Source: a virus
DNA: 47,264 nucleotides
IMG/VR virus record: IMGVR_UViG_3300033155_001653
Location: 1-47,264 of that record
Direction: 5' to 3' (one strand)
The position numbers were made by a program, and so were the translations under genes. The notes beneath the pieces are model-generated. The model was not told where the DNA came from. It was given only the letters and a program-made list of their open reading frames with translations, and did not search any database. Shown piece by piece: positions 1 through 47,264 of the stretch; positions within the stretch are counted from its first letter, which is position 1, and every line of letters starts with the position of its first letter.

Positions 1-474
1 TGATTCCCTGGTAGCCGAGAGAATTGCGATTGACAGGCCAGTCCCCTTGGCAAGCCCATAAACCTCCTGTGGATTAGCGAGACACGACATCTGATAGAGA
101 ATGTAAGCAAGCCCACAACAGGCGAAGAAGCTCTTTCCCCAGCCCAGTGAACCAGTCAAAATAGCCTCGGAATATTCACCCTCGAACAGCTCTACAAAAT
201 CTTCCTGCAACTTCGGCCACATATGGACCCCAACCTGCCCAAGGTAGTAGTCGTCGAGCAAGAAGGTCAATGGGTCAACTGGCTCCTCGATGTACTCAAT
301 GTTGACGTACTTATCGAGGACATCTCCCTCGCCCTGTTCTAATTTGTCTAGGTAATGGAGGAATGCAGCCTGTTCATTGGGGTTCATAGCCTCCAGAGAG
401 GAAACCATATCCTCGATGACTTCTTTTTCTGTGCGAACGGACCTCGGCCTACCGCCTCGAATCTCGATAGCCAT
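1..474 (-). CDS. terL: Terminase large subunit, N-terminal part (cut by window edge)
   Basis: The minus strand reads 158 residues from the ATG at 474 until the window edge removes the rest. Residues 108-115 (GSLGWGKS) form a P-loop preceded by a hydrophobic strand (EAILT), as in the packaging ATPase domain of large terminases. Such a protein pumps DNA into the procapsid and cuts concatemers with a C-terminal nuclease domain that lies outside the window. The ATG overlaps the TGA of the probable small-subunit gene (TGATG), so translation is probably coupled. Another P-loop ATPase is possible, but the position beside a small-subunit-like gene at a module border favours terminase. Confidence 0.72.
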   Translation of the reverse strand, partial: MAIEIRGGRPRSVRTEKEVIEDMVSSLEAMNPNEQAAFLHYLDKLEQGEGDVLDKYVNIEYIEEPVDPLTFLLDDYYLGQVGVHMWPKLQEDFVELFEGEYSEAILTGSLGWGKSFFACCGLAYILYQMSCLANPQEVYGLAKGTGLSIAILSATRES

Positions 475-1169
475 CAGCTACCACCGATAGGCTCAGCCTC
501 CACATCCAGGATCGGCAGGGATGAAGCCTGAACGAGACGACGGAACATGGAGAGAACCTTGTGTCTACTCTCTGGTTCCGCCATGACAGAAGCAATCTTC
601 TGCCCCAGGCCAGTTACCGCTCCGCCCTGAATATCCAGGCTCAATCGCATCCGGTCCACGGCTGGCCCGAACTGCTCTTGGAATTTGGCGTGAGTTTTTA
701 GCATCTCCAAAGCAGCACCGAACTCTCTCGGCATATTCTCATATGGCTCACCCGTCAGACCCTCTGAAGCCATCAAATGATCGATACGATCACGCTGTGC
801 AAGATACAGGCTCTCGGTCTCCAGCATGGCGTCAATGCCACGGGTCGCACGCCTGTACTGACTATTCGACAGCACCCCCGGACTCCGTGGGGAATTCACA
901 ATATCAGCCGGTGGGCTGTAAGCTGCCGGCCATTCCTCTGGTGAAATGGGTGGCGGGGGAGGATTGTCCCTTCTCTCGCCAATGGCCTTACGAAGAACAT
1001 CAGGCGCCACATCGACCAGAAGCTCAAAGGTCTCCTGGATGTGCTTGGCCACGTCAGGCGCAGATACCCCCTCACGGAGCATGTCATCCACGTCATCAAT
1101 TATGGGCAGATCCGAAAGCCGCTGAGCCAACGTAGGTCGTCCGCCTCGGATTGGTGTTACGTCTCCCAT
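474..1169 (-). CDS. terS: Probable terminase small subunit
   Basis: 231 residues. Residues 12-65 look like a helix-turn-helix DNA-recognition region, followed by a proline-rich linker (about 72-80) and a helical second half, as in small terminase subunits that recognise the packaging site. The main support is position: it directly precedes and overlaps the large subunit. Residues 8-12 (RGGRP) recur at residues 6-10 of the large subunit. No clear Shine-Dalgarno sequence precedes the ATG at 1169. A promoter-like pair and an inverted repeat lie just upstream. Small subunits diverge strongly, so the call is by context. Confidence 0.5.
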   Translation of the reverse strand: MGDVTPIRGGRPTLAQRLSDLPIIDDVDDMLREGVSAPDVAKHIQETFELLVDVAPDVLRKAIGERRDNPPPPPISPEEWPAAYSPPADIVNSPRSPGVLSNSQYRRATRGIDAMLETESLYLAQRDRIDHLMASEGLTGEPYENMPREFGAALEMLKTHAKFQEQFGPAVDRMRLSLDIQGGAVTGLGQKIASVMAEPESRHKVLSMFRRLVQASSLPILDVEAEPIGGS

Positions 1170-1176
1170 ATCACTA

Positions 1177-1192
1177 CCATTGTGAACAATGG
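1177..1192. repeat. Inverted repeat at the terminase promoter
   Basis: CCATTGT-GA-ACAATGG is a perfect 7-bp dyad with a 2-bp centre. It covers the -10 box of the putative terminase promoter. It could be an operator or, less certainly, part of a packaging recognition site next to the small-subunit gene. Confidence 0.45.
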
Positions 1193-1207
1193 CAGCTCAT
1201 AGGTCAA
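1179..1207 (-). promoter_or_regulatory. Promoter for the terminase genes
   Basis: The -35 box TTGACC (1202-1207) and the -10 box CACAAT (1179-1184) are separated by 17 nt. The -35 begins just after a hairpin that ends the upstream gene. The start codon lies 9 nt below the -10 box, so the leader would be only a few bases. Confidence 0.4.
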
Positions 1208-1210
1208 GAA

Positions 1211-1233
1211 AGAGCGAAAGTGAATTTCGCTCT
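1211..1233 (-). terminator. AGAGCGAAA hairpin, terminator-like
   Basis: On the minus strand a perfect 9-bp stem (AGAGCGAAA/TTTCGCTCT) with a 5-nt loop begins at the TAG of the 1232-3553 gene and is followed by a pyrimidine-rich TTCTT. It is one of four related hairpins in the window (also 14052, 19658 and 31249), all at transcription-unit boundaries. Confidence 0.55.
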
Positions 1234-3553
1234 AAAGGTGGAGATACCAGCCCGTCTGTTTCTCAAAGGTGGGTACGAGCATGTCGGCATAAATGCCCTT
1301 GAACTTCTTCACCGACTTATGCGCTCGCATGGTCGAATTGAAGAATTCCATGTCGTAGAGGTCTTTGCCGGGCAGGTAGGTGATCTCAACCACGTTGCCC
1401 TTTGAACGGGTCTTATTGGGCCATTTGATGGAGAGCTTGTTGGAGCCAGACGCCATCGCCTTGCCCCCGATCATCGCCATTGCCCGACCACCCCCGAACT
1501 GCTGGAAGATGGTGTTGGCAACCTGGGACATCTCAGCCAGCTCAGTCTCCAATGCTTTTGCCAGGTCAACAGCCTTTTCTTCGCTCAGGCCCTGGCCCTC
1601 CATCTTGACGCCAGCCTGGTCGAATGCTGGCTTGAGCCACATCTGACCTCTCTTGTCCGACTTTTTGAAAATCTCGCTGTGGTGGTCGCCGCCCCGCTCA
1701 TCACTCCAAGAGACGTCCCACGAATTCCCTTTGTCGTAGATCTTGAGGTTGTACCAGAGGCGATTCGCAAATGGCCCCTTGCCGCCCGTTGGGAGACGAA
1801 TTTCCTTGTGGAAAACGACTGCCCTGGCTTCCTCAAGGTCATCACGTCCGAATCCCTGGGCCTCGGTCTTGGCGACTTTCGCCATCGCGACCTTCATCGG
1901 CTTGGTCATCTTGTTGATGGAACCGCCGTACTCGCTGGCCCCCTTGTCGATGATGGAGCCGTTGGCGTAGGCCGTCCAGGCTACACGCTCTCGGTCGGCG
2001 TCAAACTCCAGGCGCCCACCTGGGATGTCGACGATGCCGTGCATGAACTTACTACCTGGGCCGGGCTCGATGGTACCCTTCAGCCGCATGAATCCGAAGA
2101 TCTGCTGGATAACCATCTTCTGCCGAGCCGGACCATCGGCGATGCGCTGGCCCTTGTTGAACTCTACCGCCTCAGTCTGCGGAAAAGGGGGCTCGGTCTC
2201 CCCCTCGGCCTCCCCGTCCTCCTCGGCCTCCAGTTTGACTGGCGTCTCAGATCCGGGGTTGTCCTTGTGGACCTTGATGGCATCCTGCATGGTCTTCGCA
2301 TAAAGCGGTTCGCCATCCTTGGCCTTCAAGACGATTTTGTAAAAATACCCCTTGGCCTTCATCTTCTTGGCGACAGCCTTCTCAGACTCAACCAACTCTT
2401 CCTCTTCGCCGTAGAGCATCGCGTCGAAGTCCTCGAAATGGGTGTAGAGGTCCGTGTCGATGGCCTCCAGGCACGCCGGGTCATCGATCTCCTCTGACTC
2501 ATTGACGACGATCTTCGAGCCTGGGTAGTCCTTCTGGACGTCCTTGGCACCCTTCTCGGTCTTGGCGTAGAGGGGAGGCTTATTCTTGAGCAAAATCTTG
2601 AACTTGTATCCCTTGGCCTTCATCTTGTCAGCCTCAGCCTCGCCCAACAACTCTTCTTCGATGGACCCGATGAGCGCCGTGGCATCATCCTGGTTCTCGC
2701 CCATGACGGCATTGGTGGCTCTGACGTGGTCACGCTCGATGGCCTCGCGAAGCTCTGGACAGTCCACAGGCAGCGCACTGTGAGCAACCTGGGTAAACTG
2801 AGGCGTATTCGGCTGAGACTTCAAGGGCCTCTTCCTCATGACCGACCGATATTCCGCGCTTCGTTTCGGAATCGGCTGATCCATGACGGAGTTGAGCCGC
2901 CCAATGAGACCATTGTACGGAGCCCACACCTTTGAGCCGAAGGCATTGCGGAAGTCCACGAAGTCCTGGTGCAGAGCGCCAATTTCCTCGCGAACTGTCT
3001 CGTCCTTGGGTTGTTTGTACTTCAGAATGCGGTCGATCTGATGGAGCATGAAGGAACCGTCATCGGCCAGGCTGTGAATGCCCGCCGAAAGCCGCTTGAT
3101 TTGGGCTCTGACCTCCTTCTTAAGCTGCACCTGGGAGAGCTTTCCCCAGTCCATCTTGCCTGACTTGCCAGGAGCCTTCCCCTTGGTGGAGTGACGCCTG
3201 GTTGTGATCCCCATGGCCTTCACCAAAACCATGAACCCCTTAGTGGAATTCTTGAAATCGGCGTAGACCTTGTTGACGTCCTTGCTCCAACGCTTCACAG
3301 AATTCTGGATGGCGAGCTTCGACCAGCCCGACTTCTCCGCATCCGTGAGGATTTTGTTTGCGGACTCCATGAATTTGTCGATGTCCTGCTGGATCATACG
3401 GCGAAGACGAACCTGGATGTCCACAAGTGGCCCCCGCCAATCGGCAATTTCCTCTGCCAAAGGCGCATCCTCAACAGGTACAATCTCGGTGTCCGGCTCA
3501 AGGTCTGCCGTAATGGCGCTAATTTCTTCTGCGAACTGACTCGCGGTCTTCAT
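1232..3553 (-). CDS. Large phage protein with an internal repeat, function unknown
   Basis: 773 residues, not recognised. Residues 50-220 are mostly helical. A motif occurs twice, at about 309-350 and 396-440, each starting MKAKGY and containing PLYAKT and a PGS turn, with acidic linkers around it. The last third, ending in VYLP/DLYDMEFF-like strands and a K-rich helix before TGWYLHL, looks like a separate globular domain. It is the last gene of the recombination operon and lies next to the terminase genes, so a virion or packaging role is possible but unproven. GGAGG lies 7 nt before the ATG, inside a perfect hairpin. Confidence 0.85.
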   Translation of the reverse strand: MKTASQFAEEISAITADLEPDTEIVPVEDAPLAEEIADWRGPLVDIQVRLRRMIQQDIDKFMESANKILTDAEKSGWSKLAIQNSVKRWSKDVNKVYADFKNSTKGFMVLVKAMGITTRRHSTKGKAPGKSGKMDWGKLSQVQLKKEVRAQIKRLSAGIHSLADDGSFMLHQIDRILKYKQPKDETVREEIGALHQDFVDFRNAFGSKVWAPYNGLIGRLNSVMDQPIPKRSAEYRSVMRKRPLKSQPNTPQFTQVAHSALPVDCPELREAIERDHVRATNAVMGENQDDATALIGSIEEELLGEAEADKMKAKGYKFKILLKNKPPLYAKTEKGAKDVQKDYPGSKIVVNESEEIDDPACLEAIDTDLYTHFEDFDAMLYGEEEELVESEKAVAKKMKAKGYFYKIVLKAKDGEPLYAKTMQDAIKVHKDNPGSETPVKLEAEEDGEAEGETEPPFPQTEAVEFNKGQRIADGPARQKMVIQQIFGFMRLKGTIEPGPGSKFMHGIVDIPGGRLEFDADRERVAWTAYANGSIIDKGASEYGGSINKMTKPMKVAMAKVAKTEAQGFGRDDLEEARAVVFHKEIRLPTGGKGPFANRLWYNLKIYDKGNSWDVSWSDERGGDHHSEIFKKSDKRGQMWLKPAFDQAGVKMEGQGLSEEKAVDLAKALETELAEMSQVANTIFQQFGGGRAMAMIGGKAMASGSNKLSIKWPNKTRSKGNVVEITYLPGKDLYDMEFFNSTMRAHKSVKKFKGIYADMLVPTFEKQTGWYLHL

Positions 3554-3557
3554 TCTA

Positions 3558-3575
3558 TGACCTCCGATGAGGTCA
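3558..3575 (-). promoter_or_regulatory. Hairpin enclosing the ribosome binding site
   Basis: TGACCTC-ATCG-GAGGTCA is a perfect 7-bp stem with a 4-nt loop on the minus strand. Its 3' arm contains the GAGG Shine-Dalgarno of the 773-residue protein. The hairpin would hide the ribosome binding site in the mRNA. As DNA it could also be an operator. Confidence 0.5.
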
Positions 3576-3580
3576 GACTA

Positions 3581-3832
3581 TCATGTCCCGGCGAGCCCTT
3601 CCAGAGCTGCGGCAATTGCGGCCAGCTCAGCCCTGAATTTGATCGTCTCTTCTTCGCCAAGAGTCTGGATGACCATTGCGCCTTCTGCCACTGGTTCAAC
3701 CTCGATTGGATTCCCTGCCCCATCGCAGGTAATTACAATATCCGGTGGGCTTTTCAGCCGGCGCTCCCATCCAGACATAATCTTCCTGGCTACTCCGAGC
3801 TGCTCTGCTGCCATTTCACGCCTAATGTGCAT
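3581..3832 (-). CDS. Small hypothetical protein
   Basis: 83 residues from the ATG at 3832, chosen because GGGAGGAGGAG lies directly upstream and the start sits 1 nt from the stop of the preceding gene. An in-frame ATG at 3862 lacks this signal. The N-terminus (MHIRREMAAEQLGVARKI) reads like a helix-turn-helix start. The rest contains an acidic beta-rich stretch (about 31-55) and a C-terminal helix. No family recognised. Penultimate gene of the recombination operon. Confidence 0.7.
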   Translation of the reverse strand: MHIRREMAAEQLGVARKIMSGWERRLKSPPDIVITCDGAGNPIEVEPVAEGAMVIQTLGEEETIKFRAELAAIAAALEGLAGT

Positions 3833-3833
3833 C

Positions 3834-4868
3834 TCACTCCTCCTCCCTCTTGGCATCGACACTCTTTAGGTAATCGTGCCCATAGACAACCTTTTCATCC
3901 TTGGGGTCCACGGCGATGACCTGAAGACCAGTGTTCTGCTCGAACCAAGCCAACCACTCACCAATCATGACGCTCTTTTTGTTATGACTGAACGACAGAA
4001 AATGCTGAGCGATAAGACTCAAGGCATAGCCCGGGTGATCCGTGTCGGCCATCTTCTTCGCCAGCTCGACAGCCTCCTCGATGGAACCCTTGGTATCCTT
4101 CGGCACACGCTGCGAGAAAGTTGTCCATTCCTCATCCTTAGACTTCACCTCTTCCACCTGCTCCTCGGTCGGGGGCTCGACACCCTCAGTCTCCGAAGGC
4201 TCGTCTTCCACGACCTGCCCATTGGCCTCTGCCTCCTCAGTGGTCGGAGTCTCGGGCTCAGGGTCTTCCGGGGTCATCCCTGGGGGCGGGTTCATCGACG
4301 GCTTTGTGCTTGCAACCCGCCTATCTTTCTTCTTCCCAGCAGACTTTAGAGCTGCTCTGACGTTCTGGGCCAGCTCCTTCTCACTCATCGACTTGGCGAG
4401 ATCGAACCATTTCTTTGCGTTCTTCGAGTCGACAACCTTGACTAGATGATGAGCCTTCGTCCAGCCGATCTCCCTTGCTCCTTCGAGAAGCTTTGGTGCC
4501 CCCTTTTGCTCAATAACGAACCACCAATGAATGGACGAAAGCATCTGGGCCTTGCGGACCGTGAAATCAAATTCCGTCTCCACGTAGCCCTTGAAAGTTT
4601 CATGAGCACCCAAGCTCTTGGCAGTGAACAAGCGCTCCTCCGAAATCCGGTAGAGCAAATGAGCCATCTCGAAATAGGTATCCTCATAGGTCTGAAGACA
4701 TTGCACCAGGCGCAGATGGACCTTGTTGGCCTCGGTCTCATCTGTCGTCAACACTTCCACGCCACCCTTGGCCCCTGATAGGGAAACGAGATTTTTTGAC
4801 TTTCGCGCTTCAACCTCTTCATCGGTCAGCTCTCGATATCCTCCACCCTTCATGGCTATTTTTGTCAT
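3834..4868 (-). CDS. Hypothetical helical protein with acidic C-terminal half
   Basis: 344 residues. Residues 45-175 are rich in helices with aromatic clusters (YEDTYFEMAHLLYRI; SSIHWWFVIEQ), resembling DNA-associated regulatory or replication accessory proteins. Residues 185-250 form a low-complexity P/E/T-rich linker. The last 90 residues are a small mixed domain. The ATG overlaps the TGA of the resolvase gene (ATGA) and follows GGAGAG. Function unknown. Its place in a recombination operon suggests a DNA-metabolism role, but this is inference. Confidence 0.8.
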   Translation of the reverse strand: MTKIAMKGGGYRELTDEEVEARKSKNLVSLSGAKGGVEVLTTDETEANKVHLRLVQCLQTYEDTYFEMAHLLYRISEERLFTAKSLGAHETFKGYVETEFDFTVRKAQMLSSIHWWFVIEQKGAPKLLEGAREIGWTKAHHLVKVVDSKNAKKWFDLAKSMSEKELAQNVRAALKSAGKKKDRRVASTKPSMNPPPGMTPEDPEPETPTTEEAEANGQVVEDEPSETEGVEPPTEEQVEEVKSKDEEWTTFSQRVPKDTKGSIEEAVELAKKMADTDHPGYALSLIAQHFLSFSHNKKSVMIGEWLAWFEQNTGLQVIAVDPKDEKVVYGHDYLKSVDAKREEE

Positions 4869-5479
4869 GACTTACTCTCCTTGACTTGCTCATACAGCCA
4901 CCTGGAAACAACGTAGGCGTCTGCCGCGTGATCCGTATCGAACTCAATACCTGCAATCTTTAGGGCCTCAATAACCTTGTCCTTTTGACCCTTGCCACTG
5001 CCGCCGTAGCCAAGAACCTTCTTGCGAGCAGAGCTGGCCTCAACCAGGTCCGGGAAAATGTGACAAGCCAACCAAATCTGGGTCAGAACCACGTACAACA
5101 AACCACCCCGCTGAATGGCCTGGCTCTTAGCTCCGAAAGAAGCTCCACCAGCTTCAATGGCAATGTGCTTGATCCCGAATGTACGAATCACCCCAATGAT
5201 GTCGTTGGCAAGATGAAGAATACGGTCCACCCGATCACGCTCCGTAATGGTGCGCTTTTTTGTGCTGGTGAGGGGGTAATGAAATGTCGCCGACCGCAAC
5301 ACATGACCACGGTCGGTCAACACCACGAGCCCAGTATTCACCAGCTCAAGATCGAGACCTAAACTTCTTCCAGGCGCTCTCCAGGTCTCGGCATTGACAA
5401 GGGCCAAACCGAGTACGTCCGCCATGTGGGCAGGGAGGGAGGCTGGATTCGGGATTTTTGGTCGCTTCTCGGAAGGCAA
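4865..5479 (-). CDS. RuvC-like Holliday junction resolvase
   Basis: 204 residues from a TTG at 5479 preceded by GAAGGAGAAGG; an ATG at 5425 is an alternative. The RNase H-like fold of RuvC begins at about residue 39 (SLGLDLELVNTG, first Asp D43). A second acidic residue lies in IAIEAGG (E109) and a C-terminal pair in DTDHAADA (D183/D187), giving the expected catalytic set. It would cut four-way junctions made by the RecA-like protein of the same operon or trim branched DNA before packaging. Its first 45 codons overlap the 3' end of the Cas4-like nuclease gene in another frame. Confidence 0.82.
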   Translation of the reverse strand: MPSEKRPKIPNPASLPAHMADVLGLALVNAETWRAPGRSLGLDLELVNTGLVVLTDRGHVLRSATFHYPLTSTKKRTITERDRVDRILHLANDIIGVIRTFGIKHIAIEAGGASFGAKSQAIQRGGLLYVVLTQIWLACHIFPDLVEASSARKKVLGYGGSGKGQKDKVIEALKIAGIEFDTDHAADAYVVSRWLYEQVKESKS

Positions 5480-6296
5480 TGACCTTCTCCTTCTCCTTCG
5501 CCATCAGCAATGGATCATGCTCCAGTGGATGCTCGACGAAAGCATCCGTCAAATATTTTGAGGCGCGGTCCACATAGACCAATCGCCCATAGCGCATCTT
5601 GGCCATGTCCAGGTACCAGTTGATTTGAGTCACATTGTCCACGTCAGGAGCATCACGAATCCAACCCATACCGTCAGTGCTGGCCTTAGTCTTGAGATCC
5701 CACAGCTCGTCCTCGTAGGCACCCCAGTCAATGATGCCATCGCTCCACCCAACGATTCTCAGCTCCAGGTCGTACACAACAGGCTCGACATAATTGAAGG
5801 GTTTGCGCCAATTAGCCTTGTAGCCACAGGATGGGCACTCATCAGGACACAGCACAGCACTCTTGGACGTCACCTTGTGGATGATCGTCTCGCCGTGGGT
5901 GTGGACCTCCGTCATGTCGGACGGGTCGATGCCCTCAACATGCAAGCAGGCAGGGCACTCCCAGCCACCCTTGATAATCTTAGCCGGACCCATCCACCAC
6001 TCCTGAAACAGCTTGTGATGTACCGAACCGCCATCCATCCACCATTTGTTGTTGGGGCCAACCTCGTCAAGCATTGGGATGTCCATCCGATAAGCCATCA
6101 CCCATGACCTCGGGCACCATCCTGCGAGCACGGACGGAGAAAGCCACATATCTGGCTTGACGTAGACCTCCCTGGTGCTCACCAAGGCCTCCATGATGCG
6201 TGGTTGCAAGAATAGGTTAGGCCGCTCAGCCCCCGCCACAGAAGCCTTCTGGGTGGGCCTCTGGCGTCCGCTCTGTATTAGGCTCCCGAGACCCAC
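5346..6296 (-). CDS. Cas4/RecB-like PD-(D/E)XK nuclease with zinc-ribbon insert
   Basis: 316 residues from a GTG at 6296, chosen because GGAGGAGGAG lies just upstream and the start overlaps the preceding TAG (TAGTG). Nuclease motifs appear in order: a GGSVHH helix (about 89-94), GWSDGIID (D186), LWDLKTK (D200/K202) and VTQINWY (Q224). Cysteines at 61, 289, 300 and 302 match the arrangement that holds a 4Fe-4S cluster in Cas4 and AddB nucleases. Cys pairs at 114/117 and 150/154/157 form an inserted zinc ribbon not usual in Cas4. Likely an end-processing exonuclease working with the RecA-like recombinase. Confidence 0.82.
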   Translation of the reverse strand: MGLGSLIQSGRQRPTQKASVAGAERPNLFLQPRIMEALVSTREVYVKPDMWLSPSVLAGWCPRSWVMAYRMDIPMLDEVGPNNKWWMDGGSVHHKLFQEWWMGPAKIIKGGWECPACLHVEGIDPSDMTEVHTHGETIIHKVTSKSAVLCPDECPSCGYKANWRKPFNYVEPVVYDLELRIVGWSDGIIDWGAYEDELWDLKTKASTDGMGWIRDAPDVDNVTQINWYLDMAKMRYGRLVYVDRASKYLTDAFVEHPLEHDPLLMAKEKEKVIAFREATKNPESSLPPCPHGGRTRFGPCQCRDLESAWKKFRSRS

Positions 6297-6712
6297 TACT
6301 CCTCCTCCGCTGCCGCAATATCGAGCAGACGCCTGAACACACTTCGAGGAATAGCCACCCAATCGGCCTCGGCAGTAATCTGACCTACCTCGGTCAGCTT
6401 GCGAAGCACGTTGGTCTCGAACTGGATCGCGAGAGCGGGCTCCCTATCGATCCCTGCCTCGGTGGTGATTTTATTCAGCCACCTGGCTTGTATTCTAAGA
6501 GACTGGTCCTCAGTGCGCTTACACTCTATCAGAAATTGGTTGAATGGAGTACCAACGTCCCTGACGTCACCCTTGAATCCATCTTTGGACCCACTCCCTG
6601 GCTGTATGCGCCCTCTAAGGGCCTTCGCCGTATCCCTCTCATGCTTCTTCGGCTTACGGTCCCTGGCAGCCTTTCCGCTGACTACATCCTCTATGAATCG
6701 AGGCAATGACAT
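6296..6712 (-). CDS. Hjc-like PD-(D/E)XK endonuclease
   Basis: 138 residues. The ATG at 6712 overlaps the TGA of the recombinase gene (TGATG). Motifs fit small resolvase-type nucleases: HERDTAKAL (helix with Glu), GSGSKDGFKGDVRD (the G-S-G-S loop and catalytic Asp) and LIECKRTED (E-x-K). The C-terminal half, with WVAIPRSVFRRLL, is typical of phage relatives of archaeal Hjc. It probably cuts branched DNA. With the Cas4-like and RuvC-like proteins it makes three nucleases in a row. Confidence 0.75.
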   Translation of the reverse strand: MSLPRFIEDVVSGKAARDRKPKKHERDTAKALRGRIQPGSGSKDGFKGDVRDVGTPFNQFLIECKRTEDQSLRIQARWLNKITTEAGIDREPALAIQFETNVLRKLTEVGQITAEADWVAIPRSVFRRLLDIAAAEEE

Positions 6713-8004
6713 CACGCCCCCGGAACGAATCTAGCGAGCAAGGCATTTCTGACGACCTCACGCACCTCGGGATCATCTCGAATAGCCTCGAAGACGGCCT
6801 TCTGGGTGCGGAATTTCCGATCACCCATGACGTACTTCTCATCGGCCTTGGCTTTCTTGTCCTCTTTTACGAGGAATTTCATAGCCATCTTGTAGATGTA
6901 TTCGTCCTCGATGACGGTTCCGTCAATGGCCTGCTCGTAGAAGCCCTTTCGCCCCTTGGTGGCGCAGCTCCGATTTTTGACGACCTCGAATTGGAATGTC
7001 TCCCCGACCATCGTCTTGACGATCTCGCCCTTCTTCGCATCACCATATTGCTCGACCATGAAGTCTCCCTTCGAGCCCCGGAATCGGATCTCGATGTGAG
7101 CGCCAAAGTCCTGGCCCAAACCAGACGGCTTGACCGAAGGATCGCCGAACTGCACGCCAATCTTCATGCGAACCTGATTGATCCATATCTGGGTGAGCCG
7201 CCTGCCACCCTGATGGGCCTTGTGAGCCGTGGAGATCCACTTCCTCACGCCCTTGTTCACGATGCGAGCCTGGAGCCCTTGCTGCCAATCGTGAGCAGTA
7301 GTCTCCACCTCGTCCTTTGGAGCAAAATGAGCGAGGGAGTCGAGCACCATGAGGTCGACGCATCCACTCGCACCAAAGACGTGGGCGATGTCAACGGCGT
7401 CTTCACCGACCTGGGGCTTGACGAGCATCAGCCGCCTGGGGTCACCGAAATTGGAGAAGTACCGCTTCTCGAAGGCATCCTCTGCGTCAATCCACACGAC
7501 CACAGGCTCCTCATAGGAATTTGTCTTGAACGCTTCCTTCTCGGAAGCTACGCGCTCTGCATATGCCTTGGCCTTCTCGCCTGTCTCCTTCGGTGCCGGT
7601 GCCCAATCATGGTCCATGAGCCCTTTGGCGTAGCAATCACATTCCCCGGTTGCAGACCAACGAGCCTCGGGGTCAGTCTTTAGCTCGACCTCGGTCGGTG
7701 GGACCGCCTCAACATTCTTCGCCGGTCGCCAGCAGTTGCGACAACGTCCCTGAAAAATGCCAGCCACACGCATTGACGTGGTGCTCTTGCCGCCAGACTT
7801 GTCACCCCAGAATGCGTGCGGTCTGCCGGTGACCATGCCGAATCCGCCTTCAAGCGAGCCGCCCAGAGCCATATCCAACGCGAGGGAGCCGGACGAGATA
7901 CGCACGTCACGGGTTGCAATGACATCACCAGAGCCCATCACCTTCTCCCCATACAGCTTCAACAGGGCTGCTTTGGCTACTGCCAGGCCGCTCTTTTCAG
8001 CCAT
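6712..8004 (-). CDS. recA: RecA-like recombinase
   Basis: 430 residues from the ATG at 8004. The RecA core is clear: ISSGSLALDMALGG (36-49), Walker A GDKSGGKS (67-74), a WIDAEDAFEKRY segment like the FIDAEHALDP box, Walker B VDLMVLDS (216-223), and NQVRMKIGVQFGDPS (276-290), which matches the NQIRMKIGV segment ending in DNA-binding loop L2. It would form filaments on single-stranded DNA and drive strand exchange. Unusually, about 60 residues with CRNC (88-91) and CDC (122-124) are inserted after Walker A. Co-transcribed with three nucleases. Confidence 0.93.
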   Translation of the reverse strand: MAEKSGLAVAKAALLKLYGEKVMGSGDVIATRDVRISSGSLALDMALGGSLEGGFGMVTGRPHAFWGDKSGGKSTTSMRVAGIFQGRCRNCWRPAKNVEAVPPTEVELKTDPEARWSATGECDCYAKGLMDHDWAPAPKETGEKAKAYAERVASEKEAFKTNSYEEPVVVWIDAEDAFEKRYFSNFGDPRRLMLVKPQVGEDAVDIAHVFGASGCVDLMVLDSLAHFAPKDEVETTAHDWQQGLQARIVNKGVRKWISTAHKAHQGGRRLTQIWINQVRMKIGVQFGDPSVKPSGLGQDFGAHIEIRFRGSKGDFMVEQYGDAKKGEIVKTMVGETFQFEVVKNRSCATKGRKGFYEQAIDGTVIEDEYIYKMAMKFLVKEDKKAKADEKYVMGDRKFRTQKAVFEAIRDDPEVREVVRNALLARFVPGA

Positions 8005-8005
8005 G

Positions 8006-8332
8006 TCAATACCCAGGCTTTGAAGCGCCACCACCGTTGGGCGCGCGAACCTCAGCCACCTCGGCCTCACATCGCTGCTCGACCCACCGCTTGGCAAACT
8101 CATCTGCCTTATCGATGTCCTCGACGTAGCATGGCAGCTCCAGGATGACATCGAACCTGGCAGACTCGTAGTTGGTCAGGTTCATGGTAAGTCCATATCC
8201 ACGCCTGATACGCGCCACTGGACCTTCGAAGTTATGGACAGCAACGATCTCCTCAGCCGCCTTGGAGTCGTACTCCTTGCCCTTGTGCAGGAACCGTCCG
8301 TCGATGAAAGCTATTGCCGCTTCTTCCGCCAT
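8006..8332 (-). CDS. Small conserved phage protein of the recombination operon
   Basis: 108 residues, first gene after the 8351-8378 promoter, with GGAGGAAAAG before the ATG. The C-terminal half holds GLTMNLTNYESARFDVILEL followed by a helix with WVEQRCEAE. From memory, similar N-x-ES-x-x-x-DV-x-x-x-LPCY segments occur in small phage proteins near recombination genes, but no function is established. It ends 1 nt before the RecA start codon, so it is probably produced together with the recombinase. Confidence 0.8.
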   Translation of the reverse strand: MAEEAAIAFIDGRFLHKGKEYDSKAAEEIVAVHNFEGPVARIRRGYGLTMNLTNYESARFDVILELPCYVEDIDKADEFAKRWVEQRCEAEVAEVRAPNGGGASKPGY

Positions 8333-8350
8333 CTTTTCCTCCGTTGTCCA

Positions 8351-8378
8351 ATTCTAAGCACTGAGATTGGGTTGTCAA
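8351..8378 (-). promoter_or_regulatory. Promoter of the recombination operon
   Basis: TTGACA (8373-8378), a 16-nt spacer ending CAGTGCT, and TAGAAT (8351-8356). The spacer end matches the conserved spacer of the phage promoter family. It directs the run of genes from 8332 down to 1232. Confidence 0.75.
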
Positions 8379-8402
8379 CTAAATTGACGGCGGTTTTAGC
8401 AA

Positions 8403-8954
8403 CTATTTGGCAGATTTTGTCTGCTTCAAGGCCGCCTCCATGCCATCCTCGCACTTGACCGGAACACCAGACTCCAGCCATGCCGCTTCGATCTTCGTGA
8501 ACATCTCGGGATCGACTGGGTAAAGACGTCTCTTGGTCCCCACCATCTCTTTGACCGCTTCCATCATCGCCTGGGTGTAGAAACGAAACTTCCTTGACCC
8601 TTGGATATATGGCGTGCGCGGAAGAATAGACCCTCTCTTCTCGTCTTCCTTCTCCCAATCGTTGATGGACTGGACAGACCTGGAGATGAACATAGCGAAG
8701 AAACCGATGCTGAATAGCACAACCTCGCCACCATCTCCGGTCTTGTACCTCTTCGGAACCTGGTGCCTCGGCACCTTGACCCTTGGAGCTGAGCGTTGCC
8801 GCTCTCGATGCTCTGCTGACTGCGAGAGCACCTTCTCCTTGTATTCCGGATCTCCCTGATACGCGGCCTTTCGTTTGTCGCTTATGCGACGTCTGTTGGC
8901 CTGGTACCAATCGCTGTAATATTCCTTGCGTGGACTCGGTGCTCGTTCTGCCAT
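8403..8954 (-). CDS. MerR-like winged-helix regulator
   Basis: 183 residues; GGAGG lies 8 nt upstream of the ATG at 8954. Residues 10-50 (YYSDWYQANRRRISDKRKAA) form a basic helical segment often seen in phage DNA-binding proteins. Residues 78-140 read as a MerR-type winged helix: LFSIGFFAMFISRSVQSIND for the first helices, then WEKE, ILPRTPYI, and an RKFRFYTQ wing followed by a helix. It has its own promoter and lies between the recombination operon and the helicase gene, so it may regulate these units. No effector domain is visible. Confidence 0.72.
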   Translation of the reverse strand: MAERAPSPRKEYYSDWYQANRRRISDKRKAAYQGDPEYKEKVLSQSAEHRERQRSAPRVKVPRHQVPKRYKTGDGGEVVLFSIGFFAMFISRSVQSINDWEKEDEKRGSILPRTPYIQGSRKFRFYTQAMMEAVKEMVGTKRRLYPVDPEMFTKIEAAWLESGVPVKCEDGMEAALKQTKSAK

Positions 8955-8974
8955 CTCTGCACCCTCCTACCCAC

Positions 8975-9002
8975 AAACTAACACCTGGAATGGCATTGTC
9001 AA
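8975..9002 (-). promoter_or_regulatory. Promoter of the MerR-like gene
   Basis: TTGACA (8997-9002), a 16-nt spacer, and TAGTTT (8975-8980), followed by a short leader with GGAGG before the ATG at 8954. Confidence 0.65.
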
Positions 9003-9005
9003 GAC

Positions 9006-10856
9006 TCACCCTGCTACCACCGTCCCCAGCGTTGCATAATAATCTCGACGATATCGCTCCCTTTTCGAGGCCAGGGGCACTCCAATGTCTACGATGTCAC
9101 ACACAATAGGGTGTGGCTTTTCCTTGCACTCACCCACTCTCCACGGGCAATAGTGCTCACATTTTTCCTTCTTCGGCAGACAGTATCGACGGATTCGACC
9201 ATTGGCTTGCTGCACATCTGAGACGGGGCTGATCAAAAACTCAGTGTCAATAGCTGGGATGTCGACACCCTCGGCGCACATCTGGTAGGTGGCGAAAACA
9301 ACTCGGGCACGCTCGGCCTCGTGAAGCTCCACCTTGGTCTGGCGCTTCTTCTTCTCGGTCTTCTTCTGCGAAATGTCGAACATCTTGGCCAAATCGTAAA
9401 GTTGCACGTCCTCCAGGTCTTCCAGCTTGACGAGGACCCACTCATTGTCCTCATCAGCGTCCGTCACGATGCCAGTGATTGCAGCGTAGTCACCCCATTC
9501 CATGAAGACGTGATGTCCCTTGCTCATGTCCTCCTTTGAGACCGAAATCATCGGCTTGAGGTCACCCAGTGCCTCAACTGGTTTCCACCGCCTGGACAGG
9601 CTGCGGTAGATGGTGTCGATGGCCTTCTCTCGGCCACCATCCTTCATAGGCCACGACCTCGAAGCGAGCTTTGGCTTAGTCACGCCCGTGAACCACTCAC
9701 CCACATAGAATCCAGTCGTCAGCACCTCATCCTTTACCTCTCCAGCCGCGAACTCCTCCTTCCATGCAGCCTGCAATGCCTCTTCCATTTTGCGAAGGTG
9801 ATCGAGCCGTTCCGATAGGACAAAAAGCTTCCGCTGAGCCGGCGCCTTCAGGGCCTTGACCATCTCCTGCACCGCCACTCGGTTTCGCTTCCTGAGCTTG
9901 ACCAAGATATTGATGACGATTGGAGCCTTCACATTGTCCCGTTTCATTACCGGGGGAAGACTGTCCTGCCTGACTTTGATCATGCGGACGTTGGGCTTCG
10001 GGGTCTCGGTCTTGGCCTTACAGACAATCTTGCCAAGGCTCCACCAGAACACCTTATCCGCTCCATCATGCCGCCTGGGGGTCGCTGTCAGGCCCAGCCT
10101 CCATGCCGATGAGAACTTCGGCAAAATAGGACTCCACGTTGGAGCGCCAATTCTGTGAACCTCATCCGTCACAACCAATGCCGGCCAATCGTAAAGCTCC
10201 TGTGGATAGCGATCACCAGTGTCCAGAGCAAGGCTTTGAGCCATGGCGACGACGATATGCTTGCCCTCGAAGTCGCATTTGTTCTCCTGGACGATGCCGA
10301 TCTTCACCCCAGGAAGCCACTTCTCAGCCCGTTCCACCCACTGACTCTGCAAGAACTCCTTATGAACAATGACCAGGGTGGTGCGCTGAAGCCGGTCGAC
10401 AAGCCCAATCGTGGTGTCCGTCTTGCCGAACCCAGTGTCCGCCTCGAAGATGCCTCCCATCAACAAGCCGGTGCGCCTGTCGGAGGGCTTCTCTTCACTG
10501 GGGACATCAGGTCCGCATTGATGAAAACGATCAGCGAACAGATCGATGACGTCAGCCTGTTCCGCGTATGGCCCCTCCTGCGTCAGGATACACTCAGGGC
10601 GCTCGTCCCACTCGCTGCCAAACGAGACGTCCCAATCATACTCGTAGGGCTTGTTGGAGGTCTGAAACCAGAAGGCTCTGGGCACTCCGAACTCGAAGGG
10701 GGTCTCCTTGTAACACCGTACTGGTTCAGATTTTATATCGTCATAACCCTTGGCCTTACGTGGAATAACCGTCAGCTCTTTGCGCAGGTGAATAATGAGC
10801 TGCGGATCGACCTCTCGCTTCGACAGCCAAACCATTCCTGAAACGCGCGGGCGCAT
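9006..10856 (-). CDS. SF2 DNA helicase (UvsW/RAD25-like)
   Basis: 616 residues from the ATG at 10856, with GGAG upstream; earlier in-frame TTG/GTG codons lack a binding site. Motifs: Walker A ADTGFGKTD (139-147), the DEVH box (231-234), LGLTATPRRHDG (255-266), and near the C-terminus QQANGRIRRY (motif VI) immediately followed by a Cys-rich insert. The family includes T4 UvsW and XPB/RAD25, which remodel branched DNA. Co-transcribed with the single-stranded DNA-binding protein just upstream. A role in recombination-dependent replication is inferred. Confidence 0.88.
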   Translation of the reverse strand: MRPRVSGMVWLSKREVDPQLIIHLRKELTVIPRKAKGYDDIKSEPVRCYKETPFEFGVPRAFWFQTSNKPYEYDWDVSFGSEWDERPECILTQEGPYAEQADVIDLFADRFHQCGPDVPSEEKPSDRRTGLLMGGIFEADTGFGKTDTTIGLVDRLQRTTLVIVHKEFLQSQWVERAEKWLPGVKIGIVQENKCDFEGKHIVVAMAQSLALDTGDRYPQELYDWPALVVTDEVHRIGAPTWSPILPKFSSAWRLGLTATPRRHDGADKVFWWSLGKIVCKAKTETPKPNVRMIKVRQDSLPPVMKRDNVKAPIVINILVKLRKRNRVAVQEMVKALKAPAQRKLFVLSERLDHLRKMEEALQAAWKEEFAAGEVKDEVLTTGFYVGEWFTGVTKPKLASRSWPMKDGGREKAIDTIYRSLSRRWKPVEALGDLKPMISVSKEDMSKGHHVFMEWGDYAAITGIVTDADEDNEWVLVKLEDLEDVQLYDLAKMFDISQKKTEKKKRQTKVELHEAERARVVFATYQMCAEGVDIPAIDTEFLISPVSDVQQANGRIRRYCLPKKEKCEHYCPWRVGECKEKPHPIVCDIVDIGVPLASKRERYRRDYYATLGTVVAG

Positions 10857-10937
10857 GACAGCTCCAATCCCCCCGCCCCGACGGATCAGTACGAGGGGGC
10901 ACACCAATCCAGTCAGGACGAAAGAGAAGTCTTGAAA

Positions 10938-11696
10938 TCAGTAAGGGGTTTCGGCGTCGGCCTTAGCTGACCCACCGTCATCGTCGCCTTCGGGCGCAGC
11001 AGACCCAAACATGGCCTGCAATTCCTCATTCGAGCGCACCTCCAGGATCTCGCTGTAGTCATAGGGCTCCCAGGGGGCTCGCTCCCACAACTTGTCGAGT
11101 GTGAGGTACTTCTCGGGGTCGTCGATCTGCTCATTGATGCGCTCGACCCATTCCTTGAGGTGACGCTTACCGAATGCTTCGATATCTTTCGGTGCGATCT
11201 TCTCAACCAGGGTGAACTCGTCACCCACGCTCTCGGTCTTTCCGCCAGAGCGATAGATGTCGAAAACACAACCAGTAAGCCCGCCATGCTGCTTCTTCAG
11301 CCGCTCAAGCTTTTTGAGGATTCCGGGCTTTTCTTTGCCACCCAACTTGGGAACGAATAGCTCGCGACCGTAGCAGAACTCGCGCTCCTGCTTCGACTCC
11401 CAGGGGGTCATATTGATGACCGTGAGCATTCCGATAAAACTGGGCTTGCGGTCGGGGTAGCGATCACAGACAGCACAGTCATCAGCCATCCGGTTGCGCT
11501 TCTTGCAGGGCTCCCAATTTCGCCAGGAATTGTTGTGCTTGAAATTGTGCTCCCAGTAGGTCGTTGGATTGTCATCGAGGAAGATGACCCGCTTCTCGGT
11601 ATCCGACGGCATCCAGTATCGCCGTGGACCCTTTGGACCATCATCGAAATCGTAAGCATTTCCCGAGGACTCGAAGCCGGTGTTGTACCAACCCAT
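10938..11696 (-). CDS. Probable single-stranded DNA-binding protein
   Basis: 252 residues from the ATG at 11696, chosen because AAGGAG lies 8 nt upstream (an ATG two codons earlier is too close). The protein has an aromatic-rich N-terminal half, a possible metal site (CKKRNRMADDCAVC) and a strongly acidic tail (EGDDDGG) as in gp32-type and other phage single-stranded DNA-binding proteins. Its place between primase and helicase fits. No diagnostic OB-fold motif can be proven by eye, so the call is moderate. Confidence 0.62.
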   Translation of the reverse strand: MGWYNTGFESSGNAYDFDDGPKGPRRYWMPSDTEKRVIFLDDNPTTYWEHNFKHNNSWRNWEPCKKRNRMADDCAVCDRYPDRKPSFIGMLTVINMTPWESKQEREFCYGRELFVPKLGGKEKPGILKKLERLKKQHGGLTGCVFDIYRSGGKTESVGDEFTLVEKIAPKDIEAFGKRHLKEWVERINEQIDDPEKYLTLDKLWERAPWEPYDYSEILEVRSNEELQAMFGSAAPEGDDDGGSAKADAETPY

Positions 11697-11765
11697 TGGC
11701 ATGTCTCCTTTCCTGCTCACCAGAGCAGTGTCATTCATCCGTGCAGGCACCGCTGCACACTCTCC

Positions 11766-11794
11766 AACCTAACCAATGGTGAGCTGCGTGTCAA
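11766..11794 (-). promoter_or_regulatory. Promoter of the ssb-helicase unit
   Basis: TTGACA (11789-11794), a 17-nt spacer and TAGGTT (11766-11771). It overlaps the 3' end of the primase gene and serves the ssDNA-binding and SF2 helicase genes. Confidence 0.65.
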
Positions 11795-12965
11795 CACCCT
11801 TGGCCCAAGGTTTCCCAAGAAGTTTAGTACGCTGATGTGGCAACATTTTTGCTGGGTCTGATCCCTCTGGGCACGATCTCGTAAACATGGGCACACGCCC
11901 GGCGATCATGGTCTTCATCATGACCCCCATGCTGCGCCCGGCATCATCACCATCATGGACCACAAGAATAATCCGCACAGGCCGATTGGCGATACTTGCG
12001 AAATGAATCATGCGCTCAATCTGCGACTCCCCGACATTTGTGCCCAGGGTCGCAAACACAGGCCGGTACCCAGCCTGCCATAAAGCCAGGGCGTCCATGT
12101 GACCTTCCACAATATAAAGCTTCTTTCCGCCGTCATCTGGAAGCATGTGCTCGCCATAAAGAAACACGTTTCGCTTGAAGCCACTCGAGTGAAGGTATTT
12201 CGGCGAGGGCCTCTTTCCACAGCTCCCGCAGATTTTCTTCCCCTTCTTTGCTGGAGGCTTCGGAGCCAGGGTTATAATCTCGCCACCACACCAGCACTTT
12301 TCCTCTTGATACGACCTCCCACTGATGGCAATTAGCCTCCCATGATGATCCCTCATCGGGAAAAGAATACGCCGCATTCTAGTATCTACTCCCAACTCCC
12401 ACTCTAACCAGGTATCCTCGTGAATGCCCCGCATCTCTGCGTATGGGTGAATGGTGCTGGTGAGGTGCGGGGCATATTCATCCCACGGAATCTCAGGAAC
12501 ATCGTCACTGGCTGCAACAGCGTACTTGTCATGCCACGGAGCATCGGCAGTCTGACGTTTTCTTCGGTAGACCTCATGTGCTCCACCATTCCTGACGAGC
12601 TTCGCAACCCTGTTGACCTTCTCTCTCAGGAATGGATTCTTGACCTCCTTGCCTGGCTCCAACGGCTCGATAGGTGCGTCAGGGCCATCCAGGGCCTCGA
12701 TGACGTTCATCATGTTGAAGCCCGTCTTGTGCCACATGAGCAGCACTAGGCTTCGGAGAGAACCGCTCTCATGGCAAGACTGACAAGAATAGATGGGATC
12801 GCCGTATCGACCTTCAGGAAACACCACCATTGAGGGAGTGTTATCCGAACCTCCACCATGTGACCACGGCGCCAGCAAACACGAACAGCGCACCTTTCCC
12901 TTGGCGACGGACATGTTGCGAGCACCAAGGGTTTGAAGGATTGATGCAAGTCGCTGAGGAGTCAC
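11769..12965 (-). CDS. DnaG-type DNA primase
   Basis: 398 residues from a GTG at 12965, 2 nt after the stop of the GroES-like gene. The N-terminus has a zinc-binding region (C27/C29, H36, C61/C64). The TOPRIM domain shows KKLYIVEGHMDALALWQ (catalytic Glu at 287) and VVHDGDDAG (338-343, metal-binding Asp residues). A second Cys set (CWCG 224-227; CGSCG 246-250) is inserted between the domains. It makes RNA primers for lagging-strand synthesis and would work with the DnaB-like helicase of the same operon. Confidence 0.92.
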   Translation of the reverse strand: MTPQRLASILQTLGARNMSVAKGKVRCSCLLAPWSHGGGSDNTPSMVVFPEGRYGDPIYSCQSCHESGSLRSLVLLMWHKTGFNMMNVIEALDGPDAPIEPLEPGKEVKNPFLREKVNRVAKLVRNGGAHEVYRRKRQTADAPWHDKYAVAASDDVPEIPWDEYAPHLTSTIHPYAEMRGIHEDTWLEWELGVDTRMRRILFPMRDHHGRLIAISGRSYQEEKCWCGGEIITLAPKPPAKKGKKICGSCGKRPSPKYLHSSGFKRNVFLYGEHMLPDDGGKKLYIVEGHMDALALWQAGYRPVFATLGTNVGESQIERMIHFASIANRPVRIILVVHDGDDAGRSMGVMMKTMIAGRVPMFTRSCPEGSDPAKMLPHQRTKLLGKPWAKGVDTQLTIG

Positions 12966-12967
12966 GA

Positions 12968-13477
12968 TTACCCACTCATAATGAGATCTGGACTCAACAC
13001 ACCACGCTCGATGTCCCACCAAGGCTCAAAGTTCTCCACTATGCAAAGCACCTTTTCTGGATCGAGCACCCGGACGTAGAGCGGATGGGAGAAGCCTTCT
13101 GTCTGAAACATGTAACCCAGCCGGGAACCGAAGCGCCGGTTGAACATCACCATGGACCCAAGCACTAGCCCCTCACCATCAATGAGATCTGAAAGGGCCG
13201 GATCGACGATGAGCTTCTTCTGCATGGCGCTCCACCTCATCTTTCCTGGCCCGATGGCGCAGACGACTCCATAACGCTCATTGAGGTATTTATAGCGCCC
13301 GAATTTGAACGCCTCATCTGGAAGCCACACACCACCCTGGCTGAGATTCGGCTGCCCTAAATCAGCCACAAAAATATAGTCGTGCATGGGCTTCACCGGG
13401 AAACCCTCCATCATCTGCATGTCTCTCTCGATCACGTTCTTCCCATCTATCAGGCCGGGGCCTGCCTCAATCTTCAT
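12968..13477 (-). CDS. GroES-like co-chaperonin
   Basis: 169 residues from the ATG at 13477, which has AAGGAG 7 nt upstream; an earlier ATG at 13516 overlapping the previous stop (TAATG) is possible. The GroES pattern is visible in order: KPMHDYIFV (29-37), GGVWLPD (48-54), GVVCAIGPGK (70-79), LGSMVMF (106-112) and VLCIVEN near the end. It is longer than the usual 95-100 residues because of N- and C-terminal extensions. Phage co-chaperonins such as T4 gp31 retarget host GroEL to capsid protein. Placement in a replication operon is unusual. Confidence 0.75.
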   Translation of the reverse strand: MKIEAGPGLIDGKNVIERDMQMMEGFPVKPMHDYIFVADLGQPNLSQGGVWLPDEAFKFGRYKYLNERYGVVCAIGPGKMRWSAMQKKLIVDPALSDLIDGEGLVLGSMVMFNRRFGSRLGYMFQTEGFSHPLYVRVLDPEKVLCIVENFEPWWDIERGVLSPDLIMSG

Positions 13478-13515
13478 CGCCTTCTCCTTCGGTGCCAGAT
13501 TGACATGATCAAGCA

Positions 13516-14034
13516 TTATTCATCGCCAAGGATCAGTGCATCCACGGCGTCATCTTCGGCATCAGCACGCGCATCGGCCTCTTCCTCTGTCAGATCCCTT
13601 GGTGTCCCACGCCGACGTGCGCGTTCTTTGGCCATCTTCTCGCCCGCACGCCGCTTTTTGACCTCAGCCATTTGTTGCCTGGTCGCAACCATCTCATCCA
13701 TGGTCATTGCGCCCTGATTCTTCTTTTTCCGCAGAAGTCGATAGAGTGCGATGATGCCTACCAGCTCATCAGTCACCAACGATGCAATACTGATACAGCC
13801 TCCAAACACAAGCGCCGCATACCAGGGCCACCCTTCGGCGAAAAAGGCCCACAAGAACCCAATCCAGACACCACAGCACATCGAGCAATGCAGAAGATCA
13901 CCAAGAACACTGAACGGACTCCACGCATTCTGGAACCCGCTAAGCCATTCACGAAGGGGCTCAAAAATTCGACCCGCAGAAAAAACCAGAGTCACGCCAA
14001 TGAGGCCGACTATCTCCCACCATTGAATATCCAT
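13516..14034 (-). CDS. Membrane protein, possible DUF1360-like
   Basis: 172 residues. Hydrophobic segments at about 6-24 and 57-97 would cross the membrane two or three times. LHCSMCCGVWIGFLWAF (48-64) resembles the Cys-x-x-Cys-x-G-x-W-x-G motif of DUF1360-type membrane proteins. The last 70 residues are a charged cytoplasmic tail ending in acidic DAEDD. It lies between helicase and GroES-like genes in the replication operon. It might tether replication to the membrane, but that is speculation. Confidence 0.75.
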   Translation of the reverse strand: MDIQWWEIVGLIGVTLVFSAGRIFEPLREWLSGFQNAWSPFSVLGDLLHCSMCCGVWIGFLWAFFAEGWPWYAALVFGGCISIASLVTDELVGIIALYRLLRKKKNQGAMTMDEMVATRQQMAEVKKRRAGEKMAKERARRRGTPRDLTEEEADARADAEDDAVDALILGDE

Positions 14035-14051
14035 CGCCTACACTTTCTCAA

Positions 14052-14070
14052 AGCGAAATTGACTTTCGCT
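14052..14070 (-). terminator. AGCGAAA hairpin after the helicase gene
   Basis: A 7-bp perfect stem (AGCGAAA/TTTCGCT) with a 5-nt loop lies just after the helicase stop codon and before the membrane-protein gene. There is no real T tract, so it may be a processing or protein-binding site rather than a strong terminator. Related to hairpins at 1211, 19658 and 31249. Confidence 0.45.
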
Positions 14071-14075
14071 CTCCC

Positions 14076-15413
14076 TCAATACACATACCCGTGCCCCTTG
14101 TCATCAAAGCTATCTCCGCCATCGTCCACAATGACACTGGTACCGATTTCATCGAAATTCATTTCATCCATGTCCCACCTGGCAACAACGGCAGACCACA
14201 GAGCTTGACGCCTCGCCTTCAATGGGACGTAAAGCATCTGTTTGTCCAACTTCATATCGTCGTCTTGGTACATGGCGAAGAGATTGTGACAGTCCTGGAA
14301 GAGGGTGTCAGAGAAGGCCAGGGCGTCTTCAAGCCCACCAGTACCCAGGCCCCTCTTCAGGGTCTCCTTCGCACTCTCCTTGACCTTGCCCTGACGGCTG
14401 AGCTGACTGATGGCGCACAGGGGCTTCTGGGTCCGCCTGGAAGTCGAGCGCATCCAGTCAACAGTCTGAACCATTCGCTCCTGACGGTCGCCGCGTGAAC
14501 CTGGACCCTTCTTGACCCCACCCTGAGCAACCTTCAGCATGTAAGCGCTGTCAATGGCCACGAGATCAGCATCAGTTGCCTCAATGGCCTCCTCGATAAA
14601 GGCTGGCTCCAACTTATCTTCGTCGTCCAGGATGAACAGATTGGAAGCTTCGGGAGAATTCTCGATATCCTCACATGTTTTGATAAATTGTGGTTCGGCG
14701 TACATTCCCATCGTCGCAGACACGACATCGCCGTAGTTGAACCCGCCATGTTTGACAACAAACCGCTCGCCCATCTCTACGCGATTCATTTCAGGGCTGA
14801 CCAGAAGCACCTTCAGCTTTTGCCCAAAAGCTGCGTGCAAGCAGATGAGCACCATCGTCCAAGTCTTTCCGATGCCAGGGCGAGCTACGAACATCGTGAG
14901 CGTGCCTGGCCACATCCCCAGGGTCATCTTCGTCATGGTATCCCAGGGGAACTTCACGCCGGTCTCGCCGGCCTTGGTGCGCTCATACAGTGCGCGGACC
15001 TCCGGGGCTACCTCTGCCAGCGTGTGAACTCGAGCCTTCTGAATGGACAGTGACTTCAGATGGCCAGAGAGCTTATGGACTTCTGCTTCTGCCTCATCCT
15101 TATCGCCTTGCTCCAGATACTCCAACCCATTCGAGAAGCCATGCTCCAGAGATCGAAATTTGTGCCGGTCAAGAAGCTGGTCGACCACCCAGTCAATGGC
15201 TGTTCCGTCCTCCACCATGACACTGACGCCGGTTTGCTCTTTGACTACCGAAGGAGGGGGAAGTTGGCCATGTTCCTTGAAATATTCCTGGACAAATACC
15301 CAGGCCCGCTTTCCTGGTCTAAGGAGCAGCGTTTCACTAAGAATCTCTCGCGCTTTCCTAAAACCAGACTCATTCTTCGTCGCCAAACCAATGGCGGCTG
15401 CATCAAGATCCAC
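14076..15413 (-). CDS. DnaB-like replicative helicase
   Basis: 445 residues from a GTG at 15413 with GGGGGAG 8 nt upstream. The N-terminal 130 residues are helical, like a DnaB N-domain. The RecA-like motor has Walker A ARPGIGKTW (177-185), LLVSPEMNRVEMGER (203-217), which matches the DnaB LEM box, and Walker B ADLVAIDS (282-289). A QLSRQ segment near 350 matches the region where DnaB has its LNR motif. It would unwind the fork ahead of synthesis, with the adjacent loader and primase. Confidence 0.9.
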   Translation of the reverse strand: MDLDAAAIGLATKNESGFRKAREILSETLLLRPGKRAWVFVQEYFKEHGQLPPPSVVKEQTGVSVMVEDGTAIDWVVDQLLDRHKFRSLEHGFSNGLEYLEQGDKDEAEAEVHKLSGHLKSLSIQKARVHTLAEVAPEVRALYERTKAGETGVKFPWDTMTKMTLGMWPGTLTMFVARPGIGKTWTMVLICLHAAFGQKLKVLLVSPEMNRVEMGERFVVKHGGFNYGDVVSATMGMYAEPQFIKTCEDIENSPEASNLFILDDEDKLEPAFIEEAIEATDADLVAIDSAYMLKVAQGGVKKGPGSRGDRQERMVQTVDWMRSTSRRTQKPLCAISQLSRQGKVKESAKETLKRGLGTGGLEDALAFSDTLFQDCHNLFAMYQDDDMKLDKQMLYVPLKARRQALWSAVVARWDMDEMNFDEIGTSVIVDDGGDSFDDKGHGYVY

Positions 15414-15473
15414 GGCGAATACTCCCCCTACACCCCAGATGTTCAGGGCTCCAGGTTGGTCAATGACCTGGGT

Positions 15474-16148
15474 TTATCCAGTGAGTCGAGCTTCCATATC
15501 CTGCTGAGCCAAATCACGCCAATTGTGCGCTCTTAGGAGCACAGGATACATAGCCTCTCGCATCACCTCCAACATAGAAGCGATGTACTTCGTCTTGAGC
15601 GAGACACCCCTCGGATTGCTTTCCGGGGGCCTCATTGGAAGATTCGTAGTCACGAGCGTCACCCTTCGGTGCGCGCTCCTCTCCCTAATCAGATTCTCAA
15701 AAATGCGCTCTGCGAACCCAGTCTCCCCTGTGTGCTCTTTTCCAAGATCATCGAAGACGAGAAAATCTACTTCCTTGGCTCGCTTCATTATGGATTTTTC
15801 ATCAGAGAACATGGTCTTATCAAGCACGCTGGCTCTCAAAGTCTCGGCCTGGACAAAGAGAACGGACGCACCACGACGCCTCGCCTCCATGGCAACAATG
15901 ATAGCTGCTGACGTCTTGCCATGGCCATTCGGTCCCCACAATAAGAGACCTTCACCACGGTCCATCATGTCCTCGATATTGCGAAGATATGAACGCAACA
16001 CATCCCTACCCTCGCACTCGGGAATCTCCTCGAAGTCAGACTCCCAGAACCGACACGGAATTCGCATCAGCTCCATATGAGCCTTCGTCAGCTTTATTCT
16101 CAGTCCGACGATTCGCATCGCTCTGCCTATATCCAGCCTACCAGCCAT
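15474..16148 (-). CDS. DnaC/IstB-like helicase loader ATPase
   Basis: 224 residues from the ATG at 16148, which overlaps the preceding gene by 11 nt; an ATG at 16118 is the alternative. Walker A WGPNGHGKTS (71-80), Walker B FLVFDDLGKE (129-138), LVTTNLP (sensor 1) and a GVSLKTKYIASML segment with arginine-finger character are typical of DnaC-type AAA+ loaders, which open the DnaB ring onto DNA. Adjacency to the DnaB-like gene supports this over a transposase-associated IstB. Confidence 0.88.
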   Translation of the reverse strand: MAGRLDIGRAMRIVGLRIKLTKAHMELMRIPCRFWESDFEEIPECEGRDVLRSYLRNIEDMMDRGEGLLLWGPNGHGKTSAAIIVAMEARRRGASVLFVQAETLRASVLDKTMFSDEKSIMKRAKEVDFLVFDDLGKEHTGETGFAERIFENLIRERSAHRRVTLVTTNLPMRPPESNPRGVSLKTKYIASMLEVMREAMYPVLLRAHNWRDLAQQDMEARLTG

Positions 16149-16635
16149 TGCCACAGCCCTCGTATGGGTCGGTGTCTTCATCGACATCCCCCCATCCCTG
16201 GGTCGGGCTCGCCTTGGCTGATTCCTCTGAGAACTCCCCAGAGGCTATTTTGGTCTCACGCAACTCTGGTATTTTGACCAATCCGTCCATCTCAGAAAAC
16301 AATGTACTTCGCATGGCCCAAAGAAATCTAAATCCAGGTGTGCCGCTGCGTGATGCCTTCCTCCTGTCCCATGTCCCCAAAAAATGATCGATTATACTCA
16401 GTGTTCTATCGAATCCGTGCTCATCAATCAGCTTCTTCGCCAGCGCTGCTTCAGCACCAGACCATTCCACTTCTACGCCCGGAAAGAGCTTCGCCATTCT
16501 TGACTTCCACTCTTTCCCCAGCCATTTCGCTGGACTCGTCTTCCTCCGCTTTTGCACTTTTCGTGCTCTTGCCTTGGCCCCCTTGTCGCGCTGAGCAGCA
16601 GCGAGGGTAGCAAGTGTAAGGGTTTTCGAGCCCAT
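16138..16635 (-). CDS. Hypothetical replication accessory protein
   Basis: 165 residues, first gene of the replication operon. The N-terminal 35 residues are very basic. Residues 42-120 form a helical domain (EAALAKKLIDEHGFDRTLS, then a GFRFLWAMRS segment) similar in style to primosome or initiator C-terminal domains seen next to helicase loaders. The tail is acidic. A promoter ends 9 nt above the ATG and no Shine-Dalgarno is visible, so translation is probably leaderless (GTG at 16638 or ATG at 16635). Role inferred from position only. Confidence 0.75.
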   Translation of the reverse strand: MGSKTLTLATLAAAQRDKGAKARARKVQKRRKTSPAKWLGKEWKSRMAKLFPGVEVEWSGAEAALAKKLIDEHGFDRTLSIIDHFLGTWDRRKASRSGTPGFRFLWAMRSTLFSEMDGLVKIPELRETKIASGEFSEESAKASPTQGWGDVDEDTDPYEGCGNGW

Positions 16636-16643
16636 CACTTACA

Positions 16644-16671
16644 ATTCTATATCGTCAAAAGGGATAGTCAA
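16644..16671 (-). promoter_or_regulatory. Promoter of the replication operon
   Basis: TTGACT (16666-16671), a 16-nt spacer and TAGAAT (16644-16649). Transcription would begin at about 16637, on the start codon itself. It serves the genes from 16635 down to the primase. Confidence 0.65.
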
Positions 16672-16943
16672 GGGGCTGGGAGGACTTCTCTGACCTTCGA
16701 TGTATCAATTATATCCATGGCCCCAGATGGATACATCACGTCGGCGTGATAATAAACATCGCGCCAATTCTGACCAAAGCAAGACTGAGCATTCGTCGCC
16801 AAAGCGATGGCCTCTGCCTCGGTCATCATCTTCAGCACAGAATTGGCCTTGAGAACAGTGACCACCGTGGCCACCCTACCATCATGGAGCTTGACTCGTT
16901 GACCGACCCGAGGGCACGGATACTGTTCAATCAGAGAGGCCAC
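16668..16943 (-). CDS. Small hypothetical protein
   Basis: 91 residues from a GTG at 16943 with GAGG 4 nt upstream, overlapping the preceding gene by 17 nt. Residues 13-33 (VGQRVKLHDGRVATVVTVLK) look like a small beta barrel as in SH3/KOW-type folds. The rest has no recognisable motif. Confidence 0.65.
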   Translation of the reverse strand: MASLIEQYPCPRVGQRVKLHDGRVATVVTVLKANSVLKMMTEAEAIALATNAQSCFGQNWRDVYYHADVMYPSGAMDIIDTSKVREVLPAP

Positions 16944-17286
16944 GACGCCTCACCATGCGATCCATTACCATCCGACTGGTGAAGCTCACACCCATGATGA
17001 ACTTCTCTGCATCGGCTGGATGCAACTTTCCTCGCTCATCGATCATCGGCAGAGGCTTGCTATGCTTCGCGGCTTGCTCCTGGGCAGCTCGACCGACGTG
17101 AAGCAGCTCCTCACGATTGTCATAACCCCACTCAGTCTTCCCGGAGTACATCAGGCAATGGGCGCAAAGATGTGCCTCTTCACCGTTCAGGAGCTTCCCA
17201 GTCCAGACCCCGACACGCTCACGACATAAAGCACATGGCTTTTTGTCTTTGCACACACGGATCTCTTCAGCTTTGAAATACAACAT
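16927..17286 (-). CDS. Small zinc-ribbon protein
   Basis: 119 residues. Two Cys pairs, CKDKKPCALC (12-21) and CAHC (41-44), make a zinc-ribbon-like N-terminal half. The C-terminal half has helices rich in Arg and Met (SRMVMDRMVRRR). No Shine-Dalgarno precedes the ATG. A weak promoter-like pair lies immediately upstream. Function unknown. Confidence 0.7.
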   Translation of the reverse strand: MLYFKAEEIRVCKDKKPCALCRERVGVWTGKLLNGEEAHLCAHCLMYSGKTEWGYDNREELLHVGRAAQEQAAKHSKPLPMIDERGKLHPADAEKFIMGVSFTSRMVMDRMVRRRGLSD

Positions 17287-17289
17287 AAC

Positions 17290-17317
17290 AACTCATACTG
17301 TAACAATGACTTGCCAA
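17290..17317 (-). promoter_or_regulatory. Weak promoter-like pair
   Basis: TTGGCA (17312-17317) and TGAGTT (17290-17295) are spaced by 16 nt. The boxes are poor, but spacing and position directly above the 17286 start codon resemble the other leaderless promoters in the window. Confidence 0.25.
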
Positions 17318-17322
17318 CAAGT

Positions 17323-17991
17323 CTAGGCTGCGCGGTATTCCATGTGCTCAAGCTCTCGAAATAGATGAAAGCCAGGATCGTACTTCTGGTTGGTCTTATG
17401 GAAGTGACCGATGATCCCCTTGAACGATCTCTTCTCCTGGTTGGTCAGCTCCCTGTAAGCAATGGAGCCATCTGGCTCACGCGGGAACACCATCGGAATG
17501 TCCAGCTCGGAACACAGCACCTTGGTCAGCGCCGCGATGCTATTGATCTGGATGGGGTGGAACCTAGCGCATCGGAGCTTCACCCCATGAATGCGCTCGT
17601 CATCCTGGATGCGATCCTTCCCCCTGGTCGGAATCTTCTGCCCCTTCAGTCGGAAGCCATAATTAGCGACCTCCAAACTGATGGAGCGGCGCCCCATCCT
17701 GCCACCCGTATCCTTCGGATCATAAAGCACCGGGTCGAGGAACTGATAAATGACACCCTCCCTGTCGATGCAGAAAGTGACGCCCAGACTTCTGTTGATG
17801 AGTGTGTTGAAAGTAGTGGCCGCGCTGTTCTCGCCGCCCGTCCAATGCCAGATGACTAAGTCAGGAGGAAGCTCCCGTTTCCAGGTGTTCTTCTTCCCCC
17901 TGAACGTCATCTTGTGGTCTACCCATGTCTGTGTCGGGGCTCCCACTTGACACTTCTTCCCTCCCAGAATTATTTTGCCCACCGGGTCCAT
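17323..17991 (-). CDS. N-acetylmuramoyl-L-alanine amidase endolysin
   Basis: 222 residues. An Amidase_2 (T7 lysozyme-like) domain spans about 42-210: DLVIWHWTGG carries the first zinc ligand (H49), VTFCIDREGVIYQFLDP is the usual central strand pair, RRSISLEVAN follows, and IGHFHKTNQKYDPG holds the second His and the final ligand (D205). It cleaves the bond between muramic acid and the stem peptide to release progeny. The first 40 codons overlap the 3' end of the upstream lysozyme-like gene in another frame. The exact start is uncertain. Confidence 0.85.
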   Translation of the reverse strand: MDPVGKIILGGKKCQVGAPTQTWVDHKMTFRGKKNTWKRELPPDLVIWHWTGGENSAATTFNTLINRSLGVTFCIDREGVIYQFLDPVLYDPKDTGGRMGRRSISLEVANYGFRLKGQKIPTRGKDRIQDDERIHGVKLRCARFHPIQINSIAALTKVLCSELDIPMVFPREPDGSIAYRELTNQEKRSFKGIIGHFHKTNQKYDPGFHLFRELEHMEYRAA

Positions 17992-19018
17992 TCGTCGAGT
18001 CTACTACGGACGCTTTGCCATAGCCAAGCTGGATACAAACAGGCTCCATGTCGTCCCGACATCCATGCCCACTACCTGTGCGACACCAAAAAGCATTCAG
18101 GGTGTCAGTATTTTCTACACGCGCGAGCCCGCGCGAGCACGCGATCCTGTCGTCGCATGAAGCTCTTTTTGTCTCACACCGCCCGCCCCAAGTGATTGGT
18201 CGCCCTGGAAGCCATCTGAGCCGTCGTCCAGGCCGGCTGGGCGGAAGCTCTCCCTTGATTAGGTATCGAGCATCTGAGACGACCTGAGAGCACTGCTGCT
18301 GGTATCTAGCATCCCACTGGTTCAGCCTCTCCTGCTCCGACTGTCCAGCCAGGAACTCATCAGGTGGGTCCTCGCAGTCCAGGGTCATCTTGCCGATCCA
18401 AACAGCACGCTTGTTCCTGGCCTTCATATACCCCAGAACGTGCCGCTGATGCCGGCGCAGTGCCGACAGGAAAGTCTCGCCATTATCATCGCACTCTGTG
18501 ATGCGTCGAATCATGCCACGGTCACAAGTCCTTCGCCGATTGTTACCGACAACCTGCCAAATACCTACACAATCCTGTGGGTTACCATTGGCTTCAGCCA
18601 TACAGACTCGAAGAAATGCCGTAAGCACAGCATCCTCTCCCTCTTCGTCTGGCACATTCCAAATCTTGCCCCTTGTCTGCGCCGGGCTCTCCCATTGGAA
18701 TCGTCGAACCTTGCGCTTCGGCCTCGCTGCCAAATCAGCTTCGAGCTTGGCCCGAGCAATGGCAGAATCAGCCTCCATCTTGGCCCACCGCTCATTGCGC
18801 TCTTGCAAGCTTCGATCACTCTCTCGACGTCGCTTCTCATACTCTAACCTAACTTCAGCTCGTCGCTCAGCCCGAGCCTGAGCTGGTGTTGCCTCAGCCT
18901 CTTCCTCGCATGTCACAAAAGGAAAGAAGGTCAAAATGACAGCAAGCGGAATCACCGCCATCACCACAATCAGGAACCCTTTCGCCTTCGCCGACACGCC
19001 TCTCCACCATGCAGACAT
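17861..19018 (-). CDS. Membrane-anchored lysozyme/transglycosylase-like protein
   Basis: 385 residues from the ATG at 19018, which has GGAGGT 5 nt upstream. A transmembrane segment (about 14-36) is followed by a charged coiled coil (42-98) and a globular part. RVCMAEANGNPQDCVGIWQV (137-156) resembles the catalytic Glu region of lytic transglycosylases and related muramidases, with E142 as candidate. Many Cys residues suggest disulfides outside the cytoplasm. The last 43 codons overlap the amidase gene. It may be a signal-anchored lysin or a virion wall-degrading enzyme. The C-terminal 100 residues are of lower certainty. Confidence 0.68.
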   Translation of the reverse strand: MSAWWRGVSAKAKGFLIVVMAVIPLAVILTFFPFVTCEEEAEATPAQARAERRAEVRLEYEKRRRESDRSLQERNERWAKMEADSAIARAKLEADLAARPKRKVRRFQWESPAQTRGKIWNVPDEEGEDAVLTAFLRVCMAEANGNPQDCVGIWQVVGNNRRRTCDRGMIRRITECDDNGETFLSALRRHQRHVLGYMKARNKRAVWIGKMTLDCEDPPDEFLAGQSEQERLNQWDARYQQQCSQVVSDARYLIKGELPPSRPGRRLRWLPGRPITWGGRCETKRASCDDRIACSRGLARVENTDTLNAFWCRTGSGHGCRDDMEPVCIQLGYGKASVVDSTNGPGGQNNSGREEVSSGSPDTDMGRPQDDVQGEEEHLETGASS

Positions 19019-19084
19019 TCTGCACCTCCACTTTCTTGTGATGGTCAATTCGGCTAGCACTTTACCACACCACATCCACCCCTC

Positions 19085-19123
19085 AAAAAAAACGAGCCCC
19101 CTGGACACCACTCCAGGAGGCTC
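19085..19123 (-). terminator. Strong intrinsic terminator
   Basis: A 12-bp stem (19094-19105 with 19112-19123, one G-U pair), a 6-nt loop and then a run of eight T on the minus strand (19085-19092). It lies between the structured RNA and the lysis genes. Confidence 0.9.
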
Positions 19124-19159
19124 TTAGGACGGAATGACCTCACGGCCACACTGCTCGTC

Positions 19160-19187
19160 AACCTACCCATTCAAAAGGGTTTGTCAA
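19160..19187 (-). promoter_or_regulatory. Promoter 40 bp above the terminator
   Basis: TTGACA (19182-19187), a 16-nt spacer and TAGGTT (19160-19165). With the terminator at 19085 it would yield an RNA of roughly 70 nt, or drive the lysis genes by read-through. The spacer can also form an ACCC/GGGT hairpin, so it may only be part of the larger RNA. Confidence 0.45.
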
Positions 19188-19628
19188 CTATGCCAAGAAC
19201 ATAATATTTGGCTCTCCCGAGCCTGCTGCCCCGCACGGCCCGCAATCAGTACCCAACTGACCGCCCGGTATGTCCGCTTGCAATCAGCCATCCCGCGTCT
19301 CCTGTTAGGCCGATGGGTGTCAGCCCTTCAGGCAGGTCATGCGAAGCAGCAGAATCAGGAGCTTGTCACCCGGATTTGATGGGCATAGGAAGAAGGTGCC
19401 GGGTCACCCGCTCTCCAATCCCTGACTCAGACCATGTTGACCATCATCCCTTTCTGCTTTCCCATCGGAGGCCGGGAAAGCGTGGCCCTCGGCATTGTGG
19501 CTGGTACATCGAAGCGGCCTCTGACCTCGCCCCAGCCGCCCTTTGGTCTCATGGCTGGTCAGAGATTACACCGTGTCTCTAGTCCATTTCGTCCTCCGTC
19601 CTTTTTGCTGTTTTCCTCTTGCCCTTAT

Positions 19629-19656
19629 AATCTAAGCACTGGTTTGTGATTGTCAA
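19629..19656 (-). promoter_or_regulatory. Conserved-spacer promoter
   Basis: TTGACA (19651-19656), spacer ATCACAAACCAGTGCT, TAGATT (19629-19634). It is a near-consensus member of the phage family. It directly follows the AGAGCGAA hairpin and drives the gene-free 19083-19622 region. Confidence 0.8.
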
Positions 19657-19657
19657 C

Positions 19658-19680
19658 AGAGCGAAGGTCAATTTCGCTCT
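19658..19680 (-). terminator. AGAGCGAA hairpin at unit boundary
   Basis: An 8-bp stem (AGAGCGAA/TTCGCTCT) with a 7-nt loop, one base after the TAG of the 19682-20149 gene and one base above the next promoter. It has the same arrangement as the hairpin at 1211-1233. Confidence 0.5.
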
Positions 19681-19681
19681 A

Positions 19682-20149
19682 CTAGGAAGGAATAAATTTC
19701 ACGGTGGGATCTGGCACTTTACCGAAGCCCTTGCAGCTCTTGGTCTGCTCTTCCGTCATGAAGCTAATGGCCTTCTTCTTGTCGAAGGTCGCTGATGCCT
19801 TCCTCTTGATGATTTGTATTTTGCCCAGGGGGCTAATGAAATCATCAACCTTATGCTTCTCACTCATCTCTGTCGCCCGCTTCTTCAATTCGGCCACCTT
19901 CTCATTGAGCACCTTGAGCTTGGCATCCGCCTCAGCGAAATCAGCCACGAGGTCTCGGATGTCTTCGGTGATATCAGTCACCTCAGCACTCTTGCGCTCA
20001 CATTTCTCTGTACGCTTCGACGCTTGAAATTTCTCTTCATCCTCTATTTTTTTAGCCACTCCGTCCTTGACTGCTTCAGACAGCTTCTTGCGGTCGGTGC
20101 GTGACTTCTGATTCATCCCTACTCTGCGTGATAGATTCCCCACACCCAT
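19682..20149 (-). CDS. Small coiled-coil protein
   Basis: 155 residues from the ATG at 20149, chosen for AAAGGAG 6 nt upstream. The N-terminus is basic. Residues 30-110 are charged heptad-like sequence (TEDIRDLVADFAEADAKLK). The last 40 residues are Lys-rich with a single beta region (GKIQIIKRKASATF). No family recognised. It overlaps the 3' end of the 20076-20540 gene by 74 nt in another frame. Confidence 0.72.
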   Translation of the reverse strand: MGVGNLSRRVGMNQKSRTDRKKLSEAVKDGVAKKIEDEEKFQASKRTEKCERKSAEVTDITEDIRDLVADFAEADAKLKVLNEKVAELKKRATEMSEKHKVDDFISPLGKIQIIKRKASATFDKKKAISFMTEEQTKSCKGFGKVPDPTVKFIPS

Positions 20150-20540
20150 TGATTTCTCCTTTGATGGTCCACGCCAATTTTCTTCCCCGGCGAACACGAG
20201 CATCGAGAAGCCCGACCAAAGTGACGCCATCGGCCTTCGCCATGTCATCACAGTCGTACCAAACACATGCCTTGCTAGGGTCATCTGCCCTGTAGATGGC
20301 AGAGTTTTCGACGATGATATAGATAGGACCCAAGTGATATCTCCACCGGGCCTGACAGCTCTCTATTTGAGCTTTGAGCACACAGGCGTATTTGTAACCA
20401 TAATCCCCTGGCCACATCCAACTCGTGTCATGGTCGTTCGACCGGCACAAATAGCTCATGATGTTGGCTGCGACGATCTCGCCGCTTGGCAGCTCCACAT
20501 TCTGTGTTTTGGTCCTGAGTGTGTATGTGTAAACGCCCAT
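20076..20540 (-). CDS. Small hypothetical protein
   Basis: 154 residues from the ATG at 20540, which follows the conserved leader GGACGGAGGACACC and a conserved-spacer promoter. The sequence is rich in Trp, Tyr and Cys and probably beta-sheet (residues 1-95). No known motif. Its last 25 codons overlap the start of the coiled-coil gene and may be poorly constrained. Confidence 0.68.
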   Translation of the reverse strand: MGVYTYTLRTKTQNVELPSGEIVAANIMSYLCRSNDHDTSWMWPGDYGYKYACVLKAQIESCQARWRYHLGPIYIIVENSAIYRADDPSKACVWYDCDDMAKADGVTLVGLLDARVRRGRKLAWTIKGEINGCGESITQSRDESEVTHRPQEAV

Positions 20541-20561
20541 GGTGTCCTCCGTCCTACCCAT

Positions 20562-20589
20562 AATCTAAGCACTGACTTGCGATTGTCAA
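20562..20589 (-). promoter_or_regulatory. Conserved-spacer promoter
   Basis: TTGACA (20584-20589), spacer ATCGCAAGTCAGTGCT, TAGATT (20562-20567). It is followed by the shared leader and the ATG at 20540. Confidence 0.85.
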
Positions 20590-21090
20590 CTACCCCCAGC
20601 AGACTTTCTCACTTTCCTCTTTAGCCTTGCGACAGACTTCAAGAATCTGACGAACTCGCATCTTCACAGTGTCATCGGTGTACGCACAAATATGAGTCTC
20701 GGCGCCCATACGCTCCACACGAGCCACATTGCCCTCATGAACGACCTGGACCCCGGCATGACCACCAGCCAGGTGGAACGCCTCTCGAGTCGCCACAGAG
20801 CGCCTGGTCTCGCTATTGAGTGCTTTGAGACAGCCCTCAATGGCGCCGTCCAAAGTCTTCCCTTCCCAGACGCCACCGTAGTCGGGCTCGAAGCCGATAG
20901 CTCGGAGCACATTCCAAGCATTCGTATTTGCCATATTGACCCATGGCCAAGAAGGCTCTTCGTAGGAGACCTCTCCCTTCCCCATGCAATGAAGGCAGTC
21001 CGACCACGCCTTACCATCACGAATGCACTGACACTCATAGATATCGACAACGCTGGATGGGGAATTGGTGACCGAGAATGTGACTGACAT
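20590..21090 (-). CDS. Small protein with an N-terminal Cys motif
   Basis: 166 residues, GGAGG 6 nt upstream of the ATG. YECQCIRDGKAWSDCLHCMG (18-37) carries two Cys pairs and probably binds zinc. The rest is mixed helix and strand without recognisable motif. It has its own promoter at 21109-21136. Function unknown. Confidence 0.72.
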   Translation of the reverse strand: MSVTFSVTNSPSSVVDIYECQCIRDGKAWSDCLHCMGKGEVSYEEPSWPWVNMANTNAWNVLRAIGFEPDYGGVWEGKTLDGAIEGCLKALNSETRRSVATREAFHLAGGHAGVQVVHEGNVARVERMGAETHICAYTDDTVKMRVRQILEVCRKAKEESEKVCWG

Positions 21091-21108
21091 GCGCTGCCTC
21101 CACTCACA

Positions 21109-21136
21109 AAGCTAGCACATGGTTTGCGTGTGTCAA
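21109..21136 (-). promoter_or_regulatory. Promoter of the 20590-21090 gene
   Basis: TTGACA (21131-21136), spacer CACGCAAACCATGTGC, TAGCTT (21109-21114). The spacer shares CGCAAACCA with the conserved set. Confidence 0.7.
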
Positions 21137-21140
21137 CAGG

Positions 21141-21830
21141 TCAAACGATGATTGATGGGTCGTATCCTGCGAATAGCTCTCCTGGAATGTCGTTCTTTAT
21201 AAGGACTTCCTTCTCCCTGCGACGAACAGCCATCGGAGTCCGGTTCAGGATGACGATCCCGTCCTTGATTAGGCGCCGCTCTCCTTGCTGGTTCCACACA
21301 AACCAGGCATAGGCACAGGCATCAGTCGTGGTCTTCTTGCCAGTCTCTGGATCGACGAATTCCCGGAAGCTTGGTCGGTTGGGTATCACGGCCAGAGCTG
21401 GCGTGTTCTCCACCATCCAGGGCTGCCGGTCATCGCCTTCGAGAAAGTTCACCCGGAGTAGCATGACCACATACCTGGCGATGCGAAGCCCCTGGTTCAC
21501 GAACGCCTGGGCAAGCTTATAGGGCGGGTTCCCTACGCAGACGTCGAAGAGCCCATTCGCAGGCATGAGCCCCTTGAGAATCGCCCCATTGAAATAAATG
21601 AAATCCCCGGTTATATCAGCAGGATATACCGGATTGATCTCGACCGTGACCCATTTCACGCCCTTCTTCACTTCATTGACAGCCTTGACGATGGCACCCT
21701 CGCCACAAGAAGGCTCAATCCACACGCCGCCAGGGAGCTTCACCTTCTCCAGCAGCCGATGAACGACCCAGGAAGGCGTCGGATAGTCATCATTTTCCTG
21801 ACGTTCACGACCCCTTCCAGTAGCACTCAT
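21141..21830 (-). CDS. Adenine-specific DNA methyltransferase
   Basis: 229 residues; GGGGG 5 nt before the ATG. Motifs of an N6-adenine methyltransferase are present: DDYPTPSWVVHRLLE (14-28, common at the start of phage adenine methylases), WIEPSCGEGAIVKAV (motif I, SAM binding, 37-51), VEINP (63-67) and VGNPPYKLAQ (motif IV, NPPY at 101-104). It would methylate adenines, perhaps to evade host restriction. No partner restriction enzyme is seen. The target sequence cannot be predicted. Confidence 0.85.
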   Translation of the reverse strand: MSATGRGRERQENDDYPTPSWVVHRLLEKVKLPGGVWIEPSCGEGAIVKAVNEVKKGVKWVTVEINPVYPADITGDFIYFNGAILKGLMPANGLFDVCVGNPPYKLAQAFVNQGLRIARYVVMLLRVNFLEGDDRQPWMVENTPALAVIPNRPSFREFVDPETGKKTTTDACAYAWFVWNQQGERRLIKDGIVILNRTPMAVRRREKEVLIKNDIPGELFAGYDPSIIV

Positions 21831-21882
21831 AATGACCCCCGATCATCCAAGATGATCCGCTTGTTTCCTCTGCCTGTCGCGC

Positions 21883-22149
21883 TCAAACCCCCACCTCCCT
21901 TGGTACGCCTTCGAAGGGGAACCCGAGCTGACCGAGCTTCGGCAATGCTGGGTCCTGCCCCCTTCCTGCCTTGGCCAGCTTCCTGATGTAAGCGTTCCCA
22001 GCCCGACGCTTGGCCTTCATCTGCTGCTCCGGGCAGGCATCGACATGCTTGTCATAGTTCAAGTCTGAAAGGTTATGGTCCATGATGATGCCGCGTCCGC
22101 ATATTGGACACGTCTTGACCACCCTACCGTCTTCGACCTTCTTGGTCAT
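21883..22149 (-). CDS. Small C2HC zinc-finger protein
   Basis: 88 residues. CPICGRG (14-20) plus H35 and C39 form a C2HC finger. Residues 43-62 are strongly basic. It looks like a DNA- or RNA-binding protein, but the target is unknown. A promoter ends 7 nt above the ATG with no Shine-Dalgarno, so the mRNA is probably leaderless. Confidence 0.75.
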   Translation of the reverse strand: MTKKVEDGRVVKTCPICGRGIIMDHNLSDLNYDKHVDACPEQQMKAKRRAGNAYIRKLAKAGRGQDPALPKLGQLGFPFEGVPREVGV

Positions 22150-22155
22150 GCGTCT

Positions 22156-22184
22156 AATCTATGGTGTCAGATGTGCGGTGTCAA
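22156..22184 (-). promoter_or_regulatory. Promoter of a leaderless gene
   Basis: TTGACA (22179-22184), a 17-nt spacer and TAGATT (22156-22161), then six bases to the ATG at 22149. Transcription would start at the start codon. Confidence 0.65.
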
Positions 22185-22352
22185 CTTGGGTCGCAGAAAT
22201 GGCATGTGGGCCACCTGCTGACAGGACTGCTTTAGGCAGTACCACTGACCACCGATATTGACCCACTCCTTGTCCTTGTCATTTGCCATTAGACCTTCGA
22301 CTCCGCAGGCCGCGCACTTCACCTTCACCGGACTGTGCTTCCATTGCCTCAT
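22167..22352 (-). CDS. Small zinc-ribbon protein
   Basis: 61 residues. Two Cys pairs, CAAC (13-16) and CLKQSC (39-44), with HMPFL behind, form a compact ribbon. No Shine-Dalgarno. A -10-like TAAGAT (22359-22364) sits 7 nt above the ATG, which suggests a leaderless transcript divergent from the 22427 gene. Function unknown. Confidence 0.6.
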   Translation of the reverse strand: MRQWKHSPVKVKCAACGVEGLMANDKDKEWVNIGGQWYCLKQSCQQVAHMPFLRPKLTPHI

Positions 22353-22375
22353 TTGAGAATCTTACCACATCACTG

Positions 22376-22403
22376 TTGACAATCGCAAACCAATGCTTAG
22401 ATT
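22376..22403 (+). promoter_or_regulatory. Conserved-spacer promoter
   Basis: TTGACA (22376-22381), spacer ATCGCAAACCAATGCT, TAGATT (22398-22403). The spacer is identical to that of the promoter at 40730-40757. It drives three small genes (22427-23208). Confidence 0.88.
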
Positions 22404-22426
22404 AGAGGTAGACGGGGAGAGACACC

Positions 22427-22645
22427 ATGCAAAAGAAACTCATCAAATTCGCCATCGATTGTGCCAGCTCAGAGATGAATTCATGGACATACCTCGAAGG
22501 CCCGTCAGATGACTGGAATGAGGGAATGTGGCAGACGTTCCTTGAGGAGTTCCCGGTCCATACAGACGCGGACAGCAACCTTGTGAGCCGAGTCTATAAA
22601 GAGACCATCAGAATGCTTTGTGATCGCGAAGGCGTGGAGCTGTAG
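22427..22645 (+). CDS. Small acidic hypothetical protein
   Basis: 72 residues following the shared leader (GGGGAGAGACACC before the ATG). Mostly helical and acidic, with several Trp residues (SWTYLEGPSDDWNEGMW). No motif recognised. First gene of a three-gene plus-strand unit set within minus-strand genes. Confidence 0.75.
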   Translation: MQKKLIKFAIDCASSEMNSWTYLEGPSDDWNEGMWQTFLEEFPVHTDADSNLVSRVYKETIRMLCDREGVEL

Positions 22646-22653
22646 GAGAAATC

Positions 22654-22917
22654 ATGGAATTTTACAACGCAAAAGACGGCATGAACATTATTGACCTCAT
22701 CACCAAAGGTCACTCCGTTGAAGAGGCCACCGCCATCGTGAACCCCACCTCCATCGACATCCCTGTGTCCGATGAAGTGAAGGACTTCTGCGATGCCCTC
22801 GACAACGACCACTGCCCCGAGTGTGGCAAACATGTCGCCGACCGCGATGCCTTCGCCGGGCTCTGCTCTCAAGAATGCTACTGGAATGTTTTTGAAAACA
22901 CCGTGCCCACACAATAA
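22654..22917 (+). CDS. Small zinc-finger protein
   Basis: 87 residues with AGGAG upstream. CPECGKH (54-60) and the later C70/C74 (LCSQECYW) give a four-Cys site. The N-terminal half is helical. Second gene of the 22427-23208 unit. Function unknown. Confidence 0.75.
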   Translation: MEFYNAKDGMNIIDLITKGHSVEEATAIVNPTSIDIPVSDEVKDFCDALDNDHCPECGKHVADRDAFAGLCSQECYWNVFENTVPTQ

Positions 22918-22932
22918 TTGTAGGAGATCACC

Positions 22933-23208
22933 ATGTCACATCCACACAACGGCACCGACGTCACCCGAAAATACTTCTCCCACAATGGGCAGCGCTACCA
23001 AGTCACCTCATTCCGTGGTGGCAAGCTAGAGATCTACCATGTCGAAGACGACGGTCTGGAAATGTGGAAAGGCTACTGTCACGAGGTCAATGTGGACCTC
23101 GGTGAAGCTGCCTACGATGCCTTCCAGGATGCTCCTGGTCAGCGATTCCTATTCGATGCTGGTAGTGCCAGCCTCCTACTTCTCAAAGACCGACGATGGG
23201 CGCACTAG
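22933..23208 (+). CDS. Small hypothetical protein
   Basis: 91 residues, AGGAG 6 nt before the ATG. Probably beta-rich (KYFSHNGQRYQVTSFRGGKL) with a short acidic helix. Its TAG shares the palindrome CTAG with the stop of the convergent gene at 23205, so no terminator separates them. Function unknown. Confidence 0.72.
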   Translation: MSHPHNGTDVTRKYFSHNGQRYQVTSFRGGKLEIYHVEDDGLEMWKGYCHEVNVDLGEAAYDAFQDAPGQRFLFDAGSASLLLLKDRRWAH

Positions 23209-24032
23209 CGCCGTTTCTGTGGGAAGCACTTGCGGTCGATCTGCTCCTGCGAAGGCTTCATCACAACCTTGTAACCAGCGCCGGTCTTACCCTTGACTGG
23301 CTTGATCGAGACGGTCGCTGCATTGGCCATCTTGGCAGCCTTCCCCAGCTTCTCTTCTTCGTCCCAATCTTCACCCTCTGATGCGTATGACCCCTGCTCC
23401 TCATACTCCCCAGCGATCTCCCACTTGATCTTGTTGCCCAGGTCATTGACAGGCCAGCGAAGCACATTGGCCAAGATGCCTTCCGGGTCACGGATGAAGC
23501 TCACGCCATTTTTCATCGCTGCAACAACGCACTCGGCCACCTTGTAATCACTCAAGCTCTTGGCGTTACGGACGTCAATGAGCCCGAAGTCGACGTAGCC
23601 CTTCTTGAGAGCTGCTTCGTGCTTGGAGCCCATCAATCCAGGTTTACGAGGCTCACGGTGCTTGGGACGATGGAAGTAGGGCTCGACCCCAGGAGTCACA
23701 TTGCTGTAGGAGCCCATCCCACGAGATTCTTCGAGGGGATCTTCGTCGTCCCAGGGAACGTCCTCGGCCAGGTTCGAGGGCTCTGGGTCTCCCGCTGACT
23801 CTGACCCTTGCTCAGGCTCGTCGTCGCTGATGTCGTAGCCCTCTTTGGTCATCCAGTCATCGAGCATCGAGACGAGCTTCGACTCGCCCCCCTCCCCAGA
23901 AACATTCTCATCCAGGGGCATCCTGTCACTCAGATTCCCCATGATGTGCTCAGCTCGATCACCACCAGTCAGCATGGAAAGCTCCCTGTGAGCATCATCT
24001 GCTACTGGCAACCCAAATGGATTGCGCGCCAT
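23205..24032 (-). CDS. Acidic hypothetical protein, possible virion component
   Basis: 275 residues from the ATG at 24032 with AGGAG 7 nt upstream. Residues 15-120 are acidic and low in complexity. Residues 135-235 form a more ordered domain (KKGYVDFGLIDVRNAKSLSD and a WPVNDLGNKIKWEI segment). The C-terminus is basic. Adjacent to the 24037 gene by 4 nt, so the two are co-transcribed. A structural or scaffolding role is a guess from composition. Confidence 0.75.
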   Translation of the reverse strand: MARNPFGLPVADDAHRELSMLTGGDRAEHIMGNLSDRMPLDENVSGEGGESKLVSMLDDWMTKEGYDISDDEPEQGSESAGDPEPSNLAEDVPWDDEDPLEESRGMGSYSNVTPGVEPYFHRPKHREPRKPGLMGSKHEAALKKGYVDFGLIDVRNAKSLSDYKVAECVVAAMKNGVSFIRDPEGILANVLRWPVNDLGNKIKWEIAGEYEEQGSYASEGEDWDEEEKLGKAAKMANAATVSIKPVKGKTGAGYKVVMKPSQEQIDRKCFPQKRR

Positions 24033-24036
24033 GGGT

Positions 24037-24546
24037 CTACTCCTGTTCCGGGATGACATGGAGCTGCGGCATGTCATGGTCGCCGGTCTGCGCAGCCACG
24101 ATGGCCTTGAATTGGACACTAGAGATGCCTTCGAGCACGACGGTGCGACTGAATGCCTTCCATGCGTCCGTATCAGCCTCTCGATACTGAAGCGTGATGT
24201 CGGCCTCAGCCACCGCTGGATTCGAGCCCTGGCCGACATGGCCCAGGAGCAGACCGAGCGTGGACATCGTGCCACTGATGGTTACAGGCGTGCCGAAGGT
24301 GATGAGGTCGTAAGTGATCTCTGCTGTCGCCACGTCTGGGACCTCGATGGAGTCGGTGGCTTCATCCACAACTCCACCGCTTATGGCATTGACCTGCGAA
24401 GCTCCCATGACGTGATGCTCATCACGACACAGATATTCGATCCGCAGAAGGAGCGCCGATTTCAGCGTTGCCTCCAGCGAAGAGTCATTGTTGACGCTGT
24501 TCCGAAGCAATTGTTGGAACATGCTGAAAGTCGTTTGGACGGCCAT
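24037..24546 (-). CDS. Possible virion structural protein
   Basis: 169 residues from the ATG at 24546, which has AGGAGG 5 nt upstream. The first 45 residues are helical. The rest is beta-rich with Thr/Val/Gly repeats (EITYDLITFGTPVTISGTMS) typical of phage tail or decoration proteins. No specific family recognised. It lies about 70 nt beyond the terminator of the large structured RNA and has no visible promoter of its own. Confidence 0.72.
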   Translation of the reverse strand: MAVQTTFSMFQQLLRNSVNNDSSLEATLKSALLLRIEYLCRDEHHVMGASQVNAISGGVVDEATDSIEVPDVATAEITYDLITFGTPVTISGTMSTLGLLLGHVGQGSNPAVAEADITLQYREADTDAWKAFSRTVVLEGISSVQFKAIVAAQTGDHDMPQLHVIPEQE

Positions 24547-24613
24547 GATTCCTCCTGTGCTAGCCCAGTCTACAACACGCGCTCGATTTCGAGAAGCCGC
24601 AGAGGATAACACG

Positions 24614-24657
24614 AAAAAAAAGCCCGAAGTCGAATGAGGCTATTCAACTCCGAGCCC
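24614..24657 (-). terminator. Strong intrinsic terminator of the large RNA
   Basis: A 15-bp stem, all positions paired if G-U is allowed, with a short AGCCTC-type loop and eight T (24614-24621). It ends the 780-nt transcript. Confidence 0.93.
24638..24657 (-). repeat. 3' copy of element A in the large RNA
   Basis: This 20-nt element matches 25283-25302 at 17 of 20 positions. It forms the 5' arm of the terminator stem. The upstream copy could pair with the terminator's 3' arm at 14 of 15 positions, allowing an alternative fold. Confidence 0.7.
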
Positions 24658-24742
24658 ACACCCCGGGAGGAGTGCCCAAGTTTTCTGGTGGATACGGTGC
24701 CCTGTAACCCTGCCCGCCTCCGACTGCCCAAAGGCAATCACA

Positions 24743-24770
24743 GCTCTCCTGACGACTAGCTGCGACCCAC
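24743..24770 (-). repeat. 3' copy of element B in the large RNA
   Basis: On the minus strand GGGTCGCAG is followed by CTAGTCGTCAGGAG. The 5' copy at 25244-25269 has GGGTCGCAG followed by GCTGGTCGGCGGAG. Related GTCG-GGAG segments occur at 24821-24837 and 24712-24729. Confidence 0.6.
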
Positions 24771-25010
24771 TATCAGACCAAAGTGGCTCTTTCCTCGGCC
24801 TCTACACCACGGAAGCTCTCGCCTCCGACGACCGGCCCACTGTCCCGCCTTTGGGGTACAAACCCAATGTGCATCCGGACGAGTGACGTCGCCCTGTGAC
24901 CTGGCCTCGGAAAGAGATAAGAAGCTCGTCACTGCCCCTCTCCACACCAAGGGGGTTTCCACCCCAAGAAGCGCCGCACCATCGACGTCCTCCGGGGGGA
25001 TTGTTACCCC

Positions 25011-25113
25011 TGGGACTCCAGGCGGGAGTCGAACCCGCTTTACCTACCCAGGGCCTCGATCCCTGGCACAAGGGCTTACTGTACATGCCTCGCGGCCCAA
25101 ACGTCTTAGAGTC
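25011..25113 (-). tRNA. tRNA-like domain inside the large RNA (not a canonical tRNA)
   Basis: A perfect T arm (GCGGG-TTCGACT-CCCGC, 25022-25038) is followed by TGGAGT, C and an encoded CCA (25011-25013). GACTCTA at 25107-25113 can pair with TGGAGTC as an acceptor stem. A CCAGGG/CCCTGG arm with 7-nt loop ATCGAGG (25048-25066) resembles an anticodon arm with U33 and CGA (Ser). The span of 103 nt and the lack of a normal D arm argue against an ordinary tRNA. It could be a tRNA-like module of the larger RNA or a type II tRNA with an odd D region. Confidence 0.4.
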
Positions 25114-25243
25114 ACCCACCACCCTGTATGAACCCCTAGAAAGCCATTGCCAAAAGTGGTGTCCCGTCTCTCCGGGTTGTCACCGCCTGTTTTGGAGGAT
25201 TCACGGTTCCCTCCAGGAGGAACTAGCCAGTTTCATAGCCATT

Positions 25244-25269
25244 GGCTCCGCCGACCAGCCTGCGACCCC
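25244..25269 (-). repeat. 5' copy of element B in the large RNA
   Basis: Partner of 24743-24770; GGGTCGCAG plus a GTCG-GGAG segment. It lies just downstream of element A in the transcript, the mirror of the order near the 3' end. Confidence 0.6.
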
Positions 25270-25282
25270 TCTGAGCCGGGAT

Positions 25283-25302
25283 AGCTATTCAGCTCCAAGC
25301 CC
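25283..25302 (-). repeat. 5' copy of element A in the large RNA
   Basis: 17 of 20 positions match the terminator-proximal copy at 24638-24657. Confidence 0.7.
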
Positions 25303-25398
25303 TATTTCGGTGACTCAGCCCAGCTAACGGGTTTCGGTCACCAGTCAGAGGTAGGACCCTCCCTATCCGGGTTAGCTACGTCCCGGATGCGTACTCTC

Positions 25399-25426
25399 AA
25401 TTTATGCCATAAGAATGGGTTGTCAA
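25399..25426 (-). promoter_or_regulatory. Promoter of the large structured RNA
   Basis: TTGACA (25421-25426), a 16-nt spacer and TAAATT (25399-25404). The first hairpin of the RNA starts a few bases after the expected start site. It lies in the short gap below the ParB gene. Confidence 0.8.
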
Positions 25427-25442
25427 CCCTTTGATGAGATTT

Positions 25443-26312
25443 TTATTCACACTGTTGGATTGCGTCGTAAAGATCAGACCAGCCATCCTCGGGGTCCAAA
25501 TCGCCAATAGCCCACTTCAGGGCATCGAGAGGACGAGACTCCACGATGTCGTCATGCTGATCGATGATGAATCGAACGATCTTCTTCCCAGGCTTCTTCG
25601 GCGCCGACCCACCAGATGTTGATGCTGACTTCGCTCTTGCATCTGCCACTGTAGTGGCTCCCTCTTCCAGCATCTCATCCAAGGCCGTCTTCTGATCCTC
25701 TGGAGAAAGATTCGCAAGCTCAGCCGCAGCCGTGGCACTGATAAGCTCCTGATCCACAGCTCGCTTCACAGCAGTGATGCACTGGAGCACCTTCATCCAG
25801 TTGGAAATGGTGCTACTGGAAACACCATTGCGAATAGCAACCTCCTTCTGAGTCTTGCCGAAGTTGATGAGCCGAGCCGCCTTCTCCGCCTTCTCAATGA
25901 CGCCATCGTCATGACGGTGCGAGTTGGCCGAAATGAGCCGGCCCAGCATCGTCGCCGGGTCTTCCATCTGGACAAATCGACACGGTACCCGGATGAGATC
26001 ATCGACATCTTCCTGGCTCATCCCACGATTCATAAGGACAACTTTCGCCTCGCGAGCGCCCTTGGTTCGCTGACGACCATCGACCACAAGCGGATATCCA
26101 CCGACCTTGGTCACATCCACACTCTGCATCACGTTGTTGAGGATGATGTCCTCAACAAAATCCTTCGAGAGCTTCATGCCCTTCCGCTTGTCAAACAACT
26201 CGTGATCCACGGGTGCATCCTCGAATGGCTCATCCAGCCCGACGATCACAAGCTCTTCTGGCTTGAACATGAAGAGCTGCTTACGTGGTGCGTCAAATGC
26301 CTGACCTGCCAT
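25443..26312 (-). CDS. ParB-like protein
   Basis: 289 residues from the ATG at 26312, which has GGAGGT 5 nt upstream. The ParB/Srx-type N-terminal domain is shown by MKLSKDFVEDIILN (46-59) and PLVVDGRQRTKGAREA (74-89, the VIDG-x-RR-like box). A helix-turn-helix follows at 150-172 (GKTQKEVAIRNGVSSSTISN). The C-terminal 60 residues are a separate small domain. ParB proteins bind centromere-like sites, often as CTPases. No ParA is in the window, so it may act as a regulator rather than in partition. Confidence 0.8.
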   Translation of the reverse strand: MAGQAFDAPRKQLFMFKPEELVIVGLDEPFEDAPVDHELFDKRKGMKLSKDFVEDIILNNVMQSVDVTKVGGYPLVVDGRQRTKGAREAKVVLMNRGMSQEDVDDLIRVPCRFVQMEDPATMLGRLISANSHRHDDGVIEKAEKAARLINFGKTQKEVAIRNGVSSSTISNWMKVLQCITAVKRAVDQELISATAAAELANLSPEDQKTALDEMLEEGATTVADARAKSASTSGGSAPKKPGKKIVRFIIDQHDDIVESRPLDALKWAIGDLDPEDGWSDLYDAIQQCE

Positions 26313-26369
26313 AATAGACCTCCTTCTCCTTCGCCTTGGTAGGATTAATACACTACCCCATCTACCCAC

Positions 26370-26398
26370 AGTATCGTGCCATGAGTTACGCCTGTCAA
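26370..26398 (-). promoter_or_regulatory. Promoter of the ParB-like gene
   Basis: TTGACA (26393-26398), a 17-nt spacer and GATACT (26370-26375), giving a leader of roughly 50 nt to the ATG at 26312. Confidence 0.5.
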
Positions 26399-26413
26399 CA
26401 ACGCCTGGCTGCT

Positions 26414-26710
26414 TTAGTCTAGCTCCGGTGCCTTCGTCATTGCATCAGAATGAGCTTCTTTAATGGCCTCATCTTCATACATTAGTGGAGCTTCACGCTC
26501 TGCTCGACCAGGAATAGCACGCATCACACGAAGCCTCTTACGGATCTGCTCGTCCAAACTCTCTCTGGTCTTTTTCAAATCAGAGATTTCTCGAGCGACA
26601 GCTTCTGCTGTGCCTGTTAGGCCCATTCCCCATGAGCCCCCTCCGTCAGGGAGGGTTCTTACCCACAGAATTTTGTCAAGAATGTCTTGCGGATTTGTCT
26701 TAGATGGCAT
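26414..26710 (-). CDS. Small coiled-coil hypothetical protein
   Basis: 98 residues from the ATG at 26710, preceded by AAGGAGAAGG. Residues 37-70 form a charged helix (AEAVAREISDLKKTRESLDE), probably a coiled coil. No family recognised. Divergent from the KH-domain gene, with 65 nt between the two start codons. Confidence 0.72.
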   Translation of the reverse strand: MPSKTNPQDILDKILWVRTLPDGGGSWGMGLTGTAEAVAREISDLKKTRESLDEQIRKRLRVMRAIPGRAEREAPLMYEDEAIKEAHSDAMTKAPELD

Positions 26711-26775
26711 CACACCTTCTCCTTCGCCAAAGGTTGATGATAATGTACCATAGATTTGAGCCGAAGGAGACAACC

Positions 26776-27081
26776 ATGGGAGCAGCAGAGAAGGTGATGG
26801 AGAAACAAGACCCATTCGAGGAGCTTGAAGAGCTTCTACTCAACATGGCGAAAATGATCGTCGACCAACCAGAAGAGGTGATCGTCAATCCAGCCATGGG
26901 CCGAGGATTTGTAGCCTTCGAGGTCATCTGTGACGACACCGACACAGGCACACTCATCGGACGACGTGGGAAACACGCCGAAGCTATCAGGACGATGATG
27001 ATGGCCGCTGGCGCCGTGCGTGACATCCGCGTCACCGTCCAAATCGTCAGCAGGGATCATGATGGGCTGCCCCCAAGGTAG
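26776..27081 (+). CDS. KhpA-like KH-domain RNA-binding protein
   Basis: 101 residues from the ATG at 26776 with AAGGAG 6 nt upstream. EELLLNMAKMIVDQPEEVIV (18-37) and DTDTGTLIGRRGKHAEAIRT (54-73) match the short bacterial KH protein KhpA: the GxxG loop is G62-R-R-G65 in the IGRRGK motif, followed by the expected helix and beta strand (DIRVTVQIV). KhpA binds RNA in bacteria, often with KhpB. A phage copy is unusual, and it lies 1.4 kb from the large structured RNA. Partnership with that RNA is speculation. Confidence 0.82.
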   Translation: MGAAEKVMEKQDPFEELEELLLNMAKMIVDQPEEVIVNPAMGRGFVAFEVICDDTDTGTLIGRRGKHAEAIRTMMMAAGAVRDIRVTVQIVSRDHDGLPPR

Positions 27082-27805
27082 TGAGGGACGCAACCGAGAC
27101 AACCCCCTGGGGTTCGCGTCGGCAGGTATCCTCGGCGTAGTTCCTTCGGCTGTGGAGGTGATCGGCGTGTTTCCAACACTCTCAGCGACAGTCCTGCCAC
27201 ATCAGCAGGAGATCAAATTTAGGCGAGGCGACAGCTTCGACATCAACATCCAGGTGCAAGACGACCGCGACCCACCAAATATGGTGGACATCAGTCGGTC
27301 CATCCTGAGATTCGGTGCGAAGCAGGGCTACGGAACCACCTGGGACAACACCCTTGAGGTTGGCAACGAGGGGCTTCAGATTCTCAAGACCTCAGCTCTT
27401 CCAGCAGAGATCGAATTTCTCAATGAGACCTCTGGACAAGCTCGAATCAAAATCCGCAAGTCCGACACTGTGCGCCACCCGCTCGGCCTCATGAGATGGG
27501 ACCTTGAGCTGACCAAGGCCGTCGAGCACATTGATAATCAGCCTGGCACCCTTGTCGTTGTGAGCGGCCAGCGTATTGTCCAGGGCATTGGCACCGACTT
27601 CATCGCCTCTGGTGTGGGGCTCGGCGATATCCTTCATGTCGACAACAAATACATCATGATTCTCGAAGTGACCTCTGCGACATCAATGATCGTAGACCAC
27701 ACCGACTGGACCACCGGATCAGGGCTCGAATACAACCTATACCGTGGACAATCGAAGACCATAGCATCAGGGCCATGGAATTGCGTTGGTGACGTTGTCA
27801 TCTGA
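27059..27805 (+). CDS. Probable tail or baseplate protein
   Basis: 248 residues if started at the ATG at 27059, overlapping the KH gene. A GTG at 27167 with GGAGG 8 nt upstream is an equally good start and would give 212 residues. Residues after 27167 begin with a beta domain (EIKFRRGDSFDINIQVQD) like baseplate upper proteins. The second half (VSGQRIVQGIGTDFIASGVG and GDILHVDNKYIMILEV) is the GTV/G-GT-F type fold common in phage receptor-binding and baseplate proteins. It stands alone among regulatory genes. Confidence 0.7.
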   Translation: MMGCPQGSEGRNRDNPLGFASAGILGVVPSAVEVIGVFPTLSATVLPHQQEIKFRRGDSFDINIQVQDDRDPPNMVDISRSILRFGAKQGYGTTWDNTLEVGNEGLQILKTSALPAEIEFLNETSGQARIKIRKSDTVRHPLGLMRWDLELTKAVEHIDNQPGTLVVVSGQRIVQGIGTDFIASGVGLGDILHVDNKYIMILEVTSATSMIVDHTDWTTGSGLEYNLYRGQSKTIASGPWNCVGDVVI

Positions 27806-27817
27806 ACTGTGCTGTTC

Positions 27818-27846
27818 TTGACATTCCTATTCCATATGGTCAAACT
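27818..27846 (+). promoter_or_regulatory. Possible promoter of a leaderless gene
   Basis: TTGACA (27818-27823), a 17-nt spacer and a weak CAAACT (27841-27846), six bases before the ATG at 27853. Confidence 0.35.
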
Positions 27847-27852
27847 TCAAAT

Positions 27853-28080
27853 ATGACGAACTATGACCACAGCAAGTGCCGAGGATGTGGCGGACGCATC
27901 TCACCGACCGATAAAGTTGTAGAGGTTGGCGAGGGCCATCTCCATGATGTGACGAAAGAAGAGCTGCCCGATTTCGAGCAGAAGAGCGTCTGGGGCTACA
28001 TGCACACGCACTGCTTCCTCGTTGCCGTCGGTGACCCCTCCGCCATCTTCGCCATCGAGCCCACAACCGCCGCCGCGTAG
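27853..28080 (+). CDS. Small zinc-binding protein
   Basis: 75 residues. CRGCGGR (9-15) and H51-T-H-C54 (YMHTHCF) form a CxxC...HxxC site. There is no Shine-Dalgarno; a promoter-like pair ends 7 nt above the ATG. Function unknown. Confidence 0.6.
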   Translation: MTNYDHSKCRGCGGRISPTDKVVEVGEGHLHDVTKEELPDFEQKSVWGYMHTHCFLVAVGDPSAIFAIEPTTAAA

Positions 28081-28142
28081 CACCGCGCTCAACCGCCACT
28101 CCGCCTTTGCCATCTTTCTGCCAGGAATCTTCTGCTACACTG

Positions 28143-28170
28143 TTGACAATGCAAAACTAGGGCTTAGGTT
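28143..28170 (+). promoter_or_regulatory. Conserved-spacer promoter
   Basis: TTGACA (28143-28148), spacer ATGCAAAACTAGGGCT, TAGGTT (28165-28170), followed by the shared leader before 28194. Confidence 0.75.
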
Positions 28171-28193
28171 GTGAGGGAAGGACGGAAGACACC

Positions 28194-28427
28194 ATGAAGA
28201 ACGACATCACCATCAGAGACGCAAAGAATCAGGGACTCCCCGCTAATTGGCGCTCAAAAGACCTGTGGGCGAAAGTCCTGACAGGCAAGAGGGCTGGGAA
28301 GTATGCAGCCGTGCAGGATGCCAGAGACGGAAAATTGCAACTTTGGTTCCTACACAATGGTGATGATAGTCGCTGGGTGAACCCTGCCAATGTCATCTTT
28401 TTGATTGCCAGAATCAAGATCAGCTAA
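28194..28427 (+). CDS. Small hypothetical protein
   Basis: 77 residues after the shared leader GGACGGAAGACACC. A beta-rich sequence with a possible SH3-like fold (KDLWAKVLTGKRAGKYAAVQ, then WVNPANVIFL). No motif recognised. Confidence 0.72.
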   Translation: MKNDITIRDAKNQGLPANWRSKDLWAKVLTGKRAGKYAAVQDARDGKLQLWFLHNGDDSRWVNPANVIFLIARIKIS

Positions 28428-28441
28428 GGACGGAGGACACC

Positions 28442-28960
28442 ATGACGAAACGATTTGTAGCCATTACCGCAACCGCAATGTACGCCTGCCTCGATACTAT
28501 CGGGGCGAAGATTACCGCTGCTGGAGGTCATTTCGAGGTCATGACGCACGGTCGCGAAGTGGTCTACGAGCTGTACCATCACGCCGGTCACGACGCTGTT
28601 GTTCGCATCTACACCTCCATCGCGAAGGGTGCGACCGAGGTCCGCGCATGTGACTCCGACGCGGTTCGCCTGGTCATCGGCTGCTACCCCGAAGGCAGTC
28701 CCTTCAAGCCTCTCGGTCGCTCACGCAAGATCCTGCGCACGGCCCCGAATGGTCTCACTGAAGAAGCCAGATCGGAAGCGTTCCTCAACCGACTCACCGA
28801 AGCCGTCCGCGAAGGCTACAAGATGATCGCCGAGGTTCCGAGCTGCCCCGACTGCGGCGCTCCTATGGCGCTCCGCAAGCCAAAGAAGGGTCAGACCTAC
28901 CGCCCATTCTTCGGCTGCATCGAGTACCCAAAGTGCAAGGGCTCACGCAACGCCGCTTGA
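28442..28960 (+). CDS. Protein with a topoisomerase-type zinc finger
   Basis: 172 residues, GGACGGAGGACACC upstream. The C-terminus (C135, C138, C159, C165; CPDCGAPM then FFGCIEYPKCKG) is a four-Cys finger of the type repeated at the end of bacterial topoisomerase I. The N-terminal 100 residues form an unrecognised domain. It probably binds single-stranded nucleic acid. It ends at the promoter of the UvrD-like gene. Confidence 0.8.
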   Translation: MTKRFVAITATAMYACLDTIGAKITAAGGHFEVMTHGREVVYELYHHAGHDAVVRIYTSIAKGATEVRACDSDAVRLVIGCYPEGSPFKPLGRSRKILRTAPNGLTEEARSEAFLNRLTEAVREGYKMIAEVPSCPDCGAPMALRKPKKGQTYRPFFGCIEYPKCKGSRNAA

Positions 28961-28984
28961 CAATCGCTTCCCATGCGATAACTT
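28957..28984 (+). promoter_or_regulatory. Promoter of the UvrD-like gene
   Basis: TTGACA (28957-28962), spacer ATCGCTTCCCATGCGA, TAACTT (28979-28984). The -35 box overlaps the stop codon of the preceding gene. The leader is about 70 nt and contains a short open frame. Confidence 0.65.
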
Positions 28985-29010
28985 GGGAATGAACCGGGGC
29001 GCACTCAACC

Positions 29011-29052
29011 ATGGGGCGCGTCTCCGAAGACCGGATCGGCAAGAACCGATAG
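29011..29052 (+). CDS. Possible 13-codon leader peptide
   Basis: ATG GGG CGC leads to a TAG at 29050-29052 that overlaps the Shine-Dalgarno (TAGGAGG) of the helicase gene. The predicted peptide is MGRVSEDRIGKNR. There is no strong binding site of its own. It may regulate helicase translation or be a chance frame. Confidence 0.25.
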   Translation: MGRVSEDRIGKNR

Positions 29053-29062
29053 GAGGTACACC

Positions 29063-31249
29063 ATGGGCTTGAAGAACATCATCGCTGCCACTGCAACCGC
29101 AATGGCCGTCACCATCGACCCCAAGAAACTCCTCGCCGGGCTCAACCCCGAACAGGAAGCTGCTGTCCTCTTCGGCGAAGGGCCTATCCTCGTCGCCGCA
29201 GTGGCTGGTGCAGGTAAGACCCGCGCTCTTGTCCACCGGGTCGCCCACCTGGTCTCCCAGCGCAAGATCAACCCTGCACGCATTCTAGCTGTCACCTTCT
29301 CGAAGGCCGGCGCTGACGAGATGAATGACCGCCTCGAAAAGATGATCCCGAAATCCGGGGCGCGCATCGGTACCTTCCACAGTGTCGCGCTCGAAATCTG
29401 TAAATCCGAAATCCCAGGGTACCTTGGCGATATCGATGGCAAAGACCGCTATCGCTACTGCGTGAAAGACGCCGCTGGATTCCGTGAGCTGGATTGGAAG
29501 AGCTGCGACATCAATATGACCCGCGACTTCATCGGATTCTGCAAGGCCAACATGGCCAGACCGTATTCCGATGAGGCCATGGCAATCGCCCAAGAACGCT
29601 ACTACTACCAGCACGGTCCTGCAAAGGCCGACCCAAAGCGTCTCAATGAGGTCTACGAGAGAGCCGAGAAGATTCGTCGCGACCGTCAACTCGTCACCTT
29701 CGACGACATGATGATCGACGCCGCCGAACTACTTCAGACCGACGAGGGTGTTCGTCAACGCTGGGCTCGCCGCTGGGACTATGTGCTCCAAGATGAGGCC
29801 CAGGACCAAAACAAAGTCCAGCTCGTCCTCGGTGAGCTACTGGCAAAAGACCATAGAAATTACCTACTTGTCGGAGATCCAGCGCAAGCTATTTATGCTT
29901 GGCGTGGAGCCATGCCCTCAATGCTGCTCTCCTTCGAGGATCGATGGAGTGCTGAAGTCGTCAAGATGAGCCGCAATTACAGATGTGGACAAGCCATCAT
30001 CGACACTGCCAACAAAGTGCTCGATGCAATGGACCCTAATACTCGCCTGGACATGCACATGGTCTGCGAAAAGAAAACCCAGGGAGAAGTGATCTGCCGC
30101 CAATACATGAATCTAGATGAAGAAGCCGAAGGTATCGCCAGCGATATTGCACAGCTCCTCGAAGACGGCACAGAGCCCCGTGACTGCGCTCTATTGTACC
30201 GAACAAATGCACAGAGCAGAGCCCCGGAAGAGGCTTTGATTGGCCGACGAATCCCCTACATGATCGTAGGCGGGACGAACTTCTACAACCGCAAAGAGGT
30301 AAAGGATCTGCTGGCCTACCTCCGAATCGCCGATGGCCGTGGCGCCCTCGATGACGTGCGCCGCTGCATCAATGCCCCCTTCAGGTTCCTTGGCAAAGAA
30401 TTCGTAAAGAAGGTCACAGACGTGGCCACCTCCGCACGACGAGCTGCCAAAAAAGAGGGCAAGCGAGTCCACTGGCCCAGCGTTGTTCGTGAAGCCTGCT
30501 CCAAGGGCAATGTGCAATATCGACAGAAGGACTCAGCTAACGAATGGTCCAACATTCTGACCAGAGCTATGGACAACATCAAAGCGCAACAGAGCGCTGA
30601 AAGAGACACCCCTGTCTGGGACGCTGGCAAGCCGGTCAACATCCTCGAAGGCATCGTGTTGGAAACCAGGTACACCGATTGGCTTGTAAAGGACGAAGGA
30701 GAAGAGACCACTGAGAACAGCCGGGTATCCAATGTCCGTGAGCTGGTTCGAGCCGCCCGCAGATTTCCGACCGTGGCCGAGCTGTTGGACTTCATCGACG
30801 ACCTGACCGAAGCATCAAAGCGCAACACCAAGGGCAAGAAGCCCAACAAGGTCATCCTCACCACGCTCCACAGGTCCAAGGGCCTGGAATGGGAAAACGT
30901 GTTCGTGACCGGCGCCAATGAGTACCTACTGCCCCACGCTCGCAGCGAGGACATCGAGGAAGAGCGCCGCCTCTTCTACGTCGGCGTCACCAGAGCCAAA
31001 GAACGCCTGGCCATCTCCTGTGTTGGCGAGATTGCAGTGGGCGACAGGGTTCGCAACGCCTATCCAAGCCCCTTCCTCGCAGAAGCCGGACTGGACCCCG
31101 TATTCATGGTCCGTGACGAAGAAGAGGTTGAGGTTGTGCCGACCCTTCGAGTTATCGACGACATCCCCAGCGACACCCTGCCGCTTTTCGACGACATCGG
31201 CGACGATGACGACTCTGAGCCCGCGCCCAATGCCCCCTTCCTCAATTGA
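29063..31249 (+). CDS. UvrD/PcrA/Rep-like SF1 helicase
   Basis: 728 residues; AGGAGG 7 nt before the ATG. Motifs in order: Q motif LNPEQEAAV (27-35), Walker A AVAGAGKT (46-53), motif Ia VTFSKAGADEM, motif Ib IGTFHSVAL (102-110), DEAQD (244-248), GDPAQAIYAWRGA (271-283), TLHRSKGLEWENVF and RRLFYVGVTRAKERL near the C-terminus. These define a 3'-5' SF1A helicase. The first 20 residues and an acidic tail are extra. Possible roles are fork restart or unwinding after nicking by the HUH Rep encoded convergently next to it, a pairing known from rolling-circle plasmids. Confidence 0.93.
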   Translation: MGLKNIIAATATAMAVTIDPKKLLAGLNPEQEAAVLFGEGPILVAAVAGAGKTRALVHRVAHLVSQRKINPARILAVTFSKAGADEMNDRLEKMIPKSGARIGTFHSVALEICKSEIPGYLGDIDGKDRYRYCVKDAAGFRELDWKSCDINMTRDFIGFCKANMARPYSDEAMAIAQERYYYQHGPAKADPKRLNEVYERAEKIRRDRQLVTFDDMMIDAAELLQTDEGVRQRWARRWDYVLQDEAQDQNKVQLVLGELLAKDHRNYLLVGDPAQAIYAWRGAMPSMLLSFEDRWSAEVVKMSRNYRCGQAIIDTANKVLDAMDPNTRLDMHMVCEKKTQGEVICRQYMNLDEEAEGIASDIAQLLEDGTEPRDCALLYRTNAQSRAPEEALIGRRIPYMIVGGTNFYNRKEVKDLLAYLRIADGRGALDDVRRCINAPFRFLGKEFVKKVTDVATSARRAAKKEGKRVHWPSVVREACSKGNVQYRQKDSANEWSNILTRAMDNIKAQQSAERDTPVWDAGKPVNILEGIVLETRYTDWLVKDEGEETTENSRVSNVRELVRAARRFPTVAELLDFIDDLTEASKRNTKGKKPNKVILTTLHRSKGLEWENVFVTGANEYLLPHARSEDIEEERRLFYVGVTRAKERLAISCVGEIAVGDRVRNAYPSPFLAEAGLDPVFMVRDEEEVEVVPTLRVIDDIPSDTLPLFDDIGDDDDSEPAPNAPFLN

Positions 31250-32456
31250 GCGAAATTGACTTTCGCTTCTGTCTCTCCCTGATTTTCTTCCGCCGCACAT
31301 TCTCCCGCATCCAATACGGCAACCACCGATTCCCCTCAATTCCAGCGAGCCCCTTCAGATGACACTCGATGAGATAGCTCTGAACATTGCGGTAAACCGT
31401 CCTGTAGTGCCCCTCAGCGCCGCAAGAGCATTTGACGTCTCCATCATCGTGCGGACCTCCTTCCTCACTAGGACGGGGCACAGAGAGCCCACGAATGGCA
31501 CCATACGCCTCGCTCAGTCGGAGATTCTTAGATGCCAGCTCCCATCGAGCCGCAAGCTGTGGGTGTAAGAGCTTCCCACTCTTCTCCCCAGCCAAGAAAT
31601 CTTCATCGAATGCAGCCGCCGAGCCCTTTACCGATTTCGCCGCATATCTGGCAGCCCTTGCCACGCCCTTAGCGCCTCCCTTGATCCGCTTCACACTCAC
31701 CAAGACCTGACGCCGATAGAGCTTCGCAGCAACCTCAGATGCCAGCCTCTTTTCAACTGGTGGCCCATAATAAATAGCGTGGATATGAACATGGCCCCTG
31801 TCCGATATTTCTATGCAGCGGAGCATCACAGCACCAGGACAACGAAGCTGCTTTTTCCACAACTCTTTCCCAACTTTTATGTTCGCTAATGCGCGAGATC
31901 TAATGCCCTTCACGCTCATATCATCCGAGCGCCTATCTGGGTCGTACTGAGGATTCACCGTCAAAAGCTGCCACTCATACCCAGGTACCTCATCCAATGT
32001 CTTCGCCGCGTACCTCAAAAGCTCAACCCTCTTCTGCGCGCGCACCCAAGAGCAATATGGACAGCTCCGACCATTACACGTTCGCTTCACCTCTCGAAAT
32101 GTCCCACTCCCGGGCCGAGTCTCACCACAATGCTCACATCGCCTAACTGCTACTACCTGGCCACATCTGTCATACTCATCAGCGCGACACCCCAGATCAT
32201 TACCAAGCTTCTTCAGCTCCTTGCCAACCATGTGACCATAAGCCCAACTAGAACCCTTCCACTCACTGTATGGTTTGGGGATGGAGGAAAAACCCCTTTT
32301 ATGCCACATGGATGGCTTGATGTTCGCCTCCCCTTTATAGGGGGAAACAAGAGAAACAGAAGGGTTGGATGTAGGTTGTTGGTAATGAAGCGCTATCTGT
32401 GGGGTAGATGTCGGTTGACATATACAAGATGATGGGGATACTTTTCCACGAGTCAT
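31242..32456 (-). CDS. HUH endonuclease, rolling-circle Rep-like initiator
   Basis: 404 residues from the ATG at 32456 with GGAGGT 9 nt upstream. Three Rep motifs are present: LLTVNPQYD (motif 1, 164-172), GHVHIHAIYYG (motif 2, His triad at 222/224/226) and ARYAAKSVKG (motif 3, Y271 with the Y-x-x-K spacing). A zinc cluster (C107, C110, C127, C132, C135) precedes them, as in many plasmid Reps. Such enzymes nick an origin and stay covalently bound by the Tyr. The N-terminal 50 residues look disordered. The C-terminal codons form the AGCGAAA hairpin. An origin is not proven. Confidence 0.82.
   Translation of the reverse strand: MTRGKVSPSSCICQPTSTPQIALHYQQPTSNPSVSLVSPYKGEANIKPSMWHKRGFSSIPKPYSEWKGSSWAYGHMVGKELKKLGNDLGCRADEYDRCGQVVAVRRCEHCGETRPGSGTFREVKRTCNGRSCPYCSWVRAQKRVELLRYAAKTLDEVPGYEWQLLTVNPQYDPDRRSDDMSVKGIRSRALANIKVGKELWKKQLRCPGAVMLRCIEISDRGHVHIHAIYYGPPVEKRLASEVAAKLYRRQVLVSVKRIKGGAKGVARAARYAAKSVKGSAAAFDEDFLAGEKSGKLLHPQLAARWELASKNLRLSEAYGAIRGLSVPRPSEEGGPHDDGDVKCSCGAEGHYRTVYRNVQSYLIECHLKGLAGIEGNRWLPYWMRENVRRKKIRERQKRKSISLN
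31249..31267. terminator. AGCGAAA hairpin between convergent genes
   Basis: AGCGAAA-TTGAC-TTTCGCT, identical to the core at 14052-14070. It lies at the UvrD-like stop and inside the last codons of the Rep gene. It could act on both converging transcripts. Confidence 0.5.
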
Positions 32457-32569
32457 GGAGCTATTACCTCCGTGACGCCAGCCAAGGGCTCCCCCGCCCT
32501 CCTTCGTTACATCCGATTGGTCCTCGGTGAACAGACGAAGGGGCTGGTTTGCCTGGTTTCAGGCGCGAC
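32457..32569 (-). promoter_or_regulatory. Structured leader of the Rep gene, possible origin region
   Basis: The leader contains a GCCTG-AAAC-CAGGC hairpin, a CCTTCGT/ACGAAGG stem enclosing CCGA/TCGG, a GGGC/GCCC hairpin, and finally GGAG-GTAATAG-CTCC, which would cover the ribosome binding site just before the ATG. It may control Rep translation or include the double-strand origin. No nick site is proven. Confidence 0.4.
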
Positions 32570-32575
32570 CTGTGA

Positions 32576-32603
32576 AAGTATCTGAGAGACCCTGACCCGT
32601 CAA
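32576..32603 (-). promoter_or_regulatory. Promoter of the Rep gene
   Basis: TTGACG (32598-32603), a 16-nt spacer and ATACTT (32576-32581). The leader is about 110 nt. Confidence 0.5.
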
Positions 32604-32623
32604 CTATCTCTGTAAGACCCCTG

Positions 32624-32857
32624 CTATTTTTTGACCTTTAGCGCCATATCGAGATGTTCTTCTATGGGCTCGAAGCCACGGTCTCGACAAAACTTCCTGA
32701 TGGCTTCCTTGTGCTCCTCTTGGCGAAGCTCTCTACACCGCTTCCTAAAGGACCGAACGAAGGGCACCCCAACGGCGATGACGAGTACGATCAGCACGAA
32801 GGCCAGGTACGCGAAGGACACAGCGGAGGAATCTGTATCTGATGGGTCGTGGATCAT
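32624..32857 (-). CDS. Small membrane protein
   Basis: 77 residues from the ATG at 32857, which overlaps the preceding TGA (ATGA) and follows GGGAGGACGA. One transmembrane segment (about 13-35, FAYLAFVLIVLVIAVGVPF) is followed by a basic cytoplasmic helix with RKRCRELRQEEHKE. It could be a holin-like or spanin-like protein, but there is no lysis gene nearby. Confidence 0.7.
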   Translation of the reverse strand: MIHDPSDTDSSAVSFAYLAFVLIVLVIAVGVPFVRSFRKRCRELRQEEHKEAIRKFCRDRGFEPIEEHLDMALKVKK

Positions 32858-33708
32858 TCGTCCTCCCACTCAGCCAGGAACAATCTAGCGTCCTCGCCGA
32901 AGATGTGTTCGCACGCCTGGGTGAGGTCGTTGGGGATCTCTTTGCCACACTCGCCACAGACTCGCTTTTCCATGCCAATCTTGATGTCGTCTGCCTGGAA
33001 GCGAACCCAGTCAGCGAAGTCAGTGAAGGAGCGGTTCTCAATGCTGTCGGCCTGCTCCATAAGGTCGTCGTACATCTTGTTGAAATAAAGCCATGGCCAA
33101 GAACGCTCTCGCTGTTCGTCACGGAGATCGCGGACCTTGAACGCCGTGCGCCGGATAACCTTCTGGGCCTCTTCCAGGACATGCGTGGCAGCTCGATGCG
33201 CCCACTCCGCGTCTCCCCTTGAGTGCTCGTCATCTGGGTCCTCGACGGGATCACCCGTGGGCTCGACCGGAAGGATGCTCTGAGCCTGCCCCTGCCAGAT
33301 CACGAAGGCCGGGAAACCAGTGTTGTGACTGTCCCAAGCAGCATGTGCCCCATCTCGGAATGGCACATTGATGACGCCGTTTGGATATCTGGGGTGATCG
33401 ACATCTCCGCCGCTATTCGTCGTCCAGCCCATGCAGAAGCGCAGCTCTGGGCCAAACTGCACCGCAGCCCCACTCCTGATGTCTCCCTGGGTGATGGGCA
33501 ACACGAAATTGTAGTCACACCGTTTCTCGTACTCGCCCTTGTTCCACCGCAGCTCCAGACGGGGGCATGGGAGCTTCGACTCGGGAATAGTGCTCGCGAT
33601 CTTCCGCTGTTCCTCCCTCTCATGTCGGCTCATTCGCTCAACCTCTGCCTTTGCTGCCTTGATAACGTCATGATCGGAAAACATCGGGACTACCTTGTCG
33701 TCGCTCAT
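32854..33708 (-). CDS. Hypothetical protein with C-terminal zinc ribbon
   Basis: 284 residues from the ATG at 33708, overlapping the preceding TGA (ATGA), with GAGGG upstream. Residues 40-140 are beta-rich with Trp and Gly. The C-terminus has CGECGK and a later C and H (ACEHIFGED). Not recognised. Co-translated with the 33705-34976 gene and the small membrane protein. Confidence 0.78.
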   Translation of the reverse strand: MSDDKVVPMFSDHDVIKAAKAEVERMSRHEREEQRKIASTIPESKLPCPRLELRWNKGEYEKRCDYNFVLPITQGDIRSGAAVQFGPELRFCMGWTTNSGGDVDHPRYPNGVINVPFRDGAHAAWDSHNTGFPAFVIWQGQAQSILPVEPTGDPVEDPDDEHSRGDAEWAHRAATHVLEEAQKVIRRTAFKVRDLRDEQRERSWPWLYFNKMYDDLMEQADSIENRSFTDFADWVRFQADDIKIGMEKRVCGECGKEIPNDLTQACEHIFGEDARLFLAEWEDE

Positions 33709-34976
33709 GCCACCCTCACTGACGGAACGAACGGTCCATCGTCCGGCCCTTTCTTGTGGTCCTTGACCCAGCTCTCCAAGACAGCGACCCACTCGTCAGG
33801 ATGCTTCGGAGAAACGCCACGCTCAGCGAGCATTCTGGTATGCCGCTCAGACATGTAATTGATGGTGTAGATGATGTATTTTCTCTCCGTCAGAATTTCA
33901 CGAACATCCTGGGGCATCGGCATCTGTCCCCGCTTCACGCGCACTCGATAATGACCCCGCACTTGAAATCGGTGCTGGTACTCGAATTTGCGCCTGGGCG
34001 GCAGAGATGTCCTGAAACCTTCTTGGATGACACTGTTCTTTAGCTTGATCAGGTAATACGGCTTTGGAATAGGAATCTGCTCAATCACCCTCGGTATATC
34101 GTCACCCGCTGCCTTGCGCCACTGACCAGGTGTCCAATCGCGCTCGACAACAAATGTCTTGAAGCTGATGAGGTGGGCGTGCATCGCATTGCAGATCCAC
34201 GGATTCAGATCGTATGGATGTCTCCAGCCAATGAATGGCTCCAATGGTGCGAACACAGTAGCCCAACAAATACCAACCACCGGGCCAGTTTTGTCGTTAC
34301 TGCTCACAAATTCGATGGCCTCTACGACAAGCGGCCCGTCATCCGTCATCGTCCAGAGCTGGCCAAGCAGCACAGCCTCTTCCATACCCATCCCAAAAAT
34401 GGTCTGCGACTGGAGTCGTGATGCCAGCATTATTCTGGACATGGTCACACCAGCTCCGAAGGAGATCCACATTGAAGAGAAAGGCCAACGCTCAGGATCG
34501 GGCAATGGAATCCTGGCCCCTGCACTGACGATTTTCTCCATGTGGTCCTGCGCTTCTTCTGTGCTGACAATCCACCTTTCCTGATTGCAGCCATCAGATG
34601 TGTTCACCCAGTCGTAACCGGCGATCTCTTCTGTCGTGTAAATGTCGGACTCTCGATAGTAGGCCGCATACTGACTTGGATTCATAATGAAGATGTTTGC
34701 GCTACCAATGGCCTCGACGACTTGCCTTGATATCCAGTGGTCCCTCTCATCATTGCCAAAGGAAACCGATCCGCCAGACATCCTAATTTCGACACCGTCT
34801 TCTTCGCCGATCAACTCGCCAGGGCACCCTGCTGCAAAGTCCTTCACCATGAGCGCAGCGGACTCTTGAACAGCGAGGAACTTCTCCAGAGCCACCTGGG
34901 CTATGCGCTCATCTGCACGAAGGCGTTTCCGTCGGTCAGTCTTCCTGTTCTTCTGCTTTCGTTTGCCCTTACTCAT
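33705..34976 (-). CDS. Hypothetical phage protein
   Basis: 423 residues. The N-terminal 25 residues are highly basic (SKGKRKQKNRKTDRRKRLR). The middle is a mixed domain (70-300). RFQVRGHYRVRVKRGQ (about 342-357) resembles a VRGHWR motif seen at the C-terminus of many uncharacterised phage proteins. No function can be given. First gene of a three-gene unit. GAAGGAG lies 2 nt from the ATG, and the promoter is so close that the leader may be absent. Confidence 0.8.
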   Translation of the reverse strand: MSKGKRKQKNRKTDRRKRLRADERIAQVALEKFLAVQESAALMVKDFAAGCPGELIGEEDGVEIRMSGGSVSFGNDERDHWISRQVVEAIGSANIFIMNPSQYAAYYRESDIYTTEEIAGYDWVNTSDGCNQERWIVSTEEAQDHMEKIVSAGARIPLPDPERWPFSSMWISFGAGVTMSRIMLASRLQSQTIFGMGMEEAVLLGQLWTMTDDGPLVVEAIEFVSSNDKTGPVVGICWATVFAPLEPFIGWRHPYDLNPWICNAMHAHLISFKTFVVERDWTPGQWRKAAGDDIPRVIEQIPIPKPYYLIKLKNSVIQEGFRTSLPPRRKFEYQHRFQVRGHYRVRVKRGQMPMPQDVREILTERKYIIYTINYMSERHTRMLAERGVSPKHPDEWVAVLESWVKDHKKGPDDGPFVPSVRVA

Positions 34977-34985
34977 GACTCCTTC

Positions 34986-35014
34986 AACCTAATACCGTGA
35001 TTTCCGTGTGTCAA
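34986..35014 (-). promoter_or_regulatory. Promoter of the 34976 gene unit
   Basis: TTGACA (35009-35014), a 17-nt spacer and TAGGTT (34986-34991). The ATG lies 9 nt below the -10 box. Confidence 0.65.
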
Positions 35015-35098
35015 CAAACTTTCTTGACCAGTTACCCAGCCCAGCCGATCTTGTATTCCCCCCTGTGCGAGAGGGCACCTATGCCATGTCCACACTTG

Positions 35099-35126
35099 TT
35101 GACCAATGCAAACCAATGGTTATGTT
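35099..35126 (+). promoter_or_regulatory. Conserved-spacer promoter of a leaderless gene
   Basis: TTGACC (35099-35104), spacer AATGCAAACCAATGGT, TATGTT (35121-35126). The ATG at 35134 lies 7 nt downstream. Confidence 0.65.
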
Positions 35127-35133
35127 ATTAGGT

Positions 35134-35949
35134 ATGACAGAGAACCCAAACATGCCTCACAAAGGGTCCATAGCTCGTAGAATTTACGACGCTATCAAGC
35201 GGTCATCCGAGGGTCTGACGGCATTCGAGGTCGAGCGCGCATGTGGAGTCATAAAGAACCAGCCCACCCACATGGCGAAGCTGGCTGACAAACAACTCAT
35301 TATGGTTGTCGGCAAGCGTGATTTCGAGGGAATGAAGAACCTTGAAATCTGGGGAATCAAGCGGGAGCAAACCACTGCAAAAAAAGAGAAAAAGCGCCGA
35401 CGCCTTGGCAGTGTCCCAAAGCAAGAACACAATTCCTATGAGTGTCCAGCTTGTGGCAAGACCATCTACCTATTGCTCCAATATCCAGAGCATGGGAATG
35501 CCTGCGTTGAAGTCAATATTCAGCGCCGGCTCGTCATCTTCGATGGCCCATGGGTGAAGAATGAATACACCGACGCTGACACAGGTGAGGAGCGCATAGC
35601 TCTCACGCCGAAGGAACCCCTGGCCCTCTTTGAAGAATGGACAGGAAAGCTGGTCGTTGGCCGAACTGCCACCGAGAGCGAGAAAGAATACTACGCCGAG
35701 CACCACAAGATCCGCAAGCCCTGGACCATTGGTTTCGAGGGACACCTATCCACCTGCAAAGGATGGAAGCGTTGGCTCAATGGCAAGGCTCAAGAAAAGC
35801 GCCGCACCCAAGAAACCAAATGGGACAATACGAAGAAAAGGTTTGGACTCTTCAAGAGAGAGGCCAAGAAAACAATCATGACCGACGCCTTCACAGACGC
35901 CCTGCCAGAAGAGGAAGAGACAGAGGATAAGGGAAAGTCAAAAGATTGA
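35134..35949 (+). CDS. Winged-helix protein with zinc ribbon
   Basis: 271 residues from the ATG at 35134. An open frame extends upstream to 35008, but the promoter lies inside it and no Shine-Dalgarno is visible, so a leaderless start at 35134 fits best. Residues 9-60 (SIARRIYDAIKRSSEGLTAF and the helices after it) form a winged helix. Then come a basic linker, CPACGK with a later H/C pair, and a charged C-terminus. Probably a DNA-binding regulator. The preceding 35008-35133 part could still be translated from another promoter. Confidence 0.72.
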   Translation: MTENPNMPHKGSIARRIYDAIKRSSEGLTAFEVERACGVIKNQPTHMAKLADKQLIMVVGKRDFEGMKNLEIWGIKREQTTAKKEKKRRRLGSVPKQEHNSYECPACGKTIYLLLQYPEHGNACVEVNIQRRLVIFDGPWVKNEYTDADTGEERIALTPKEPLALFEEWTGKLVVGRTATESEKEYYAEHHKIRKPWTIGFEGHLSTCKGWKRWLNGKAQEKRRTQETKWDNTKKRFGLFKREAKKTIMTDAFTDALPEEEETEDKGKSKD

Positions 35950-35973
35950 CACACGCTTCCCATGTGTTAGATT
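35946..35973 (+). promoter_or_regulatory. Promoter of the 35991-40188 unit
   Basis: TTGACA (35946-35951), spacer CACGCTTCCCATGTGT, TAGATT (35968-35973). It overlaps the preceding stop codon. AGAGAGGTGACC precedes the ATG at 35991. Confidence 0.7.
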
Positions 35974-35990
35974 GCTTAGAGAGGTGACCA

Positions 35991-36869
35991 ATGTATAATG
36001 AAGAATTCAACTTCGGTGAATGGGTAGAACAGGCACAATCTGGTCTTGCTACCCTCCACGAAAGAAAAAAGCTCCTTGAAGAAAAAATGAACGCTGCCGA
36101 AGAAGACCTGGCCTTGACCAACAAAGAAATCATAGCTCTGGAATCAATACTATCGACCCATAACAAGACAGCCCCCGAAGAAGCCCCACCATCCATCGTT
36201 CGCGTGCGCGGAGTCAAAAAAGCTCTCAAGAAACTAGCTGGAGAGCTGGCACTCGGCGTTACATGGGGAGAAGATCAGCTCATACATATAATTCAAGAAC
36301 AAATACCAGGAGCCAAGGAATCATCCATCAAAGACTCCATCAGAACCCTGGGCCGAGAAGGCATTTTCATCAGGTCTAAAAATTGCGAGGGAACCTATGT
36401 CTGCGAGACCACCATTGGTGAACCTCTAGACGAAGACATAGCTAGTGGTGATGCAATCAAGACCACCATCAAGGTAGGCACCGAGGATGACCCAACGGCC
36501 CTCAAAACCGAAGGCGTGTCGGTGGAAAAGGCCAAGGCCCAAGAAGCACAACAAAAATCTCTCCTGCCCAAGGCCACCCCGACCCAAGCGGAGATCATCG
36601 TTGCCCTGGAAAAGGAAACAAAAAAACGAAAATACTTCCCAGTTGGTGAGAAAAACATTGGCTGGATCGCCACCGACCTCGGCGTGGAATCCAAGATGGT
36701 TCGAGATGCCCTAAAGGTCATGGTGACAGGTAATTATGAGTTTGCCTACGAAGGCGAAATCAAAGTAATCCGTCACAAAGCTGAGCCTGGTTCAAGGGAA
36801 GAGCTGAAACGGACCCGCCTCAAGGACCAGCCTCTCTTCCCTGACGCCGACCGTCCTCCATTCGCCTAA
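35991..36869 (+). CDS. Coiled-coil protein with two winged-helix domains
   Basis: 292 residues. Residues 15-58 form a coiled coil. Residues 75-140 look like a winged helix (SIKDSIRTLGREGIFIRSKN), and 195-262 like a second (NIGWIATDLGVESKMVRDAL). A charged linker joins them. Probably a dimeric DNA-binding or nucleoid-like protein. No specific family recognised. First gene of a nine-gene run whose downstream genes are tightly coupled. Confidence 0.75.
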   Translation: MYNEEFNFGEWVEQAQSGLATLHERKKLLEEKMNAAEEDLALTNKEIIALESILSTHNKTAPEEAPPSIVRVRGVKKALKKLAGELALGVTWGEDQLIHIIQEQIPGAKESSIKDSIRTLGREGIFIRSKNCEGTYVCETTIGEPLDEDIASGDAIKTTIKVGTEDDPTALKTEGVSVEKAKAQEAQQKSLLPKATPTQAEIIVALEKETKKRKYFPVGEKNIGWIATDLGVESKMVRDALKVMVTGNYEFAYEGEIKVIRHKAEPGSREELKRTRLKDQPLFPDADRPPFA

Positions 36870-36897
36870 GCACTCACCAAAACGAAAGAGGCCAAAT

Positions 36898-37140
36898 ATG
36901 AAAGTGTCAATCGAGAAAATCGTCAAGGAGCTATGGAGCGTTGATTTCCCACTGGACGATATCCGGGACCAGCTCCGATTTAAGCACAACGGCGTGAAGA
37001 TGCGCCTGCCACACAATGCAGTGCTGAGCTACGTAGAAAAGGGCCTGGAAAACGACCCTGCGAAACTCGTTGCAACATTCGAGACAAGCGCAGAGAAGCC
37101 AGAACCTAGTGGGCTGACCCAGGACGAAGTAGATGTATGA
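36898..37140 (+). CDS. Small hypothetical protein
   Basis: 80 residues, GAAAGAGG 6 nt upstream of the ATG. Helical N-terminal 60 residues with IEKIVKELWSVDFPLDDIRD, then a disordered acidic tail. The stop TGA is followed in the same frame by a further 63 sense codons encoding a winged helix (see the next feature). Confidence 0.7.
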   Translation: MKVSIEKIVKELWSVDFPLDDIRDQLRFKHNGVKMRLPHNAVLSYVEKGLENDPAKLVATFETSAEKPEPSGLTQDEVDV

Positions 37141-37332
37141 GGTAAAATTTGCCTATCTGGGGAAAAGGGTACCACCTACGACCAACTGCAAAACACAATG
37201 AACATACCCAGGCAAACTATCGAAGTGGTCACGCGAAGACTCGTCAGTGGAGGATTTGTGAGCGAGAACGATGAGCGAGAACCCAGCATCGCTGGAGGAC
37301 CGCCGAAGAAACTATGGAGATCAGTCGAATGA
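37133..37332 (+). pseudogene. Small winged-helix gene with an apparent -1 frameshift
   Basis: An ATG at 37133 with AGGA 8 nt upstream opens MYEVKFAYLGKR, which soon leaves frame and stops. In the next frame the sequence continues GTTYDQLQNTMNIPRQTIEV, a clear winged-helix segment, and runs to a TGA at 37330-37332 that overlaps the next ATG (ATGA). The two parts join if one base is added in the run GGGGAAAAGGG (37159-37169). Alternatives are programmed frameshifting, read-through of the TGA at 37138, a shorter gene from the ATG at 37198, or a sequencing error. Confidence 0.55.
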
Positions 37333-37589
37333 AATCGAAGCCTGAAGAACACGAGCTGGACTGCATCTATGACCCAGATAATTTTGAAGAGATAGTCTGC
37401 TGCGTGAAATGTGGCGCCATAGGCTCAGAGCTTCTCACCTGGTGTCCCGGCGAAAATCTGTCTGAAGAAGCCAAAGACGCCTGTCACGATGGCAAAGTCA
37501 TTGACCTAGAACAGTTCCGCACCAAGGTCAAAGGCAGACCACACGCGCCCATCTTCGGGGACGATGAAGATGCAGAGGGATGGGAATGA
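37329..37589 (+). CDS. Small acidic protein with Cys pairs
   Basis: 86 residues from the ATG at 37329, which overlaps the TGA of the winged-helix frame (ATGA). CCVKCG (around 24-29) with C12 and C39 may bind zinc. The C-terminus is acidic (GDDEDAEGWE). Function unknown. Confidence 0.72.
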   Translation: MKSKPEEHELDCIYDPDNFEEIVCCVKCGAIGSELLTWCPGENLSEEAKDACHDGKVIDLEQFRTKVKGRPHAPIFGDDEDAEGWE

Positions 37590-37843
37590 TCGAGAAAGTA
37601 GACATGGGCGAGAAGGGGTGGAGTGAATACAGGGAAAAAGTGCGAAAGGCAGCCCTCAAAAACCCTGGGTCGTTCTGCCGGGCGGACAATCGCTGGCTCG
37701 GAGAAGATGTGGTCAAGGCGGTCAACGATTGGGTTGAGGCCAGGGGCGGGCAAGCCTACCTAGACGAGGTAGAGAGGAAGGCCAAGGCAGCCTTTGACAC
37801 CTCCATGACAAGCCTGCTCCTTCCGGGCGAGAGGCGGAAATGA
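37586..37843 (+). CDS. Small hypothetical protein
   Basis: 85 residues from the ATG at 37586, overlapping the preceding TGA (ATGA). Helical, with a central CRADNRWLGEDVV. No motif recognised. Part of the coupled run. Confidence 0.7.
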   Translation: MIEKVDMGEKGWSEYREKVRKAALKNPGSFCRADNRWLGEDVVKAVNDWVEARGGQAYLDEVERKAKAAFDTSMTSLLLPGERRK

Positions 37844-38085
37844 TGTTTGACTTCGATCTGGCTTGCGACTGCGGAAAGAGAGTCGTCGATGGACTCTGGC
37901 CCTGCAAGCACTGTGGGAGGCCAGACCCCAGTAATCGCATTGATGCAATCCAGCAGATAACACTGAATGCCTGGCCAAAGCCCAGATTTCTTCAAGAGAT
38001 ATCCTTCGTGTTCAAACCCTACGTTCCGACTATCCCGGCAGACGAAATTGTCAGCGTCCAGCCATTAGCCCCCAAGGAGAAGTGA
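37840..38085 (+). CDS. Small zinc-ribbon protein
   Basis: 81 residues from the ATG at 37840 (ATGA overlap). CDCGKR (9-14) and CKHCGRP (22-28) form a compact rubredoxin-like ribbon. The rest is a proline-rich tail with FVFKPYVPTIPADE. Function unknown. Confidence 0.74.
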   Translation: MMFDFDLACDCGKRVVDGLWPCKHCGRPDPSNRIDAIQQITLNAWPKPRFLQEISFVFKPYVPTIPADEIVSVQPLAPKEK

Positions 38086-38294
38086 TGTTTGGAAGAATGG
38101 ACGTGTCACTGGGAGGCACATGCCCTCACTGCGACGGGACCGGGCATGACCCGAAGAAGCGAAAACGCACATGTCCGAAATGCTACGGCTCGAAAAAGAA
38201 GGCGATCTGCAAAACCTGTGGCGAGGACATGCCCTGCTCCGGAACGAATCCAAACATCCTTGACCAGGCAGTCTGCATGAAGGGAGAGTTCTAA
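38085..38294 (+). CDS. DnaJ-type zinc-finger protein
   Basis: 69 residues from the ATG at 38085 (TGATG overlap; AAGGAG upstream). CPHCDGTGHD and CPKCYG follow the CxxCxGxG pattern of the DnaJ Cys-rich domain, and CKTCGEDMPC adds another pair. No J domain is present, so it is not a full co-chaperone. Possibly RNA- or protein-binding. Confidence 0.74.
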   Translation: MFGRMDVSLGGTCPHCDGTGHDPKKRKRTCPKCYGSKKKAICKTCGEDMPCSGTNPNILDQAVCMKGEF

Positions 38295-39184
38295 TGTTCC
38301 CAGAAGTGATCGCCATTATCCTGGGGGCTTTCGGCCTCGGCATCATGTTCAAGGGGTACTGGGCGAAGAAGGAAGAGGCCCGCTGGAAGAAGCAGGTCCA
38401 AGAAGCCCAAGATGATCGTCACCACTTCATCTATCGATGGAATGTGGCCACCTGCCGCCTGGGAGTTGTACGCCGCCTGGTAGAAAAAGCCCTGGGCAGC
38501 AATGGCGAGTCTCCCTATCGAGGCGACCACGGCAAGCTCCTCGAAGTCCTCCGCCAGGTGTATCTCAAGACCGATGAGGGCCTGAAGGATACCTGCCGAG
38601 AGGTCGGCTGCTTCCATTCCCTCGAAGAGGCCGGCGAGTACGTCACCGAGCTGGACAGCCATGCCAGGGATGCTAGCGAGCCTCATGGTGATGCCCGCGC
38701 ATATCCAATCATCGTGCGCCACAAAGAATGGGATGGCACCTGCTGGCATGTCATATACGGCACCGATGGGAATCGCGAAGCTCTCTCGAAGTGCGATGAC
38801 TGCATTCCACACTTCGACATAGATGCACCAATGCCTAAGTGTAAGACACCGAAGGAAAAACCAGACCTCGGCTTCGACCCGCTGGCCATAGAAGAAAGCT
38901 TGGAAGTGCCATACGGGATGAGTGATGAGCGATTTCTCAAAGGAGCCTCCACCCTTCTGAGAGCGGACCCAAATCGCCTCCATGCCGAGATGGACCCAAA
39001 GACCGGCATCATCCACGTCGATTACGTGACCAAAGAAGACGCCAGGCCCATGGAGATAGACGTCACCGTCGTGAAAGAAAACCCAGCCGACTTCATCACC
39101 TTTAAATTCGGCAAGGTCAAGGAAGACAAAACCGTCGAGCCCACAGAGATTCCGCCTTCAGGGATGAAGAGGAGAGCCTCATGA
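38294..39184 (+). CDS. Membrane-anchored hypothetical protein
   Basis: 296 residues from the ATG at 38294 (TAATG overlap). The N-terminus is a membrane segment (3-21, PEVIAIILGAFGLGIMFKGY). A charged helical region follows (28-150), then a beta-containing domain with YPIIVRHKEWDGTCWHVIYG. The C-terminal 80 residues are acidic and lysine-rich. Function unknown. Confidence 0.76.
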   Translation: MFPEVIAIILGAFGLGIMFKGYWAKKEEARWKKQVQEAQDDRHHFIYRWNVATCRLGVVRRLVEKALGSNGESPYRGDHGKLLEVLRQVYLKTDEGLKDTCREVGCFHSLEEAGEYVTELDSHARDASEPHGDARAYPIIVRHKEWDGTCWHVIYGTDGNREALSKCDDCIPHFDIDAPMPKCKTPKEKPDLGFDPLAIEESLEVPYGMSDERFLKGASTLLRADPNRLHAEMDPKTGIIHVDYVTKEDARPMEIDVTVVKENPADFITFKFGKVKEDKTVEPTEIPPSGMKRRAS

Positions 39185-40188
39185 GAATCATGCACCGAAA
39201 CATTGGAAAATTTTCGGGGCCAGTCATCCATGGAACCGAGGTCGCCCCACTCCCAGATAATCCATCCCACGCTGGTCGAGCCTACTGGCTAACTGGGCAA
39301 GCCGAAACAGGCAACAAGATGGGCTCCATCATGATGGCAGACGGCACCGCCTTCACTATTGGGCGAGACCAGCACATTGCGGTCTACCCGAAGGAGCTTG
39401 CCAGTGAAGACTTCAATGCCGCCGACGACCAGGGTGGAGCGTGGCTACTGCTCGCCGCCATTGAAGTTGCTCACGGCCCCATCCACCAGCTCTGGGAAGC
39501 TCTGGAAGCAGAAGGCTGGTACGTCGCCCCAGACGGCTCTCTGCGCTGGATTGGAAACGGCAGAGCCAAGGTAAGAAACCGCTGGCTAAAGCACCGGGGA
39601 GGCGACCTCGTCCATGGGGCTGTCATCAGGAACGTCATCACTCCGAAAAATGGTGTTGTTGGCAAGGGCTCGGAATGGGAGACCGCCAAGAAATGGGCCA
39701 AACTGTTCCACTTCCTGACCGCCCATGAAAGTACCTGGCTCCTTCAGCAGCGCTTCGGAATCAACCACCTGACCCATCGCGTCCGCACCAACAAGTTCCG
39801 CCTGGCCGACCACCGCCGCAAGGTCACGATGCAACAAGCCGTTTATGGTGACGTCGATATCAGTAATATACACCTAAGAACAACCCTGGGCGAAGAGCTG
39901 GACATGGCCCTGTGCGTGTTCCACAGCTACACCGTAAACGCCCCAAGCGTGGCCTTCAAATTACTAGCCAAAGCCATCAATGCCGAGGGCTACAAGCCGA
40001 AGCTCGGTGACCCCAGGGCCGACCCCCTCGAGCGGCGCAACTTCGCTGTCACGCTTCTCCGTATGATCAAAGAAAAGAAATACGGGCGATGGGATAAGCG
40101 GTGGAAGCGGACCCGGAAGGCTGCGATGGATGTGGGATGGTGGGACGAGACCCTGTTCAAGGCCCCGTCCGGGGTGATGACCCCCTAG
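39181..40188 (+). CDS. Hypothetical protein, function unknown
   Basis: 335 residues from the ATG at 39181 (ATGA overlap). The N-terminal 60 residues read as an IHGTEVAPLPDNPSH segment and a nuclease-like or beta-sheet fold. The centre has WLKHRGGDLVHGAVIRNVIT. The C-terminus (RWDKRWKRTRKAAMDVGWWD) is a basic aromatic helix seen in some uncharacterised phage proteins. Its stop shares a CTAG with the convergent gene. No function proposed. Confidence 0.76.
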   Translation: MRIMHRNIGKFSGPVIHGTEVAPLPDNPSHAGRAYWLTGQAETGNKMGSIMMADGTAFTIGRDQHIAVYPKELASEDFNAADDQGGAWLLLAAIEVAHGPIHQLWEALEAEGWYVAPDGSLRWIGNGRAKVRNRWLKHRGGDLVHGAVIRNVITPKNGVVGKGSEWETAKKWAKLFHFLTAHESTWLLQQRFGINHLTHRVRTNKFRLADHRRKVTMQQAVYGDVDISNIHLRTTLGEELDMALCVFHSYTVNAPSVAFKLLAKAINAEGYKPKLGDPRADPLERRNFAVTLLRMIKEKKYGRWDKRWKRTRKAAMDVGWWDETLFKAPSGVMTP

Positions 40189-40694
40189 TTCTCGATGGGG
40201 GCGAACCCGAAAGCTGAGGGGGATTTTACCACATAGACGTTCTGCTCGATGACGGCCTTCTCGTAGGCAACCGTGAGGAGCTGGGTGCGGACGTAGTGAA
40301 GGGCGATTCGACGACCCATCTCGAGAGCCTTGCCACGAAGAAGGTCGCTCTCGGCGCGGTCCTTGGCGCGGCCTTCGGCGATAACCGTGGTCACGAGCCA
40401 TGAGCCAGTGCGTGCGTGGCTCTGGCTGAACCCGCGCTCATTGTCATGGCGGGTTGTGTGGCTGAATTGCTCATCACAGGTCTGGCGCTCAAAGAGGATT
40501 TCGAGGGCGCGGACCACGGCGACGGCGCTACGATTGAGCGCGGCCTCGATGCGGGCCACGATCTCGCGCTCCGCACGGGCTTGGGCGGAATTGCGGCGCG
40601 CGCGCCCAGGAGCGAGAGCGGCGAAAGTCGCGAGGGCCGCGACAGTGATGGTGTTGAGATTGGTGTTGGTGTTGATTGTGGTGTTAGCGGTCAT
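40185..40694 (-). CDS. Hypothetical protein with an ARQT-like motif
   Basis: 169 residues with GGAGGACACC before the ATG. A Thr/Asn-rich start (TANTTINTNTNLNT) precedes a helical domain. ALEILFERQTCDEQFSHTTR (62-81) followed by ERGFSQSHARTGSW resembles a family of phage and plasmid proteins with an R-Q-T-x-D-E ... N-x-x-GF pattern, function unknown. It has a conserved-spacer promoter. Confidence 0.72.
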   Translation of the reverse strand: MTANTTINTNTNLNTITVAALATFAALAPGRARRNSAQARAEREIVARIEAALNRSAVAVVRALEILFERQTCDEQFSHTTRHDNERGFSQSHARTGSWLVTTVIAEGRAKDRAESDLLRGKALEMGRRIALHYVRTQLLTVAYEKAVIEQNVYVVKSPSAFGFAPIEN

Positions 40695-40729
40695 GGTGTC
40701 CTCCGGGTTAGTGTTGCCGTCCTACCCAT

Positions 40730-40757
40730 AATCTAAGCATTGGTTTGCGATTGTCAA
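40730..40757 (-). promoter_or_regulatory. Conserved-spacer promoter
   Basis: TTGACA (40752-40757), spacer ATCGCAAACCAATGCT, TAGATT (40730-40735). The spacer is identical to 22376-22403 on the other strand. Confidence 0.88.
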
Positions 40758-40771
40758 CAGGACACCTTGGT

Positions 40772-41389
40772 TTATTTCAACGGAGGCTCCATGGCTCTTC
40801 GGATAGCCATATCGACAGCAGCATCATTGTTATTCATCACACCAGCTAAAAGTGCAATTTCATCATGAATCTTATTCCTTTTAGCCAATTGCTTCTCTGT
40901 CGCAACCTGCCAGTCATGAACGCCACAGCATGATTGGATCTTCAAAGCAACCCTCGATATCACCTTGTGAAATGTTCGAGGACTTTTATGGTTCTCATGC
41001 AAGGCACCACACATCAATTTGTAACTGTCTCCACTATCATTTCTGTACTTTATGAGGTTATCAAAAAGCCACTGATAGACCTCGATCTTGAGCTTCGGAC
41101 TAATCGTAAGAGCCAAGTCAATGAATAACAATGGATGAACCCAGGTGTGCTGACCCCTTCTCCCACCTTTGACCATAACAGTGCCAAATTCCCCTTCAAG
41201 CTCGTCGATGAATTCTCTAGTATTTTTATTCTTCATCCATTGCGAGAAATTGAAATCTCTGATCCCCTCCATGCGGCGCTTTTTATTTGCAGCTCTCATC
41301 AAATCAGTTGCAGAAAAAAACTCACTCTTTGATTTTTGAGATATGTGCTCACCAAAAAGCACTCGTTTCATCTCAACCTCAGTCTTCAT
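40772..41389 (-). CDS. KilA-N domain protein
   Basis: 205 residues from the ATG at 41389 with AAGGAGG 4 nt upstream. The KilA-N pattern is clear: FFSATDLMRAANK (24-36), FNFSQWMKNKNTREF (46-60), VMVKGGRRGQHTWVHPLLFI (71-90) and SPKLKIEVYQWLFDNL (97-112). The domain binds DNA and is common in phages and nucleocytoplasmic viruses. The gene is clearly more AT-rich than its neighbours and has its own promoter flanked by an inverted repeat, as if recently acquired and self-regulated. Confidence 0.88.
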   Translation of the reverse strand: MKTEVEMKRVLFGEHISQKSKSEFFSATDLMRAANKKRRMEGIRDFNFSQWMKNKNTREFIDELEGEFGTVMVKGGRRGQHTWVHPLLFIDLALTISPKLKIEVYQWLFDNLIKYRNDSGDSYKLMCGALHENHKSPRTFHKVISRVALKIQSCCGVHDWQVATEKQLAKRNKIHDEIALLAGVMNNNDAAVDMAIRRAMEPPLK

Positions 41390-41402
41390 ATGACCTCCTT
41401 TG

Positions 41403-41475
41403 TAGGGTAATTGTTTTACCATTATTATTATATCAAATTTATGATGTCAAACTTTTTGTCAAAATGATTACCCTA
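41403..41475. promoter_or_regulatory. Promoter and paired operator-like repeats of the KilA-N gene
   Basis: The minus-strand promoter has TTGACA (41445-41450) and TAATAA (41422-41427) spaced by 17 nt. TAGGGTAAT (41403-41411) and its inverted copy ATTACCCTA (41467-41475) flank it, and a GGTAA/TTACC dyad overlaps the first copy. This is the layout of an autoregulated repressor gene. Confidence 0.6.
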
Positions 41476-41515
41476 TAAAGATAAATAATTTCAGAAAATT
41501 CCCACATCCATCCTG

Positions 41516-41543
41516 TTGACAATCCCAAACCAGTGCTTAGGTT
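41516..41543 (+). promoter_or_regulatory. Conserved-spacer promoter
   Basis: TTGACA (41516-41521), spacer ATCCCAAACCAGTGCT, TAGGTT (41538-41543), followed by the shared leader GGACGGGAGATACACC. Confidence 0.88.
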
Positions 41544-41566
41544 ATAGGTAGGACGGGAGATACACC

Positions 41567-41758
41567 ATGACGAAAATTCAAAGCTGCCCAGTTTGCGGAA
41601 GCACACCCGAGAAAGAGGAATACTCGTTCAAAGGCGAGCGGGTCCACCTCTATGCGTGTCCCTGTGATTGTGTTGTCCCCGACGAACTGAAGGGCACCGA
41701 CGCTGAAGCCCAAGAAGAATGGACTCATTGTGTCGAGGCCGAAAAGGGGCAGAAATGA
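41567..41758 (+). CDS. Small zinc-ribbon protein
   Basis: 63 residues. CPVCGST (7-13) and CPCDC (31-35) form a zinc site. The C-terminus is acidic. First gene of a three-gene coupled unit (41567-42986). This layout resembles Lar-type restriction-alleviation proteins, but the match is too weak for that name. Confidence 0.75.
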   Translation: MTKIQSCPVCGSTPEKEEYSFKGERVHLYACPCDCVVPDELKGTDAEAQEEWTHCVEAEKGQK

Positions 41759-42609
41759 CCACGGTCACCGCCAAGGTCCGAGCGCTTCTGAACACAGCAG
41801 CCAGCAGCTCTGGGTCGACCCCACATGAGGCCCACACTGCTGCATCCATCGCTGTAGACATCGCTCGCAAGGCCGACGCTGGTCACCTGGTAGCCCGTGC
41901 GCTCAATGCTCAAGCCAAAGCTGCTGCTCGCGTGGCGCGCACCGAAGTATCTGACGCCACTGAACCCAATTTCATCAATCCTTTGCACACAATATGGGAA
42001 AAAGCCCACACCAAAGGCCAATTCATATTTGACTACACAGCCCGCGACAAAGCCGTGAAGCACTACGCTTGGTCCGTGCCGACCGAATACGCCATCCGTC
42101 GCATCATCGAGTGCGGACCCGTGGTCGAGATCGGCGCCGGTTCAGGGTACTGGGCCAGCCTCATCGCGCAGCTCGGCGGAGACGTCATAGCCTTCGACCA
42201 ATATCAGCCCCATGAGAACAAGGACTATCCCTTCGAGCAAGGTTGGTTCGAGGTCCAAGAAGGTGGCCCCGAGAAGGGCGCTGAGCACTCCAACAGGGCG
42301 CTGTTCCTGTGCTGGCCCCCATATGCCACCTCCTTCGCCTACGACTGCCTGAAGGCGTACCAAGGCGACACGCTCATCTTTGTGGGCGAGGGCTCTGGTG
42401 GCTGCACTGGCGACGACGATTTTTTCCGTCTCCTTGATGATCACTATGACCAGGATGACGACGATTTTTTCCGTCTCCTTGGTGATCACTATGACCAGGA
42501 TGACGACGAGTCTGACATCAAGGCCCAATGGGAAGAAGTCGAGTGCGTGACCATCCCGCAATGGGAAGGCATCCATGACTACATGACCATCTACAGGAGG
42601 AAAAAATGA
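41755..42609 (+). CDS. Class I SAM-dependent methyltransferase-like protein
   Basis: 284 residues from the ATG at 41755 (ATGA overlap). After a helical N-terminus, VVEIGAGSGYWASLIAQLGG is SAM-binding motif I, followed by DVIAFDQYQ, whose Asp would contact the ribose. LFLCWPPYATSF takes the place of motif IV, and VGEGSGGCTGDDDFF follows. The target is unknown: DNA, protein or small molecule. A 45-bp tandem duplication adds 15 residues (DDDFFRLL-DHYDQD) within the last third. Confidence 0.78.
   Translation: MTTVTAKVRALLNTAASSSGSTPHEAHTAASIAVDIARKADAGHLVARALNAQAKAAARVARTEVSDATEPNFINPLHTIWEKAHTKGQFIFDYTARDKAVKHYAWSVPTEYAIRRIIECGPVVEIGAGSGYWASLIAQLGGDVIAFDQYQPHENKDYPFEQGWFEVQEGGPEKGAEHSNRALFLCWPPYATSFAYDCLKAYQGDTLIFVGEGSGGCTGDDDFFRLLDDHYDQDDDDFFRLLGDHYDQDDDESDIKAQWEEVECVTIPQWEGIHDYMTIYRRKK
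42412..42501 (+). repeat. 45-bp in-frame tandem duplication
   Basis: Two adjacent 45-bp units (42412-42456 and 42457-42501) differ by a single base, which changes Asp to Gly. Each encodes 15 residues, DDDFFRLL then D or G and DHYDQD. A partial third start (GACGACGAG) follows. Confidence 0.92.
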
Positions 42610-42986
42610 GTGAGCACAACATGAATGTCTGGATTCTCAAGACAAATGGGAGTGCTGTTTTAGTCAAAGATGCCCCCTTCACCTACTACAAAGACACCGG
42701 CTGGGAGCTGTCCCTGGACTGGGCCAAGAAGCAAATCGGAAATGGCTGCACCATTGCCGAGCTGGTTCGCCTGCCCTGGGGCGACCTCTGGATCGATGAA
42801 GAGGGTCTGTTCCGCGAAGAGCGCAACCTCAATGGGTTCGCCACGTCTCTCTACCAAGCTGCATTCGGTGGCGGCAACCCCATCGTAGGCAATGCTGTTC
42901 TCGTTATGAAGAAGAACGCCAAGATGAACCGCGAGCTAGCCCACATCCTCACCCAGCTTGTCGCAAAAAGCAGCTCCACCTGTTGA
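42606..42986 (+). CDS. DUF3846-like small protein
   Basis: 126 residues from the ATG at 42606 (ATGA overlap; AGGAGG upstream). LWIDEEGLFREERNLNGFAT (60-79) and NPIVGNAVLV (90-99) resemble the DEEG/IVG pattern of DUF3846, a family common in phages and plasmids of unknown role. Third gene of the 41567 unit. Confidence 0.68.
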   Translation: MSEHNMNVWILKTNGSAVLVKDAPFTYYKDTGWELSLDWAKKQIGNGCTIAELVRLPWGDLWIDEEGLFREERNLNGFATSLYQAAFGGGNPIVGNAVLVMKKNAKMNRELAHILTQLVAKSSSTC

Positions 42987-43010
42987 CAATCGCATTCTAG
43001 TGCTTAGATT
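42983..43010 (+). promoter_or_regulatory. Conserved-spacer promoter
   Basis: TTGACA (42983-42988), spacer ATCGCATTCTAGTGCT, TAGATT (43005-43010), then the shared leader. It overlaps the stop of the preceding gene. Confidence 0.86.
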
Positions 43011-43033
43011 ATAGACAGGACGGGAGATACACC

Positions 43034-43246
43034 ATGACACAAAACATCCAAGACTGGGCCGACGCCCGCTGCGCGGAGTACGAAGAAGAAATCGATGCTC
43101 GCCATTGCCTCGGTAGCGCCAACGACGCTCGTAGCCAAGGCTGGGTAGACTGCACCCCCGAAGAAAACGCCTACTACAATGAGCTGGAGATGAAAATTGA
43201 GGCCGACGCCGAAGCATGGGAAGCCCAGTGCGAAGGCACCTGGTAG
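43034..43246 (+). CDS. Small acidic hypothetical protein
   Basis: 70 residues after GACGGGAGATACACC. Very acidic and helical with three Cys and several Trp. No motif recognised. Confidence 0.72.
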   Translation: MTQNIQDWADARCAEYEEEIDARHCLGSANDARSQGWVDCTPEENAYYNELEMKIEADAEAWEAQCEGTW

Positions 43247-43255
43247 GAGGACATC

Positions 43256-43573
43256 ATGGATTACGACCCAACATCAGACAAAGAATGCAAAGAAGCTCTA
43301 GCAGAAATCGATGCCTTGGTCGGTACCAAGGACGAGGCTGACCGTTGGGGTCAGTTGAACAACTTCGCCTGTGACTGCTACTTCGAAGGAGAGCTGGAGA
43401 TCATGAAAAAAGGCCCACGCCATCTTGGTACAAACAAGCTCTTCACCAAGGAAGAGGCACTGGCGTGGGTAGAGAAGGTCTACGAAGACAAGAACCAAGA
43501 ACCCATCTCCGATGACCTCTTCAAAAGCATCGGACTCGAGCCGCTCTGCATGAATGGTCTGAAAATAAGATAA
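43256..43573 (+). CDS. Small acidic hypothetical protein
   Basis: 105 residues with AGGAGG upstream. Acidic, mainly helical (KECKEALAEIDALVGTKDEA). Co-transcribed with the 43034 gene. Its TAA is four bases from the stop of the convergent deformylase gene. Function unknown. Confidence 0.72.
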   Translation: MDYDPTSDKECKEALAEIDALVGTKDEADRWGQLNNFACDCYFEGELEIMKKGPRHLGTNKLFTKEEALAWVEKVYEDKNQEPISDDLFKSIGLEPLCMNGLKIR

Positions 43574-43577
43574 ACGA

Positions 43578-44270
43578 CTAGCGGCGCTTCTTCCGCTTGA
43601 CCTTCTTACGGACCCTGGTCTTCGGCGCCACCTTGAGCTTCGGATTCACCCTGATGGTGTCGTTCTCGACTCCCTTGTGAAAGCGCACGATGGCCTTTCT
43701 CGCACTATCCTTCGCCATCGGTTTCATGCGATCCAAAAACGTCTTGCCGTCGAGGTGATCCATCTCATGCTGAATGATTCGTCCCAACATCCCATCCATG
43801 GAAAGGGTGTATGGCTCACCCTTCCTACTGCAAGCCCGTAAAATTACGTTTTCTGGGCGCTTCACGACTTCATTGACGCCAGGGAAGCTCAGGCATCCTT
43901 CTATGATTCCGACTTCTTGTGACCCCTCTGGAGTCTCAATGACCGGATTGACGGCGACGAGGAGTTGATTGACGCTCTCCCCCTTCTTCACCCTTGCACC
44001 CAGAGCTGTAATGTCCGACACGAAAACTCGGAGCGACACACCAATCTGAATTGCCGACAGGCCAATTCCGCCGCACATGTACATCGTGGTCACCATGTCT
44101 GAGACGAGCTTGTCTAGCTGCTCGCCAAAGAATTCTGGTGGTACCTCTTTGCTGGGAGCCAACAGACGATCATCCGGATAGAAGACAATGCCGCTGACCT
44201 GCCCCGCTGGTGCGTCACGGAGAAGCTCTGGGGTTGGCTCCTTCATTATCTCAATGACCTCGACACTCAT
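43578..44270 (-). CDS. def: Peptide deformylase
   Basis: 230 residues, ATG overlapping the preceding TGA (ATGA). All three motifs are intact: GGIGLSAIQIG (67-77), EGCLSFPG (124-131, metal-binding Cys) and QHEMDHLDG (167-175, both His ligands and catalytic Glu). It removes formyl groups from new proteins. Phage copies are known, for example in cyanophages. A basic C-terminal tail of about 45 residues (RKKVKRKKRR) is unusual and could bind the ribosome or RNA. Confidence 0.93.
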   Translation of the reverse strand: MSVEVIEIMKEPTPELLRDAPAGQVSGIVFYPDDRLLAPSKEVPPEFFGEQLDKLVSDMVTTMYMCGGIGLSAIQIGVSLRVFVSDITALGARVKKGESVNQLLVAVNPVIETPEGSQEVGIIEGCLSFPGVNEVVKRPENVILRACSRKGEPYTLSMDGMLGRIIQHEMDHLDGKTFLDRMKPMAKDSARKAIVRFHKGVENDTIRVNPKLKVAPKTRVRKKVKRKKRR

Positions 44271-44617
44271 TGCTTTGTGCTCGTTGTCGGGGCGTTCTGC
44301 TTTGAGCGAGCCAGCTTCGCAACCTTCGCCGCTTGATGTTTGGCCTCCATATCCCGTGCCTGCTGCCTGGGCACAGGCTCGAGCTTCATCATTTCGATAG
44401 AGTCGTCGAGCACGAAGACGCCCTTGTCGATGTTCTCAGCTTGAAGCATTCGCTGGATGCCTGTAAGGACTTCCTGGTGATTGCACCCCTTGGGAACTTG
44501 GATAATCAGGAGACCATCGACAGCTCCCCTGATGTAAACCTTGGAGCCCCCAATATCCTTGACCTCAGCATCGTCTTTGTGTGTGACCGCCGTCACCTCG
44601 TACCACAGGCCACTCAT
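44267..44617 (-). CDS. Small hypothetical protein
   Basis: 116 residues, ATG overlapping the preceding TGA (ATGA). A beta-rich first half (VYIRGAVDGLLIIQVPKG) and a basic helical C-terminus (RQQARDMEAKHQAAK). Co-translated with the deformylase. Function unknown. Confidence 0.72.
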   Translation of the reverse strand: MSGLWYEVTAVTHKDDAEVKDIGGSKVYIRGAVDGLLIIQVPKGCNHQEVLTGIQRMLQAENIDKGVFVLDDSIEMMKLEPVPRQQARDMEAKHQAAKVAKLARSKQNAPTTSTKQ

Positions 44618-44964
44618 GTCTCATACCTCGCAGTTGGATTGACTCCTGCCGAGATGATGGTGAATTGAGTCAAGTCGACCCCCTCCGCCGGAAGCTCCCG
44701 GTAGGCAACGAACGTGTGCATCTTTTTGTCTGGCAAGACAAGCACCACATTCTTGTTGTTTGGCAGCGCGTCGATAACGTCGAAGCTGTCGATCTCCATC
44801 TCCACGATGCTCTTGTCTTTGTCCCGGATGAACCTCACTTTGTACCCATCCACCACATTGGCAGGATCGATGATAGCGAGAGTTCCGCGCGCTTCAGGAC
44901 CACGCACCATATCCTTGCCTTCGGGCTGAAATGCCAGCGTCCTGAATAGGCGAACGACCTTCAT
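44614..44964 (-). CDS. Small hypothetical protein
   Basis: 116 residues, probably beta-rich (TLAIIDPANVVDGYKVRF, then VVLVLPDKKMHTFVAY). No Shine-Dalgarno; the -10 box lies 7 nt above the ATG, so the mRNA is probably leaderless. First gene of the unit that ends with the deformylase. Confidence 0.72.
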   Translation of the reverse strand: MKVVRLFRTLAFQPEGKDMVRGPEARGTLAIIDPANVVDGYKVRFIRDKDKSIVEMEIDSFDVIDALPNNKNVVLVLPDKKMHTFVAYRELPAEGVDLTQFTIISAGVNPTARYET

Positions 44965-44970
44965 ACAATC

Positions 44971-44999
44971 AATATGAGCATACAGGAAGGAGTTGTCAA
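44971..44999 (-). promoter_or_regulatory. Promoter of the deformylase unit
   Basis: TTGACA (44994-44999), a 17-nt spacer and CATATT (44971-44976). Six bases separate the -10 box from the ATG at 44964. Confidence 0.6.
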
Positions 45000-45004
45000 T
45001 GCTG

Positions 45005-45454
45005 TCAGAGGGAGAGACCGACCAATGGATCGCCAGACATAGGACTAAGTCTCACGGCCTTCAGCTTGCTATCCACCTTGCTGGCAGCAGCAGTCTCCTG
45101 GACCCTGACGGGGATACGCTTCGACATGACCCCGCGCTCTCCATCTCGAATTCGGACCTCAGTCGTCAGCGCCACCAATGTCTCTGACAGGCTACCCATG
45201 ATTTTCTCATGCTCACGCAACCGCACCCTGGCGTTCTCAGCAAGCTCCAGCACGTCTGAGCTGGCCTTGTCCTTGGCACTGCCAACCGAGACAATGACCT
45301 TCGTTTGGTTGGCCTTCAGGCTCGCAATAGACACCTCGATCCGGCCTATTCTCTCACCGAAGCTGAAAAAGTACCCCCCGATGACGAGGAGCGCTCCTAT
45401 AGCTCCGATGACACCGAAGATGGTAGACAGCTTGACCGTAGTTCCGCCAGCCAT
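45005..45454 (-). CDS. Small membrane protein with coiled coil
   Basis: 149 residues with AGGAGGTCATC before the ATG. Transmembrane segment at about 10-30 (TIFGVIGAIGALLVIGGYFF), then a coiled-coil region (37-95) and a basic C-terminus. Holin- or spanin-like topology is possible, but nothing ties it to lysis. Confidence 0.74.
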   Translation of the reverse strand: MAGGTTVKLSTIFGVIGAIGALLVIGGYFFSFGERIGRIEVSIASLKANQTKVIVSVGSAKDKASSDVLELAENARVRLREHEKIMGSLSETLVALTTEVRIRDGERGVMSKRIPVRVQETAAASKVDSKLKAVRLSPMSGDPLVGLSL

Positions 45455-45486
45455 GATGACCTCCTACAAGGCCAGGATACCACGCC

Positions 45487-45738
45487 TCACCCTACCCTGA
45501 TGCCACCAATTCTCACGCTGACAGGAACCATGTGGCCGCTTGTCTTGCTGCTCATCTCATCTATGCACTTGCCACACGTCTTGTAGGACATGAGGACACC
45601 GTCAGATGCTTCAAGAATAGGCTCGCACCCTTCCAGGGAGCACCAGCTTTCTACTCCGCAGCCTGGGCATCTGTGGACGTGCGCTTCATCTGTTCTAGTT
45701 CCTTTTCTAAGACCGCGCCCACCTCCGTCTTGTACCAC
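45487..45738 (-). CDS. Small zinc-ribbon frame, start uncertain
   Basis: From about 45680 the frame reads like protein: HRCPGCGVESWCSLEGCEP, then SYKTCGKCIDEM, with Cys pairs typical of a zinc ribbon. No ATG precedes it in frame; the only in-frame candidate is a GTG at 45738. Most of the N-terminus overlaps the winged-helix gene in another frame, so it could instead be reached by a -1 frameshift from that gene. Confidence 0.4.
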   Translation of the reverse strand: MVQDGGGRGLRKGTRTDEAHVHRCPGCGVESWCSLEGCEPILEASDGVLMSYKTCGKCIDEMSSKTSGHMVPVSVRIGGIRVG

Positions 45739-46418
45739 CCCAGGCTCACATCCTGAGCCACTGCCAACCTCGCCCGAAGACTCAGAAGTCGCTTCCTCAT
45801 CACCGAGTTGTCGACCGCAAATTCCTTCGCCAACGAGGTTATTGTCGTCACCTTGTCTGTTTTTAGCCTCTTCAAGACAGCAATCTCCTCGTCCTCCGTT
45901 GGATTCGGCAGCATCAGCTCGTCGTGTTTGTCCAGAAAGTCCTCTCCCTCCCGTGTCCTTCTCCACCCCTGGGCAACATCCTTCTTCGCGTAACCCCTGC
46001 CCTCCAATCTCTTCAGGCGGTTCTTCAATGTCGACATGTGCATCAACAAGTCCTTCGCCAACATTTTCACCGACGACGTCATCGTGCATTCCAATGCCCG
46101 AAGAGCCACAACGTCTTTCTTGTTCAACATAGGAGGTAAAGGGGGCTCTACACTGCTGCCCCCTTTTTCAGCTTTTTCTTTCTTCTTCTCAGGTGGAGCG
46201 CCATAAAAACCAATGAGCTTGAGCATTCGAGAAATCGACTCGCTGTACTCCTTCTGAGACATCAGCTCTTGTATTTTCCCAAGCACCTCGTCTCGATAAC
46301 GATCTGCCTCCTTGCAGTCAGCCTCAGCCTTCTCATATGAATCAAAAAGATCAATCAGCTTCTTCACTTCTGCAACCTTTTCTAAAGGCGGTCCTTGCCC
46401 GAGAGCCCCCATCTCCAC
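45651..46418 (-). CDS. Winged-helix/coiled-coil hypothetical protein
   Basis: 255 residues if started at the GTG at 46418; an ATG at 46412 or a GTG near residue 18 are alternatives. Residues 15-75 are a helical coiled coil. Two winged-helix-like repeats follow (about 100-155 and 180-235; LAKDLLMHMSTLKNRLKRLE and SLAKEFAVDNSVMRKRLLSL), each ending in a GW-x-x-T segment. Probably a DNA-binding protein with duplicated HTH. Confidence 0.75.
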   Translation of the reverse strand: MEMGALGQGPPLEKVAEVKKLIDLFDSYEKAEADCKEADRYRDEVLGKIQELMSQKEYSESISRMLKLIGFYGAPPEKKKEKAEKGGSSVEPPLPPMLNKKDVVALRALECTMTSSVKMLAKDLLMHMSTLKNRLKRLEGRGYAKKDVAQGWRRTREGEDFLDKHDELMLPNPTEDEEIAVLKRLKTDKVTTITSLAKEFAVDNSVMRKRLLSLRARLAVAQDVSLGWYKTEVGAVLEKELEQMKRTSTDAQAAE

Positions 46419-46657
46419 GAAGGTCTCTTTCCTACAAACATGGGGATATCTTCTTCATAGCACTCCCCATGAATGGTCCATTCTTCCAAACCAGGCCCCT
46501 CCTGACCTTTAGTGGTGTACCGAACGTACCTCTCTCCTCGTGCAATCTGTTCACTGCAACAGTGGCAAACGTGGTCTTTTCTAGCCTTCGGCGTGCTCAA
46601 GTGGAAGATGTACGTCTCACCACGCCACTCACCACGTTTGAATTCACGAATCGTCAT
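46382..46657 (-). CDS. Small zinc-finger protein
   Basis: 91 residues. CHCCSEQ (31-37) with H63 and C66 (IHGECY) forms a CxxC...HxxC site in a beta-rich fold (GETYIFHLSTPKARKDHVCH). It overlaps the next gene by 37 nt. Only a weak AAAAGA precedes the ATG. Function unknown. Confidence 0.7.
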   Translation of the reverse strand: MTIREFKRGEWRGETYIFHLSTPKARKDHVCHCCSEQIARGERYVRYTTKGQEGPGLEEWTIHGECYEEDIPMFVGKRPSWRWGLSGKDRL

Positions 46658-46663
46658 TCTTTT

Positions 46664-47264
46664 CTAGAGGCCCATTGCGTTCATGGCGACATAGGACCAG
46701 ATCTCTTCGGTAACATCGAAGTGACCCTTGGAGAGATCGGTTCCGAGCGAGACACAATGCGCCTCCTCATGAATGAGAATGGTGAGCGTCATGCGAAAAT
46801 CGACCAGGTGAATGCGCCCGATGCGTACACTCTGATTCTTAGCGGTCCCCTCAACATCCTGGTCGTTGAATGTCACAACCTCCAGGCGCTCCATCAGCGG
46901 CTCACGGTTCTTTCTTTTGAGCAGCCTAGCCACAGCAGCATCAACCACCTTACAAGTCCTAGACAGGATGGTCTTCTCATCACTAATAAGGTCATCCCAA
47001 GAGAACCGCTCGCTGACGTCACGGCCCTTCTTGACCTTCGCTTCTTGAGCTGAACCCTTTTCCTGCTCGATGATTTCTCTGAGAGACTTCTCGACCATCA
47101 CGCCCTTGACGCCGACGTGAGCCATCTCGCGGGACTCCGCAATGCTGGTAACCGGCATGGCGTTCGCGCCGTGCTCTTTCTCGAAGGCGGCGACGATCTT
47201 CTGACGCACATCTTGGCTGACGTACATGGAACCGATGTAGCGCACGTCCTCGCACCCATCCCGA
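46664..47264 (-). CDS. Metalloprotease-like protein, start beyond window
   Basis: The frame is open to the right edge, so the true start may lie outside; a GTG at 47245 and an ATG at 47227 are inside. LTILIHEEAHCVSLGTDLSK shows an HExxH zinc motif, with a downstream Glu (TEEIW) as possible third ligand. The N-terminal 100 residues are helical and basic. It resembles phage zinc-peptidase-like proteins. Activity is unproven. Confidence 0.62.
   Translation of the reverse strand, partial: RDGCEDVRYIGSMYVSQDVRQKIVAAFEKEHGANAMPVTSIAESREMAHVGVKGVMVEKSLREIIEQEKGSAQEAKVKKGRDVSERFSWDDLISDEKTILSRTCKVVDAAVARLLKRKNREPLMERLEVVTFNDQDVEGTAKNQSVRIGRIHLVDFRMTLTILIHEEAHCVSLGTDLSKGHFDVTEEIWSYVAMNAMGL

Follow-up and report, generated by a model that had tools for sequence, protein, structure and literature searches.

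Environmental virus DNA from IMG/VR record IMGVR_UViG_3300033155_001653 appears to carry a modular, structured noncoding RNA encoded by a phage gene that stands alone. The gene is predicted at positions 24614-25393 of the window, by which is meant the whole stretch of 47,264 nucleotides that was analyzed, and it very probably exists. It has its own sigma70-type promoter, no protein, its own terminator, two conserved modules, and a large phage-specific domain. Judging from the two sequences, a related phage retains the 5' module and a tRNA-like module, with compensatory changes in both. The best explanation, to which we give a probability of roughly 0.4, is a modular phage RNA whose tRNA mimicry engages the tRNA-handling machinery of the host.

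The full transcription unit, from promoter to terminator, covers window positions 25426-24614 on the minus strand. Its neighbors are a ParB-like gene (25443-26369) on one side and, on the other, a gene of unknown function (24037-24612) that has no Pfam or PHROG match. Its elements are:

24614..25393, minus strand: predicted noncoding transcript of ~780 nt, with the 5' end inferred from the -10 box and the 3' end from the terminator T run
25399..25426, minus strand: promoter TTGACA-16-TAAATT; the window has about 15 of this form, this one included
24614..24657, minus strand: intrinsic terminator with a conserved loop, GCCTCAT; in the relative, 13 of 13 pairs are kept through 6 changes

The promoter and terminator had both been claimed in an earlier sequence-only reading of this DNA, and both hold up. 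One TTGACA-16-TAAATT promoter is found at the locus against 0.2 expected in shuffles, and it belongs to a recurrent phage set of the form GTTGACA-N16/17-TAgrTT, with about 15 members in the window and about 19 in the relative. The terminator hairpin (24657-24620) consists of 16 pairs followed by eight T. The same reading saw no plausible protein here, and the region is indeed non-coding: its four open frames (68-143 codons) all receive strongly negative scores, between -19 and -32, from a hexamer coding model trained on long genes of the same phage, whereas every called gene is positive in this model (+12 to +295). The two longest frames have no Pfam match.

Promoters of the GTTGACA-N16-TAgrTT family recur, for instance at 8378, 19656, 20589, and 40757 on the minus strand and at 22376, 28143, 41516, and 42983 on the plus strand. 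The sequence GGACGGAGGACACCATG is often found downstream of them. Elsewhere in the window, a gene contains a 45-nt in-frame tandem duplication, 98% identical (42412-42501), and a phage-encoded peptide deformylase is found at 43578-44246 on the minus strand (Pfam E 1.8e-41).

The transcript had been likened to the large RNA classes GOLLD and ROOL, which are known to lie near tRNAs in phages. Neither class appears in a cmscan of all Rfam families at E values up to 10. A dedicated GOLLD (RF02032) search, in which no control genome passed the cut-off, so that it had no strong positive control, gave no match, and nor did a dedicated ROOL (RF03087) search, in which no positive control was detected. 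A tmRNA is likewise missing from the window and the relative according to both ARAGORN and Rfam RF00023, which detected controls in 14 of 14 genomes; all three models proposed for checking the transcript thus fail to match it. The RNA does not share the location near tRNAs, since a tRNA gene was detected neither in the window nor in the 100 kb examined in the relative. What stands is the long noncoding phage RNA itself, for which promoter, terminator, absence of coding, synteny, and stem conservation all speak. Matches to RNase P, YrlA, Tymo-tRNA, RAGATH-16, and mir models were rejected as below cut-off and at chance level, and the RNA as a whole fits no known family. A Ro60 (TROVE) gene was found in neither the window nor the relative; the host may have one.

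The relative is the IMG/VR contig IMGVR_UViG_3300027057_000001, of 100,682 bases. It is syntenic with much of the left and middle of the window, and the proteins are mostly 60-88% identical. Between the same two flanking genes, it has four blocks of the RNA in the same order and on the same strand. The blocks, in RNA positions, and the domain that is missing between them are:

27-55: 93% identical
87-129: 86% identical
245-383: 80% identical
726-780: 78% identical
24671..25010 of the window, minus strand: variable domain of ~340 nt, absent from the relative, with no match among known phages

In the relative, the second half of the RNA has its own promoter (TTGACA-16-TAAGAT at position 14219 of the contig) and its own terminator. 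The first half is preceded by a promoter read by eye (TTGACA-16-TAACTT at 13852) and has terminator-like hairpins at its end, near 14161-14188. The relative therefore seems to make RNAs of ~300 nt and ~260 nt in place of one of ~780 nt. This split into two transcripts argues against a single obligate giant RNA, and modules that occur as separate transcripts should be able to work apart. A gene for S-adenosylmethionine decarboxylase (SpeD) adjoins the RNA locus in the relative (L027:14522-14878) and is absent from that place in the window.

Within the collections searched (IMG/VR, GTDB, phages, and plasmids), these two RNAs are the only known members. DNA and protein scans of IMG/VR gave only the one relative contig and chance matches. 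Two patterns searched against GTDB genomes gave no match, or chance matches in protein-coding sequence, and blastn against phages and plasmids gave no homologue of the RNA. Felix-O1-like matches, located in AT-rich repeats, were rejected as chance.

The 5' part of the RNA forms a conserved module, and a further stem lies directly 5' of the tRNA-like domain:

25225..25393, minus strand: 5' module A, with blocks 86-93% identical in the relative and two-sided changes in P2, P3, and P5
25388-25382/25371-25365, minus strand: stem P1 of module A
25361-25358/25351-25348, minus strand: stem P2 of module A, with loop GTCCTA
25342-25337/25314-25309, minus strand: stem P3 of module A
25278-25273/25268-25263, minus strand: stem P5 of module A
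25321..25378, minus strand: candidate loop-loop contact between L1 (25378-25372, TAGCTAA) and L3 (25327-25321, TTAGCTG)
25117..25161, minus strand: stem P6, CACCACT/GGTGGTG, with a conserved loop inside, directly 5' of the tRNA-like domain

The sequence-only reading had also pointed to dense structure with at least six perfect hairpins. The density could not be shown to exceed chance; at 59% GC, perfect hairpins of short length are to be expected. The minimum-energy fold of 786 nt differs little from dinucleotide shuffles (z -0.63; 5 of 20 shuffles are equally good), and therefore dense structure is by itself no evidence. The hairpins that carry weight are those retained in the relative. The second-half transcript there has a better fold than shuffled sequence (z -2.51; 1 of 200).

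Ten named stems, picked with both sequences in view, were compared between window and relative in a tally that leaves out the L1-L3 contact and takes the arms as aligned in the relative. Among their 65 pairs, 39 are unchanged, 11 have a one-sided change, 15 have a two-sided change, and none is broken. The two-sided changes fall in P6 (six), P3 and the anticodon-like stem (two each), and P2, P5, the acceptor, the T arm, and the terminator (one each; the terminator also has five one-sided changes). The clearest conserved stem by this comparison is P6, which reads GCTGTCG/CGACAGC in the relative, with both bases altered in 6 of 7 pairs and pairing kept in all, in a register set by hand one base off the MAFFT alignment. 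The L1-L3 contact is suggestive only: it becomes CAGCCAA/GTGGCTG, with one two-sided change, one one-sided change, and one pair broken.

A blind test of all window helices, with low power from two sequences, is only suggestive. Null draws had at least as many preserved helices in 91 of 500 cases for module B, 27 of 500 for module A, and 31 of 500 for the terminator. RNAalifold also recovers covarying stems, but prefers another nested fold for part of the tRNA-like region. A search for homologues with covariation, suggested earlier as a check, has thus given one relative with ten stems that stay paired through changes, and a weak result in the blind two-sequence test.

One alternative is a large ornate RNA of a new class acting like GOLLD or ROOL, in which kissing loops would join copies into RNA-only multimers. 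The length of ~780 nt, the phage origin, the possible L1-L3 contact, a palindromic CCCGGG near the 3' end, and the conserved terminator loop are all compatible with it, and phage ICP1 also has an ~800-nt noncoding RNA and no tRNA genes (PMC7567579). The lack of an Rfam match, the split and the missing variable domain in the relative, and the lack of a tRNA island make this reading doubtful. A multimeric cage is possible, and nothing here supports it specifically.

Another alternative is a regulatory RNA that base-pairs with phage or host mRNA, as antisense or sponge, with the stems as scaffold only. L2 and its flank (GTCCTACC) perfectly complement, over 8-9 nt, the leaders of three phage mRNAs in the window. 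The complementarity is lost with the leaders of the relative, though L2 is identical there, and the conserved TAGGGC is equally able to pair with L2. For lack of conservation in the relative, antisense action of L2 on leaders was dropped as the main reading, and the alternative as a whole is unlikely.

A different transcript is a likely candidate for a role of this kind. A third small RNA (window 19155-19090, minus strand; L028:4362-4503 in the relative) has a promoter at 19187 and a strong terminator at 19123-19094. It contains TCCGTCCTA, antisense to the ribosome-binding leader GGACGGAGGACACCATG that is common to several phage genes. In the window, 1 of 100 shuffles equals or betters the mean energy of its duplexes with the leaders; in the relative, 9 of 100 do. 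By its complementarity, this is likely an sRNA that targets mRNAs of the phage itself.

The second half of the RNA contains a domain with tRNA geometry:

25011..25113, minus strand: tRNA-like domain, from the acceptor to CCCA
25113-25108/25019-25014, minus strand: acceptor stem, GACTCT/GGAGTC, which becomes GGCTCT/GGAGCC in the relative by one two-sided change
25088-25084/25070-25066, minus strand: short helix of the tRNA-like domain
25066-25061/25053-25048, minus strand: anticodon-like hairpin of six pairs with a 7-base loop, ATCGAGG, and two two-sided changes
25038-25022, minus strand: perfect T arm, GCGGG-TTCGACT-CCCGC, followed by exactly 7 nt and then CCCA ending at 25011

The D-arm region is expanded and may form a pseudoknot. 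A T arm with the T-loop consensus, 7 nt, and NCCA are present in the window, and the acceptor pairing is kept in the relative. The NCCA itself is not kept here: in the relative, the T arm of the homologous domain is bulged, and the domain has CTG and no CCA. Folded alone, the domain of the window only equals shuffled sequence in stability (z about 0). We consider it probably real. A tRNA-shaped hairpin set also occurs, unannotated, in Thermus phage YS40_Isch (MK257744.1, ~57310-57390), with acceptor GCCGGAG/CTCCGGC, a short D arm, an anticodon-like arm, and a perfect T arm. It has no CCA and runs straight into poly-T; it scores 25 bits against a model of the window's domain.

The pattern of T arm, 7 nt, and NCCA occurs at four places on both strands of the window and relative, against 0.25 expected, and all four are in gene-free RNA loci. 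One is 25038-25011; the other three are in the relative's copy of a second gene-free transcript. This transcript covers 19640-19200 on the minus strand of the window, with a phage promoter at 19656 (minus), and positions 23540-24360 of the relative (L028:3540-4360). Its core of 92 nt is 81.5% identical between the two. In the relative, it has three T arm-7 nt-ACCA ends (L028:3940-3966, 4136-4162, and 4333-4360), with the CCA near 23966, 24162, and 24360, ~197 nt apart, none of which is called by ARAGORN or Rfam. At the start of the second transcript are a ribosome-binding site and a frame of two codons, ATG GAC TAG in the window and ATG AGC TAG in the relative. In both, the small RNA described above comes next.

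The domain could instead be a degenerate tRNA gene in a long untranslated transcript, that is, a divergent tRNA with an enlarged D arm. The T arm, the 7-nt loop with a U33-like T, the 7-nt spacing, and the NCCA would all fit, and Rfam's model of tRNA-Sec can be aligned over its full length, with a score of 22.4 bits (E 0.09 for 931 bases; cut-off 47). Neither ARAGORN nor the Rfam tRNA models at cut-off call a complete cloverleaf in the RNA, and the acceptor has a mismatch beside the T arm. Decay would not keep compensatory changes plus an outer P6 stem, the 5' module and the terminator, both conserved, have no relation to tRNA, and the CCA is not kept in the relative. An origin of this kind is improbable.

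A chance gap or decayed genes would suit the ordinary global folding energy, and is very improbable given blocks 78-93% identical in an otherwise diverged gap, a kept promoter and terminator, and no protein trace. Still less credible is a phage attP for integration into a host tRNA gene: attP cores often carry a tRNA 3' half, but no tyrosine or serine integrase was found in the window or relative (both possibly incomplete), with both families detected in control genomes, nor any resolvase or reverse transcriptase, and the relative has three different such sequences within one RNA, besides the compensatory changes.

In the preferred reading, the tRNA-mimicking RNA would act in trans. Its acceptor stem, T arm, and NCCA-like end would serve as a handle for host tRNA-handling proteins, for which RNase P, other tRNA-processing nucleases, the CCA-adding enzyme, and EF-Tu are candidates. 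The likely outcome would be cleavage of the transcript at this handle, or its retention there, yielding stable RNA pieces or a decoy during infection. This role as handle or decoy is plausible, at somewhat less than even odds. The 5' module would provide a second, separate function.

A broader and quite speculative idea is that the RNA here and the second gene-free transcript belong to one family of long modular phage RNAs with embedded tRNA-like 3' ends, which host tRNA enzymes may cut and tail into stable pieces, or which may soak up those enzymes. We know of no phage RNA for which such cutting, tailing, or sequestering has been described.

To our knowledge, no function is known for GOLLD, ROOL, and similar large phage RNAs. 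A recognizable tRNA-like handle offers a hypothesis that is concrete in biochemical terms (RNase P, CCA-adding enzyme, EF-Tu), and the natural two-transcript split in the relative tells which modules can be examined apart.

GOLLD is often near tRNA islands and forms a 14-mer RNA cage. The RNA here resembles it in being phage-encoded, ~800 nt long, and composed of one more and one less conserved part; it differs in having no tRNA genes nearby, an internal tRNA-like domain, a division into two transcripts in the relative, and no model match. ROOL forms an octameric cage. Like the RNA here, it is large, structured, and of phage origin, and has a variable linker and contacts between loops (here candidate), but its model does not match. 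With tmRNA (RF00023), the RNA shares an acceptor and T arm inside a larger RNA and a possible pseudoknot, but only ~70 nt separate acceptor and T arm, no tag reading frame was found, and the model does not match. YrlA, or bacterial Y RNA (RF02553), has a tRNA-like module with a T-arm hairpin, and its match of 14.6 bits is at chance level.

Embedded tRNA-like elements are also found in long noncoding RNAs of humans. MALAT1 and MEN-beta carry such elements, mascRNA and menRNA, which are cut by RNase P (PMC11693755). These nuclear RNAs are unrelated by sequence, and RNase P cutting of the phage RNA is only inferred.

The closest in kind is the ~800-nt RNA of Vibrio phage ICP1, likewise a large noncoding RNA outside the named families, from an ORF-less locus of ~1 kb in a phage without tRNA genes (PMC7567579). 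The ICP1 RNA is shown to be abundant, whereas the RNA here is predicted from sequence and has no similarity in the phage collection. It is filed among the large structured phage RNAs.
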